Assembly: GCA_032622095.1 (NCBI GenBank)
Contig: CP136061.1
Coordinates: 20,648,991 to 20,712,990 of the forward strand
Direction: 5' to 3'
Length of the DNA stretch: 64,000 bases
DNA from: Siphonodentalium dalli
Taxonomy: Eukaryota; Mollusca; Scaphopoda; Gadilida; Siphonodentaliidae
The position numbers and the translations under genes were made by a program. Position 1 is the stretch's first letter, and each line of letters opens with the position of its first letter. Shown here in pieces: positions 1-64,000 of the stretch. The notes beneath the pieces were generated by a model. That model saw only the letters and a list, made by a program, of their open reading frames with translations. It was not told where the DNA came from and did no database searches.

Positions 1-840
1 ACATACCAAATTTAAGTTCATTCAGTACACATTTACTTAAGTTATCATCCAGAAACCTCAAATTGGCAAAAATTCTAAGTAAAAAAGGGACATAACTCTG
101 GTGAAAATTGGCGGGCGGAACCCGAATTCGAACTTGACCTGCGTTTTGCTGGGAGAAAGACACATTCCAAATTTGGTTTAACTCTACTAAAGTTATCATC
201 CGGACACCAACTTTTGGGGTTTTACATGCATGTCGGGTCGTCGGACAAAAAAGGGCCATAACTCTCGCAATAATTATCGGATTAAACCGAAATTCGAACT
301 TGAGCTGTATTTTTATATAAGTAATCCACAAAAAAAACAATCCAAAATCAAGTTATCATCCGAAAACCAAAAAACAAGAAAAACTGAATTTTCTATGTCG
401 AAAAAGGGGCATAACTCTACCAAAAATGGTCGGGCAGAACCCAAGTTCGAACTTGGCCTGTGTTTTGCTGGGAGAAAGTAATATACCAAATTTGGTTTGA
501 ATCCGATTAACTCTACTAAAGTCATCATCCGGAAACCAACTTTCAGGGGTTTTCTAAGTAAAAAAAAGGGGCATAACTCTGGTGAAAATTGGCGGACGGA
601 ACCAGAATTCGAACATGACCTGTCTTTTCTGCTAGTAAACCCACAAACCAAATTTAATTTAATTTGGTTCACTCTAACTAAAGTTATCATTTTGATCTGA
701 TGAATTCACCTATGAAATTTGCTTTTGATCTAATAACCGAAACTAAAGTTATCATCAGGAAACCATTTCCGGACGCACACACACGGTCGGACGGACACCG
801 GCTATTTTAATAGTCCCCCGAAAAAAACATTTCGGGGGAC
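1..840. repeat. Tandem dispersed repeat, about 160-bp units ('CATAACTCT' family)
   Basis: About four units, truncated by the window edge. Each carries a 'CATAACTCT' box (near 89, 254, 409 and 571) followed by a 'TTCGAACTTGACCTG'-like box and an 'AAAGTTATCATCCGGAAACC'-like box. The right end has 'GGTCGGACGGACACCGG' and a small hairpin of C and G runs (TCCCCCGA / TCGGGGGA) near 812-840. Related copies lie at 28350-28870 and 29380-29760. No protein is supported; short open frames here are repeat frames. Repeats of this style are familiar to me from molluscs, but the class is unknown. Confidence 0.7.
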
Positions 841-1032
841 AAAAATAGTATCACTTTTGGTTAGCAGTTTTGGAAAAGCCAATTTTAGGTACATTCGGAA
901 GAACTAAAGCAGCCTCACAAATTATTTTGCGTTGCCTCCTTGGCAGCCTCACACTGATTTTGATAATGCAAGGCCTGATTACTCGTATGTGAAATTTGAG
1001 ACACAAAGAGTCGCATTAAAATGATAACATAC
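841..1032. other. CCDC83 intron, no recognised feature
   Basis: Lies between the repeat at the left edge and the CCDC83 exon beginning at 1033. No further CCDC83 exon is visible on the minus strand, so the rest of that gene is expected left of the window. Confidence 0.5.
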
Positions 1033-1200
1033 CTGCCATTTCATTGAAGCTGTTCTGCATGTCTCGTAGTTCCTCTTCTAATAATACTATCTGTAACTTG
1101 TGCTCGTTTTGTCCTTTGTCGCTGTAGTTCAGCCAGTATTCTTTTTCTTTCTGCTCATCATCTATCTCTTCTTGTTTCTTTGCTATGTCTGATTTTATCT
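1033..1200 (-). CDS. CCDC83: CCDC83-like exon 4 (last visible)
   Basis: The acceptor is CAACAG|AGATAA and the donor is GGCAG|GTATGT. It encodes a helix with KEKEYWLNYSDKGQNEHK, a pattern shared with CCDC83 (KEYWxxY). It ends with one base of a split codon; the following exon is outside the window. Confidence 0.8.
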
Positions 1201-4200
1201 CTGTTGAATTAAAGTTGTTTCAAAATCACAATTTAATTAAACTGCTCTAACAATGCAAAACAAGCTACGGTATGCCAACCATACATATAATGTGCTGATA
1301 TACATGTAGGGTACAATGGAAAATTCATAAGAATTGACATATATGTAGCCGAGAAGTACCGAGTAATAGAAGTTATTTGGTTTGACTACAAACCAGTTTC
1401 AGGATAAAGCACTTCCTGAAAGTACCGACTGTGTGAAAGAAATCATTTGTTTTAAGCTTGAATAAATTCTACCTGGCAACCTCTGCTGCCATTGTGGTCG
1501 AAATTATAACACCATTCGCCTGCCCACAGGGTAAAAAAAATCATGTATTAATCAACTAATCGTAGTCTAATTTCACGGTATTGCTATCCCATGTGTTTCA
1601 GTTTTGAGCGAATTGACAGTTTATAGTTATGCCTCTTGAGTCGTATTGCCACGTCAAAATCAATGACCATGTGACAATCTTATTTTCCCAGAGAAAGTTC
1701 AAAGAGGAATAGAAAATAACATCAGTATCGGCCGTATTTATGGTAGTCATCAATAATTTAAAACGGTTTTACAATCACAATTGCCCAAATATCTTGTATA
1801 TTATTAAATATAAGTGTATGTCGAGTTATTGACACTTTGGTGATGCATGCAATGTCATGCATACTGAACATGGTCAATCATGATCATCGATGAATATTCT
1901 CTGAAGAGGCCTGTTCTAAATGGATTCTCCCAATCAGTCAAAAAAGTACACATTGGAATGGTCTAGTATTCATCTGAAGGGATGTTCAGGAAATATTAGC
2001 AGAAAACCGACAATATAAAGTGCAGAAGGAATCCTATTCATTGGTGGGAAATGTTCAGATAATAAAAAAATTGATAATAAATCTGAACATTCCTAAGGGA
2101 TAACTATGTGCCAATGAGTATTTAGTATAGAAAGGGTTAATTACATAATTATACCTTCCACTTCCTTTTCAAGTTTTCTTTGATGTTCCCATTTCTTTTT
2201 CATAGTAACAATTACGTCATTTCGACTCGTGAAATCAGCTTCCGAGTAGTTCTTCTCTGCATCTCTCGATTGCTTCAGAAGATTTTCTATCAACAAGTTT
2301 TGTTCAGATTTTAGCTTCTCATTCTGAAAAAAGTTGGTAGTGATATACTGTACATAATGACTTTAAAGGTACTCAATCCGATCAGAGGGTCCCCATCTCA
2401 ACAGATTCCAACTACAACAATCCGATCAGAGGGCCCTATATTACTATTTATTTGGCTTTGGGGGTAAAAAATATTTGATTCGAGTCGAGGAACCCATCAA
2501 ACAAAGCTCAGAGTTATTAGATATTGATTTTTGAAATTTGTTATTTTCTCGAGAGTCGAGATGAGTACTAATAATTGCATTCAATTTCGTAATCTGCTCG
2601 AGATGTGTACACCAAAACACTATTCAAACAGACAAAGATGGATAACTCTAAAATCAAGTGGTAATAATAACGCAATTTTGACTGTGTTCTGGGCCAGAAA
2701 GTATTCCCGATAATGAAAAATAATAGATTTCTAAAATTGACATCTAACAAATCTGAGCTTTGATGGGTGACTTCCTCGACTCGAATCAAATATTTTTGAC
2801 CCCCGAAGCCATTGAAATAGTAATTGAGAAGAGTTTTATCGGATTGAGTACCTTTAAGAATTGAATCTGCATATTTTCAGAAAAAAGCATATGGCTTGGT
2901 TTTGGCATTATAGACAAATGAAGCTTTCATTATTTTAACTATGAGTGTTTTTTTTAAGCTAAATTGTTTTAAAGTACAATAGCATGAGATGAAACTTTGA
3001 GCTTGTGAAACAAATCAATACCCTATCTTCGTGTCGTCTGTTTTTCTCTTCCCAGCCTCGGATTTCATACATCACATCTTCGAACTTCTTCTCAACCACA
3101 TTGATTCTAAACAAAACAAAATGGAAGTATATCATTAATATATTTCCCAATATGAATACCCATCTGCAAATCATGGCCCACCCCCTACCCTTCAATGTTT
3201 CCACCACCGCTGCTCAATATCATGTTCTACTCTGCGAGGTAATAGTAATGTCACTTTCAATAAGAGTCGGGCTGTCACACGGTGATTACCCCCATGTGGT
3301 ACACCCAGATAAACAAAGAAGGATAACTCTAAAATAGTTATCTAATTCACTCCTAAATAATTTCCCAAGAATACATCAAGATGAGCATGAGATAGAGGGG
3401 AGAGAGAGGGAGAGACTCAAAGAGGGAGAAAGATGGAAATAGAGCAGGGGAAGAGAGTTAATATAAGTTTGTCACCTTAACTCCGCCCTAAAAGGAGAAT
3501 TTTCCCCAAGAAATATTTTGCTGATAAAGTTAATTTTTCACTGCGATATATGTTAAATTTTGACGCTGAATAAAAATGGGGATAACAATGTTATGTATCT
3601 TGATTTCAGTGGTAGACAATTTACAGTGCTGGCCTTATGAAAAATCTGCAGGGGCTAAAATTCGCCCTCGCCAAAATACTTTGCAGGGGCTAAAATATTT
3701 TGCAGGCCAGGGGCAATTTCTGTTTTATGGGGTATTTATGTTGTAACATAATGAAATACAAGTAAACTGACATATGTCATATTGCATATAACTTATTATG
3801 TGGTAAGTGATAATATTTAAATTTAACTAATTTATAATCATGCATATATTAATTGTGAAATTATCAATGAATGTTGTATAACTTATTAATGTTTAATAAA
3901 GTACTTTTATAAATGTTATACCATGTCTTGCATATATGGTATTGTTGCGTTTGTTCCTTTATGCCTGATCATCAAATGACGGGTTACGTTACTGTATAAA
4001 TGGATAACAATGTGTAGGCCTACCGTATCATAATTTGACGTCAAACACGTCACTCACCCATACATGATCTGTCAATAATCTGGATGCATGCATAGGCCTA
4101 CGTGCAGGCGTACTAAGATAAGAATAAGCATAGCTGCATACAGTAGATTTTCCAAAAGTCGCATAGTTGTATGTATAGGCCTACACAGACTTTGAGAACA

Positions 4201-5841
4201 AATGTATTCAAATTAATAATAGGTAGTCCGTATATAGGGCCTAATTTCATATATTATCTGAATCAATCGGAGCAATGACACAAATTACTAGTAATGGTAC
4301 CATTTTGTTATCGAAATTGATTTTGAACTCAACTGTAGCCTGTAGTCTGAATGTTTAAAACAATGTATACACAGCATGCTTTGATGTGTGTAGCAAGCGA
4401 TCCAATGAGTGTGTTACCTTGGTCACCGACACGGTCCGATTCACACTGGGGCATGCAGGTAGTTAGTAAGGCCTTATAAATTGCAGGTGTGTTTCACACT
4501 CTGCGGTGTTTAGATAGGAACCTGGCTAGTGTCTTTATGTGATGAACAATGCATGATTATGGCATGTGAGAGGAGTTTTCGCCAGTGGTCACTGGTCACA
4601 GCTAGTGTTGTTTTATTAGGATCATACTGTGAACACAATACAAATTTCACAGTTAGGTCACGTAATCGTCAGTCTGTCACTAGTGACGGGTGTGTAGCAT
4701 GGTTTGGCCTAATTAGATATACCGGTGGTAGCTGACTGTTAACATAGCATGTGTCTCCTGCTTCAAAGATGCGATGTCGCCTTGCCTTATATGTTTTCAA
4801 ACGGATAACTCATCAAAATTACGACTGCAAAAGTATGTTGGGTAGTGAATGTTGCGCGAGCGATATATCGCCCACGCCAAATTGAAATTGCGCGGGCGAC
4901 GCGCGAGCGATAAAATCGCTTGCGCCATATTGCCAGGCCTGAATTTAGTACTAGTATATGCAGTAGTAATACCAGCGATCTAGCAATAAAAATATCATCA
5001 AACACAACACAGTTTAATATACTCTAAATCTGAAAAACATCAATAGCTACCGGTAACTGGCTTTATGGAAAGTTCTCCTGATGGTGAAAATCTGTACCAA
5101 ATTTTATTAAGATCCAGTAACCTAGAGATATCTGCAGAGACAGACAACAAAAATTGTTTTCAGCTAAAAATAGAAGGACTATAATACCCAGTATGAGACT
5201 AGCGACCCTCACCCCCCACCCCCCCCCCCCCCCCCCCCCCCTCCACCCCTGGAATCCAGGTTAAAATAGTCTCCGGCATCCAGAATACTCCATACATAGA
5301 GGTGGCATATGAAATACTGTTAGTGTCAAGGGCTCAAGGTTATGAAAATATTAAAATGAGGATTCAATTATAGACAGTAATATGAACACGAAGCATAGAT
5401 GAAAAGGCCATATTTGGCCAGACTTCAACAATCAAACACATCTCGCCTAGAAAAATTTTGTAGGTTTTGTAAATAAAAAGCCTCCGTCCATCATCCGTCC
5501 ATCATCCATATGCATGTAATTCATTGGATGAAAGCATAGGTAGCTACATGTATTTATAACACCTATACCGTAGCTACAGTTCGCTTCAGCTGGTATCTGA
5601 AATATTATCTTGACAGGCCTGGTGTCCGGATTACACTGTAAAAGTAACAGACCCCAAATCTGGCATTCGAAAAAAGAGGGTCGATTATCTCCGGTATCAT
5701 CTAATGATGAAAAATGCTCTGCCTTAGTAGACCAACTCACTTGTATGCTAGAATGCATTCCTTATCTGTCATCTGAGGCTCTTTATTTCCCTTTTTGCCC
5801 TTTTTGCCTTTCTTTCCGCCTTTCTTCCCTTTTTTCCCCAT
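1033..5841 (-). CDS. CCDC83: CCDC83-like coiled-coil protein, N-terminal part (4 exons)
   Basis: Coiled-coil domain-containing protein 83 homologue, partial. The joined exons are 5741-5841, 3022-3106, 2155-2323 and 1033-1200; phases agree throughout and give 174 codons plus one base. The start ATG at 5841-5839 opens a lysine/glycine-rich leader (KKGKKGGKKGKKGKKG), followed by a charged helical protein rich in E, K and Q without hydrophobic segments. Residue patterns such as KNRRHEDR-type, NEKLKSEQ, TSRNDV and KEYWLNY line up in order with the vertebrate CCDC83 N-terminal half as I remember it. Each junction has a GT donor and AG acceptor. The molecular role of CCDC83 is poorly known. The gene continues left of position 1033. 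Other basic-leader coiled-coil proteins were considered, but the exon-by-exon match favours CCDC83. Confidence 0.8.
1903..2140. mobile_element. piggyBac-type MITE, family D (decayed left end)
   Basis: The right end reads AGTATAGAAAGGG followed by TTAA (2137-2140). The left part carries the family motif TAAATGGATTCTCCC but no intact TTAACCC end. The same family is intact at 38121-38415 and partial at 17598, 18298, 20415 and 21619. Confidence 0.6.
2155..2323 (-). CDS. CCDC83: CCDC83-like exon 3
   Basis: The acceptor is TTTTTTCAG|AATGAG and the donor is GGAAG|GTATAA. It encodes 56 residues including NEKLKSEQNLLIENLL and the TSRNDVIVTMKKKW stretch, predicted coiled coil, and leaves one base for the next exon. 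Confidence 0.8.
2363..2857. mobile_element. Palindromic MITE in a TTAA site (CCDC83 intron)
   Basis: The terminal inverted repeats AGGTACTCAATCCGAT and ATCGGATTGAGTACCT are bounded by TTAA at 2363-2366 and 2854-2857. The arms extend inward with further inverse similarity (ATATTTGATTCGAGTCGAGG on the left, its complement on the right). No transposase is seen. The TTAA duplication suggests a piggyBac-mobilised element. Confidence 0.65.
3022..3106 (-). CDS. CCDC83: CCDC83-like exon 2
   Basis: The acceptor TTTAG|AATCAAT completes the split lysine. The exon encodes a helical charged stretch (INVVEKKFEDVMYEI, then GWEEKNRRHEDR) and ends in phase 0 at AGG|GTATTG. Confidence 0.8.
3624..4939. mobile_element. 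Possible hAT-like element in CCDC83 intron 1
   Basis: The left end CAGTGCTGGCC and right end GCCAGGCCTG resemble each other as inverted repeats, and the bases AATTTA directly flank both ends. 'GCGCGAGCGAT' motifs repeat near the right end. The alignment is weak and the duplication is six rather than eight bases, so this is a candidate only. Confidence 0.3.
5212..5243. repeat. Poly-C tract
   Basis: A nearly pure run of about 30 C residues with single A and T interruptions, in CCDC83 intron 1. Such runs are prone to length error in assemblies. Confidence 0.9.
5741..5841 (-). CDS. CCDC83: CCDC83-like exon 1 (start codon)
   Basis: Begins with ATG at 5841-5839 and encodes a basic K/G leader and then a short segment ending ECILAY. 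The donor is AA|GTGAGT, leaving two bases that the next exon completes to AAA (Lys). The ATG is the first in the frame. Confidence 0.8.
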
Positions 5842-6960
5842 AATTGCTTATGGCTTATTCGTTTTGTTCCTAAATGAAATAAGAGACATGTTCATCGGGT
5901 ATACGACTACAATCAAACATTCTCTATATTGCGCTTTTTGAAAGCATAATTAATTGAGCTTCATAATTGCGCTTAAGCTTAAAGGTCCACTTAATTTTTG
6001 AATTATCCATATTATATACCAACACCGCATGAATGATTATAACAGCCCTCGGGCTTATTACTATTAGCAGCCCTCAATTGAGTCTTGGGCCACTAGTATA
6101 ATACTAGTAAATACTAAATAGGCCCTCAATCGGGCAGTTAATCATTTCTCATTCCAGTCGCCATGTTGGGTCGTTTTATTATTATTACTACTTTAGAGGA
6201 CGTTCTCTAGTAGATTAACAGTATTTTACCCGAACAGTAAAAAGCCATAATGCCCAGCATCAAACCGGAAGTAACGATATTAATGGCCCGCTTCCGGGTT
6301 GACGCCCAGCATCAAAACTTTTTTTATTATTATTAATAGCCCGCTTCCGAGTTGCGATTTGCTAGGAATCTAATCGAACGCAACCTAATTTCTTAATTCG
6401 GAATTTCTGTTAAAACAAGATTATAGTACTTATATTATTACGAATAAAACTGATATTTTACTGTAGTAGATGTAATAACAGACCAACAACACATTCAAGG
6501 TGAGTAAGTGTTATCTAACAAATGGAATAAATTAGATTTTCCTTAGATATGGCCTGGCCTACATGTATTTTCGTGGTAAATAATATTAATTAGTCACGTG
6601 ACAATTTGTTTGACAACAAACAGACGACACATGGTTTGAATTGTTAAAAGAGTTATTATTTCAGTTGACATATTGCTGCTTACTCACTCATCTATGTTCT
6701 AGTTGGGTTTCATTTCAGAGAGTGGTAATAATAGTAATAACATGATTTTTTCGGGCGTTAGGATTATTAACGGCCCTCCAGAAATGATCAACAGCCCTCA
6801 GGCCATTAAATTGCATTAATGGCCCTCGACTTCGTCTCGGGCCTTTAATGAACCCCTTGGGCTGTTAATAATTTATGTTGGGCCGTAATACATAAACCAT
6901 AACGCCCTCCAAAATCAAGTTATTGGAATATTAAACCAATACGCCCTCCAAAATCATGTT
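5842..6960. repeat. Repeat-rich intergenic DNA with 'AGCCCTC/GAGGGCT' motifs
   Basis: The region upstream of the CCDC83 start holds clusters of AGCCCTC, GGCCCTC and their complements near 6040-6130 and 6750-6950, plus two similar boxes around 'CCCGCTTCCGGGTTG' at 6270-6360. The layout suggests a decayed foldback element. No open frame or known gene is seen. Confidence 0.5.
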
Positions 6961-7029
6961 AAACTATTGGTATGACGGTCTGTCATATAATAAAAATATA
7001 TATAATAAATATTGGCGGATCACCTGTGC

Positions 7030-7400
7030 TTCAGACTCAGGACTATGGGAGGCCAAATTCACATTAATTAATAATTGTGTTTCAGCGCAATTGAATTGCG
7101 CTTCAGCGCAATCAATTGTGCTTCTGCGCAATCAATTGCGCTTCAGTACAATTCAATTGCGCTTCAGTACAATTCAATTGCGCTAAATTTTATATATTTG
7201 GCTAAATCCCCCAGTTAATTAATGAATAAATCCAATAGAAAATTAATTGATTAATCTGTTCAGGGGTGTAAGCTTGTTTTTACAACAATAATTGCGCTGA
7301 AGCGCAATTGATATGAATCAAGCTGGATTGCGCTTCAGAGCAATTGGATTGTGCTTCAGCGCAATTATTAATAAATGTGAATTTGGCCTCCCATACAGGA
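7030..7400. mobile_element. Foldback element with repeated 'GCGCTTCAGCGCAATT' boxes
   Basis: The left arm (TATGGGAGGCCAAATTCACA near 7045) is repeated inverted on the right (TGTGAATTTGGCCTCCCATA near 7377-7396). Inside each arm, ATTGCGCTTCAGCGCAATT-like boxes are reiterated in both orientations. No coding potential is supported. It behaves like a foldback or MITE-type element. Confidence 0.65.
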
Positions 7401-7710
7401 CAAAACTACAGAAGTCACAACTGTACTGTTAGTGTCACTCACTCACTGTCGCTAATGCATGGGGTTGTTGTCGTAACATTTTATACATAAATGCACACCA
7501 GTCTCACTCTCAGTCGGCGTGAGATTGAAATATGTTACCGTAAATAATTGCCGTCTGCTTCAATTCATAACTATTTTTCTTCCAACGTTCTGATAAAGGC
7601 ATTCTTTTATCACAATGACGAAACTGCAATAAAATTAGTCATCAGTCACATATTTTTCTTAGTATTAAAGTATACAGGGACGGAAAGAACTGCATGGTTG
7701 TTTGGTCGAT

Positions 7711-8638
7711 GTCAATGACCTCCCAGATAGCGTCTCATCACAGGTAAGACTATTCGCCGATGACTGTCTGCTCTACAGATCGATCAACAACCAAAACGAC
7801 CACATCACCTTGCAACGTGACCTAGAACACCTTGAAAACTGGGTACACTGATGGGGCATGCGATTCAATGCCAAGAAATGTTATATTTTGTCCATCACGC
7901 CAACATCATTATTTAGATACAAATTGGACAATCACCTACTCCAACACTGGTAACAGAAAGCCCATATCTTGGCGTCACATTATCCAACGACATGCATTGG
8001 TCACCTCACATCGGGAAAACAGTAAGCAAGGCAAATAGCACTCTAGGATTTATTCGCCGAAACCTGAGAAGAGCACCAGGAAAGAGCAAACAAATCGCGT
8101 ATGAGACACTAGTGCGCACCAAACTAGAGTATGCAGCAGTCGTATGGGACCCTCATCTGCAGAGAGACATTGAAAATTTGGAGAGGATACAGAGGAGGGC
8201 AGTAAGGTTTATCACCGGTGATTATACATCTAGAGAAGAAGGAGCTGTAACAAACATGCGGAAACATCTCATGCTGCAGACCCTGGAAGGCAGGAGGACA
8301 GACCAAAGAGTGCAATTGTTTGGCAAGATAGTGGATGGACTGGTCCCAGCTATCAACACCAAAGGACTCTTGAGACCTAAACATCAAAGTGGGAGAAAAA
8401 TCAAGGCCAAAAAATTCGACGGCTTCACTGCAAATAACTTTGTGCAAAGCCTAGAGTGTATAAACTCTAAACCATACGAAATTATTAAGGCCGATCGTGC
8501 AGAATTCCGAAATTCCTACTTTCCACGGACTATTCTTGACTGGAACCATCTTGAAGAGGATTCTATGTGCTCTCTACTTCCATCAGAGGACGAAACAACA
8601 TCTAACACCACGTCATTGTCTCATCCTGTGTGCTAATA
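7711..8638 (+). pseudogene. Non-LTR retrotransposon reverse transcriptase fragment (broken)
   Basis: Remnant of the C-terminal half of a non-LTR reverse transcriptase. From 7711 the frame reads VNDLPDSVSSQVRLFADDCL, where FADD is the catalytic F/Y-x-D-D motif of the polymerase. The fragment then encodes the thumb and downstream region with TLGFIRRNL, TLVRTKLEYAAVVWDP, LERIQRRAVRFI and FPRTILDWNHL, typical of CR1/Jockey-type elements. It is interrupted by an in-frame TGA at 7849-7851, by further stops and by a frame change before 7992, and it lacks the endonuclease and fingers part. It cannot encode a working enzyme. The 7992-8636 stretch is its longest open piece. Confidence 0.85.
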
Positions 8639-8719
8639 CATCCGACAGGATCCGGGCCTGCACTGAAACCACATACAGATACAGAAGAAAATGGTGCAGT
8701 CACATGAGATTCCGAGAGA

Positions 8720-9426
8720 GTAGATAGAAGAAGTAGTAAGGATAAGAAGACATATGCAGAATCTGAGCAAAGATGGGAATAGTGTAGACTACACATGGGT
8801 GCCTGGTCATATGGATATAGAGGGCAATTAATGAAATGGCCGACACACTTGCCAAAGATGCCTGTGTTACAAAACAATTTACGGCGGTTACAGAGTCAAA
8901 CGAATGTAGTGCAGAACGTGTACCGAAGAGGGAGGCAAATAAAATAATAAAAACTAAGGCAATTGAGAGATGGGACTACAGATACGAATTTGGAGAAGAA
9001 AGGCATATAAATCAGCATATAAATGAAGTTGGAAAAGTGAAGTTTTTCAAAGGGAAGTCGAGAAGAGTTGGAATGATCATCAACCAGCTGATAGCAGGAC
9101 AACATCGATTACTTAGTAGCAGAGTAAAATGGGATAACAACTGCACTACAGATCTGTGTGATGAATGTGAAGAGAGAGAAGACATCAACCATTACATTAA
9201 CAGGTGCAAGAAGTTTGAGAGTGAGAGAGGAGTATTGGAAGAGAGTTACAGAACGATTTTATATGCGGGTGGCGATGAAGAGGTGAGGATGAGGCTACAA
9301 GTGCTTACGGGGAATGACACTGAGATGGAGACAGTACAGAGAAAACAGATGTTAGAGGCTTTCCAATCATACATTATATCTTCCAAACGTTTTGATGGAA
9401 CTGAAAGTACAGTTGTGGCAAACTAA
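8720..9426 (+). pseudogene. Retrotransposon RNase H C-terminus plus zinc-knuckle tail (broken)
   Basis: A second retroelement fragment in the same orientation. It reads TWVPGHMDIEGN, then after a four-base disruption near 8829 (TAAT, bringing in stops) continues NEMADTLAKDA, the active-site end of a ribonuclease H domain. It then runs open to TAA at 9424-9426. The tail holds CDECEEREDINHYINRC, a Cys/His knuckle of the kind found after RNase H in some non-LTR elements. The N-terminal half of RNase H is missing. It may belong to a different element from the upstream reverse transcriptase fragment. Confidence 0.8.
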
Positions 9427-10929
9427 ATAATTAACAATGTTACGCCTAACGCATGCGCACAAGAGTATGTTTAAATGTACAAGTGTATCACAGCACATAG
9501 AGTTAAGCACACACGAGAAAGTACACGAGAAGAGAGTACACCGAGACCATTTGGCAATCTCACACGACTTCCCCGTCAAGAACATTTTGGGCTGAAGTTT
9601 GTTAGATAGTGCCGCACGCCTCCCCCAAGCCCACCCACCCTACAAGTGATTTTTCCTATAGTGTTTTTGAAACGTGTCTCTTTGTGGTGTCATTCTTTTG
9701 GTATGCCCGTTATTTAGTAAAGGTGATTTTTTAATAAATAACGGGTATGTTAGAGTTACATTTCTTTGAAAAACTCAAAACATTGGGCGACAAATTTTCT
9801 CGACGGGGAAGTCGTATGATATTGCCGACCATTTATACTGGAATGACTTTACAGTCCAAGCAGTTAGAAGAACAACAACAACAAAGAAAATTAACTTACA
9901 AAAAATATCAAAACGTGTGCATTTATGTAGAAAACACTACATCAATGACCCCTGTCACATGACACTACCCGAGACTGGTGTGCATTTATGTATAAAACGA
10001 CCACGACCCCATTACATTAGCCTCACTGGAGTGTCACTGTCAGAAAATTAAACTGGAGTCTTGATTTTTTTTTTAAATTTCAACAAGGAATTTACTGTCA
10101 TTAGTGTCAAGGACTGTACAAAATCATCATAAATGCTATTTTAAGCGCTCCTAAATATTTGACTAAATTGGCTAAATTTGATATGAACTAGATTTGACAC
10201 CTTGGTCAATTCAGCCTGAGAATTGTTTTGTGAAAAAAATCACAATCAGAAGGCGAGCGAAAAATCCACCATCTTTGTTTGAGTTAGCAACAACTTGAAG
10301 AGCTGTCCTGTGTAGTTTCGAATAACTTATATCGTATATAAATATTAATTTTTATTAGAAAACGAATTTAAACTCATGACTTGTCATCCATGCATATACT
10401 ATAATTATTTTTCTATTATTTCCATGAAAATATATTTTACCTACTTAGGTTCGAAAACAACGATTCGAAATCGACTGAAATATTGGAAATGTTTGCACAG
10501 ATCATTTTCCCACAAACATCGCTAATTTTGGCAATATAAGCGGTTTGTAAACATGGTTCAGCTATTCTCACTATTTTCAATTCATTTCTATCTAAATTCT
10601 ATTGAAGAAGACCTTTTTATTTCAGATTAACTTGCCAAAATTATAATCCATGTAATTCATATAACGAAAATTTGAAAGTAGTAGTGGGCGTGACCCTTTA
10701 GTAATAATTACTTACATCTGTACCCAATTGAGCCCAAGAGCAATTAAATACCAAGAAAAATCATTCACCTCTTCGAAGATCAAATGATGTCAGTGTTTGC
10801 CACACCTCCCATTGGTGATTGGAATTAATAAGCTGCTGTCCAATAGTTCCTTTGCTCTGCTGATGTGTGACAGAATATAATACAAGAAGAAACTAAAATG
10901 TGCCAGTCATCTCATGTGGTGCATCATTA
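9427..10929. other. Intergenic, no gene recognised
   Basis: AT-rich sequence after the retroelement debris. An inverted pair ACGACTTCCCCGTC / GACGGGGAAGTCGT lies near 9567 and 9812. No supported reading frame. Confidence 0.5.
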
Positions 10930-12174
10930 TATGGATCAGCGAATAATCAGCGGACCGATTCGGTGTCGATCTCGAGTCGGTTGCCCGATATCGACACCGA
11001 ATCGGTCCGCTGATTCGGATATTTTCGAATCGGTGTTACATTGGTGTTGTCTCGTTTTTTGCGTCTAAATAAGTACATGCCAAATGACATGAACTCACAA
11101 AAAATTAAGCAAAAGGTTGCCAAGTTGGCCAACGTAGGTATGTATGCTGTTCATAATTGACTTGAATTATGCAAATTAGGCCTATGTGCTTCGATCGCAA
11201 CCTGCGACAGTGATCAATCGCCACATATATTTGTAATCTGTATCGACGGTACCGGTATGTAAATTTTTCTACACGGTGCGTGATCGCTAGATGTGGAACT
11301 CAATTGATTATATTATGTTTAGAACTTCAGATATCCAATTCAGATTATATGAATAAAATGCAATGTCAGCCGCCTTTACGATCAACAAAACATAGATTGG
11401 AATGAACAGAAATGGTGAGAAACCTTAGAACAATCGGTCTCTTATGTTCTTAAATGGACGCCATCATGTGCGACCGACCATTTATCTGCTACACTGCCGG
11501 CAGAATTCCTATAAATTTCGTACTTTCAGTTTTTGTTTCCAGGGAAATCTAGCACGTTGCACCAAGTTTCGAATCTTGTTGATAACATCTAACACTTGTA
11601 ATTTGTGTCTGTTTTCTGGGACCCCCTCCGTGAAAACAACTACTGTGAATTACAGTGAATATGTGATATAGGTGTTTGATCTATTGTGGGGTGAACAGTT
11701 TAACAGATAACTACCATTGGTATCGGACTACAGCAATTATATAATTGAATGGTGTACCATGTCCACTTGTGTAAAATCTTTATTATCTTTATTAAATCAT
11801 GTAGACAAGTGACTTACATTCTATGTGGTTTGTGATACGTTGATTGAACTGTCTTAAGTTTCTTACTGTTACTTCTTGTGTCATGTTCGCAATGACACAG
11901 CTATACAGAAATTGAATGCAACATATCCCATACCTTCCATGAGACTGACTTGCCTATATCGTGATTTTCCTAAACAAAAAACATAAGTTCCAACGGATGT
12001 TTAAGGAGTTTAACATTGTTATATAGCATCTTGTTAATTTTTGTCATGAGACACCGAAATAGTCCCTGGTGAACCATGTCAATCACTAGCTGATTCGATT
12101 CGATGTCGATATCAGGAAGGAGATTCGATATCGAGATTCGATTCGATGCAAAATCCCTGATTCGCAGATCCCTA
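10930..12174. mobile_element. hAT-type non-autonomous element, 8-bp TSD CATCATTA
   Basis: A perfect 8-bp direct repeat CATCATTA flanks the element at 10922-10929 and 12175-12182. The ends match as imperfect inverted repeats, TATGGATCAGCGAAT against TAGGGATCTGCGAAT. A near-perfect subterminal palindrome around 10945-11020 (GCGGACCGATTCGGTGTCGA and its inverse) and a right subterminal block of ATTCGAT repeats look like transposase-binding arrays. No transposase is visible in the 1,245 bp. An 8-bp TSD is the hallmark of the hAT superfamily. Confidence 0.75.
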
Positions 12175-12182
12175 CATCATTA

Positions 12183-13049
12183 TCTGTCAGACTATATAAA
12201 CAATATAATATAAATACACAATATAGTCGCCAATTTGAATGTCTGCACTGGATAGTCGTAGTCCGGCTGTAAAACGAACTAAAAAAGTCACAAATGATGA
12301 GTCCCACATTCAGTCATCTACTATGCCAGGATTTCAGATGTGGAAGAATGGCATGATTTCATGCAGTTCATTGAGCATTAAATGCCAAGACTGTAGCCTT
12401 TAATCTTCTGAATAAAACAGTCCGCACAGATGGAACCATAACCGCATATGATACATTCATTGCAAAGCATCAGTATCAACTCATTTGAACTGAATTTGTC
12501 AGTGAACTGTCACATCCTTTTCAGAATTGAGAATTTGAGGATATATGAGTCTTAAGAAATGAGTACAATAACAATGAGTATCGATGCCATTATATACTCC
12601 TCTGTAGGAATCTCAAAAACGTGGATATTGGAAGCTCATAAATACTCTGCCAGTCACATTCCAAGAGAAGAAGTGATGGTTCCTCGAGTAAACTACACGT
12701 CACGCCGGGCTATTGAGTATTATCAAATGATTGTCCAAACGTCGTGAGATCAGTTTCTGAATTCAAGAAATGCCGTGATGCTATATCCTAGCTTCACATC
12801 TCTACTCAGTAATCCTCTCGCCAGGTCACTAATCTCCAGTCACAATCCCACAACAGTCACCATTCCACAACACTCAAGAGGTGCAACCATCCAAGTTTGA
12901 GCCAAAACTGCAAAACAGTCACAAGCGAGTCCCACTCAAGCTTTTGAACGTCCAGCACTACTCCAGATGGTATCAAGTCTTTTAAACAATTGAACACAGT
13001 TGTGATGTTATCCAGCTCAACATGTGTATAATACTGTACCGGTATATGC
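12183..13049. other. Intergenic, no gene recognised
   Basis: Nothing recognisable between the hAT-type element and the minisatellite upstream of POP4. Small open frames here show no conserved features. Confidence 0.5.
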
Positions 13050-13054
13050 ATGTA

Positions 13055-13805
13055 GAAGTTTAACATAACCCAGTTAAAGTTAACCACGTTAGGGAGAATT
13101 GTGATAAAGTTACCCATGTCAAGCAAATCTCACAAAATGAACTGGATTTAAAAGTGACTGAGGGAAATACTGTTCATGCAGATTTTGGAAAGTGATAGCC
13201 CTCATTGAAATCATTTGGTCAACCTGTTTAATTAATCTGCCGGTCAAAATCCAATGACCCCATGCAATCAATCTGCAAGTCCTTTATTACCCAGGTTACC
13301 AAAAATGTGATAAAGTTAACCAGGTTAGGGAGAATTGTGATAAAATTACCCAGATTAAGCCAATCTCACAATATGAACTGGATTTAAAAGTGACTGATGC
13401 AGACTGACTGATGGGGAAAAAAATTATATTTGATTTCTATACATGAAATGTTATTAACCTGGATAACTTTGTCACAATTCTCCCCAAACTGGGTAACTTA
13501 ATCACAATTCTCCCTAACCTGGGTAACTTTATCACAATTCCCACCAACCTGGGTAACTTTATCACAATTCCCACCAACCTTGTTACCTGGGTAACTTTAT
13601 CACAATTCTCCTTAATCTGGGTAACTTTATCACAATTCCCCCAACCTGGCTAACTTTATCACAATTCCCTCCAACCGCAGCCAACCTGGCTAACTTTATC
13701 ACAATTCCCTCCAACCGCAGCCAACCTGGCTAACTTTATCACAATTCCCCCCAACCTGGGTAACTTTATCACAATTTCAGGAACCTGATTAATTTATCAC
13801 AAAAA
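13055..13805. repeat. Inverted minisatellite upstream of POP4
   Basis: A roughly 28-33 bp motif with the core TAACTTTATCACAATT is repeated. It reads as the complement (AATTGTGATAAAGTTA) at 13070-13120 and 13308-13365, and forward about ten times at 13455-13800. The opposite orientations could fold into a large hairpin. It ends about 60 bp before the splice acceptor of the POP4 coding exon. Confidence 0.85.
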
Positions 13806-13888
13806 AACAGTGAGAGTTACGATAGTTACTGCATGGTCATTTCAATATGTTTCTAATTTCTTTTTGTTTTCTTCAGGCAAACATAAGA

Positions 13889-14578
13889 ATGGACATCAAT
13901 GACGTATACACGAGCCTCCCTCCTGGGGCCCTGAAGAGGAGCAAGAGTCTAAATCTACATTCAAAGCCAAAAAAGAACAATTTTGTCTCATATTTTCTGT
14001 CGAAAAATCTACCCCAGAATCGACTAACAAAAGGGGAATACACAGATGAAGAATATGCAAGTCTACGCCTCGACTTTCATAAGCCAAAGAAAAATACCTC
14101 GACGTTAGGTCAGGTTCAGAAGAAGAAATTCAAGTTAAATTCTGCAGAGAGGAAGAAATTAACAGCTTTTGACTTGAAGAATATCAAAGACTTAACTTTT
14201 GAAAAGTTTTTGCCTCTGCATGAATTGTGGTTGAAGTATATGGGAGAACTCATAGATTTTAGAGCATTGACGGAGACTAGTCTGCCTAACGCTCAGGCAA
14301 AATGTTTGAAAGCAGACTATCATGGATGCATCATGAAAGTTGTGAGATCTAAATGTCCGTCGTATGTTGGAACATGTGGAATTATAGTCAAAGAAACTAA
14401 GCACATGTTTCAAATTATAACAAGGGACAATAGCTTGAAATCAATTCCAAAATTGAACTCTGTTTTTGGCTTTGAAGTTCATGGCTATATGTTCACTCTC
14501 TATGGAAATACATTTGTTTCCAAGTCAAGTGAGAGATGCTCAAAGAAATTCAAAAGGAAACCAACAATAGATTTGTGA
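13889..14578 (+). CDS. POP4: POP4/RPP29, ribonuclease P/MRP subunit p29
   Basis: Protein subunit of the nuclear ribonucleoproteins RNase P (tRNA 5' processing) and RNase MRP (pre-rRNA processing). The 229-residue frame matches human POP4 (about 220 aa) in length and order: a basic variable N-terminus, then FLPLHELWLKYMGEL, KADYHGCIMKVVRSKCPSYV, GTCGIIVKETKHMFQIIT, IPKLNSVFGFEVHGY and the C-terminal SSERCSKKFKRKPTIDL, which closely mirrors the vertebrate end. The central part is the Sm-like beta-barrel of the Rpp29/archaeal Rnp1 family. The Met at 13889 is chosen because a splice acceptor (TTCTTCAG|GCAAAC) lies 15 bp upstream and MDINDVYTSL aligns with the family N-terminus; the earlier in-frame Met at 13847 would be intronic. 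The coding region is a single exon; a 5' untranslated exon must lie upstream. Convergent with AK9. Confidence 0.93.
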   Translation: MDINDVYTSLPPGALKRSKSLNLHSKPKKNNFVSYFLSKNLPQNRLTKGEYTDEEYASLRLDFHKPKKNTSTLGQVQKKKFKLNSAERKKLTAFDLKNIKDLTFEKFLPLHELWLKYMGELIDFRALTETSLPNAQAKCLKADYHGCIMKVVRSKCPSYVGTCGIIVKETKHMFQIITRDNSLKSIPKLNSVFGFEVHGYMFTLYGNTFVSKSSERCSKKFKRKPTIDL

Positions 14579-14601
14579 CTTGAACAGCTGACTCGAAAGA
14601 T

Positions 14602-14607
14602 ATTAAA
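14602..14607 (+). terminator. Candidate poly(A) signal of POP4 (ATTAAA)
   Basis: ATTAAA variant 24 bases after the POP4 stop codon. The distance is short but possible; no transcript evidence is available. Confidence 0.35.
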
Positions 14608-14908
14608 TATGATATAATTACACCTTCATTATTGGACTTGGTATGTTGATAGCACAGCTCGGGGGAAATGATATCCACAATGTGGATTCCACATACTACA
14701 GGTTTCGTCCATTAAATTTTACCAGAGTTACGGGCAACTTACGGCCCTTGTTTGACTCAGGAATTTCTTAATTTTGTCTCTATGAACATTTCAGCTTAAG
14801 TACCTTGTGCATGGATCACCGGATTTGGTTGTGCTTTGGTGTATTGAAAGGATACCCACTTCTTGGATTTAGAAAAAAAATAAAACTCCATCAATTGCCA
14901 ACTCTCTA

Positions 14909-15036
14909 AACTGAGTGTCGGGGGCATATGAACTGAGTGTCGGGGGCATATGAACTGAGTGTCGGGGGGCATATGAACTGAGTGTCGGGGGGCATATGAA
15001 CTGAGTGTCGGGGGCATATGAACTGAGTGTCGGGGG
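14909..15036. repeat. 22-bp minisatellite, 6 copies
   Basis: The unit is AACTGAGTGTCGGGGGCATA plus TG, with G-run length varying between copies. The G-rich strand could form G-quadruplexes. All three minus-strand frames are open through it, which explains three overlapping short frames with PPTLSSYAP-like repeats; these are not real proteins. Confidence 0.9.
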
Positions 15037-17125
15037 CCATGCTTGGTATTGCACTTGTTGCATTTATTAAAAAAATGCCAAACAATAGTTTCCCTCCCAA
15101 TTGTTGTCGAAATAACATGCCATGTAAATACTGGCTTCACCTGTAATAATCACATGGTTAATAGCCTACTGCTATTCGGCAAACTTTAAATTCTATTTTC
15201 AAAGGTGTAATTTCTAATTCAATATAACAACAATTTGCAGAATGCCAATTCATCAAGCGGATTCATGTCAATTTCATATAGTACATGTATCTAATTTGAA
15301 TTTCCCAATATGGAAAGTGATTTTAATGACATAACTGTTCACTTTTCATCTGCGTAGGTTTCATTTTGTTTACATTCAAGTCAATCTTGACTTGGGTGTT
15401 CTGAACTTTTTTCATCGTACCTTTTCTTCGCAGGCAAAATTGTTCAAACTGGAAACTAAGTCTCGTCCAACTGAAATTGTAATATTTTATAACAAAAAGA
15501 TTTGCGAAGATAATTCTTTCTAATATGTTGAAATTAATGTTCGGGGGTGTAATTATAAGCAATCAACTTCTTTTTTGTTGCGTTAATGGGTGTATAAAAT
15601 TTCAAGTGGCTAAACAACATACATGTACTTGGTATAATTTTGCCACTTTATGCACCTATAAATGCAAAAAAAAAGGCGTTTATTGCATATACACGTATAC
15701 TTGCTCCAATCACATATTATTCCTGTCATGACAAATTTATTGTGCCCCTTCACATGTTGGGTAGAGGTATCAATTTTTTTAACAGAGACCTCCTTCCATC
15801 TATTCTTCTATTTTAGGCATCAGTTCTTGTTTGGACAGGATTATTTTGCTATCGTGAATTCATAATCATATATCATTGGCATTTTATCTCTGATAATGAC
15901 AGTCAGAGTCCCTTGGCAAGACACGGTGATGCAGCGAGCTAATGTCAACAAAATTACACACAGGTTCAAGTTCCCAGATGGTGATGTGCACTCATTGGGA
16001 ATATAGAGAAATTAAGCTAAAAAAGAAAAAGAATCTTGATAATAAAGATACTTTCCAGAGAAGATGAGGCCTAAGCAGAATGAGGTCCCCAGAGGGTGAA
16101 TTTTGTGATGTTAGTACCCTGTGCACCTATTTTAAAACCTGCAGACTCCATCTTGCACATAAAGAATAATTTTTCTCACTATTTGCTTCAACCCATATTG
16201 AAATTTCAAATAGCATTCGCTGATTAAATGGTTCATTTTGAATTACCAGTAGATGAGTCAGTAAATACAGAGATTTTGAATTCCACGCTGCCTCAAATCA
16301 CAGAAATTTCTATTGTCGACTAAATTGCCAGCCTATCATTTTAGTTTCAAAATTAGAGCCAGTTTTGTTGCAGATAAAAAGTTTATGAGCTGGGCTAAAT
16401 TATGGCAGAGCAATTGTTACACATTGAATTCAGGCTATACTAGTTTGACTTTGCCCATCTTACAATCTGTCCAGGCATATATCTTGGACTTATCATATCT
16501 AATTGAAATTTTGTATGGATGTTCGCCATCAGCAGTGCTTTCAAAAGAGGACCTAATGACATTTCAGTTCTAGAGTTATCCTTTGTTCATCTGTAAATAA
16601 TGGTGTTCTGTCTGTCCGCCAATTGTCAATGCTCTAAGCCATGGTTTATCAGATATCAATGAAATAGTGTTGCTGATGTTCAAATGTTCTTTTTTTAGAG
16701 TTATTCTCCTTTGTTTATTCCAATTTTTATTTTTATTTTTGTACGATTCCTACTCAAATTTTAATTTGGCACCATGGGGGTAATCCAGTATCCATGGCAC
16801 CAACCTCTTATTTTGTTAATTATCAATTACCTCTAATTTCTGGTATGGGCAGCTCTATGCTAAACTGACAGAAGATTGAACCACCTATAGTTAAAGGGAT
16901 GTGAAACACTCCAGTAGGGTGATCAAATAGAAATTGAGAATAATCATGTAGTTATTTTAAATCATTTGTGTCAGTTTATCGGCGATAGTTGCGTCCCGAA
17001 GTGGTATGGTTGATTTCTCTGAAATTGTCTGCGATGTTAGTAGAATGCTACATTCCTCCAGTTAACATCGGGCCTGAGTACTAACATATCAATTACATGC
17101 ACCCCAACAAGTCCATAATTTGTCT
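15037..17125. other. Convergent intergenic DNA, no gene recognised
   Basis: Lies between POP4 and the piggyBac-type cluster. The only recognised content is a partial copy of the GCAGAATGAGGTCCCCAGAG palindromic MITE family near 16075-16140. Confidence 0.5.
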
Positions 17126-17515
17126 TTAACCCTTTACCCAACAGAAAGGCCCTGTGCCAATGTATTCTCTTATATATGCGAGTCGACCATAGGTCGCCTC
17201 GCATATATAAGAGAATGCATTGGCTTAACACATTAAAAATTATAAAATTGTTAAAGAATGTAAGAAAAAATGGTAAAAAGTGTTAAAAAAAGATTTTTTT
17301 TTAGGCCAATGCATTCTCTTATATATGCGAGGCGACCTATGGTCGACTCGCATATATAAGAGAATGCATTGGCACAGGGCTAACTGTAACTATCACAATG
17401 TGGTCAATGAGCCGGTTCCAATGATATCCATATTTGTATGGTTCTATTGAGACAAACCGAAGATATTTTAGGCTGTTGAAGCTTTATTTGGCCGGTTTGT
17501 TGGGTAAAGGGTTAA
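17126..17515. mobile_element. piggyBac-type MITE, family A (copy 1, inverted)
   Basis: Bounded by TTAA on both sides with ends CCCTTTACCCAACA / TGTTGGGTAAAGGG. It contains two copies of a strong internal palindrome (GCCAATGCATTCTCTTATAT followed by its inverse). It is oriented opposite to the copies at 17819 and 18519. It has no coding capacity. TTAA duplication with CCC-starting ends is diagnostic of the piggyBac superfamily. Confidence 0.85.
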
Positions 17516-17818
17516 AGACCCACTGAATGTTCCAATTATTTTTATATAGAGTTTTGTAGAGCCACTAATTTACAGATTTTCTGATAATCCGTGCCATAAC
17601 CCTTTCTATACTAAATGGATTCTCCCGTTCAGTTACAAAAATATACATTAGAATGGTCTATTATTCATTTGGAGGGATGTTCGGGATATAAAAGCAGACA
17701 ACAGACAGACAAAATGATAATAGAAGTGCCGAAGGATTCATATTCATTGGTGGGAAATGTTCAGATAATGTTAAACAAATGACCTATGATAATCTCGATT
17801 TCCTAATGTTATTTACAG

Positions 17819-18215
17819 TTTAACCCTTTACCCAACAAACCGGCCAAAACCGGCCAAATAAAGCTTCAACAGCCTAAAATATCTTCGGTCTGTCTCAATA
17901 GAACCATACAAATATGGATATCATTGGAACCGGCTCCTTGACCACATTGTGATAGTTACAGTTATGCCCTGTGCCAATGCATTCTCTTATATATGCGAGT
18001 CGACCATAGGTCGCCTCGCATATATAAGAGAATGCATTGGCCTAAAAAAAAAAAATAACACTTTTTACCATTTTTTCTTACATTCTTTAACAATTTTATA
18101 ATTTTTAATGTGTTCAGCCAATGCATTCTCTTATATATGCGAGGCGACCTATGGTCGACTCGCATATATAAGAGAATGCATTGGCACAGGGCCCTTCTGT
18201 TGGGTAAAGGGTTAA
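17819..18215. mobile_element. piggyBac-type MITE, family A (copy 2)
   Basis: TTAACCCTTTACCCAACA to TGTTGGGTAAAGGGTTAA, carrying two internal palindromes. Part of the first unit of the 700-bp duplication. Confidence 0.85.
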
Positions 18216-18518
18216 AGACCCACTGAATGTTCCAATTATTTTTATATAGAGTTTTGTAGAGCCACTAATTTACAGATTTTCTGATAATCCGTGCCATAAC
18301 CCTTTCTATACTAAATGGATTCTCCCGTTCAGTTACAAAAATATACATTAGAATGGTCTATTATTCATTTGGAGGGATGTTCGGGATATAAAAGCAGACA
18401 ACAGACAGACAAAATGATAATAGAAGTGCCGAAGGATTCATATTCATTGGTGGGAAATGTTCAGATAATGTTAAACAAATGACCTATGATAATCTCGATT
18501 TCCTAATGTTATTTACAG

Positions 18519-18914
18519 TTTAACCCTTTACCCAACAAACCGACCAAAACCGGCCAAATAAAGCTTCAACAGCCTAAAATATCTTCGGTCTGTCTCAATA
18601 GAACCATACAAATATGGATATCATTGGAACCGGCTCCTTGACCACATTGTGATAGTTACAGTTATGCCCTGTGCCAATGCATTCTCTTATATATGCGAGT
18701 CGACCATAGGTCGCCTCGCATATATAAGAGAATGCATTGGCCTAAAAAAAAAAAAAACACTTTTTACCATTTTTTCTTACATTCTTTAACAATTTTATAA
18801 TTTTTAATGTGTTAAGCCAATGCATTCTCTTATATATGCGAGGCGACCTATGGTCGACTCGCATATATAAGAGAATGCATTGGCACAGGGCCGTTCTGTT
18901 GGGTAAAGGGTTAA
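18519..18914. mobile_element. piggyBac-type MITE, family A (copy 3)
   Basis: Near-identical to the copy at 17819-18215 because it sits in the second unit of the 700-bp duplication. Its right TTAA (18911-18914) is shared with the next element. Confidence 0.85.
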
Positions 18915-19031
18915 TCCTTTTATTTTTACGAAAACCCTGTGCCATTGCATTCTATTTTATATAAGAGAATGCACTCACTGGCACAGGTCTTTAATGCTGC
19001 ACCAGCTCAGCTCCCGCAATGAAAGGATTAA
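18911..19031. mobile_element. Short piggyBac-type MITE sharing a TTAA with its neighbour
   Basis: Starts TTAATCCTTTTATTTTTACG and ends GCAATGAAAGGATTAA. It contains a shortened version of the internal GCATTCT...AGAATGC palindrome and the 'GCTGCACCAGCTCAGCTCCCG' type tail of family C. Confidence 0.65.
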
Positions 19032-20163
19032 ACTATATAATTATATTAGGAACTGAGATTATTACTTACAATCTCAGAGAATAAATGCAGAGTTGGAAAT
19101 ATCATTAAATATTGGGAACTTTATAAATGATGCAAAATATGGTGCCAGACATTAGCAGAATGAAGTCCCCAGAGGGTGAATTTAGTGACTTTGCCCTGCA
19201 CAGTGGGCTAGCATCACTAAAATCATTTTATTAAAAAACAAAATTGAAACCTGATTACTTTGAAAATCTGTTTTGGAGCATTATCTTACCAAAGGTATAT
19301 AATATAGAACCAGTCTGATGTTATTGAGAGCTTCGAACATTATCTGGGCCTTAAATTGAAAGGTGGTGTACCTTAATTGCTGACCCAGACAACAACAACC
19401 AAATCTGGAAACATTGGGTATTCTTAACACAAACAAAAAATTGAAAACATCATTTTATTCAACAATATTATATATAAATAATTTATCACAGACATTATAT
19501 AGAAAATGATCACTGAAATAGAAAATCATATTTTCTGATTGGACGCAATGTAATGCTGAATTCCGAAGACCATATGGTGTTGTTTATAATTATATAAAAA
19601 AAATGGGTATGTTTCAGACAATCATGAATGCAAGTAAATTTCATACTGTTTGATCATTTGATTGTTTGGTGCATTAATAGCGTTTGAAATATAAGAACTT
19701 ATTTGCCAGTAAATTGGTACAATCCTTAGCAAAATTCGCTAATTGAGTGAATAAAGCATTACCTTATACATGTAGAAACCTAATCGTTGCATGCATAGGG
19801 AGACAAAAGAGAATACATTGGCCAAACAATATTGACCTTGATCTTGTAAGCCAGTTCATCCTCATATATATGCAAGGCTCCCTATGGGAGACTCGTATAT
19901 ATATAAGATAATGCACTGGAACAGGATCTTTAATGCTGCACCAGTGCAGCTCCCATCATGAAATGGTTAATTGCCTTCTTAATATTTGATTGTAATGCAG
20001 TTGATCTCTTTTATAGACCTATTACTCATCTAAAGCATGATTGAGTTTGGAGTTACTTGTCTGGCATTGTTCATAATGACAGGACTGTAAGAAATAACAC
20101 TTTCCTCAACCTCTAATTACAGAATTAGGGAATAGGTTTTTGTGATAAAAACCTAATTTCAAT

Positions 20164-20949
20164 CAGGGTTCATACGCCTATCAAATAGGGTTCATACGCT
20201 GATCCAAGGATGAAATTCTAGGACTTTTCCATGATTTTAAGAAATTTTCACAGACCCCAAGGCAATGATATTCCATAACTTTTCCAGACTTCACTTTGTA
20301 GGATTTCAGTTAGACGTAATAATTATGCTGTGGTTAAGAAGTCGATAATTTAGGGCATTACTGTATGTTAAACTTAAATAGTTATAATATTATATCATTG
20401 CTGATGATCAGAGACGTAAACCTTTCTATACTAAATCAATTCTCCCATTCAGTTACAAAAGTATACATTGGAATGGTTTATTATTCTTGCGCCAGCATGA
20501 TTGCATCAATGTGAATCTCTAACGTTATGACAGATAATTTTGATCCACAATGTTCAACCAATTGTGATTTGGAGAAGTAATATGTAGCCGAAAGTGTATT
20601 TTGGATCATCACTGAGGAAGGCCAGTGGCCGAAAGCTTTGATATTGAGCAGCTATTAAATGTTGATTTAAATAGTTAATATCTTGTCACATCTTGGTATC
20701 AGTTAAATTAGTATTATCTTCTAAAAGGCTGCTGTAATATTGATATTTTACCCACATACTTCAACTTCAAGGTAATTCAAGGATAATTTTGAAATTCCAT
20801 GATATTTCCAGCTTGGAAGGGTGGGTTTTACCAGAACTTTTTCATAGTGAGATTTAATAAGGTGCCTTTTTCCATAATTTTCGAGGCCTGGAGATGCTTT
20901 ATTAAAATTCCAAATCTTTCGAGGATTCCAGACTAGCGTATGAACCCTG
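20164..20949. mobile_element. hAT-like element with CAGGGTTCATACGC ends
   Basis: The left end CAGGGTTCATACGC and right end GCGTATGAACCCTG are perfect inverted repeats. The left repeat recurs once internally at 20189. Subterminal boxes such as 'TTCCAT' and 'CCATGA' recur. No clean 8-bp target duplication is visible (ATTTCAAT left, TCAATCCT right), so the superfamily call is tentative. Confidence 0.55.
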
Positions 20950-20962
20950 TCAATCCTAATGA

Positions 20963-20968
20963 TTTATT
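20963..20968 (-). terminator. Candidate poly(A) signal of AK9 (AATAAA)
   Basis: On the minus strand AATAAA lies about 60 bases after the AK9 stop codon, a normal distance for 3' end formation. Confidence 0.55.
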
Positions 20969-21026
20969 TATCAGTGACAGGAATGAAGAAATGATATGAA
21001 GGATGATAATGATGAAAAACCAAGGA

Positions 21027-21238
21027 TTAAGCAACCCACGTTGGCGTAGGCTCGATTCCTTTTAGGGCAAAAAATGTTTCAAGTTTAATGTCGAAATCGT
21101 TCGGTCTCTCTGTTGGATCTCTGTATCGCACAGTCATGTTGTCGCCCAGATACTCAATCAACGTGCACGTATCTTCAAACATCTTCAGTTTCTGCTTGTA
21201 CTTCTTCCTAACGTAGTCGGAGCTCTTTGGATTGAATG
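21027..21238 (-). CDS. AK9: AK9 terminal exon with stop codon
   Basis: The acceptor is TTATTTCAG|CATTC. It encodes FNPKSSDYVRKKYK, IEYLGDNMTVRYRDP and FDIKLETFFALKGIE and ends at TAA (21029-21027). The ending with YLG and RYRDP boxes agrees with the AK9 C-terminus. Confidence 0.9.
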
Positions 21239-24200
21239 CTGAAATAATAGATGTAACATCTCACAATGACATTCATAATGGCAGCAAGCCTGCAAATAGT
21301 GTGTCTCGTTTGCAGAATGGGGTCCCCAGAGGGTGAATTTAGTGACACTATCTTGCATTGTGGGCTAACATCACCAAATTCACCCTCTGGGAACCTCATT
21401 CTGCTTATGCCTCAACTGCTATGGTAGACCTGGGATCAGATTGAAGCAGACGACAGACAGAAAAGCAGATAAAACAGGCACTGAATGATTCATATTCATT
21501 TGTGGGAAATGTTCAGAAAATAAGTTCAACAAACGACCTATGGTGGGTTGTTGAACGTATTATTTGGACATTTCCTAAGGAATAACTACTCATTAATGAG
21601 TATTCAGTATAGAAAGGGTTAAACGAAAAATAACTTCATCTAAAATCACCATATAATGGTTATAAAATGTCACAATTGTTAAAGTAACCCGGCTTATTTC
21701 ATAGAAAACATATTTGTTCTGAATTCCACAAGAGTTGCCAACTGTAAGTAGTAATTTAATGGTAAAAATATATTTTATCACATGTTTACATAATTTTACA
21801 AGAATTCAAACTCATTTGACCTCACGACCTCTTAACAGTTCAGGTCTTCTCTGAATGTATTACAAACAAACAGATAAAACAAGAGTTATTCATAATTACT
21901 TGGCATATATGTAATTTAACATAAATATTAGATTATAATACATCATTATGACAGTAAGATATCACTTGGTAAATATTGGTATAGCATTTTGTATTGATTT
22001 GTATGAGAGTTGATTAAAATTGTCGAAAAAATGGAGGTAAACCAGTATCATCCCTGCAGATTTGACCAGGTTTACATAGAATGAAACTTGGACTAACTGT
22101 GACAGTACTTTCATGATATACCATTCTTCACCGAGAGTAAAACTATCACATGCAGGCATAGTAATTTTTTGCAATATATGTTGTGTGCTCAACATTTAAC
22201 ATACTCAGATTGTACTTGTCAGTATAAAAAAAAATATTCAAACTTTAAAACCAATATTCAGGCAGATGTAATCCAGTTTTTCAACTTAAAAAGTAAACGT
22301 TCTTCGTGTCCAGATGATAAAATCAATTCTTGTCAAATAAAAAAAATTATATTTCAACCAACATCATCACAAACTGGACTACTCTAATACCAATCCAGAT
22401 GATCCTTAACCCTTCCATGACTGGAGCTTCCTGAAATTTTGCTAAAACCCAGCCAATGCATTCTCTTATATATGTGAGTCTCCTATAGGGGCCTTGCATA
22501 TATAAGAGAATACATTTGCCTAACAATATTTACCTTGTAAGCCATTGCATTCTCTTATATATGGAGGCTCCCTATGGGAAACTCACATATATTTAATAAT
22601 GTACTGGCACAGGATCTTTAATGCTGCACCAGCGCAGCTTCCATCAAGAAAGGGTTAACGAGAAAAATATGACATTGCAGTCTGCGATACTAATTTGATG
22701 TAAATTGATCAAGAGAAATTCTCCTATACAAACCTTTTAGATGGTATGCCACATAAAGCAATGCTGATTTTGAGGAAGAAAGGAAAGGATATTTGGGTTT
22801 GAAGTTGCCAACAGCTGTCATTGCTTTCACGATTGCCGTCGATACAGTTTGTTCCATGTAACCGAGCATCGGCAAACCAGTCGGATTCAGTGGCTCCAAC
22901 CTTGGTGGCAATTTGTGAGGCAAAGTCAAGTTCCAATACTTCTCAGGTGACCTGTTGAATAAATACAGTTCAATAAAATGTCATACGGAAAGTTTAATGC
23001 TCAAACTATGGTGCTGCTTATTTTCAGAATTAGGTCCCCAGAGGGTGAATTTAGTGATGCTACCCCACGGAGTGGACTAAATTCACTCACTGCGGGACCT
23101 CATTCTGCTCAGGCCTCATCTTTTCTGGAATGTATCTTTGTTATCAAATTAACAAGTTTTTATTAGTTTCTTTAGAAACTTCTTCACTAAGATTCTTTTT
23201 TTTTTTTAGTTTAGTTTCTCTATATCCCCCAAATTGGCAGACGACACAATACATAAGTACCCCAACTATAAAACAAATCTATAATATTTAATATCTCAAC
23301 AAATATTTTTTTTTACTGCCACTTACTTCATGAATTTAAGAACATTTTCTTCAGTTTCCATATAGTAAAACTTCTCTTTGTATTCCACCACAAATTCTGG
23401 CTTCCCTGGTTTTATGGCCTCATATCTGGAAGAAGGAGCACTATTGCAGACATGCATGAGATAGGTGATCAATTTAAACATACATGCATGAACTAGGTGA
23501 TCAATTTAAACACAAATGTTAAAACCATTAATATCACCAAAGATGAATCTATGTCAGAGTAGTTTTTGGCTATTTCATTGCATTAACCCTTTACCCAACA
23601 AACCGGCCAAAATAAAGCTTCAACAGCCTAAAATATCTTCGGTCTGTCTCAATAGAACCATACAAATATGGATATCATTGGAACCGGCTCCTTGACCACA
23701 TTGTGATAGTTACAGTTAGCCCTGTGCCAATGCATTCTCTTATATATGCGAGTCGACCATAGGTCGCTTGGCATATATAAGAGAATGCATTGGCCTAAAA
23801 AAAATCTGTTTTTAACACTTTTTACCATTTTTTCTTACATTCTTTAACAATTTTATAATTTTTAATGTGTTAAGCCAATGCATTCTCTTATATATGCGAG
23901 GCGACCTATGGTCGACTCGCATATATAAGAGAATGCATTGGCACAGGGCCCTTCTGTTGGGTAAAGGGTTAAAGTTGAGCAATGTTGATAAATGAAATTT
24001 ACCTGAATGTCAAGTACTATATTTAGCGTTCATCTTCCAATGTATGTACAAATGAAGAAAAGATTGATGTTTATGGAACACATATTTTGGTATCACATCA
24101 TACCAAGCCTTTGATCTCAGGATGAAGAGTTGAGTGGCTGGATTATGTATTTTGATTGTTTTAACTTCAAAATTATTTGCCAATCATTGTCATGTGCTAC

Positions 24201-27200
24201 AGTTATTATTGTACATAATAAATATATTTGAAGATGTAGATTCATCTTTCAGGGATGGGGTAAAACAGTATTTGATACATATTTTAGGCATATAATCACA
24301 GAGTTCCCACATTTTTCAGATAAGACAAATTATGAGAAATTTAGATTTATTATAAAGAATGAACAAAAAGCAACCAATAACGTCATATGTGACATGATCC
24401 GGTCTTTCTTCACCATTCGGGATGCCAATAAAATCTTGTCAACTAATGATTTATGACAGGTGAATTAGATTTAAAAGACAAAATATTCCTTAGGAAACTA
24501 CATTGTACATGTCTATGCCGATATATTACTCATACTCTATAGAGTTAATTTGTTGTCAACTTCTATGCATTTTATTCATGTTTGCAACTGCCGATTTGGG
24601 TGCATTTTGCATTAAATCTTATCCTTCTTATCTTATAAACAACTATTGAATCTATTGTTTAGCCTTGTTGTCACTAAACGACTAATAAACACACCTGCAT
24701 TGTCCATCTAGGAACGTAACTGGACAATATGACTGTAATTCAATACTCTGTCCTGGTGGCAAGGACCCTAGCTGGTGCCTCTTGGGAAGTTTATCTGGAG
24801 CCGGTAGTTTGTTAGGAGCATTGGGCGGAACATATTTATCTGGTTCAGACAGGAACATGTCAAGTTCTTTTTTGCTAGACATTTTGTAGTAGTAACCTGA
24901 AATATATATATTTGGTGGTTTCATTGCATGAACATAATTTATCTTAGAACATACCCTTGTAAAAAGCTGGAAGACAAATGCTAACATTCAGTTTAATTTT
25001 GATATACTTAACCCTTTCTTGACGGGAGCTTCATGATTTTTTGTGAAAACCCTGTGCCATTCTCTTATATATGCGTGTGGACCATAGGTCGCCTCACATA
25101 TAATGCATTGGCCTAACAAATTTTATATTATTTTTTTTAAATAGTTAAAGAAAGTAAGATAAAATGAAAAAAATAATACAAAAATTGTTAAAGAATGTAA
25201 GAAATAATGATTAAAAAATGATAAAAATTGTTAAAGAAAGTAATAAAAAATTTAAAAAAATGATAAAATTGTTAAAGAATATAAGAATTAATTATAAAAC
25301 TTGTTATAAAATGTAAAAATAATTGTTAAAGAATGTAAGAAAAATTTATCAAAAATGATAAAAAAAAAAAATGATAGGGCAATGCATTCTCTTATATATG
25401 TGAGGCGACCTATGGTCGACTCGCATCTATAGGAGAATGCATTGGCATAGGGTCTATAAATGTTGTGCCCACGCAGCTCCCGTCATGAAAGGGATAAACG
25501 CCTTTATGTGTGAATTATTATTGTGAGTGTATTCAGCATCATTCTAAAATCAAAATAATTAATTTGCTGTATAGTATCTAATCAGATATACAGAGAGAAA
25601 ATAAATTGCTACGGTTTAGGTATAGACACCCTTTAATTTTGGAAAATAAATCGTCTTATGTAATTTATTTTCTCATTTAAAAAAACTATAATTTATTTCT
25701 CATGTATTTGAATGATCCATGTATCCAAGATACTGATGTATTTTCAGTAACATTAATTAACCCTTTCCTGATGGGAGCTGTGCTAGTGCAGCGTTAAATA
25801 TACTGTGCCTGTGCATTCTCTAATATATGTGAGTCCCATAGGGAGCCTTGCATATATATAAGACTACATACCAAGTTTCAATCAAATCAGATGATCATTA
25901 CTGGAGTTATAACTACGGACGGATGCACGCACGGACGGAAGACGGATGGACGGATGGACGGAGCTGATGAAATAAATGTTACGGGGGACAATAATGCACT
26001 GACTTATTAGGTCAAGGTAAATATTGTTAGGTCAATGTATTCTCTTATATATTCGAGGCTCCCTATGGGAGACTCGCATATAAAAGAGAATGCATTGGCA
26101 CAAAGTTTAATCAAAATTTCAGGAAGCTCCAGTCATGGAAGGGTTAACATGTTAATTATGGAGATTTATAACACCAAATTCATTGTACTTACTTCTGTAT
26201 TCAGCAGCAAAGTCCAGAGTTGGGTTCGTTGAACAGTCGACCAGTTCCCCTTTAGATGCCAGACTGACAGAACAGTATTGACTGAAATCTCCGACCCGCT
26301 GTAAGAATTCTTTGGGTGTGATGCACATGTTTGCAATGGATGCAGCTTCACCTGAAATTAAGAGGCCTCATCAATTATTTTGGGGATTGGGTGAGAAGTC
26401 TGACATCAATACCACACGTACACAGAAGCAACCCAAAAAAGGAAGCTCAAATGGCTGCTTTATTCTGACGTCGCACTTAGGACACTATATGCACAAGTTC
26501 TCTGTGTTAGATATATGGTACGTATCAAGGCGCTAATTTTAGAAGCTGCATGGGATTTTGAGACAGTGCAACATTTTTTTGGGATTGGGTGGGAATCGAA
26601 CCCTGGCCAGTGATGGCGAGCGCGCCTTGCGACTCAAAGACCGACCCAAAGACCGACGTCAAAACCACACGGCAACCAAAGCGACCCCAAAATAGGAAGC
26701 TCAAATGGCCAATGTATTCCGAATACAATGGGTTAGATATATGGCAGATATTTGGTACAGCTGCATGTTATAATGTACTTGTCATCTATTAGTTCATAAG
26801 TATAAGATGCAATCTAACATAAATTCACAGCAAGGTGGTTTCTTGCCAATGACACATATTCCTGGTTAGTAAATTATTAAGTGTCACTAATGGATAAATC
26901 TAACAGGGATCACATCAGCTACACTCAAGTCTGGTTTTATTGTAAAAACGATCCAAGTTTCTTGCAGACACTGGGGACCGAGTTTCATTGGGTGGTGTTT
27001 GCCCAATGTGAAGCCTGCAAATAATGTGTCTGTCATTTGCAGAATGAGGTCCCCAGATGGTGAAATAAGTGACGCTATCCCGCACAGTGGGCTAGCATCA
27101 CAAAATTCACCCACTGGGCACCAAGTTTCATTGAGTGGTGTTTTCCCAATGCGAAGCATCCAAATAGTGTATCTGTCATTTGCAGAATGAGGTCCCTAGA

Positions 27201-30200
27201 GGGTGAATTAAATGACTCTATCCCGCACAGTGGGCTAGCATCACCAAAAACCTAATTCTGCTTCGGCCTCAACTGTTATGGTAGACCTAGGATCGGTTTG
27301 AATTTCCCCAGTTGAAGTTGGTAATGTTAACCCATTAGTCACCTCGATTATGCCATTTATCTTCTGCATAAGGGAACAAGAGCATTGCTAGGGTGTGGCA
27401 AAATATGCCCTTTAGCCATTTTGAATTGTACTAGGGCAAAATTAAATAATAATTTGAGCTTACATTTTAAGAATATCTGATATACCCCTAATTTCAATCA
27501 GGGACCAGCCTAGACCAGATTTTCAGGGCGAAATGACTTCGCTCTACTATAAAAATAAGGCGAAGTGGCCGTTCTATAGGGCGAAGTGAGTCTACAAAAT
27601 TTAAATTGATCAGTACTACGACAGGAGAACGAAAATAGGAGAGATGAAATATGTCAATTAAACTTGTTCACTTCATGACCCTAATAACTATTAATAATAC
27701 CCAAACATAATTGTGAGAGGATAGCAGCATTTTATATCGTAATTGTGAGAGAATGACAGGATTTTATTTCATATTTTTCGGGTTGTTAAAAATGCCAACA
27801 ATATTTATTAAACAGAAACGAAACGAAATCATGAACACTTTTACGCTGCGCTCTGTTAGTAATCCCGTTTGAAATTTTAATATGCTTCACAAATGAATTT
27901 GTTTTAAAATTTCTTTAACCAAACTCCATAGAGGGAGTGATGAATTGACACATTGTGAGAGGTGTGAGTTGTAATCTTCATTGTAAGGTGTGGTAATCAC
28001 GGTAATCTAAAAATAACAACAACCAGATTAACACTTGAGGCCCGACGATGTTTTCACAGCTGCCAGTAATCAGACTCCGTTGTCAACATGCTTCCAGATT
28101 GGAGCATTACAGGTGTTAATTGTTTTCTAACACCATGATACACCCTGATAGTGGAGTATTGTGTGCAATCACAGTTGACAGTTGTAAATTATCATAAATT
28201 ATTTGGGGCATTTTGCCGAATTTCGTCAGTCAACTTTGGAATTTTTAGGGCGACTTGAACTTCGCCCGACTGCAAAAATAAGGCGAAGCGGACGGCGCTA
28301 GGGTGAAGAAGTCGCCCACGTCGCCCTCTTGGCTGGTCCCTGATTTCAATGCCAGAATGCAGTCAATTCTAAGTCGAAAAATGGACGTAACTCATGTGAA
28401 AATAATTAGACAAAACCTATATTCGAACTTGGCCTGTAGTTTTAGCTGGGAAATACACATACCAGCTTTGGTTCAGATAACATAATCAAAACTGGAGTTA
28501 TCGGTCGGAAACCGAAATATAAAAATAATTGGACATATCTCATATTCGAACTTGGCCTGTATCATTAACTGGGAAATAAACAAACCAACTTTGGTTCAGA
28601 TAAAATAATCAAAACTGGAGTTATCAGTCGGAAACCAAAAATGTTAACAGATGATCAAATTCTAAGTCGCAAAAGGGCCTTAACTCATGTAAAAATAATT
28701 GGACGGAACCCATATTTAAACTTGGTCTGTATCCTTAGCTGGGAAATACACATACCAACACTGGTTCAGATCAAATAATTCGGTCAAATATAGTTATCAG
28801 TCGGAAACCAAAAATGTTAACATCCAGATGGATGGATGGATGGACGGACTGCTAGACTGATTACATAATACCTTTTTTTCAAAAGGGCGTTTAAAAAGTA
28901 ACTAAAAACATTGTTACGTTGAGACTATAAACACTTCCCAGAAGACGAGGCCTAAGCAGAATGAGGTCCCCAGAGGGTGATCTTAGCCCGCTGTCACTAA
29001 ATTTCACCCTCTGGGGACATCAATTTGAAAATGACAGACATTTGCAGGCATGCGTTCATCCATGTGAATGTAATTTAAGCTGTATAAGACCTACCGTCTG
29101 ATATTCGCTGGAGATAGGTCTGTATCTGCTGAACACTGTCTTTGCCGATATCGAGTGCTTCATTCCACACCCACCATTTAGATCGCTGAGCATTAAGCTT
29201 GACATAGTTCATATGCTCCTTTTCATAATAATCTCTCAACTGATGAATACTTTTGAAGTAAGCTGCCAGTTTCACAGCTTGTATTTGTGGACTGTCGTGC
29301 AATGCTATATTTCTGTTTTTAAAAATGATAATTTGTTTTAAAAATAGAACACATCTTAGTATTTAACAAGAGCATTGCTGGGGCAAAATACACATGTGGT
29401 ACTTCCAACAATGGGCCAGAACTCTGGTGAAAATTGGTGGGCGGAACCCAAATTCAAACTTGACCTATATTTTGGGCTACTAATCTCATGCATAAAATTT
29501 CATTCCATTCAGTTCAGACTTACTAAAGTTATCATCCAGAAATGAAAATTGAGTACAAATTCCAACAAAAAGAGCCATAACACTAGTGAAAATTGGCGGG
29601 CAGAACCCAAATTCGAACTTGACCTGTATTTTGTGCTAGTAAACCCACATACCAATTACATTCCATTCAGTTAGGACCATCAAAAGTTATCATCCAGAAA
29701 TAAAAAGCGGACAGACAGATGGACGGACAGACCAATAACATAATTAATGTCCCATTTAAATAAATTGGCATATAAAAATATATTATGGATTGTAATGAAG
29801 TTAGGCTGAAACCTTTTCTCAATACATATCAAGAACATATAATAGTTATTATGAACTGTCAGTCACATTACAAGAACATATAATAGTTATTATGAACTGT
29901 CAGTCACATGTCAAGTGTACGGAGCCTATACGGCAGAAGAAGAAGCTTGGACCATTACTAGTATACAGATTTCTATCAGTCATAACATCAACTCTTTAAC
30001 ATGTTTTAATTGTTAATTAAAAACAATATACAAATCACAAAGTTTCTGAAAGTTTTGAAAAGTTGGGTTTATAAACAGTGTGTTGTCAAAAGACTTATCC
30101 AGAGCCAATCAGAGGAGGGGAGAATGGGATGAAGTACAGTAATGCTCTAATTAATCGACTCCTTAAACACAGCAGAATTATGGGTAACTTTTCAGGATTT

Positions 30201-33200
30201 AGTCGGAAATATGGCTTGTTGCCATTCATCGGAAAGCTCTCCCCAAGAGCTTTCCGATGAATGGCAATAAGCCATATTTCCGACTAAATCCTGAAAAGTT
30301 GCCCATAATTCTGCTGTGTTTAAGGAGTCGATTAATTAGAGCATTACTGTATAAGTATTGTAACTTGACACTTTCAACCAACCTGTTACCAGAGATTCTG
30401 TCCTGAGTTGCCCGAGCCATGCCCTCCTTACTGTCGCACTCAAGCTCTATGATTCTCACAGGTATGATGCTCCTCTTCGTCATGATTTCAACCTCCTTAG
30501 CTGAACCCGGAAACCCGTCGAGAACGTATCTAAATGAAAGAAGGGTGGTGTTAGTCTCAAACTCAACTGTACATCAAGATCTTCAATCTTAGCGCCCTGA
30601 AAATTGGCTCCTTCTTGATAAGCTCTTGGTATATGCGGATTTCTGTTACAAAAATAGCCCCTAATTGTGTTAAGAAATTCTAAATAAAATTTATATTAAT
30701 TGAAAGTTACTTTTCCGGACAGGTGTCCTCGATTGATATCTATTATTTTATGCCCCCCAAGCCTGCAAATAGCGTGTCTATCATTTGCAGAATGAGGTCC
30801 CCAGAGTGTGAATTTAGTGATGCTATCCCGCATAGCGGGCTAGCATCACTAAATTCACTCCCTGGGGACCTCATTCTGCCTAGGCCTCATCTTCTGGGAA
30901 GTATCTATGGTATCAAATTAACATTGTTTTTAGTTACGTTTTCCCATTTGGGAAGTTTCTATATCCCCTAATTTGCAGAAGATAAAATCCATAATCAAGG
31001 CGCCCAATGGGTGAACATCACCAATTTCAACTGGGGAAATTCAATTTGATCCTATGTCTGCCATAGCAGTTGAGGGCCTAAGCAGAATGAGGTCCCCAGA
31101 GGGTGAATTTAGTGATGCTAGCCCGCTATGCGGGGTAGCGTCACTAAATTCACCCTCTGGGGACCTCATTCTGCAAATGACAGACACGCTATTTGCAGGC
31201 TTGTATGCCACGCAATCTATATAAAACTTTCTGGGAAGTGATAGACCATCTTTAATCATGCAGCATATAAGCTGTTTTCTCTAAATAAATGAAATCACTG
31301 ATGTACTCAAATGTCCTTCTGTACTGTATTAACCCTTTCAGTGCCAAGACCGATTTTTTTATCAACCGATTATGATTATAATGTGATACATTGATGGAAA
31401 GAGCTCTTTCCATCAATGTATCACATTATTATAATCAATAAATTTGAAAAATGATCAAGGAAATATGGGTTGATACAAAAATCGGACTTGGCACTGAAAG
31501 GGTTAAATGTCATGGTCTATTGGTGAGATGTATGCAGGGTTCGCGCTGCCACTTGCCAAATTTGCCAATGGCAAAAATAATTCACATTTGGCAAAAAATA
31601 TTTTCATTTGGCAAGTCACTTTTGATTCCTCAAGAAAGTTTATTAATATTTGTCAATCAATACCATTCATTTCAGGAAACTCCTTCATTATTAATGGTAT
31701 CGGTGGTGATTTACACATGCATAAAGTTATGAAAAGTTATCACCTCTATCAAGATGCAATTAATCTGATATCATTAGTATCGACGGGTAATGGGATTGCA
31801 AGTATGTCTGGTTGTGGTAATTACATAGCTAATCCTCTTTGTTTCGATGTGCCTTTCTAATGAAGAAACCCTTCTACATTGCATAATTATGTTGTTTTTT
31901 TTGGTTGGATTGTCGAAGTAGTCAAAATAAAAGAAACAATGTTGTGGAAACTGATAGAATTTGGCAACTCATAACAGCATTTGGCAAAAATTATTTTCAT
32001 TTGGCAAAAGTAAATTTCGGGCCAGCGCGGACCCTGAATGTAGGAGAAAGATACATATTATCAGTCAGAAACTAACTGTTTCCTCATATTTCCGAGGAAT
32101 ACAACTTGTCAAATGGGTGGTCGTATAATGCTTGAATTCTATCTTGAGCTATATACAATCATATGGGCATCCAATATATTAAACATGAGAAGGAAACCTG
32201 ACGTAAACTCACATTATCAGACAGAAACCAACAACTGCATAATTTTTTCAAAGGTCTATAACTCTGGTCAAAATGGTTGCACTGAACTGCATTTTCAGAT
32301 GGAAATTATATATAATAGCGACCTACCCTCTGGTTTGACATTTCATATCAAGCATCATAATTTCTAACGCTTGCACGGAATACTCCTCAGGTATAGTCTG
32401 TCCTTTCAATAGTAAGCTATTCATGAGGCAAGCAAGATCCGTTCCGGGCTGATTCTGTAAGACATGTCTCATAGCTTCGCCAACAGAAAGCCTCATCAGC
32501 CCATACTCCTCCACAAACCTGTTAGCCACTGTAACAACAAAATATTCATGTTTAACCCTTTAATGAAGGGAGCTGCGCTTGTGCAGCATTAAATATCCTG
32601 TGCCAGTGCATTATTAGCTCAACTTACTTTTGTAAGTTTGAGCTATTGCCATGGCTTGGCGTCCGTCGTCCGTGTGTGCGTGTGTCCGTCAACAATTTCC
32701 TTTGGCGCGGGCTACAGGTCGTACCTTTGGTCTGATCTTTATGAAATTTTGCATGAATGTTGACATTGACATGTAGATGGGAACGAGTCATTTTGGGGTC
32801 ATTCGGCCAAAAAACATGGCTGCTGGTGGCCATCTTGGATTTCAAAATTCAATCCATTGGCGCGGGCTACAGGTCGTACTGTTCGTTTGATCATCATGAA
32901 ATTTGTCATGGATGTTAATATTGACATGTAGATGGGAACGAGTCATTTTGGGGTCGTTCGGCCAAAAAACATGGCCGTCAGCAGCCATCTTGGATTTTAC
33001 TCTTTGCATGACTAAATCATTTGGCGCAGGCTACAGGTCGTAGTTTTGATTGGAACTTCATGAAATTTGTCATGGATGTTAACAATGACATGTAGATGGG
33101 AACGAGTGATTTTGGGGTTGTTCGGCCAAAAAACATGGCCGCCAGCAGCCATCTTGGATTTTACTCTTTGCATGACTAAATCCTTTGGCGCGGGCTACAG

Positions 33201-36200
33201 GTCGTACCTTTGGTCTGATCTTTATAAAAATTTGTCATGAATGTTGACATTGACATGTAGATGGGAACGAGTCATTTTGGGGTCATTCGGCCAAAAAACA
33301 TGGCCGCTGGTGGCCATTTTGGATTTCAAAATTCAATCCATTGGCGCGGGCTACAGGTCGTACCTTTGGTCTGATCATTATGAAATTTGTCATGGATGTT
33401 AATATTGACATGTAGATGGGAACGAGTCATTTTGGGGTCATACGGCCAAAAAACATGGCCGCTGGCAGCCATCTTGGATTTTACTCTTTGCATGACTAAA
33501 TCCTTTGGCGCAGGCTACAGGTCGTAGTTTTGATCAGAACTTCATGAAATTTGTCATGGATGTTAACAATGACATGTAGATGGGAACGAGTGATTTTGGG
33601 GTTGTTCGGCCAAAAAACATGGCCGCCAGCAGCCATCATGGATTTTACTCTTTGCATGACTAAATTCTTTGGCGCGGGCTACAGGTCGTACCTATGGTCT
33701 GATCTTTATGAATTTTGTCATGAATGTTGACATTGACATGTAGATGGGAACGAGTTATTTTGGGGTCATTCGGCCAAAAAACTTGGCCGCTGGTGGCCAT
33801 TTTGGATTTCAAAATTCAATCCATTGGCGCGGGCTACAGGTCGTGCTGTTCGTCTGATCATCATGAAATTTGTCATGGATGTTAACAATGACATGTAGAT
33901 GGGAACGAGTGATTTTGGGGTCGTTCGGCCAAAAAACATGGCCGCCAGCAGCCATCTTGGATTTTACTCTTTCAATGACTAAATCCTTTGGCGCGGGTTA
34001 CAGGTCGTACCTTTAGTCTGACCTTTATGAAATTTGTCATGAATATTGATATTGACATGTATATGGGAACGAGTCATTTTGGGGTCATACGGCCAAAAAA
34101 CATGGCCACTGGCAGCCATCTTGGATTTCAAAATTCAATCCATTGGCACGGGCTACAGGTCGTACTGTTTGTCTGATCATCATGATATTTATCATGGATG
34201 TTAATATTAACATGTAGATGGGAACGAGTCATTTTGGGGTCGTTTGGCTAAAAAACATGTCCGCCAGCAGCCATATTGGATTTTACTCTTTGCATGAATA
34301 AATCCTTTGGTGCGGGCTACAGGTCGTAGCTTTGGTCGGAACTTCAAGAAATTTGTCATGTATGTTAACAATGACATGTAGATGGGAAACGAGTCATTTT
34401 GGGGTCGTTCCGCCGAAAAACATGGCCGCCAGCAGCCATCTTGGATTTTACTCTTTGCATGACTAAATCCATTGGCACAGGCTACAGGTCATACCTTTGA
34501 TCAGATCATTATGAGATTTGTAAAGGCTGTAGATGGGAACAAGTCATTTTGGGGTAATTCGGAAAAAAAACATGGCTGCCGGTGGCCATTTTATAATTTA
34601 CTCTTTGCATCAATAAATCCTTTGTCACACCATAATCACCACATCCCTGATCCGATCATTATGAAACCTGTTATGAATGTTGATATTGACATGAACATCT
34701 AGTCTTACTTAGACATTTCAATTAGCACTTTTCCTATTCCTCCATTTACTGTCGACCATTAAATTATTCCCCTACCTAAGTTGAGCTACAGTGTCATTGA
34801 CACTTTCATATTTAATATACATGAGAGTCTCGCATATATAAGAGAATGCATTGGCTTACAAGGCCAAGGTAAATATTGTTAGGTCAATGTATTCTCTTAT
34901 ATATGAGTCTACCATTGGGAGCCTTGCATATATTAAAAGAATGCACTGTAACTACAAGGTCAAGGTAAATATTGTTAGGCCAATGCATTCTCTTATATAT
35001 GCGTGTCTCCCATTGGGAGCCTTGCATATATTAAGAGAATGCACTAGATTACAAGGTCAAGGTAGATATTGTTAGGTCAATGTATTCTCTTATATATGCG
35101 AGTCTGCCATAGGCAACATCGCATATATAATAGAATACACTGGCTTACAAGATCAAGGTAAACATTGTTAAGCCAATGTGTTCTCTTATATATGCGAGGC
35201 TCATTATGGGAGACTGGCATATATAAGAGAATGCATTGGCACAGGGTTTTCGCAAAATTTCAGGAAGCTCCAGTCATGGAAGAGTTAACACTCGATTGAA
35301 ATCATTTTATCACACACATCTGAGAGTGGAGAGATAGGCAACAAGCCTTGAAATAGGGTGTCTGTCATTTGCAGAATGGGGTCCCCAGAGGGTGAATTTA
35401 GTGATTCACCCTCTGTGAACCTCATTCTGCTGAGGTGTAAGCAGAATGAGGTCCCCAGAGGGTGAATTTGGTGATACTAGCCCGCTATGCGGGGTAGCAT
35501 CTAGTGCTGAAACGGATATCCGGATATCCGGTTGACAACCGGCTACTATCGACAACCGGTTGAACTACGATCAACCGGTTAACCGCTATGTATTGCACAC
35601 ACGCGATTCCAACGACAAAAACTAACATATTATGCTCTTAATCAGCACGAGACTAACAACAGTCGGTTTTAAACAACGTGTACTTTATCAATTTTGCTAC
35701 AATCTTTATCACTTTGAGGAGTATAGTCGAAATTACGTGTATTAATAGTCAAAATCTGGTGCGAGATATTATTATTATTATTATTATTTACATTTGTATA
35801 GCGCCTAACCCACAACAGAATTGTGTTCGCAGGCGCTGTTACATAAAAGAATCGATAAAAGTATATATACAATAAAACAGATTGGATAAGAAATACGTGA
35901 GGGTTAAAATGACTGAATCAAAGAGATACGCGAATCCTAAAAAAAATTAAAAAGATGCTCAAAATACATCTGTAGTTAAAAGTCAGTTTGAGAAATAAAA
36001 ATCATAAACATCCATTAACGGTAAGATTAAGTCAGTTGACTCCATATGCAATTTTATAAAGGTGAGTTTTTAAAAGTTTTCGGAATTCTAAAACATCACT
36101 AATATGTCTGAGATCGTCGGGAAGATTGTTCCACAAGGTAGGAGCGGCAACACAGAAAGCTCTATCCCCTAACGTGCGATGGCTGGACTTAGGAAGTATA

Positions 36201-39200
36201 AGAAGTCGTTTACTGTCTGATCTCTTCTGCATCGAACCAGATGGTTGCCTTAGATTAACTAGTTCCTTTATATAATATGGTGCCGTTCCTTCGACCGCTC
36301 GGAATGTTAACAACAAAATTTTAAATTCAATCCTGTACGGCACAGGAAGCCAGTGAAGATCCCGCAGCACTGGACTCATATCAGTCCTCCTGGGCACCCG
36401 GGCCACAATCCTGGCAGCAGTCTTCTGAACTTTCTGTAACTTATTCATTAGCGTGCCAGTGATGCCAAATAAGCACGCATTCATGAAGTCCAGCTTACTG
36501 CTGACCAAGGATTGGACAATTGATTTAGTCGCCGATAGAGTCAAGTATTTCCTTATTATAAAAAAAAAGTCTTCCATGAATGACAAGTTACATACCAGTA
36601 GTCTGGCTTTGTCGGCTAAACATCGAAGATGCATGCCGTCATCTTTGATGTTCCGATGTCCAGTAAAACATGTGCACTGCCACTGACGCCACTGAGTCGT
36701 CGGCATAGATCAATCGTTTTCAATGGAGTACGGCCTGGTCATTTGACATCTACGCTACGACTCACTACATGTAGACGGTATCATGGATACTCAAGAAATG
36801 CATAAATCAGATGTCTGGGCGCATTTCCGATAACAAAAAGAAATTCGCAGAATGCAAAATCTGTAGAATTAATCCTATTTACGTACGCATGGTTTAATCT
36901 TCTAACATTACTGAGTTTGAGTAATCTCATTGGACAAAGTTCCAATGAACTCGCATCGAAGTGGTGTTGCCATGCAGTTGGACTTGTTTGCGTCCCAATG
37001 ATTAATTTTCAGCATTTGATTGTGTTCTAACAGAAAACACCGTTTTCAGCAGGTTGCATTTGTTAACTACATAGTTCATGAAACTTCATAATTGTGTTTA
37101 TCTGCCGTTGGTCATCCTATGCATCTCAAATCGCTGAAGAATACCTGAGTCGCATGACCTAATATTCGCCCAGTCTCGCAATCGCTATACTGACAATAAA
37201 AAAACTTCCGCGATTTGCATGTACGAAAATATATATAGGTCACACAATATTCTTCCCAAACGAGAACGACAAAAAGTCGGGCAGCATGAGTTGCGACTGC
37301 AATACAACCAGGTCAAGCATGACGCGTCTATTTATAAACACTGTGTTTTAGTTGACTGTGTCACCTGTCAAGTTGTCAACACATGGCTTATTACCGTTCG
37401 TGTTTGGTGATTAACATTCGTTTAATACAAGCTATGTCTGTGTAAACATTACATGAGTTCGCCATACAGTTAATAAATCAAATTATGATGATATATAATA
37501 ATTGGTACATATTATGGTGTAAATAATGGCTGTAAAGTCATAGGTTGAAAATAGCGGATATCCGGTTATGATCCGGTTACACGTCGCGGTTAACCGGCTA
37601 CAAAAATAGGTCAACCGTTTCAGCACTAGTAGCATCACTAAATTCACCCTCTGCGGATCTCATTCTGCAAATGACAGACACCTTATTTCAAGACTTGATA
37701 GGCAATGGTAGTTCTTTGTCAACAAGTTATAATCAGAACTTAACCATTCTATGGCTGGAGCTTCCTGAAATTTGGCGAAAACCCTGTGGCAATGCATTCT
37801 CTTATATATCTGTGAGTCACACATATATAAGAGAATGCACTGGCCTAACAATATTTACCTTGTTCTTGTAAGCCACTGCATTCTCTGATATATGTGTTAT
37901 AACATCCATTAATAATTTTTGCACAATTTTTTATAAAAATCCCTACAAATGAGTTAATGGGAAACAATAGGGTGCTTCTCTTCCTGTTGTCTGCTTTTAT
38001 TATATTAACATCGCGGGATATAAAGGGCACACAATTACAGTGTATGCCTATAGAGCTGCCTGACTGGAATCCCACTTGAACAGGAATGAATGGGTTAACT
38101 AATTCGAACTACTGCACAATTTAACCCTTTCTATAATAAATGGATTCTCCCACTCAGTTATAAAAGTATACGTTGGAACAGTCTATTATTCCTCTGTAGG
38201 GCTTTTTAGGAAAAATAGGCAGACAGCCCATAACACAAGTACAGAAGCGGTCCTATTTGTCTGTCCTTGAAATTGGCCACGGCAATAAGCCATGCTATGG
38301 GAAATGCCATGGCAACATGTGGAATCTATAATGCCACAGCATTAAATTTTTCCTAATTTCGAGGGCTGTATTTGTTGACTACTCGTCAATGAGTAATTAG
38401 TATAGAAAAGGTTAAGTATACTCACATGTTGTTTTGCCTGACTTTGGTGGTCCAATTATTGCCATTTTTATTGGTACAACAGGCTTCGGTGTGTTCTGTT
38501 TTAAGTAGGTCATTGGGTCAAGAGTGAACTGATCTCGTGCAAATAATGATGAGAGATAATAGACATGCTGGCGGTAGATGCATGGATATGTCGAGAAGCC
38601 AGGGCCGGACATCGGCTGTATACAATCTCCTTCATGCAACTGAAACAAAGATCATGTCACATAAAACATCTGAATAGATAGAAGTTTGATTGTACAAAAG
38701 TGATTGGTAAAATGACCATTTCTCTTATTTAAATGTACCAGTTGGACATCTTAATTGAGAATCTTTTATCGAATGAGTTGTATGATGCAAGTTGTGTTCT
38801 TTATTTATTCAACAACCCTGTGTTGGATAAGTTTAATCCATGACTGTGACTACCATTGATACTATAATTACCTCTATTTTCATTTAAGTCTGATGATAAA
38901 AAGTTAATTATCTGTGCATCACCCGAAGCAGATCATTGATGTTATATATGTACGTCATCAAGCCTTGAAATAGTGTGTCTGTCCCCAGAGGGTGAATTTG
39001 GTGATGCTAGCCCACTATGCGGGGTACCCGGTAGCATCACTAAATTAAACTCTGGGGACCTCATTCTGCAAATGACAGACACACTATTTCAAGGCTTGTA
39101 CGTCATCGCAGGCCTCAGCTCACAATGCGACTCGGGCGAGATTGTCGCCTTACTGTCGCTGACTTCGCCCTATCGTCGCTCTAAGGCGAAATCGAAGTCG

Positions 39201-42200
39201 CCTTCAATTTTAGGGGGATATTTATTTATTTATTTTGTCTTTATTTTTTTTCTAGTTTTTTTCCCAGACATGTCCTTATATAGATGAATTGTGGCAGCCA
39301 TCCCAAAAAGAAACAGACGATTCAGAGACAAAGACCCAAGTGTTTAAAATAAAAAATTAAATATGACCTATGTTTTGTGTTGATATTCAGACGCCTTTGT
39401 TCGCTATGCGGTAATGAATGTTAATCACGAATGTTTTGACACGCTGAAAACACGATATGTTCGCATCTGTGTTGTTTAATACTGACCATCGTGAGTGTCA
39501 CAAATAAATGTTTTAATTAACTTAAAAGACTGCCGTCCCGCTTTTCAGATATAAAAACAATTACGCAATTATCAGAGTATGTTCGGAAGTTCGTTTCGGT
39601 AACGCGTCCCACTTTTTGAAGAGACCGCTTCCGTAGCCGTAAATAAATGTCAAGTTTATTGCTTTAATCGGATTATACCAGTGATGTTGGCATTAATTAA
39701 GGGAGGCCATTAATTAATAAAAGCTTTAGCAACTCCTTTGTTAGCTAGTCCTTATTGTTTATTTTAGCGGACACCCACATTACAGCCGTGACCAAATTAA
39801 ACTTAAAAAGTTACATGCATCATCTGATCTAGTCCGCAAATCTGACGTTAATTATCAGAGCACGGCTGACTGTTTGGTTAGTTGGGTCCACCAACTACAT
39901 CTGATCATGATTCAGACTGTTAAATGTATAATAACAATTAATTACGCTAATTTCAGATAAAGTCAAAAAAATTTAGTTTTATTTCTTATTTTAACTTTTT
40001 AAATTTTTTATTGATGTTTAATATAAAATAAAGCGATATTTGAAAATTGTCAATTTTTGGTAGTCTCCCCCACTTCTCCCTGAAGTCTCCCTAAATTTCA
40101 TGAAGTCTCCCTAAATTTCCTGGAGGGAGACTTCAAGTCTCCCTGTTCTGAACCCCTAGGCTGAGGCCTGCGTCATCGCTGTTGACAACAATGTCAACTT
40201 GAAGTAGTTCCAGTTTGTATTCAACTTGTCATATTCAAAAATATGTGTTCAATGGTTGGCATTCCATTGAATAATTGTGCCTCACAGAAATGGGTGTGGA
40301 ATAAGCCTGTATCGCCTGTAAAATGTTTGTGGAATAAGCCTTTATTATACGCCCAACAGTGAATTATAGAAAAAAACGCGTTTAGATAAATATCGATATC
40401 ACCCAGAAGGGGATATAGAAGAATATACTTTCACACTAGCTTGCGCGTGCGACCGATTCACTTGCAAGTACCAATACTATTTCCGGTTTGTACTATTGAA
40501 GAAGGTCAAAGTGAAAGAACCCATTGTAATATTCTAAATTATATTATATTCACTGATACAGTTATAATTAAAATCTATTTTATGTTGAAATTCGACATAT
40601 TTATGGCGGAAATAAAGGGAAGAATACGGGAACTATATTTTTATATTCTGCGGATGGTGAAGTAGCATTGTGAGAACAGGCATCGATCAGCTGATGGCTT
40701 CAAACATTATGCATCGATTGAAGATGATTGTGATATCATTTAACGTCGTAAGTGGTGAATTTCTTTGGAAATGCATATAATAAAAAGAATATCTAGTGTT
40801 TTTTTAGTGGATACCGAAAAATACGTTATTCGTGACCGCGACAAATGTTTATTTTCGCTCGCGGCAAGCCGCTCCGCGAAAATAAACATTTGTCTCGCTC
40901 ACTCATGACATATTTTTCGGTATCCACTCAAAAACACTAGATATCCTCTATGTATCGCCTGTAAAATGGGTGTGGAATAAGCCTGTATCGCCTGTAAAAT
41001 GTTTGTGGAATAAGCCTGTATCGCCTGTAAAATGGTGTGGAATAAGCCTGTATCGCCTGTAAAATGTTTGTGGAATAAGCCTGTATCGCCTGTAAAATGG
41101 TGTGGAATAAGCCTGTATCGCCTGTAAAATGTTTGTGGAATAAGCCTGTATCGCCTGTAAAATGTTTGTGGAATAAGCCTGTATCGCCTGTAAAATGTTT
41201 GTGGAATAAGCATGTATCGCCTCACATAAATGGGTGTGGAATAAGCCTGTATCGCCTGTAAATGGGTGTGTAATAAGCCTGTATCGCCTGTAAAATCAGT
41301 CAGAAGCTATTGAAATCAGAATCCATAATAAACAGTACACAAATTTTACAATTAGTTTTGGTGGTGATTATCATTCCTATGAATATGGTAGTGCACTCAT
41401 CATAACTAAATTTTCTTCAATCAAGATGTGCTTTATCAACTCAAACTCATGCACGCTTCATTATTTTACATTGCCATTACCTTTGTCAACATGGTAAATA
41501 TGTAACATATACATTGCAGTGTCTGCTGTTGTCCGGTATAGCTAACACAAGACTTGAAAGTTCCAACTTGGCAAGTATCATGCTATACCAGTCAATGAGA
41601 CTGCAATTTCCTTATCAATAGTATTAAATATTATCTACCATTTCCTACGAAATTCCCTGATACAATTGGCGATAACGAATTGGTGATAAAAATATCTGTA
41701 TCATTACTGCAGTTGCGATCCAAGGCGCTCATGACGACGTTGACTGGTTCAAATTCATGAATGAACTGACGTCACATCAATCGCGTGAAAAATCAAAACG
41801 ACATTCCAACGTATATTCTTGCATACTATAAACAAATAGTTCCAAGGTTTTAAGATTATTTGATTGCCTACCACCATGGGTATTATGGTATAACATGGGT
41901 ATTATGGTATAACATGGGTATTATGGTACAACATATCACATAGTATACTAATATGTTTTTGCTCAGTATTTATTAGAAGTGTAAGAGATTGTGTCCATTT
42001 AATACAATTTCTGTTAACTTGCAGGTTGTGAGAATTTAGCAAAGTGAGCTAATCGCGTGACAGATACCTTTGCAGGTTGCAGGTTGTAATTTGTGCGGTG
42101 CATCTGTCACACCAATGGTAGATAAATGTGTTATATACACAATGTGTTTGTAACGATTCATGTATCGCGATGAGGCTAGTTTTCGTGGCCATATAGCGAC

Positions 42201-45200
42201 TCGGCGACCAAGGTCGCCTCGTGCTATATGGCCACGAAAACTAGCCTCGTCGCGATACATGAATCGTTACAAACACATTGTGTATATAACACATATTTAT
42301 TATGTCTGGTCAGATATAGGGCAAACAAATTTTTTTATTTGAGTCTCAGACAATATATAGACAGAACACAACGCGCATCTTAATCGAGAATCTTTTATCG
42401 AATGAGTTGCGGATGGCCCAAGGATATATTTCGCGAGAGCGTAGCTCGAGCAAAATATAACTTTGCGCCGTCCGCAACGAGTTCGATAAAAGATTCGAGA
42501 TTATGATGCAAGTTGTGTTCTGTATTTATTCTACACCGTTCAGTCAGATAAGTTCAATCCATGAATGTCATATCCATTGTTACTATAGCCACCTTTATTG
42601 TGATTTAAGACTGACAAATAGCCAGTAATTATGGGGGGATCACCGGAAGCGGATGATCGACGTAATGTACGTCATCTTTCTTGGCGACAACGTCAACAAG
42701 AATAGTTCCGGCTTGTATTCCACTAGAGGTATACACTACTATGTATTCAATGGCTGGGATTCCGTTGAATACATGTACCTCACGTCAATGGGTGTGGAAT
42801 AAAAAAGTATACTGATGATTCACATTCACAGGGCACCAATGACCAAATTGACTCGGATGTTTGTAGCCATATAAAGTATAAACTAATTTACCTTCACAGG
42901 GCACCAATGACCAAATTGACTCGTATGTTTGTAGCCATATAAAGTATAAACTAATACATGACCAAACCGACTCGGCTGTGTGTTACATAACAAAATAAAT
43001 TATACTAATTTACCTTCACAGGGCACCAACGACCAGGGTCCGCGCTGGACCGAAATTTACTTTTGCCAAATGAATTTTTTTTTTGCCAAATTCTTTTAGA
43101 ATTTGCCAAATGTTATCCCCGATAGTATCCTTTTCTGCAACAATGATTGGATTTTATGTTTCGACACTCGCGATTTGAAGGACGTTTGATACCCATAGGA
43201 AAGAAGTTCGTTAATAATTATACTCGCATCTCTATTGTGGTTTATCATACAACAATAAACAAATCCCCGATCAATAAAATGGTGGAAGGGTTGCTTCATC
43301 AGAAGGGAATATCACAAGAGGATTAGCCATATAAACACCACCATCACGCTAAATACGGGTAATCCCTCCACCCATCGATACTCATGCTATCAAACTAACT
43401 GCATCTTAATGGAGGTGTTAACTTTTCCGAAACCATATAAAACACCACTAATATAATTCTATTGTAATAGTTTCCTAAAATGAATGGTATTGATTGACCG
43501 ATATTTTTCAACTTTATTGAGGAATTAGTAAGTGACTTGCCAAAACTTTTGCCAAATGAAAATATTTTTTGCCAAATGTGAATTATTTTTGCCATTGGCA
43601 AATTTGGCAAGTGGCAGCGCGAACCCTGCCAACGACCAAATTAACTCGTATGTTTGTAGCCATATAAAGTATAAACTAATACATGACCAAACCGACTCGG
43701 CTGTGTGTTACATAACAAAATAAATTATACTAATTTACCTTCACAGGGCACCAACGACCAAATTAACTCGTATGTTTGTAGCCATATAAAGTATAAACTA
43801 ATACATCACCAAACCGACTCGGCTGTGTGTTACATAACAAAATAAATTATACTAATTTACCTTCACAGGGCACCAATGACCAAACCGACTTGGCTGTTTG
43901 TAACCCGTTTGCAGCATTCTCTTTGATAACTTCTCACTGATTGGATAGACCCTCACAAATAAACTGTGTCTGAACTCCACAAACGGCTTCAGTTTTTTAT
44001 TGAGCTGATATTTCACAATATTGTGTTTTCTTCCACCATCAATTTCCACTCGAGGAATTAGGATTTCTTCTAGTGTTTCCTGAAAAATAAATTTTGATTT
44101 CATTTAGAAACATAATCCTCTCTGAAATAACTTGATAATAAATCATACAGTGAATAATTGTTTAGTTTGTAAACTCATAAATCATGTGGATCTATAATAC
44201 ATTAAGTTCACTGATTGGTCAAAACATGAAATGAACACCAAACATATGTAAAATAAACAATATAGACCTATTAAAGCTAAAATATATAAGGAATTTTAGT
44301 CCCTTTTACAGGGGTGATGAATAAATATACCATGTAATTTATGATGCTTAAAACAATAAATAAATGTTGAGATTTCCTAACATGATTTTGCTTTCATTGT
44401 TATAACTCATATTGTTTTTGCAATGTGCCAGATATTTGAGAAAATTTATATTTCCCCATAATTGTAATTATAGACCTATATAAAGGCTATATTTACGAAC
44501 CTGAACTGACGCTAACTTGTTGAGGTCATTGTCATAGACCTCGTTGATTTCATTTCTGATTCGATCGCTTGCGTCTTCCTCTAACTCTTCCTCCTCTTCC
44601 TCTTCCTCTTCTTCCTCCTGAAAAGAGAGATGCAGTATTTATTACACACATGTTGTATTCTAAGAAAATGTTCCAGTCTATGCTGGTCTATGTGATAATT
44701 TCAACAGTTGGCTCTAGGGCATTCCAGGATTTTCCATTGAGACAAGCGATATATTTGACATTAAGCGGCATAAAAAGAATTACAGAAGTTTGTGATGTCA
44801 AAATGGTCAGCGATTGTCAGGAATAGCTCTGAAAAATATAATTTCAGTTTGAGGAGATTGAAGTCACATAAATGATCAAACAATAATTTTTTTAAATTAC
44901 CTTTTACACTACTAATCCATAATCACAAATATACAAGTTTTAATAATAGATATCTAAGCCCAGTGACAAAACGATTTACCAGAAAATGAGGGAATAAACG
45001 CCGAGACAAAATAGGTCAAATTAAATTAAGTGCAAGTTGTGCAACTGACCTCATAATGACATATGCACATGTTCCCGTGGTGATAGATATCTGTGACAAG
45101 TTTTAGAAAAATTTACCAAAAAATTAATAAATACAAGTTTGAACCAAGTTAAGCTATGGATGGACTGCCTATTAAATGGACAAGCTGATTCCAGTTATGG

Positions 45201-48200
45201 GGGGGGGGGGGGGACAACTAACCTCAAACTCTTCCGCAAGCTGAGCCTCGATATCATCTTCTTCCTCCTCCTCCTCTGCTGCTTCCTCCTCCTCCTCCTC
45301 CTCATCTGACTCACGATTGGTTGCTCGCTCGGCCTGGTGGAACAAATGAAAGTGTCAGTGACACTGTAGCTCAACTTTGAGAGGGGATGTCATACATTAT
45401 GGTCAACAGAGCGATAAGGGATACAGCAAGTTTAAATATTTAAGCAATAACAAAGGTCAAACCTTTTTTGGCATCAATTTTATGAAAAGTGATGGCTGCA
45501 GGGTGTGCTGAAGTATATAGTCATGCAAAGAATATAATCCAAAATGGCCACCAGCAGCCATTTTTTCATCTTCAACTATCAAATTCGATTGCTCCCATCT
45601 AGAGATGATCCTAAACATGCCTGTAAATTTTCAAAACATTTCTCCAATAAATGTGGATTGCAGGGTGTGCTAATGTATTCAAATTTAAAATCCAAGATGG
45701 ATGCTGGCGGCCATGATTTTTAATGAATTTCGGAAAAAAAATCCCATCCAAAGGTCACCCCGAAGATCCATATGAAGTTTGGTGACAATTGTATGAGGGG
45801 TGTGGCCTGAGAGTGTGCCAAAGGAAATTGTTGACGGATGTCAAACCATCAAATTACATGCAATGTACAAGTTAACGCATCTGTATACTCACCAGTCGGT
45901 CTTTCTTTTTCTCCTCTGCATCTTTTGTCAGTTCATCTCTCCTCTTTTGCATAGCAGTATCCTAATGAATAAAGAATTTACAGGTGTTACATTCTCCAGG
46001 AATTTACAGGTGTTACATTCTCCAGGTGAATAAAGAATTTACAGGTGTTACATTCTCCAGGAATTTACAGGTGTTACATTCTCCAGGTGAATACAGAATT
46101 TACAGGTGTTACATTCTCCTGATGAATAAATAATTTACAGGTGTTACATTCTCCAGGTGAATAAAGAATTTACAGGTGTTACATTCTCCAGGTGAATAAA
46201 TAATTTACAGGTGTTACATTCTCCAGGTGAATACAGAATTTACAGGTGTTACATTCTCCAGGTGAACAAAGAATTTACAGGTGTTACATTCTCCAGGAAT
46301 TTACAGGTGTTACATTCTCCAGGCGAATAAATAATTTACAGGGGTTATATTCTCCAGGTGAATACAGAATTTACAGGTGTTACATTCTCCAGGTGAATAA
46401 AGAATTTACAGGTGTTACATTCTCCAGGTGAATAAAGAGTTTACAGGTGTTACATTCTCCAGGTGAATACAGAATTTACAGGTGTTACATTCTCCAGGTG
46501 AATACAGATACAGGTGTTACATTCTCCAGGTGAATACAGAATTTACAGGTGTTACATTCTCCAGGTGAATACAGATACAGGTGTTACATTCTCCAGGTGA
46601 ATAAAGAATTTACAGGTGTTACATTCTCCAGGTGAATACAGAATTTACAGGTGTTACATTCTCCAGATGAATACAGAATTTACAGATGTTACATTCTCCA
46701 GGTGAATAAAGAATTTACAGGTGTTACATTCTCCAGGTGAATAAAGAGTTTACAGGTGTTACATTCTCCAGGTGAATAAAGAATTTACAGGTGTTATATT
46801 CTCCAGGTGAATAAAGAATTTACAGGTGTTACATTCTCCAGGTGAATAAAGAGTTTACAGGTGTTACATTCTCCAGGTGAATAAAGAATTTACAGGTGTT
46901 ATATTCTCCAGGTGAATAAAGAATTTACAGGTGTTACATTCTCCAGGTGAATAAAGAATTTACAGGTGTTACATTCTCCAGGTGAATAAAGAATTTACAG
47001 GTGTTACATTCTCCAGGTGAATAAAGAATTTACAGGTGTTATATTCTCCAGGTGAATAAAGAATTTACAGGTGTTACATTCTCCAGGTGAATAAAGAGTT
47101 TACAGGTGTTACATTCTCCAGATGAATAAAGAATTTACAGGTGTTACATTCTCCAGGTGAATAAAGAATTTACAGGTGTTACATTCTCCAGGTGTTAGGC
47201 CACATGCTTTCTCATATTCAAATACATATCTCTATTATATAGATAATTCTAGCAATGCTGGGGCACAAGATTTTATATAATAAAGCTATGGTAAGCAAAA
47301 ACTAATTCTGCATAAAGATGTTGCTGGTGAATTAGAGATCAATATCTGATGACATACTGAGGAAGTGTAGTAAATTGATGCAAAATGATCATTATGTCAG
47401 ATTTTAAGATGGAAATTTTTTTGGGCGACAAGAAGTCAGGTATGAACAAAGTACGAACATATCGATTATTCAAAGACAATGATATGCACTCACTCAAACA
47501 TATCTTGTGAACGTGAAGAATTTCGAAACAATATTTTGTTTGTAAACTCAGAGTGAGTAATCATTGACTTGAAGTTCAAATAGGCAGACATAGACAACTC
47601 AAAATAGCATACAAATAGGCAGACATAGACAACTCAAAATAGCATACAAATAGGCAGACATAGACAACTCAAAATAGCATACAAATAGGCAGACATAGAC
47701 AACTCAAAATAGCATACAAATAGGCAGACATAGACAACTCAAAATAGCATACGAAAATGTTATGAAAATCAAATTGAGATAGAAAAACATGTGTATTATA
47801 TTGGAGTGCAGGGAGGATCTTTCATTGATATTTCAGACAAATACCCAAATTTCAATATATGAATGAGGTCAATAAATTCATATTTCTTATGAAAAACAAA
47901 AAACGACCATATTTGCGCTACAGTCTATAACATGATCCGGAAATTCTTCAAATCCTGAGAGAGGTTAAAACAATTATTTGTTTAAATGATTATCATATGT
48001 AATTCTATTTTTAAATTTTATATAGATATTGATGTTGCTTGTTTTATGTATGGCATCTTCCCCTCGTGGGGGTATATTGTCAATAAATCATATGTATGTA
48101 CATGTCATGAATCATGCAAGGCCTGAATGGGTCTCTTCAAATCAAGAGTGCTACATACAAGTAATATTTGAGAGATAACTCAGTGATTCTTCCTTTGCTA

Positions 48201-51200
48201 AAAGGGGTAGGGAAACTTAAAATGTTCTCTCTTAACCCTTTCATAATGGGTTAAATACATTAAGTAGCATTAAATACCCTGTGCCAGTGCATTCTCTTAT
48301 ATATGCGAGTCTCCCATAGGGAGCCTCTCATATATAAGAGTATATATATGCACTGGCTTACAAGATCAAGTTAAATATTGTTAGGCCAATGCATTCTCTT
48401 ATATATGTGAGGCACCCTATGGGCGACTCACATTTTAAGAGAATGCATTGGCACAGGGTTTTCACAAATATTTAGGAATCACCAGTCATGGAAGGGTTAA
48501 ATTTCTCACCCTTTTCTGTTTCCTCTTCAATTTCTTTTTCTCCCTCTTTGCGACACGCTTGTCTCTTTTTGATTTCCACTTGTCAAATCTTGGAGGAAGA
48601 AGTCGTGATATGACATCACTGTCTTCGACATTAATGATGAGTGCAGCATCAGGAAACAATCCCAGCTCTTGGACGTATCGTACTTCCTCTGTTGTTCTTG
48701 GGAAGCCTTCCAGGATGAAACCAGTGGATCTGTAAGAATATTATAATTATATTGATACAAACGTGTTATGTAAACCAGTGGATCTGTAACGATATTATAA
48801 TTATATTGATACCAAACCTGAGTTTAGTGTGCCTGTCATTTGCAGCATGAGGTCCCCAGAGGGTGAATTTAGTGACGCTATCCCGCATAGCTGGTTAGCA
48901 TCACCAAATTCACCCCTGGGGATCTCATTCTGCATGGCCTTATCTGCTATGGGAGACATAGATAGAGATTTGAAGTTCCCAAATGGTGAATATTGTGATG
49001 TACACCCATTGGGAACCTTGATTATGATACGTGTCATCTACCAATTTGGTGATAGATATAGAGAAACTAAACTAAAAAAGAAATAGAATCTATGTGAAGA
49101 AGTTTTCATAGAAATTTGATAATAAAAAAATTACAGAGAAGAAGAGGCCTAAGCAGAATGAGGTCCCCAGAGGGTGAATTTAACCCTTTCAGTGCCAGGG
49201 GCCAATCTCATCGGCCCTAAAAAAAATATAAAATAAAAAAACAAAATAAATTTGGTTGAATTTGTTTTGGGTATGCTTAAGCATGCTATAGCGAATTTAA
49301 AAACAAACTGGATAAAACCTTAGGATCATGTTATAACTCAAAACCATCACCAAGTATTCATAGTAATAATTTTTATGCCCATGAAAAACATGATTCCCTG
49401 GCACTAAACCTACAAAATAAGTCTGTTAAAGAATATAAGAAAAAATTATTAAAATTGTAAAAAATTGTAAAAAATAATAACAAATGATGAAAAATTGTTA
49501 GGCCAATGCATTCTCTTATATATGCGAGGCGACCTATGGTCGACTCACATATATAAGAGAATGCATTGGCACAGGGTATATGGGTTGATACAAAAATCGG
49601 ACCTGGCACTGAAAGGGTTAATGGTGCTAGTCACACTAAACTCAGACTTGATTGAGACAAACGTGTTACATATCTAAGATGTCATTACACAATCAAGAAG
49701 AAATAATGCGCATCACTTTAATTAATAAACAAGAGCATTGCTGGGGTGTGGCTCAGCATCGATGGGGTGTGGCTGAATATGCTGTTAATTTACTTGTAAA
49801 GAAATAATTTGTATTCTATCTTAATTGTTATTGATGTATTTGTTGTCTCATATATCAAAATTATCTTGGAAATCTGAAGACACCAGATTTTCTCCCGAGG
49901 ATCAATCTGGGTTATTTAATACCTCCCCGCCCCCCCCCACCCACAAATTATACCTCTATAAATGTACATTATTTCCTCCCGTTGGAACTATTATCAAGCA
50001 TCACTATGGCACTATGTTATCAGGCATCACTATGGTTATCAGGCATCACTATGGTTATCTGGCATCACTATGGTTATCAGGCATCACTATGGTTATCAAG
50101 CATCACTATGGTTATCAAGCATCACTATGGTTATCAAGCATCACTATGGTTATCAAGCATCACTATGGTTATCAAGCATCACTATGGTTATCAGGCATCA
50201 CTATGGTTATCAAGCATCACTATGGTTATCAGGCATCACTATGGTTATCAAGCATCACTATGGTTATCAGGCACCACTATGGTTATCAAGCATCACTATG
50301 GTTATCAGGCATCACTATGGTTATCAAGCATCACTATGGTTATCATGCATCACTATGGTTATCAAGCATCACTATGGTTATCAGGCATCACTATGGTTAT
50401 CAAGCATCACTATGGTTATCTGGCATCACTATGGTTATCAAGCATCACTATGGTTATCTGGCATCACTATGGTTATCAAGCATCACTATGGTTATCAGGC
50501 ATCACTATGGTTATCAAGCATCACTATGGTTATATGGCATCCCTATGGTTATCAGGCATCACTATGGTTATCAGGCATCACTATGGTTATCAAGCATCAC
50601 TATGGTTATCAGGCATCACTATGGTTATCAGGCATCACTATGGTTATCAAGCATCACTATGGTTATCTGGCATCACTATGGTTATTAGGCATCACTATGG
50701 TTATCAAGCATCACTATGGTTATCAAGCATCACTATGGTTATCAGGCATCACTATGGTTATCGGGCATCACTATGGTTATCAAGCATCACTATGGTTATC
50801 AAGCATCACTATGGTTATCAGGCATCACTATGGTTATTAGGCATCACTATGGTTATCAAGCATCACTATGGTTATCAAGCATCACTATGGTTATCAGGCA
50901 TCACTATGGTTATCAGGCATCACTATGGTTATCAAGCATCACTATGGTTATCAAGCATCACTATGGTTATCTGGCATCACTATGGTTATATGGCATCACT
51001 ATGGTTATCAAGCATCACTATGGTTATCAGGCATCACTATGGTTATCAGGCATCACTATGGTTATAGGGCATCACTATGGTTATCAGGCATCCCTATGGT
51101 TATATGGCGTCACTATGGTTATCAGGCATCCCTATGGTTATATGGCATCACTATGGTTATCAGGCATCACTATGGTTATCAGGAATCACTATGGTTATCA

Positions 51201-54200
51201 GGCATCACTATGGTTATCAGGCATCCCTATGGTTATCAGGAATCCCTATGGTTATCTGACATCACTATGGTTATCAGGCATCACTATGGTTATCAGGCAT
51301 CACTATGGTTATCAGGCATCACTATGGTTATCAGGAATCCCTATGGTTATCTGGCATCACTATGGTTATCAAGCATCACTATGGTTATCAGGCATCACTA
51401 TGGTTATCAGGCATCACTATGGTTATCAGGCATCACTATGGTTATCAGGCATCACTATGGTTATCAGGAATCACTATGGTTATCAGGCATCACTATGGTT
51501 ATCAGGAATCACTATGGTTATCAGGCATCACTATGGTTATCAGGAATCACTATGGTTATCAGGAATCACTATGGTTATCAGGCATCACTATGGTTATCAA
51601 GCATCACTATGGTTATCAGGCATCACTATGGTTATCAGGCATCACTATGGTTATCAGGCATCACTATGGTTACCAAGCATCACTATGGTTATAGGGCATC
51701 ACTATGGTTATCTGGCATCACTATGGTTATCAGGCACCACTATGGTTATCAGGCACCACTATGGTTATCAGGAATCACTATGGTTATCAGGCATCACTAT
51801 GGTTATCAGGCATCACTATGGTTATAGGGCATCACTATGGTTATATGGCATCACTATGGTTATAGGGCATCACTATGGTTATAGGGCATCACTATGGTTA
51901 TCAGGCACCACTATGGTTATCAGGAATCACTATGGTTATCAGGCATCACTATGGTTATAGGGCATCACTATGGTTATCTGGCATCACTATGAATGTACTC
52001 ACTTGAAGGGTTCTTTGTTCCACCACTGTGGTACAATGTTATCCATCACCTCAGGAGGCAGTGGCTCCTCTGCTTCAAGGTTAGCTTTAATAGCTTCCTC
52101 GTCTTCAGTAAACTCAACCTCCTCTGGCTCAGCCTGGAGAGATTAATTAATTACTAATTATCGTAACTACTCCAAAATCTTCATAATTAAAATACTTATG
52201 GTCCAACAGCTAAAAGAGCATTGAACCTTAATTAAATAAGAAAATTCAGTGCTATAGTTATTAAAAATATAATTATTAAAAAGATACTGCAATAACTTAG
52301 AATACTATTGTGTTGAGGACTAAAGAAGTTGATGACACATCAAATGTCGGCTCCGGGAAGGACCTTTATCTAAATTCACCCTCTGGAGACCTCATTCTGC
52401 AAATTTCTGGCACCATATTCTCAGGCGTGCCTGCAGGATGTTTGATGTTTGTTTGAAGAATGTTCAGAATATAAATGTTCCTCACCTCTTCGGCATCTTC
52501 AGATTTCTTCTCTGGGATGTTTTCCTCTGTTGACCCATCTACCTTTGTTCCATCTGGATCAGTGATGGCAGCATCCTCATCATCACTGTAAAAAAAAGAA
52601 GAAGAGATTACTGAAAAAAAAAAACATCTTATGAAAAGGGTTAACATGATCACTATGAATGAATGAACAGTATCAAGTGACTGACTACCCATTGGTGAGT
52701 ATTCAAAGGGTTAACAAAATAAGAATTCTAAAGTGACAAAATGACATGACAAAATGGAGTTATCTCCCATGATACTTACGAATCAATCTCTTCCGCCTCC
52801 TCTTCTTCCTGATCCTCCTCAAATTCTGGGCCGATCTTTTTCTTCGTCTTAGCGATGATGAGCTCCTGAAGTCTCTCTTTGAACTGTATATGGAACAGCT
52901 TGTATTTCTTGGCTAGCTGTCGACCGTATGTGGACTTACCAGCACCTTTAGCACCAAGAATGAAGAGACGCAGCGGAGGAGTCTGATGAACAAAAGTAAG
53001 AAATAAGATAGAGAATTACTGTAATATATTTACATAGCACCTCCGTGTTACACTAAATCCTGTTTGGTGACTGGTCAACTGCAAATTGGGTCACCAAGTT
53101 TACATCCCAAAAATGTGAAGAGTGTATCACGAACAGGAAGTGTGGCACAGGATCTTTAAAGCCGCACTAGCGCAGCTCCCGTCATGAAAGAGTTCTATCT
53201 ATCTATCTACATTATACTCCATCGCCCTCAATGTGCTGAGGATTATGTGGAGGTCCAGGTGCTACCACGGCCGAGTAACTTTATAACCATGTGGTGACTC
53301 CATGCAGTAGCGTTCTTTAACGTGCACACACCGAGGCGTGTACACGGGTCAGCCATTAATGTCCGCGCCCGATCGGACAGCGTACTGCACCCACGACAAC
53401 ATACCTGGACAACAACATAAGTGTTCGTAATGGGGGGAAGTCTGCATTTTTGCATTCAGATCTTTATTCAGTGATCTCGAATGAGACTTTTCAGCCTGAT
53501 AAACTTGGTATCTGACCGAGTTCTGATTTTTGTCAGAATACCCTGACCAGGTTACGATCCCCGGTCCGATAGCACGAGAGACCAGTACGCTACCTCTCGG
53601 CCACCGACTTCCCTGGCCACCGACTTCCCTAATTAATCTGCGAGTCAAAAACCAATGATGCCAATTCCAAATGAAGCTCGTTGAGGACATTAGTTAAGTT
53701 AATTAATTTATGAGTGCCGAGATGGAAATGTGAGGGATATACTTCCACCTTCATCAGTATTCTCAACTGATGAAGATTGGTTTACGTCTGTAGAAGACAG
53801 TCAAATGAGGACAGTCAAAAATAATATTATTGTTTGAAATATTCAAAGAGTTTTCGATCTAACATGTTCGAAAATTTCTTCAATTAACCCTTCCATGACT
53901 GGAGCCTCGCATAAATAAGAGAATGCATTGACCTAACAATCATGACCTTGTGAGCCAGTGAGGTCTCTTATATATGGGAGGCTCCCTATGGGAAACTTGC
54001 ATATATAAGAGAATGTACTGGCACAGGATCTCTAATGCTGCACCAGTGCAGCTCCCGTCATGAAAGGGTTAAATATTGGAATTGAACCAATTAAGTAATA
54101 AAAAATTTGCTGGATCATAATCAAGAGATATTCCACAGAGAAGAAAAATGTGAATAATTACCTCAGGAGAGGTGTTCTTTGGTAAGAAATCCTCCGGATC

Positions 54201-57200
54201 ACCCAGAAATTTGTCACGTGTGTCATGAGACGAGAAGTAATAAACCTTCTCTCTGTATTTGGCTGCGATCTCTGGGTTACCCGGATACAGGACATTCGTC
54301 TCCTTCAGACTGACGGGACAGAAATGGTTCGTGTCACCAAGGGGCTTTTTCTTATTCCTCGCTACATCCTCCTCCTAGAATAAAAAATAACACATCCCAA
54401 TAATATAATTATAACAAATCTTCAAAATGTAATGATATACCAACATTACGAAATATCCAATAATTAATAACATGATTTAAAAATCATCACAAAAAAAAAA
54501 AAAATGATATCCCAATATTACGAAATCTCCTATAAATTATAGCAAGATTTTAACATCCTCACAAGTTGATATCTTAGAAACATAATAAATAAAACAACCA
54601 AGCACAATCAATTTCACCTTTAATTTGTTGCAATAACAAATGTTTATAGTATCGCATGATGGATTCAATGAACCATACACCAAACACATCCAAATTTTTT
54701 AATATTATTTATAATTAATTAATTTATAATACCTCCTCCTCTCCTTCCTCTGCCTCTTCCTCGGCGATGTCATTTTCTAAATCCTCATCTTCCTCTTCAA
54801 TATCATTCCCTCCAAACTCCCACCCAGAATGCATGTACTGCTCTGTAAATGAAATCCAAGAATAGTGTAACAAACCTGAATCCCTATCAGTGGCATTGGG
54901 GAGCTGATGGCTAAGAGCATGGTCCCTAAGTCTGCTGGATATAGTGTGTCTGACATTTGCAGAATGAGGTCCCCAGAGGGTGAATTTATTGATGCTACTC
55001 TGCACAGCGGGATAGCTTCAACAAATTCAACCCCTGCAGACCTCAGTCTGCTTAGGCCTCATCTTCTGGGAAGTATCTAAAGTCTCAAATTAACATTGTT
55101 TTAACTTTTTCCCTTCTGTTCTGTTTTTATATGAATAAAATTTCATAATCGATGTGACTAATGGGTGAACATCACCAACTTCAACTGGGGAACTTCAATC
55201 TGATCAGCCGTGCGGGATAGCATCACTAAATTCACCCTCTGGGGATCATATTCTGCAAATGTAGATACACTATTTTCAGACTTGATAGTCACCAATCCCA
55301 TTCAGGCAATCCCCCCACAATCGCCCCAATATACAGCCCTGGGAATTAAGGAAAATTGGCCTAGGCAATATATTTTCCTAGCTGAAAGAAATCGGCCTAG
55401 GCAAAAACAGATTTTACCTAGGCAATTTTGCAACAATATTGCCATCTCAAATCAAAATGATTCAATAATAACCTGAAATGCTTAGTTATTTTGGGGGAAC
55501 ATTATTTCCAGGCCACTACTCAACATATATGTACAAATCCACAAATCATCTCCAAAACAAGTGTCCTTATACCGGGTAGCTAGTTAATGACCCAGTGCCA
55601 TGGAAACAATTGTAGGACGATATATGTAAAGAGTAATTTAAGGAAGTCATTTTGGCTAAAGAGGTTCTATTTCTGATAGACACAAATCAATTTTAGTAAC
55701 CCAATGAACATGTTTTACCTAGGAAATATAATTGCCTAGGCAGACCGATTTTGCCTCTGCTTTTACATAGGCATTGCCTATTGCCTAGGCTAATTCCCAG
55801 GGCTGAATATATACCCTGCATACTACTAAAGATATAACAATCAGTGCTCAAGTAGCATAAAATCTCCCCATTGCATGTTCTTAAACTCTTTTTATTATTA
55901 AGGCGACTAATTGATCATTTGTTTCTCAACTGATAGACAAAACCAATTGAACCCTGCACTCTCCATAGAACACATCCCCACCACACCCTCCCCATAATCA
56001 CAGTTGCTGGGGGTGATGTCAGAAGTTGATCTGATAATTTGCCATATATTCAGTCAAACAAATGCTATCAATTATTATGATCATTAAATATCTTTCTAAA
56101 ATCATCATTGTATATAATAAGAACAAACCATGCCATGAAGACATCAAACATTGGTCATAACATTGTCATTATTCTAGCATCCTTTAAATAATTATATTTA
56201 TTCCACGCCCATCGACGTGAGGCAGAATCCCAGCCATAAATAATACATCTAGTGGAATACAAGCCGGAACTATTCTTGTTTACATTGAAACATGACATAA
56301 TATTCTTGTTTACATTGAAACATGACATAATATTCTTGTTTACATTGAAACATGACATACATATGTCCACAACCTGCTTCAGGTGATGCCCCGATAATTA
56401 CTGGTTATTCATCACTTTAATGAAAATAAAGATAGCATCAATGAATATGACAGTCATGGATTGAACTTATCAGACACAATGGTGTAGAATAAATACAGAA
56501 CACAACTTGCATCATAATCTCAAATTTGTTATCGAACTCATTGCGGATGGCGCATATTTACATTTCACTCTCATGAAATATATCCTTGTGCCAACTGCAA
56601 GTCATTGGATAAAAGATTCTCGATTAAGATGCTCATTGTGTTCTGTCTATATCTATTGAGATTTTATGCTGATTTTCTAATGACTGAGCAATGTAATTAT
56701 CATCACCGTCCAAAGAATTCTCCTCAGTAATTGAAATGAGTTAATTGCTAGGGGAGAGTTTTTAAAATAAGACTTACTTTCCATTGATTTAGTCGTTTCT
56801 TTTGTGACATCCTGAATGGACTTATCATTGATTTCGATGATAACTGGTTCCAGTGATGTGCTGGCGGTAATTGTCCCGTATATATTAGTGTAGTCCTTCT
56901 CATAAGAGACTTTAAAATAAGACTTACTTTCCATTGATTTAGTTGTCTCCTTTGTGACATCCTGAATGGACTTATCATTGATTTCGATGATAACTGGTTC
57001 CAGTGATGTGCTGGCGGTAATTGTCCCGTATATATTAGTGTAGTCCTTCTCATAAGAGACTTTAAAATAAAACTTACTTTCCATTGATTTAGTTGTCTCC
57101 TTTGTGACATCCTGAATGGACTTATCATTGATTTCGATGATAACTGGTTCCAGGGATGTGCTGGCGGTAATTGTCCCGTATATATTAGTGTAGTCCTTCT

Positions 57201-60200
57201 CATAAGAGACTTTAAAATAAGACTTACTTTCCATTGATTTAGTTGTCTCCTTTGTGACATCCTGAATGGACTTATCATTGATTTCGATGATAACTGGTTC
57301 CAGTGATGTGCTGGCGGTAATTGTCCCGTATATATTAGTGTAGTCCTTCTCATAAGAGACTTTAAAATAAGACTTACTTTCCATTGATTTAGTTGTCTCC
57401 TTTGTGACATCCTGAATGGACTTATCATTGATTTCGATGATAACTGGTTCCAGTGATGTGCTGGCGGTAATTGTCCCGTATATATTAGTGTAGTCCTTCT
57501 CATAAGAGACTTTAAAATAAGACTTACTTTCCATTGATTTAGTTGTCTCCTTTGTGACATCCTGAATGGACTTATCATTGATTTCGATGATAACTGGTTC
57601 GAGTGATGTGCTGGCGGTAATTGTCCCGTATATATTAGTGTAGTCCTTCTCATAAGAGACTTTAAAATAAGACTTACTTTCCATTGATTTAGTTGTCTCC
57701 TTTGTGACATCCTGAATGGACTTATCATTGATTTTGATGATAACTGGTTCCAGGGATGTGCTGGCGGTAATTGTCCCGTATATATTAGTGTAGTCCTTCT
57801 CATAAGAGACTTTAAATAAGACTTACTTTCCATTGATTTAGTTGTCTCCTTTGTGACATCCTGAATGGACTTATCATTGATTTCGATGATAACTGGTTCC
57901 AGTGATGTGCTGGCGGTAATTGTCCCGTATATATTAGTGTAGTCCTTCTCATAAGAGACTTTAAAATAAAACTTACTTTCCATTGATTTAGTTGTCTCCT
58001 TTGTGACATCCTGAATGGACTTATCATTGATTTCGATGATAACTGGTTCCAGTGATGTGCTGGCGGTAATTGTCCCGTATATATTAGTGTAGTCCTTCTC
58101 ATAAGAGACTTTAAAATAAAACTTACTTTCCATTGATTTAGTTGTCTCCTTTGTGACATCCTGAATGGACTTATCATTGATTTCGATGATAACTGGTTCC
58201 AGTGATGTGCTGGCGGTAATTGTCCCGTATATATTAGTGTAGTCCTTCTCATAAGAGACTTTAAATAAGACTTACTTTCCATTGATTTAGTTGTCTCCTT
58301 TGTGACATCCTGAATGGACTTATCATTGATTTCGATGATAACTGGTTCCAGTGATGTGCTGGCGGTAATTGTCCCGTATATATTAGTGTAGTCCTTCTCA
58401 TAAGAGACTTTAAAATAAAACTTACTTTCCATTGATTTAGTTGTCTCCTTTGTGACATCCTGAATGGACTTATCATTGATTTCGATGATAACTGGTTCCA
58501 GGGATGTGCTGGCGGTAATTGTCCCATATATATTAGTGTAGTCCTTCTCATAAGAGACTTTAAATAAGACTTACTTTCCATTGATTTAGTTGTCTCCTTT
58601 GTGACATCCTGAATGGACTTATCATTGATTTCGATGATAACTGGTTCCAGTGATGTGCTGGCGGTAATTGTCCCGTATATATTAGTGTAGTCCTTCTCAT
58701 AAGAGACTTTAAAATAAGACTTACTTTCCATTGATTTAGTTGTCTCCTTTGTGACATCCTGAATGGACTTATCATTGATTTCGATGATAACTGGTTCCAG
58801 TGATGTGCTGGCGGTAATTGTCCTGTATATATTAGTGTAGTCCTTCTCATAAGAGACTTTAAAATAAAACTTACTTTCCATTGATTTAGTTGTCTCCTTT
58901 GTGACATCCTGAATGGACTTATCATTGATTTCGATGATAACTGGTTCCAGTGATGTGCTGGCGGTAATTGTCCCGTATATATTAGTGTAGTCCTTCTCAT
59001 AAGAGACTTTAAAATAAGACTTACTTTCCATTGATTTAGTTGTCTCCTTTGTGACATCCTGAATGGACTTATCATTGATTTTGATGATAACTGGTTCCAG
59101 GGATGTGCTGGCGGTAATTGTCCCGTATATATTAGTGTAGTCCTTCTCATAAGAGACTTTAAATAAGACTTACTTTCCATTGATTTAGTTGTCTCCTTTG
59201 TGACATCCTGAATGGACTTATCATTGATTTCGATGATAACTGGTTCCAGTGATGTGCTGGCGGTAATTGTCCCGTATATATTAGTGTAGTCCTTCTCATA
59301 AGAGACTTTAAAATAAAACTTACTTTCCATTGATTTAGTTGTCTCCTTTGTGACATCCTGAATGGACTTATCATTGATTTCGATGATAACTGGTTCCAGG
59401 GATGTGCTGGCGGTAATTGTCCCGTATATATTAGTGTAGTCCTTCTCATAAGAGACTTTAAAATAAGACTTACTTTCCATTGATTTAGTTGTCTCCTTTG
59501 TGACATCCTGAATGGACTTATCATTGATTTTGATGATAACTGGTTCCAGGGATGTGCTGGCGGTAATTGTCCCGTATATATTAGTGTAGTCCTTCTCATA
59601 AGAGACTTTAAAATAAGACTTACTTTCCATTGATTTAGTTGTCTCCTTTGTGACATCCTGAATGGACTTATCATTGATTTTGATGATAACTGGTTCGAGT
59701 GATGTGCTGGCGGTAATTGTCCCGTATATATTAGTGTAGTCCTTCTCATAAGAGACTTTAAAATAAGACTTACTTTCCATTGATTTAGTCGTTTCTTTTG
59801 TGACATCCTGAATGGACTTATCATTGATTTCGATGATAACTGGTTCCAGTGATGTGCTGGCGGTAATTGTCCCGTATATATTAGTGTAGTCCTTCTCATA
59901 AGAGACTTTAAAATAAAACTTACTTTCCATTGATTTAGTTGTCTCCTTTGTGACATCCTGAATGGACTTATCATTGATTTCGATGATAACTGGTTCCAGT
60001 GATGTGCTGGCGGTAATTGTCCCGTATATATTAGTGTAGTCCTTCTCATAAGAGACTTTAAAATAAGACTTACTTTCCATTGATTTAGTTGTCTCCTTTG
60101 TGACATCCTGAATGAACTTATCATTGATTTCGATGATAACTGGTTCCAGTGATGTGCTGGCGGTAATTGTCCCGTATATATTAGTGTAGTCCTTCTCATA

Positions 60201-63200
60201 AGAGACTTTAAAATAAGACTTACTTTCCATTGATTTAGTTGTCTCCTTTGTGACATCCTGAATGGACTTATCATTGATTTCGATGATAACTGGTTCCAGT
60301 GATGTGCTGGCGGTAATTGTCCCGTATATATTAGTGTAGTCCTTCTCATAAGAGACTTTAAAATAAGACTTACTTTCCATTGATTTAGTCGTTTCTTTTG
60401 TGACATCCTGAATGGACTTATCATTGATTTCGATGATAACTGGTTCCAGTGATGTGCTGGCGGTAATTGTCCCGTATATATTAGTGTAGTCCTTCTCATA
60501 AGTTTTCAGTTTCTCTTTGAATTCCTCCATCTCTGGCCCCTCTGGTAGTTTCTCCTGTAAACAGCGAACAATGACAAGGTTCGTACACATTTCTCAAAGT
60601 GAAATCCCAGTACTTTTCCAGTACAATTCAAGTATTATGGACCAAATATCTAGTAAATTTTCAGACATGTTAATATGTTTTATATAATATAGATCAAAAT
60701 TGAAACCAAAGAGAAGTTGAATCTTAGAGAACATTAATACCAGATACTTATTTCCAGTGCTATAAAAATAATGTATGACTTTTTCAGTATTTTCAAGTAT
60801 CACTGAAAAAATGTAAATTTGTCCAAGTTTTAAAGAACCTAGAATTCCTAAATGTTAATTTTCCAGTTTCCAGGATAGGTGTATGGACCCTACAATGAAT
60901 TGGAATCATGTGAAGCTGGTCCTGATATTGGGCACTGATATAATGAGTTTACACACACCATATGCCATTGTCTTTTGTCACAATCAATGACTAACCATCT
61001 TCATAAAATATTGATGGGCCTAACAGCATCATAAAAGAAACTGGTAAATATTCTATGAGAAATTGTTATTGGACTTCTTACACAGGCCTCAAAATATGGT
61101 GCCAGACATTTTAAGAATAATCTTGAGGTCCGCAGAGGGTGAATTTAGTGCAGCTACCCCACACAGCAGGCTTGCATCCCTAAATTCATCCTCTGGAGAC
61201 CTCATTTTGCATGGCTTCATCAGCTATGGGAGACTTAGACAAAGATGGTAAAGATAGTTATATGCACCCATTTGGTGCCTCGATTATGCATTGAGTCATC
61301 TGCCAATTTGGGGATAAACAGAAACTAAACTTAAAAAAGAAAAAGTATCTTTTTAAAGAAAATAAATACATGTTAATTTAATTTGATAATAAGAAACTTT
61401 CCAGAGGACATGAGGCCTAAGTAGAATGAGGTCCCCAGAGGGTGAGTTTAGTAATGCTAGCCAGCTATGCAGGGTAGCGTCACTGAATTCATCCATTGGG
61501 GACATCATTCTGCAAATTTCTGGCACCTTGCAGTCACCAAGAATGAACAATAAAAAATCTATCTCAGGCTTCATGCCTTGTAATTGGGAGCAATGCTTTA
61601 TTTGAAACAAAAAAAACTGTTCTGCTATTCAAGCAGTATATATGCAGATAATTTATAGAATCCCAACAGATATAATACACATGTATATATGTCACCATTT
61701 TAAATGACTTAACCCTTTCAGTGCCAGGGGCCGATCTCATCGGCCCTAATTTACGGTTTGTAAAATCAGCTGTAAAAAAAATATTTTTTTGGGGTTGAAT
61801 TATTTTTGGGTATGTTTAAGCATGCTATAGCGAATTTAAAAACAAACTGGATAAAACCTTAGGGGCATGTTATAACTCAAAACTATCACCAAGTATTCAT
61901 AGTAATAATTTTGATGCCCATGAAAAACATAAGATTCCCTGGCACTAAACCTACAAAATAAGTCTGTTAAAGAATATAAGAAAAAATTATTAAAATTGTA
62001 AAAAATAATAACAACTGATGAAAAATTGTTAGGCCAATGCATTCTCTTATATATGCGAGGCGACCTATGGTTGACTCGCATATATAAGAGAATGCATTGG
62101 CACAGGGTATATGGGTTGATACAAAAATCGGACCTGGCACTGAAAGGGTTAAACAATATTCATTTTCAGTCATTAAATTAATTGTTCATAATCAACAGAC
62201 AATGTTATAGGGACCCACGGCACTCACAATGGGTAAATGTGCAAAAACATAAGTCTGTAAAAACATCACAAAGAAGTACATGGAGAAATAAATAAACTTT
62301 TATCTTTTATTCATTAATGATAGTTCTCCAATAACGAAATTTTGCGTGTTAAAACCATTGTTATGTAAACTAAACTGTTACAGTGATTTGTCAACAAACA
62401 TCGCTAATCGTGTAGTAAGTTCAAATCTTTTTGTCTGAATATGATTTTCAGGTTGTTTTTCAATGATTTGACCTTTTCCAATGTTTACCGTCAAGTTTTT
62501 ATTAAACTTTGTTATCTTATTGGACTAATTGGACTTTTATTGGTAATTTCACTGTAACAGTAATGATTACATAACAATAGTTTTGATAAGATAATTTTTT
62601 TTATGCAAATTGTCGTCTTGTTAATGGAGAGTTATTAATGATGAAAATAAGAACAAAATCAATCTATTTTTGCATGTATTTGTAGTTTTACAGACTTTTA
62701 TCAAATTTATGTTATATTGGATTAACACTTTGCCGGAACCCTATAGTGTAACATTCCAGGGTGCCAACTTTATATTATGTATTAAATATGTAGATAGCAC
62801 CATATAACCACCCACAAACTCCAAAACCAGGCATGTATCAGCTTGGATCACATAAAAGCATGGCATAAACGCTCTACGAGATAAATTTTGACAAATACAA
62901 TCTTACATGTGTGATCGTGCTAATTAAAAATTGATGTCTAATATTTAAATACATGAATTAACTCGTTATTCTTGAGTGCAGAATGTTAAGGGCTTTTGTG
63001 GATCTTATCATAAAATGCCAATTCAGATGGCACAACGGAGTTATGGGCCAATGCGTTAGTATAACCATACTTTCTGCCCAAATTAGTTTGCTTTATTACA
63101 GAGATGCAGTGGCACCACCCACCCCACATACATGTATATCTTTTGAGCTTCCTAAGATGGTTGAAATCATGATTACATCAAAGTACGAGATAACTCGTAG

Positions 63201-63692
63201 TGGCACCCTGGAATATAGTGTAGTACAAGATAACCTGTAGCCGGCACTCAACGCGTTAACCCACTTCGACGGCATCGAGTCCCTTTAACCCTTTCAGTGC
63301 CAGGGGCCGAACTCATCGGCCCTAATTTACGGTCTGTTACGTTTTTTTTTTTTATTTTTTTTTTTTTTAGATATTTTGGGTTGAATTTTTTTTGGGTATG
63401 CTATAGCGAATTTAAAACAAACTGGATAAAACCTTAGTGTTAAAGAATATAAGAAAAAGTTATTAAAATTGTAAAATATTGTAAAAAATAATAACAAATG
63501 ATGAAAAATTGTTAGGCCAATGCATTCTCTTATATATGCGAGGCGACCTATGGTCGACTCGCATATATAAGAGAATGCATTGGCACAGGGTATATGGGTT
63601 GATACCAAAATCGGACCTGGCACTGAAAGGCTTAAATCTTTTTATCATTTCATTTCTTACCTCTTCCTCTCCGACTTTGGAAGTAACACTAC
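21027..63692 (-). CDS. AK9: Adenylate kinase 9 (AK9), middle and C-terminal part, 21 exons
   Basis: Large multi-domain nucleoside mono-/diphosphate kinase associated with motile cilia in other animals. Exons 5' to 3': 63661-63692, 60374-60554, 54733-54842, 54162-54374, 52780-52982, 52486-52585, 52003-52133, 48510-48729, 45893-45961, 45223-45333, 44501-44617, 43861-44079, 38426-38639, 32327-32528, 30383-30529, 29095-29312, 26193-26351, 24695-24896, 23327-23425, 22734-22951, 21027-21238. All junctions are GT-AG and all phases agree, giving 1,124 residues and TAA. Two kinase units are visible, with P-loops GAKGAGKST and GPPKSGKTT and matching GFILEGFPRT and GYVLDGFP motifs. Acidic E-rich linkers and CPV/CPVK-containing segments between units are typical of AK9. 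The N-terminal kinase units lie right of the window. Introns are loaded with transposons and tandem arrays, several touching splice sites. Confidence 0.92.
21290..21415. mobile_element. Palindromic hAT-type MITE, truncated copy
   Basis: Begins CAAGCCTGCAAATAGTGTG and carries GGTCCCCAGAGGGTGAATTT and its inverse. The right terminal repeat is missing. Sits in the last AK9 intron. Confidence 0.7.
22406..22658. mobile_element. piggyBac-type MITE, family C
   Basis: TTAACCCTTCCATGACTGGA to CATCAAGAAAGGGTTAA, with two copies of the internal GCATTCTCTTATATATG palindrome. In the intron between the last two AK9 exons. Confidence 0.8.
22734..22951 (-). CDS. AK9: AK9 exon (penultimate)
   Basis: The acceptor is TTCAACAG|GTCACC and the donor AAAAG|GTTTGT. 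It encodes SPEKYWNLTLPHKLPPRLEP, LGYMEQTVSTAIVKAM and a hydrophobic ALLYVAYHLK end. The split codon joins the terminal exon in phase. Confidence 0.9.
22995..23270. mobile_element. Palindromic hAT-type MITE, partial copy
   Basis: Carries AGGTCCCCAGAGGGTGAATT, its inverse and the family interior (GGCCTCAT..., TTAGTTTCTCTATATCCCC). The terminal repeats are not intact. Confidence 0.6.
23327..23425 (-). CDS. AK9: AK9 exon
   Basis: The acceptor is TTCTTCCAG|ATATGA and the donor ATGAA|GTAAGT. It encodes IKPGKPEFVVEYKEKFYYM and ETEENVLKFM. The two-base overhang is completed by the next exon to give Lys. Confidence 0.9.
23583..23972. mobile_element. piggyBac-type MITE, family A (copy 4)
   Basis: TTAACCCTTTACCCAACA to TGTTGGGTAAAGGGTTAA with two internal palindromes. 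Very similar to the copies at 17-19 kb, and slightly shortened after the left end. In an AK9 intron. Confidence 0.85.
24695..24896 (-). CDS. AK9: AK9 exon
   Basis: The acceptor is TATTTCAG|GTTACT and the donor TGCAG|GTGTGT. It encodes YYYKMSSKKELDMFLSEPDK, then a proline-rich linker and SYCPVTFLDGQCR. The CPV(T) box with a preceding YY(F)xS segment recurs between kinase units of AK9. Confidence 0.9.
25008..25497. mobile_element. piggyBac-type MITE, family C, with AT-rich expansion
   Basis: Starts TTAACCCTTTCTTGACGGGA and ends CCCGTCATGAAAGGGATAA (one base off TTAA). Between the two internal palindromes lies about 240 bp of repeated 'GTTAAAGAATGTAAGAA'-like motif. Confidence 0.75.
25757..26147. 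mobile_element. piggyBac-type MITE, family C
   Basis: TTAACCCTTTCCTGATGGGA to CCAGTCATGGAAGGGTTAA. The interior also contains a 'GACGGATGGACGGATGGACG' stretch and a GGGGGACA end, suggesting a second inserted repeat near 25865-25990. The right end lies 45 bp from an AK9 donor site. Confidence 0.7.
26193..26351 (-). CDS. AK9: AK9 exon
   Basis: The acceptor is AATTTCAG|GTGAAG and the donor AGAA|GTAAGT. It encodes EAASIANMCITPKEFLQRVG, FSQYCSVSLASKGELV and NPTLDFAAEYR, an inter-kinase segment of the AK9 type. Confidence 0.9.
26570..26715 (-). mobile_element. tRNA-derived SINE candidate
   Basis: On the minus strand a B-box-like GGTTCGATTCCCACCCAATC follows GCGCTCGCCATCACTGG. A diverged partial duplicate lacking this part lies at 26380-26470 (shared GATTGGGTG and GGAAGCTCAAATGGC). 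The A box is unclear. Confidence 0.45.
26990..27300. mobile_element. Palindromic hAT-type MITE, two overlapping partial copies
   Basis: GAAGCCTGCAAATAATGTGT and GAAGCATCCAAATAGTGTAT begin two successive copies. Each has AGAATGAGGTCCC(C/T)AGA and an inverse half. The termini are decayed. Confidence 0.65.
27499..28342. mobile_element. hAT-type non-autonomous element, 8-bp TSD ATTTCAAT
   Basis: A perfect 8-bp duplication ATTTCAAT lies at 27491-27498 and 28343-28350, with inverted repeat ends CAGGGACCAGCC / GGCTGGTCCCTG. Subterminal GGCGAAGT and TTCGCC boxes are repeated at both ends. There is no transposase in 844 bp. It resembles the element at 39109-40170, which carries the same GCGAA boxes. 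Confidence 0.9.
28350..28870. repeat. 'CATAACTCT/GTAACTCATG' tandem repeat, about 150-bp units
   Basis: Three diverged units with TTCGAACTTGGCCTG and AACTGGAGTTATC(A/G)GTCGGAAA boxes, ending in a (GATG)n-like 'GATGGATGGATGGACGG' run. Same family as the left edge of the window. Confidence 0.75.
28935..29050. mobile_element. Palindromic hAT-type MITE, short copy
   Basis: GCAGAATGAGGTCCCCAGAG and the inverse CTCTGGGGAC half are present, followed by AATGACAGACATTTGCAGGC. It ends about 45 bp from an AK9 exon. Confidence 0.65.
29095..29312 (-). CDS. AK9: AK9 exon
   Basis: The acceptor is AAAAACAG|AAATAT and the donor GACG|GTAGGT. It encodes a helical LID-region-like segment with SPQIQAVKLAAYFKS, LRDYYEKEHMNYVKL and SKWWVWNEALDIG. 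Phase-consistent on both sides. Confidence 0.9.
29380..29760. repeat. 'CATAACTCT' family repeat, two units
   Basis: Units near 29405 and 29575 carry AATTGG(C/T)GGGC(G)GAACCC, TTCGAACTTGACCTG-like and TTATCATCCAGAAA boxes, ending in 'GGACAGACAGATGGACGGAC'. Confidence 0.75.
30135..30351. mobile_element. Near-perfect foldback MITE with TA duplication
   Basis: Two arms of just over 100 bp, starting TACAGTAATGCTCTAATTAA and ending with its inverse, are separated by only a few bases at about 30240. The ends CAGTAATGC / GCATTACTG sit between TA dinucleotides, as for Tc1/mariner-type elements. It lies 31 bp from the AK9 donor at 30382. Confidence 0.8.
30383..30529 (-). CDS. AK9: AK9 exon with GYVLDGFP kinase motif
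   Basis: The acceptor is CATTTAG|ATACG and the donor AACAG|GTTGGT. It encodes YVLDGFPGSAKEVEIM, the conserved GxVLDGFP (NMP-binding/CORE) motif of adenylate kinases, then IELECDSKEGMARATQDR. It pairs with the P-loop two exons upstream (38426-38639). Confidence 0.93.
30758..31203. mobile_element. Palindromic hAT-type MITE, full-length copy
   Basis: The ends CAAGCCTGCAAATAGCGTGT and ...CGCTATTTGCAGGCTTG are inverted repeats. Each half contains a smaller palindrome (GGTCCCCAGAG(G/T)GTGAATTT, CACCCTCTGGGGACC). The flanks TATGCCCC(C) and TATGCCAC look like an 8-bp duplication with one mismatch. Confidence 0.8.
31329..31506. mobile_element. piggyBac-type MITE, family B (short)
   Basis: TTAACCCTTTCAGTGCCAAG to CTTGGCACTGAAAGGGTTAA. 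The centre is a separate hairpin around GAAAGAGCTCTTTC. It lacks the GCATTCTC palindrome seen in the longer family members. Confidence 0.85.
31535..32036. mobile_element. hAT-like element with 'TTTGGCAAA' subterminal boxes (copy 1)
   Basis: The ends CAGGGTTCGCGCTG / CAGCGCGGACCCTG are inverted repeats, and the flanking octamers GATGTATG and AATGTAGG match at six of eight positions. Subterminal TTTGGCAAAA and TTGCCAA boxes are repeated. No transposase. A second copy is at 43034-43628. Confidence 0.75.
32327..32528 (-). CDS. AK9: AK9 exon following the second P-loop
   Basis: The acceptor is GTTACAG|TGGCT and the donor AGAGG|GTAGGT. It encodes ANRFVEEYGLMRLSVGEAMR and LLKGQTIPEEYSVQALEIMM, the NMP-binding part of a kinase unit directly after GPPKSGKTT. 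Confidence 0.93.
32552..35288. mobile_element. piggyBac-type element, family C, split by a large insertion
   Basis: The left end TTAACCCTTTAATGAAGGGA and right end CCAGTCATGGAAGAGTTAA belong to family C. The left part stops inside GTGCCAGTGCATT, where an array-bearing element is inserted. The right part (34815-35288) carries four to five copies of the GCATTCTCTTATATATG palindrome separated by 'TTACAAGGTCAAGGTAAATA'. Confidence 0.65.
32612..34815 (-). mobile_element. Element carrying about 12 tandem 160-bp repeats
   Basis: The boundaries are 'AGCTCAACTTAC' on the left and GTTGAGCTACAGTGTCATTG on the right. Inside, 'GGGCTACAGGTCGTA' recurs about every 160 bp near 32710, 32869, 33030, 33197, 33352, 33523, 33680, 33836, 34000, 34153, 34319 and 34482, each followed by 'TGACATGTAGATGGGAACGA' and 'AAACATGGCCGCCAGCAGCC'. 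A single diverged copy of the family lies at 45345-45860. Short open frames are by-products of the repeat. Confidence 0.8.
35502..37628. mobile_element. hAT-type element, 8-bp TSD GTAGCATC, carrying a retrotransposon fragment
   Basis: A perfect 8-bp duplication GTAGCATC (35494-35501 and 37629-37636) flanks perfect 14-bp inverted ends TAGTGCTGAAACGG. Subterminal blocks are rich in AACCGGTT and GGATATCCGG on both sides, likely transposase sites. No hAT transposase frame is visible; the interior holds an L2/CR1-like retrotransposon tail (35760-36710). 37210-37410 holds nothing recognised. Confidence 0.92.
35760..36710 (-). pseudogene. L2/CR1-like non-LTR retrotransposon 3' fragment
   Basis: The minus-strand frame 36706-36032 (224 codons) reads the reverse transcriptase C-terminal region: LTLSATKSIVQSLVSSKLDF, LQKVQKTAARIVARVPR, LRDLHWLPVPYRIEFKILLL, FCVAAPTLWNNLPDDLRH and FRKLLKTHLY. 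These are characteristic of CR1/L2-clade elements. The palm with the catalytic DD is missing, so it is 5'-truncated. After the stop comes a 3' tail with 'AGCGCCTGCGAACACAATTC' and 'GCGCTATACAAATGTAAATA' ending in an (ATA)n run near 35767-35790, the usual tail of such elements. Confidence 0.88.
37739..38098. mobile_element. Decayed TTAA-flanked element (family C-like)
   Basis: Starts TTAACCATTCTATGGCTGGA and ends GGAATGAATGGGTTAA, with two partial GCATTCTCTTATATATG arms. The ends are more diverged than in the other family members. Confidence 0.5.
38121..38415. mobile_element. piggyBac-type MITE, family D
   Basis: TTAACCCTTTCTATAATAAA to TTAGTATAGAAAAGGTTAA. The interior has GGATTCTCCCACTCAGTTAT. 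It lies 10 bp from the donor of an AK9 exon (donor at 38425). Confidence 0.8.
38426..38639 (-). CDS. AK9: AK9 exon with P-loop GPPKSGKTT
   Basis: The acceptor is TGTTTCAG|TTGCAT and the donor ACAACAT|GTGAGT. It encodes GPGFSTYPCIYRQHVYYLSS, FTLDPMTYLKQN and VPIKMAIIGPPKSGKTT, the Walker A loop that binds the nucleotide phosphates of the last kinase unit visible here. Confidence 0.95.
38959..39098. mobile_element. Palindromic hAT-type MITE, short copy with TSD TACGTCAT
   Basis: A perfect 8-bp duplication TACGTCAT lies at 38951-38958 and 39099-39106, with ends CAAGCCTTGAAATAGTGTG and its exact inverse. This 140-bp copy fixes the superfamily of the whole palindromic family. Confidence 0.9.
39109..40170. 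mobile_element. hAT-type non-autonomous element, 8-bp TSD CGTCATCG
   Basis: CGTCATCG lies at 39101-39108 and 40171-40178, with ends CAGGCCTCAGC / GCTGAGGCCTG. The left subterminal region has GGCGA and TCGCC boxes (TCGTCGCTCTAAGGCGAAAT); the right has a run of 'GTCTCCCT' repeats. No transposase is visible. Confidence 0.9.
40305..41300. repeat. 33-bp tandem repeat, interrupted by a foldback
   Basis: The unit 'GCCTGTATCGCCTGTAAAAT' plus about 13 bp ending GTGTGGAATAA is repeated about 10 times at 40948-41290, with one or two copies at 40300-40345. The intervening segment includes the hairpin at 40789-40944. The repeat arises from the 3' end of family G (GGGTGTGGAATAA). Confidence 0.85.
40789..40944. 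mobile_element. Foldback element (ATATCTAGTGTTTTT ends)
   Basis: Inverted arms of about 70 bp, including GTGGATACCGAAAAATA and TATTTTTCGGTATCCAC and AAATAAACATTTGTC, fold onto each other around 40862-40870. No coding content. Confidence 0.75.
41878..41935. repeat. 19-bp repeat, 3 copies
   Basis: The unit ATGGGTATTATGGTATAAC is repeated three times in an AK9 intron. Confidence 0.8.
42128..42292. repeat. Long near-perfect palindrome
   Basis: Arms of about 70-75 bp (from GTGTTATATACACAATGTGT to its inverse) with inner part GTGGCCATATAGC / GCTATATGGCCAC and a small loop around GACTCGGCGACCAAGGTCGC. Likely a foldback element or a recent inverted duplication. Confidence 0.85.
42358..42810. mobile_element. 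Family G repeat (continuous copy)
   Basis: Starts AGACAGAACACAACGCGCAT. It contains the inverted pair AATCTTTTATCGAATGAG / TTCGATAAAAGATTCGAGA and ends CACGTCAATGGGTGTGGAAT. It matches 56198-56648 (opposite strand) and the split copy at 38746-40300. Confidence 0.7.
42820..43905 (-). repeat. Tandem copies of an AK9 exon end with its donor site
   Basis: On the minus strand the 3' end of the exon at 43861-44079 (GGTGCCCTGTGAAG|GTAAAT) is followed by further copies of the same exon-plus-donor segment near 43740, 43013, 42890 and 42823, in units of about 120 bp where uninterrupted. Most copies keep a GT donor. A hAT-like element (43034-43628) interrupts one copy. The copies differ from the exon by several substitutions, so the duplication is older than the 150-bp array at 56-60 kb. 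Confidence 0.85.
43034..43628. mobile_element. hAT-like element, 8-bp TSD CCAACGAC (copy 2, inverted)
   Basis: A perfect 8-bp duplication CCAACGAC lies at 43026-43033 and 43629-43636, with ends CAGGGTCCGCGCTG / CAGCGCGAACCCTG. The interior shares GAATGGTATTGATTGAC with the copy at 31535-32036. Inserted inside a duplicated AK9 exon-end copy. Confidence 0.92.
43861..44079 (-). CDS. AK9: AK9 exon whose 3' end is tandemly copied
   Basis: The acceptor is TTTTTCAG|GAAACA and the donor GTGAAG|GTAAAT, in phase 0 on both sides. It encodes ETLEEILIPRVEIDGG, YQLNKKLKPFVEFRHSLFVR and GYKQPSRFGHWCPVK. The WCPV box before a P-loop exon is a recurring AK9 feature. Confidence 0.93.
44501..44617 (-). CDS. 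AK9: AK9 exon, acidic linker
   Basis: The acceptor is CTTTTCAG|GAGGAAG and the donor GTTCAG|GTTCGT. It begins with eleven Glu codons, then LEEDASDRIRNEINEVY and NDLNKLASVQ. Acidic low-complexity linker between kinase units; phase 0 on both sides. Confidence 0.9.
45223..45333 (-). CDS. AK9: AK9 exon, acidic linker
   Basis: The acceptor is TCCACCAG|GCCGAG and the donor TTTGAG|GTTAGT. It encodes AERATNRESDEEEEEE and further E/D-rich sequence ending IEAQLAEEFE. A 13-base G run lies 10 bp from the donor in the intron. Confidence 0.9.
45345..45860. repeat. Single diverged copy of the 'CAGCAGCCAT' element
   Basis: Starts GTGTCAGTGACACTGTAGCT, contains CCAAAATGGCCACCAGCAGC twice in diverged form, and is related to the array-bearing element at 32612-34815 in opposite orientation. 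Lies between two AK9 exons. Confidence 0.65.
45893..45961 (-). CDS. AK9: AK9 exon, 23-residue basic linker
   Basis: The acceptor is TATTCATTAG|GATACT and the donor CGACTG|GTGAGT. It encodes DTAMQKRRDELTKDAEEKK and ends in KDRL, in phase 0 on both sides. Its acceptor side abuts the 35-bp tandem array. Confidence 0.88.
45964..47197. repeat. 35-bp tandem array abutting an AK9 acceptor
   Basis: The unit 'GAATTTACAGGTGTTACATT' plus CTCCAGGTGAATAAA is repeated about 34 times, with variants (AATACA for AATAAA, ATATTC for ACATTC, one-third-length deletions). The array starts within a few bases of the acceptor of the exon ending at 45961, and the repeated CTTTATTCA is also the sequence just upstream of that acceptor AG. 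Confidence 0.92.
47563..47760. repeat. 35-bp minisatellite, 5 copies
   Basis: The unit AAATAGGCAGACATAGACAA plus CTCAAAATAGCATAC is repeated five times almost without change. Confidence 0.92.
48232..48500. mobile_element. piggyBac-type MITE, family C
   Basis: TTAACCCTTTCATAATGGGT to ACCAGTCATGGAAGGGTTAA, with two GCATTCTCTTATATATG palindromes. Its right TTAA is 9 bp from the donor of an AK9 exon at 48509. Confidence 0.82.
48510..48729 (-). CDS. AK9: AK9 exon with GFILEGFPRT kinase motif
   Basis: The acceptor is TTACAG|ATCCAC and the donor AAAAGG|GTGAGA. It encodes STGFILEGFPRTTEEVRYVQ, FPDAALIINVEDSDVISRLL and a basic KRDKRVAKREKKKLKRKQKR end. GFILEGFPR is the canonical adenylate kinase motif partnered with the P-loop exon at 52780-52982. 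Confidence 0.95.
48721..48812 (-). repeat. 54-bp duplication of an AK9 splice acceptor
   Basis: 'CCAGTGGATCTGTAA' plus the AT-rich upstream tract occurs at 48721 and again at 48775. On the minus strand both copies contain TTACAG|ATCCACTGG, so the exon edge and its acceptor are present twice. Confidence 0.88.
48817..49660. mobile_element. Palindromic hAT-type MITE invaded by a piggyBac-type MITE
   Basis: The left half (TTAGTGTGCCTGTCATTTGC) and interior run to AGGGTGAATT at 49180, where a TTAA element is inserted. The remainder (GGTGCTAGTCACACTAAAC to CAGACTTGATTG) follows at 49622. Confidence 0.7.
49180..49621. mobile_element. piggyBac-type MITE, family B (nested)
   Basis: TTAACCCTTTCAGTGCCAGG to CCTGGCACTGAAAGGGTTAA, with a subterminal GGGGCCAATCTCATCGGCCC and a single GCATTCTC palindrome. 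Copies also at 61709 and 63285. Confidence 0.88.
49994..51990. repeat. 19-bp minisatellite, about 105 copies, abutting an AK9 donor
   Basis: The unit ATCAGGCATCACTATGGTT with A/G, T/A and CA/AA variants is repeated for 2 kb. It stops 12 bp from the donor of the exon at 52003-52133. Because 19 is not a multiple of 3 and the unit holds no stop in any plus frame, it creates several long overlapping open frames (HHYGYQASLWLSGITMVIR repeats) that are artefacts. Confidence 0.95.
52003..52133 (-). CDS. AK9: AK9 exon, acidic segment before GFILEGFPRT
   Basis: The acceptor is TCTCCAG|GCTGAG and the donor TTCAA|GTGAGT. It encodes AEPEEVEFTEDEEAIKANLE, then LPPEVMDNIVPQWWNKEPF, resembling the helix before the kinase motif in AK9. 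The split AA|A codon gives Lys. Confidence 0.93.
52486..52585 (-). CDS. AK9: AK9 exon, acidic linker
   Basis: The acceptor is TTTTACAG|TGATGA and the donor GAAGAG|GTGAGG. It encodes DDEDAAITDPDGTKVDGSTE and KKSEDAEE. Immediately 3' of it in the intron is a truncated palindromic MITE end (about 52370-52430). Confidence 0.9.
52780..52982 (-). CDS. AK9: AK9 exon with P-loop GAKGAGKST
   Basis: The acceptor is TTCATCAG|ACTCCT and the donor GATTC|GTAAGT. It encodes TPPLRLFILGAKGAGKST, then YGRQLAKKYKLFHIQFKERL and KKKIGPEFEEDQEEEE. This is the Walker A loop and NMP-binding helix of one kinase unit. Confidence 0.96.
53195..53630 (-). mobile_element. tRNA-derived SINE
   Basis: On the minus strand the head has an A-box-like TGGCCGAGAGG and a B-box-like GGGGATCGTAACC at the usual spacing (53550-53630). 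The body contains GTGTGCACGTTAAAGAACGC and GGAGTCACCACATGG, and the 3' end is a (GATA)n run at 53197-53212. It has internal RNA polymerase III promoter architecture and no protein. Confidence 0.75.
53884..54072. mobile_element. piggyBac-type MITE, family C (short)
   Basis: TTAACCCTTCCATGACTGGA to CCGTCATGAAAGGGTTAA. The first internal palindrome has lost its left half. Confidence 0.8.
54162..54374 (-). CDS. AK9: AK9 exon, inter-kinase segment with CPVS box
   Basis: The acceptor is TATTCTAG|GAGGAG and the donor CCTGAG|GTAATT. It encodes NHFCPVSLKETNVLYPGNPE and YREKVYYFSSHDTRDKFLGD, the recurrent CPVxLKE / REKxYYFSS module of AK9. Phase 0 on both sides. Confidence 0.95.
54733..54842 (-). CDS. 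AK9: AK9 exon, acidic linker
   Basis: The acceptor is TTTACAG|AGCAGT and the donor GAGGAG|GTATTA. It encodes QYMHSGWEFGGNDIEEEDED and further acidic residues. Its AG completes the split Lys codon left by the repeated exon upstream. Confidence 0.92.
54930..55289. mobile_element. Palindromic hAT-type MITE, near full-length
   Basis: TATAGTGTGTCTGACATTTG on the left and GATACACTATTTTCAGACTT on the right enclose two AGGTCCCCAGAGGG-type palindromes and the usual interior. The ends have drifted. Confidence 0.75.
55325..55810. mobile_element. Element with 'GCCTAGGCAA' boxes
   Basis: CAGCCCTGGGAATTAAGG at 55335 and CTAATTCCCAGGGCTG at 55790 are inverted ends. Inside, CCTAGGCAA and TTGCCTAGG boxes are repeated near both ends, as in hAT-type subterminal regions. 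ATATA flanks both sides; a clean 8-bp duplication is not certain. Confidence 0.6.
56198..56648. mobile_element. Family G repeat (inverted copy)
   Basis: From TTATTCCACGCCCATCGACG to TTCTCGATTAAGATGCTCA. It contains a 30-bp triplication (TATTCTTGTTTACATTGAAA plus CATGACATAA) at 56271-56358. Opposite orientation to 42358-42810. Confidence 0.7.
56778..60522 (-). repeat. 150-bp x 25 array of an AK9 exon end plus its donor
   Basis: Each unit contains the 3' part of the exon at 60374-60554 (from YEKDYTNIYGTITAST to TKSME), the intact donor GAAA|GTAAGT(C/T) and 12 more intron bases, and then starts again at TATGAGAAGG. Donors on the minus strand begin at plus positions 60373, 60223, 60073 and so on, down to 56777. 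Twenty-one junctions are 150 bp; four lose one base in the TTTTAAAG stretch (near 57811, 58261, 58560 and 59160), giving 149 bp. Units are almost identical, differing at a handful of recurrent positions (TCGTTTCTTT/TTGTCTCCTT, CAGTGATG/CAGGGATG/GAGTGATG, GACTTAC/AACTTAC). All keep the GT. Confidence 0.97.
60374..60554 (-). CDS. AK9: AK9 exon, founder of the 25-copy array
   Basis: The acceptor is GTTTACAG|GAGAAA and the first donor GGAAA|GTAAGT. It encodes EKLPEGPEMEEFKEKLKTYE, then KDYTNIYGTITASTSLEPV and IIEINDKSIQDVTKE to SME. With the first donor the split A|AG codon joins the next exon in phase. Only this unit has the upstream acceptor and the unique 5' part (GAGAAACTGAAAACT), so it is the original and the others are duplicates. 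Use of donors 2 to 9 would add 50 residues per unit in frame. Confidence 0.93.
61084..61530. mobile_element. Palindromic hAT-type MITE, ATATGGTGCCAGA subfamily
   Basis: AATATGGTGCCAGACATTTT on the left and AAATTTCTGGCACC on the right flank two AGGTCC(C/G)CAGAGGGTGA-type palindromes. The related end appears alone near 52390-52415 and 19135. Confidence 0.7.
61709..62152. mobile_element. piggyBac-type MITE, family B
   Basis: TTAACCCTTTCAGTGCCAGG to CCTGGCACTGAAAGGGTTAA, with GGGGCCGATCTCATCGGCCC and one GCATTCTC palindrome. Nearly identical to 49180-49621. Confidence 0.88.
62722..63259. mobile_element. TTAA element with CACTTTGCCGG-type ends
   Basis: The left end is TTAACACTTTGCCGGAACC and the right end inverted is TTAACGCGTTGAGTGCCGGC. 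A subterminal inverted pair ATTCCAGGGTGCCA / TGGCACCCTGGAAT follows. The open frame at 62983-63240 inside it shows no known domain. Probably a non-autonomous piggyBac-type element. Confidence 0.7.
63285..63635. mobile_element. piggyBac-type MITE, family B (shortened)
   Basis: TTAACCCTTTCAGTGCCAGG to CTGGCACTGAAAGGCTTAA, with an internal deletion and a T-run expansion near 63340-63369 compared with the copy at 61709. It ends 25 bp from the donor of the first visible AK9 exon. Confidence 0.85.
63661..63692 (-). CDS. AK9: AK9 exon, first visible (short)
   Basis: The acceptor is CTCTTACAG|GTAGTG and the donor GAAGAG|GTAAGA. It encodes SVTSKVGEEE after a split codon and leads in phase into EKLPEGPEME. 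Small, so less certain on its own, but phase and position fit. Confidence 0.75.
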
Positions 63693-64000
63693 CTGTAAGA
63701 GAATAATAAATCTGTCAAACTCCAACCTAAATTGATAGACACCTATTTCCGCCTTCTATTAAACGACAAAATGTTTTTTTTTTAATAAATCTATGGACCT
63801 TATATATCAATAATTAAATATTATAACAAAATTCAACTCCACAGACAGAAATCATATGGCCATCCATATAATGTTTTACAAAAATTGAGACTATAATGTT
63901 CATCAAGCTATAGTGAGGGATAAACTTTTAGCATAAACTGAGTTTTATTCTTTTGGGTCTTAAATAAAAACTTTGTTTGAAAGCTTTAGAAAATTAGTGA
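63693..64000. other. AK9 intron at the right edge
   Basis: AT-rich, no exon recognised. The N-terminal kinase domains of AK9 are expected beyond 64000. Confidence 0.5.

What the first reader, a model, noticed from the sequence alone, without database searches (positions are those of the whole stretch)
56778..60522. An AK9 exon end and its 5' splice site are amplified into 25 near-identical 150-bp units
The repeated unit is not random intron. It begins inside coding sequence, runs through the exon end and the GT donor, and stops 18 bases into the intron. The pre-mRNA therefore offers 25 consecutive identical 5' splice sites after one acceptor. The unit length is a multiple of three and the 18 intronic bases are an open frame, so reading through one unit adds exactly 50 residues. 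This could be an evolving coding repeat, a splice-site choice that changes protein length, or a burden tolerated because the first donor wins. I know of no described case of this in AK9.
Basis: partly seen in the sequence, partly recalled or inferred. Interest (0 to 1): 0.85.

Follow-up and report, generated by a model that had tools for sequence, protein, structure and literature searches.

The report
Exon tails amplified into intron satellites
In this animal genome the end of an exon together with its splice signal has been copied 25 times in a row into the neighbouring intron, and the same has happened at roughly one in ten other exons examined, most likely as a nearly harmless by-product of repeat growth because the cell keeps using the first splice signal.

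Summary
The array is real: 25 head-to-tail units at 56755-60500, minus strand, 98.3% alike; 21 of 150 bp, 4 of 149 bp. Each unit holds 127 bp of exon end, the donor AAA|GTAAGT (25 of 25) and 22-23 bp of intron, not 18. The gene is AK9. Donor 1 joined to the acceptor at 54842 rebuilds single-copy AK9. Donors 2-9 would each add 50 residues in frame; donors 10-25 give a stop. A coding repeat is disfavoured; use of donors 2-9 cannot be excluded without RNA.

It is not unique. Three further AK9 exons have their end plus donor copied likewise. Among 95 kinesin exons, 10 have a tandem array spanning the 5' splice site, 12 counting looser copies. Donors lie in arrays about as often as the local array density predicts; strict acceptor-spanning arrays are fewer (2 of 95), a contrast that fades when two-copy duplications are counted. 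Best reading: in a minisatellite-rich genome, duplications across a donor are tolerated because the first donor is used. There is no RNA evidence.

The parts
60374..60554 (-). AK9 exon (181 nt); its last 127 nt are the exonic part of unit 1; donor GTAAGT follows 60374
   Evidence: AK9 homology
56755..60500 (-). tandem array of 25 units (21 x 150 bp, 4 x 149 bp), each 127 bp exon end + 22-23 bp intron with donor AAA|GTAAGT
56755..56904 (-). unit 25, the last unit before unique intron: AA instead of GT at unit positions 145-146; the bases CT at both outer breakpoints suggest a local tandem duplication as the first event (inferred)
   Evidence: sequence
54733..54842 (-). next AK9 exon (110 nt); acceptor just before 54842
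43861..44079 (-). second AK9 exon whose end plus donor is copied into its downstream intron
42801..43905 (-). copies of that exon end with donor GTAAAT after 43739, 43014 and 42892, one copy with a changed donor near 42830; TRF arrays 43629-43884 (122 bp) and 42818-42955 (68 bp)

Best explanation
A tandem duplication that began inside the exon and ended just past the 5' splice site put an extra exon end and donor into the downstream intron. Because splicing keeps using the first donor (the one that makes a normal 181-nt exon), the copy was intronic and nearly neutral. It then grew and was homogenised like any minisatellite, by unequal exchange and conversion, to 25 units. This genome is dense in such arrays, and wherever one happens to span a donor it gives the same picture. 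Shown: array, unit anatomy, AK9 identity, exon found at one locus, frame outcome of each donor, recurrence at other exons, mosaic unit haplotypes. Inferred: use of the first donor, neutrality, the duplication route.
For: One copy of the segment scores 132.1 bits (whole sequence) against AK9 chain 9d2f_A with best stretch 4-164; a version with one extra unit scores 123.6 bits and its best stretch starts at residue 87. 16 of 25 donors give a stop in the joined pair. Recurrence: 4 of 27 located AK9 donors lie inside TRF arrays; 10 of 95 kinesin exons by TRF, 12 of 95 adding the self-BLAST copies L048 and L083. In the two kinesin introns where I joined the next exon, donor 1 rebuilds the motor core and donor 2 lowers the Pfam score: 106.4 to 95.4 bits (L055) and 77.8 to 46.9 bits with a frameshift (L067). 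In 14 of 15 arrays read-through stops within 295 nt. Donor coverage is near background: 10 of 95 against 8.6% (P 0.46), 4 of 27 against 21.4% (P 0.49). The place of the junction in the first unit is compatible with uniform in the 14 TRF-defined arrays (KS P 0.68), so no sign of targeting. Four-gamete pairs among unit variants show exchange or conversion.
Against: No RNA was available: first-donor use is not observed. All 25 donors are intact. In the exonic part 6 of 9 variable sites are synonymous against 24% expected (P 0.008; 0.062 if one linked block counts once), which may mean that units have been coding or are fed from the coding unit. A reference title seen (Krainer 1990: SF2 activates proximal 5' splice sites) is a reminder that competing donors can favour the intron-proximal one. 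The strict donor-acceptor contrast (10 against 2 of 95, P 0.03) could also be read as a preference for donors.
Confidence: 0.8

Rival explanations
1. Donors 2-9 are used to some extent, so AK9 is made in forms longer by multiples of 50 residues (an evolving coding repeat or a splice-choice length polymorphism).
For: Donors 2-9 keep the AK9 frame without a stop; synonymous excess in the exonic part.
Against: The two AK9 chains in the PDB align to one copy; four units break the frame; in the other 14 arrays checked the frame stops within 295 nt; the exon would grow from 181 to 331-1381 nt.
Confidence: 0.08
2. 5' splice sites (or transcribed exon ends) are preferred birthplaces of tandem arrays in this genome, for example through R-loops or co-transcriptional breaks.
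For: Exon-tail arrays at 4 of 27 AK9 donors and 10 of 95 kinesin donors; strict acceptor-spanning arrays at 0 of 31 and 2 of 95.
Confidence: 0.08
3. The array of strong donors is kept as a regulatory device (U1 binding that blocks premature polyadenylation, or decoys that tune splicing).
For: 25 of 25 donors intact; L057 keeps GT in 36 of 37 units found.
Against: In the larger 53-bp AK9 array 106 of 140 units found lack the motif GGTAA, 99 of them through one shared variant; invariance of a nine-base motif in a 98%-identical array is expected anyway (inference).
Confidence: 0.03
4. Assembly artefact (falsely expanded array).
For: Copy number cannot be checked without reads.
Against: Units carry distinguishing variants with no clear period at lags 1-12; a 30-bp exon-tail array of a kinesin gene is seen, in part, at three separate genomic places.
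Confidence: 0.03

Closest known systems
Intronic minisatellites / VNTRs (class named from recall)
   Same: head-to-tail units, high identity, mosaic variants, inside an intron
   Different: the unit spans a coding exon end and its donor, so each copy carries a full 5' splice site
Intron gain by tandem genomic duplication, reviewed in PMC3443670 (passages seen)
   Same: local tandem duplication that copies splice-site sequence within a gene
   Different: there an exonic AGGT segment is duplicated and a new intron arises; here a donor is copied into an existing intron and the unit has no AGGT
Human introns from tandem arrays (Zhuo et al. 2007; title seen in reference lists only; paper not held)
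   Same: by its title, tandem arrays linked to introns
   Different: not compared, because the paper could not be read
Coding tandem-repeat exons (recalled)
   Same: open frame of 50 codons per unit up to donor 9
   Different: frame broken in units 9, 13, 15 and 18; the AK9 chains compared have one copy

Membership tests
Minisatellite (tandem array) | many near-identical head-to-tail units | tested here: met
Minisatellite (tandem array) | copy number varies between individuals | not testable with these tools
   one assembly only
Intron gain by tandem genomic duplication | a duplicated exonic AGGT supplies new donor and new acceptor | tested here: not met
   no AGGT in the doubled consensus unit; junction is AAA|GTAAGT; the copies lie between the first donor at 60374 and the next exon at 54842
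Intron gain by tandem genomic duplication | a new intron is spliced in the transcript | not testable with these tools
   no RNA data
Coding tandem repeat | unit length a multiple of three and open frame throughout | tested here: not met
   4 of 25 units are 149 bp; read-through from the exon start ends after 664 residues
Coding tandem repeat | repeat present in mature mRNA or protein | not testable with these tools
   no RNA or proteome data
AK9 gene | homology to AK9 along the protein | tested here: met
   main stretch on chain residues 819-1643; upstream exons on 153-364 and further stretches; a 71-residue AK9 exon has one match in the genome

The most novel reading that the evidence does not exclude
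In this lineage the 5' splice site is a systematic growth point of introns: about one exon in ten carries an exon-tail array, so introns lengthen by copying their own donor, and the surplus donors are a reservoir from which new isoforms (here AK9 longer by 50-residue steps) can be recruited at once.
Probability: 0.12. Interest if true: 0.8.

Novelty: new variant of a known kind. Interest (0 to 1): 0.55.

Why it matters
It offers natural experiments on an old question: when a pre-mRNA has many identical 5' splice sites in a row, which one is used? In a small sample I found 14 TRF-defined cases with from 2 to about 140 copies, in native genes; many more probably exist in this genome (inference). 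If first-donor use holds, exon definition or order of synthesis outweighs proximity to the acceptor. It also shows a way in which introns grow and leave exon-like debris that gene predictors could take for coding repeats.

Tried and rejected
Mobile or dispersed unit: not found; 25 genome matches, all in the array. Second AK9 gene as backup: a 71-residue AK9 exon has one match. Coding repeat: rejected for donors 10-25. Targeting of donors: not supported. Protein-kinase and myosin family searches were run to find an exon sample but not used: 95 of the 135 listed kinase matches lie in one gene cluster, and many myosin matches look like recent paralogues.

Donor-acceptor contrast, all counts: first 11 against 3 of 95 (P 0.048; this mixed TRF and BLAST on the donor side only). 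TRF only: 10 against 3 of 95 (P 0.08). With two-copy duplications found by self-BLAST: 12 against 8 of 95 (P 0.48), 12 against 6 of 93 with paralogues collapsed (P 0.21), 15 of 121 against 9 of 126 with AK9 (P 0.20). Array coverage next to the coding match is 9.5% on the donor side and 4.2% on the acceptor side (first 20 bases). I treat the contrast as suggestive.

Papers: searches returned none; some searches returned papers of which I saw the listings (47: 15 of 25, 63: 7 of 9), none with a title or abstract start about exon-tail donor arrays. Passages only were seen of PMC3443670, PMC3151243, PMC1877881, PMC2586383 and PMC8724738.

Sample limits: kinesin rows 1-95 of 123 were fetched in list order; rows 96-123 were not, for lack of letters. 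Matches with stops inside were kept. Exon edges in the kinesin set are approximate except at the arrays inspected. Of 32 listed AK9 exons 27 donors and 31 acceptors were placed by script; one acceptor was placed on a duplicate 54 bp upstream of the true one at 48729, which is itself an acceptor-side two-copy duplication.

Full report
What is there. On the minus strand 25 units follow each other from 60500 down to 56755. Mean identity between units is 98.3%. Unit positions 1-127 equal the end of the exon 60554-60374; positions 128-150 are intron, GTAAGTCTTATTTTAAAGTCTCT. 21 units are 150 bp and 4 are 149 bp (units 9, 13, 15, 18). The nine-mer AAAGTAAGT is the same at 25 of 25 donors. Unit 25 passes into unique intron and differs at two bases near its end, and the two outer breakpoints share the bases CT; from this I infer a small tandem duplication as the first event.

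The gene. The exon and its neighbours match AK9 chains in the Protein Data Bank: E 2.7e-37 for the array exon, the 54842 exon and the next one, E 7.6e-234 for 892 residues stitched from exons inside the window (main stretch on chain residues 819-1643), E 2.7e-78 for 549 residues from exons upstream of the window. Chain 9d2f_A is named Adenylate kinase 9; the other chain, 9fqr_Xf, carries the name CFAP276 in the listing although it aligns throughout in the same way. The listing gives no species. An AK9 exon of 71 residues has one match in the genome, so no second AK9 was found.

What each donor would give. Joined to the exon at 54842, donor 1 gives a 181-nt exon and the AK9 frame. Donors 2-9 keep the frame and add 50 residues each. 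Donors 10-25 lead to a stop in the joined pair: 16 of 25. Unspliced read-through ends after 664 residues. Against 9d2f_A the one-copy joint scores 132.1 bits with best stretch 4-164; a two-copy version scores 123.6 bits with best stretch 87-214.

It is not alone. Self-BLAST of 19 window exons (or exon-like regions) and 15 upstream ones showed the same layout at the exon ending 43861 and, in 70 kb fetched upstream, at two more: the exon ending at extended coordinate 116901, with an 89-bp unit, and the one ending at 110556, with a 53-bp unit of which 140 copies were found in two blocks. Extended coordinates continue the window: 64001 is the first base of L001. By script 4 of 27 located donors and 0 of 31 located acceptors lie inside TRF arrays; TRF arrays cover 21.4% of the 134 kb. 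One acceptor, at 48729, has a two-copy duplication that TRF does not list.

A sample not chosen for repeats. I took kinesin-motor exon matches in list order (rows 1-95 of 123), 60 with 3 kb and 35 with 1.4 kb. TRF arrays span the 5' splice site at 10 of 95: L017, L038, L055, L057, L062, L067, L071, L080, L085, L095, with 4 to 72 exon bases in the array (L017 is the one with 4). L048 and L083 carry further donor-side copies found by self-BLAST. TRF units of the ten run from 30 to 95 bp, up to 38.9 copies (L057). On the acceptor side TRF arrays span the junction at 2 of 95 (L088, L100); in L055 an array ends exactly at the AG and in L084 two bases short of it. Exon-start duplications upstream of acceptors by self-BLAST: L076, L077, L078 (paralogues), L089 and, weakly, L087. 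Tandem arrays cover 8.7% of the first 180 kb and 8.5% of the second 49 kb. So donors are hit about as often as expected from array density (10 of 95, P 0.46); acceptors may be hit less, but the contrast depends on the criterion.

Why I think the first donor is used. In L055 and L067 I could join the next exon inside the fetched piece. Donor 1 gives a continuous kinesin core (SKITRLLKDSLGGNAKT in L055, LGGDAKAALFVNCSPAD in L067); donor 2 inserts ten residues in L055 and shifts the frame in L067; Pfam scores fall from 106.4 to 95.4 and from 77.8 to 46.9 bits. This is indirect evidence from homology, not from RNA.

How it grew. Unit variants form four-gamete combinations (51/70, 51/134, 54/70), so units have exchanged sequence. 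The one-base loss is shared by four non-adjacent units, so amplification did not respect the frame. The 30-bp kinesin array is seen at three places: 14 units in L055, 7 each in the parts held in L076 and L077, whose pieces begin inside the array; L078 overlaps L055 and is the same locus.

What does not fit. Six of nine exonic variable sites are synonymous, three of them a linked block in successive codons shared by units 1, 5 and 25. One reading is that new units are fed from the first, coding unit or from another allele of the exon. Neither decides between neutrality and function.

Relation to the literature. The nearest described process is intron gain by tandem genomic duplication (PMC3443670, passages), which uses a duplicated AGGT and makes a new intron; the unit here has no AGGT and its copies lie inside an existing intron. 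A study of competing splice sites (PMC1877881, passages) shows that elements placed between competing donors change the choice, so order alone cannot be taken for granted. None of the listings I saw described exon-tail donor arrays (searches, open-access library only).

Noticed in passing
window 50010-51991 and 52004: A 19-bp array of about 104 copies begins 13 bp after the donor of the AK9 exon 52133-52004 without including the donor.
   Followed up: partly
window 45974-47194 and 45961; 54387-54564 and 54374; extended 86703-87452 and 86672: Arrays end 13, 13 and 31 bp upstream of three AK9 acceptors without spanning them.
   Followed up: partly
window 48718-48812, minus strand: The end of an intron, its AG and 12 bases of the AK9 exon starting at 48729 are present twice, 54 bp apart.
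   Followed up: partly
G000:C2:149826753-150592734: 95 of the 135 listed PF00069 matches lie in this stretch of about 0.77 Mb, most as near-identical 281-residue kinase frames.
   Followed up: no
G000:C9:207472778-207587422: 12 of the 19 listed ADK matches lie on one strand here, perhaps a multi-domain adenylate kinase gene other than AK9.
   Followed up: no
window 56755-60500, unit positions 105, 108, 111: Three synonymous differences in three successive codons separate units 1, 5 and 25 from the other 22.
   Followed up: partly
L088, L100, L089, L076: Acceptor-side counterparts: intron end and/or exon start duplicated upstream of the real acceptor.
   Followed up: partly
window 8821-9423, plus strand: 201-residue open frame that from recall resembles the RNase H end of a retroelement; not searched.
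   Followed up: no
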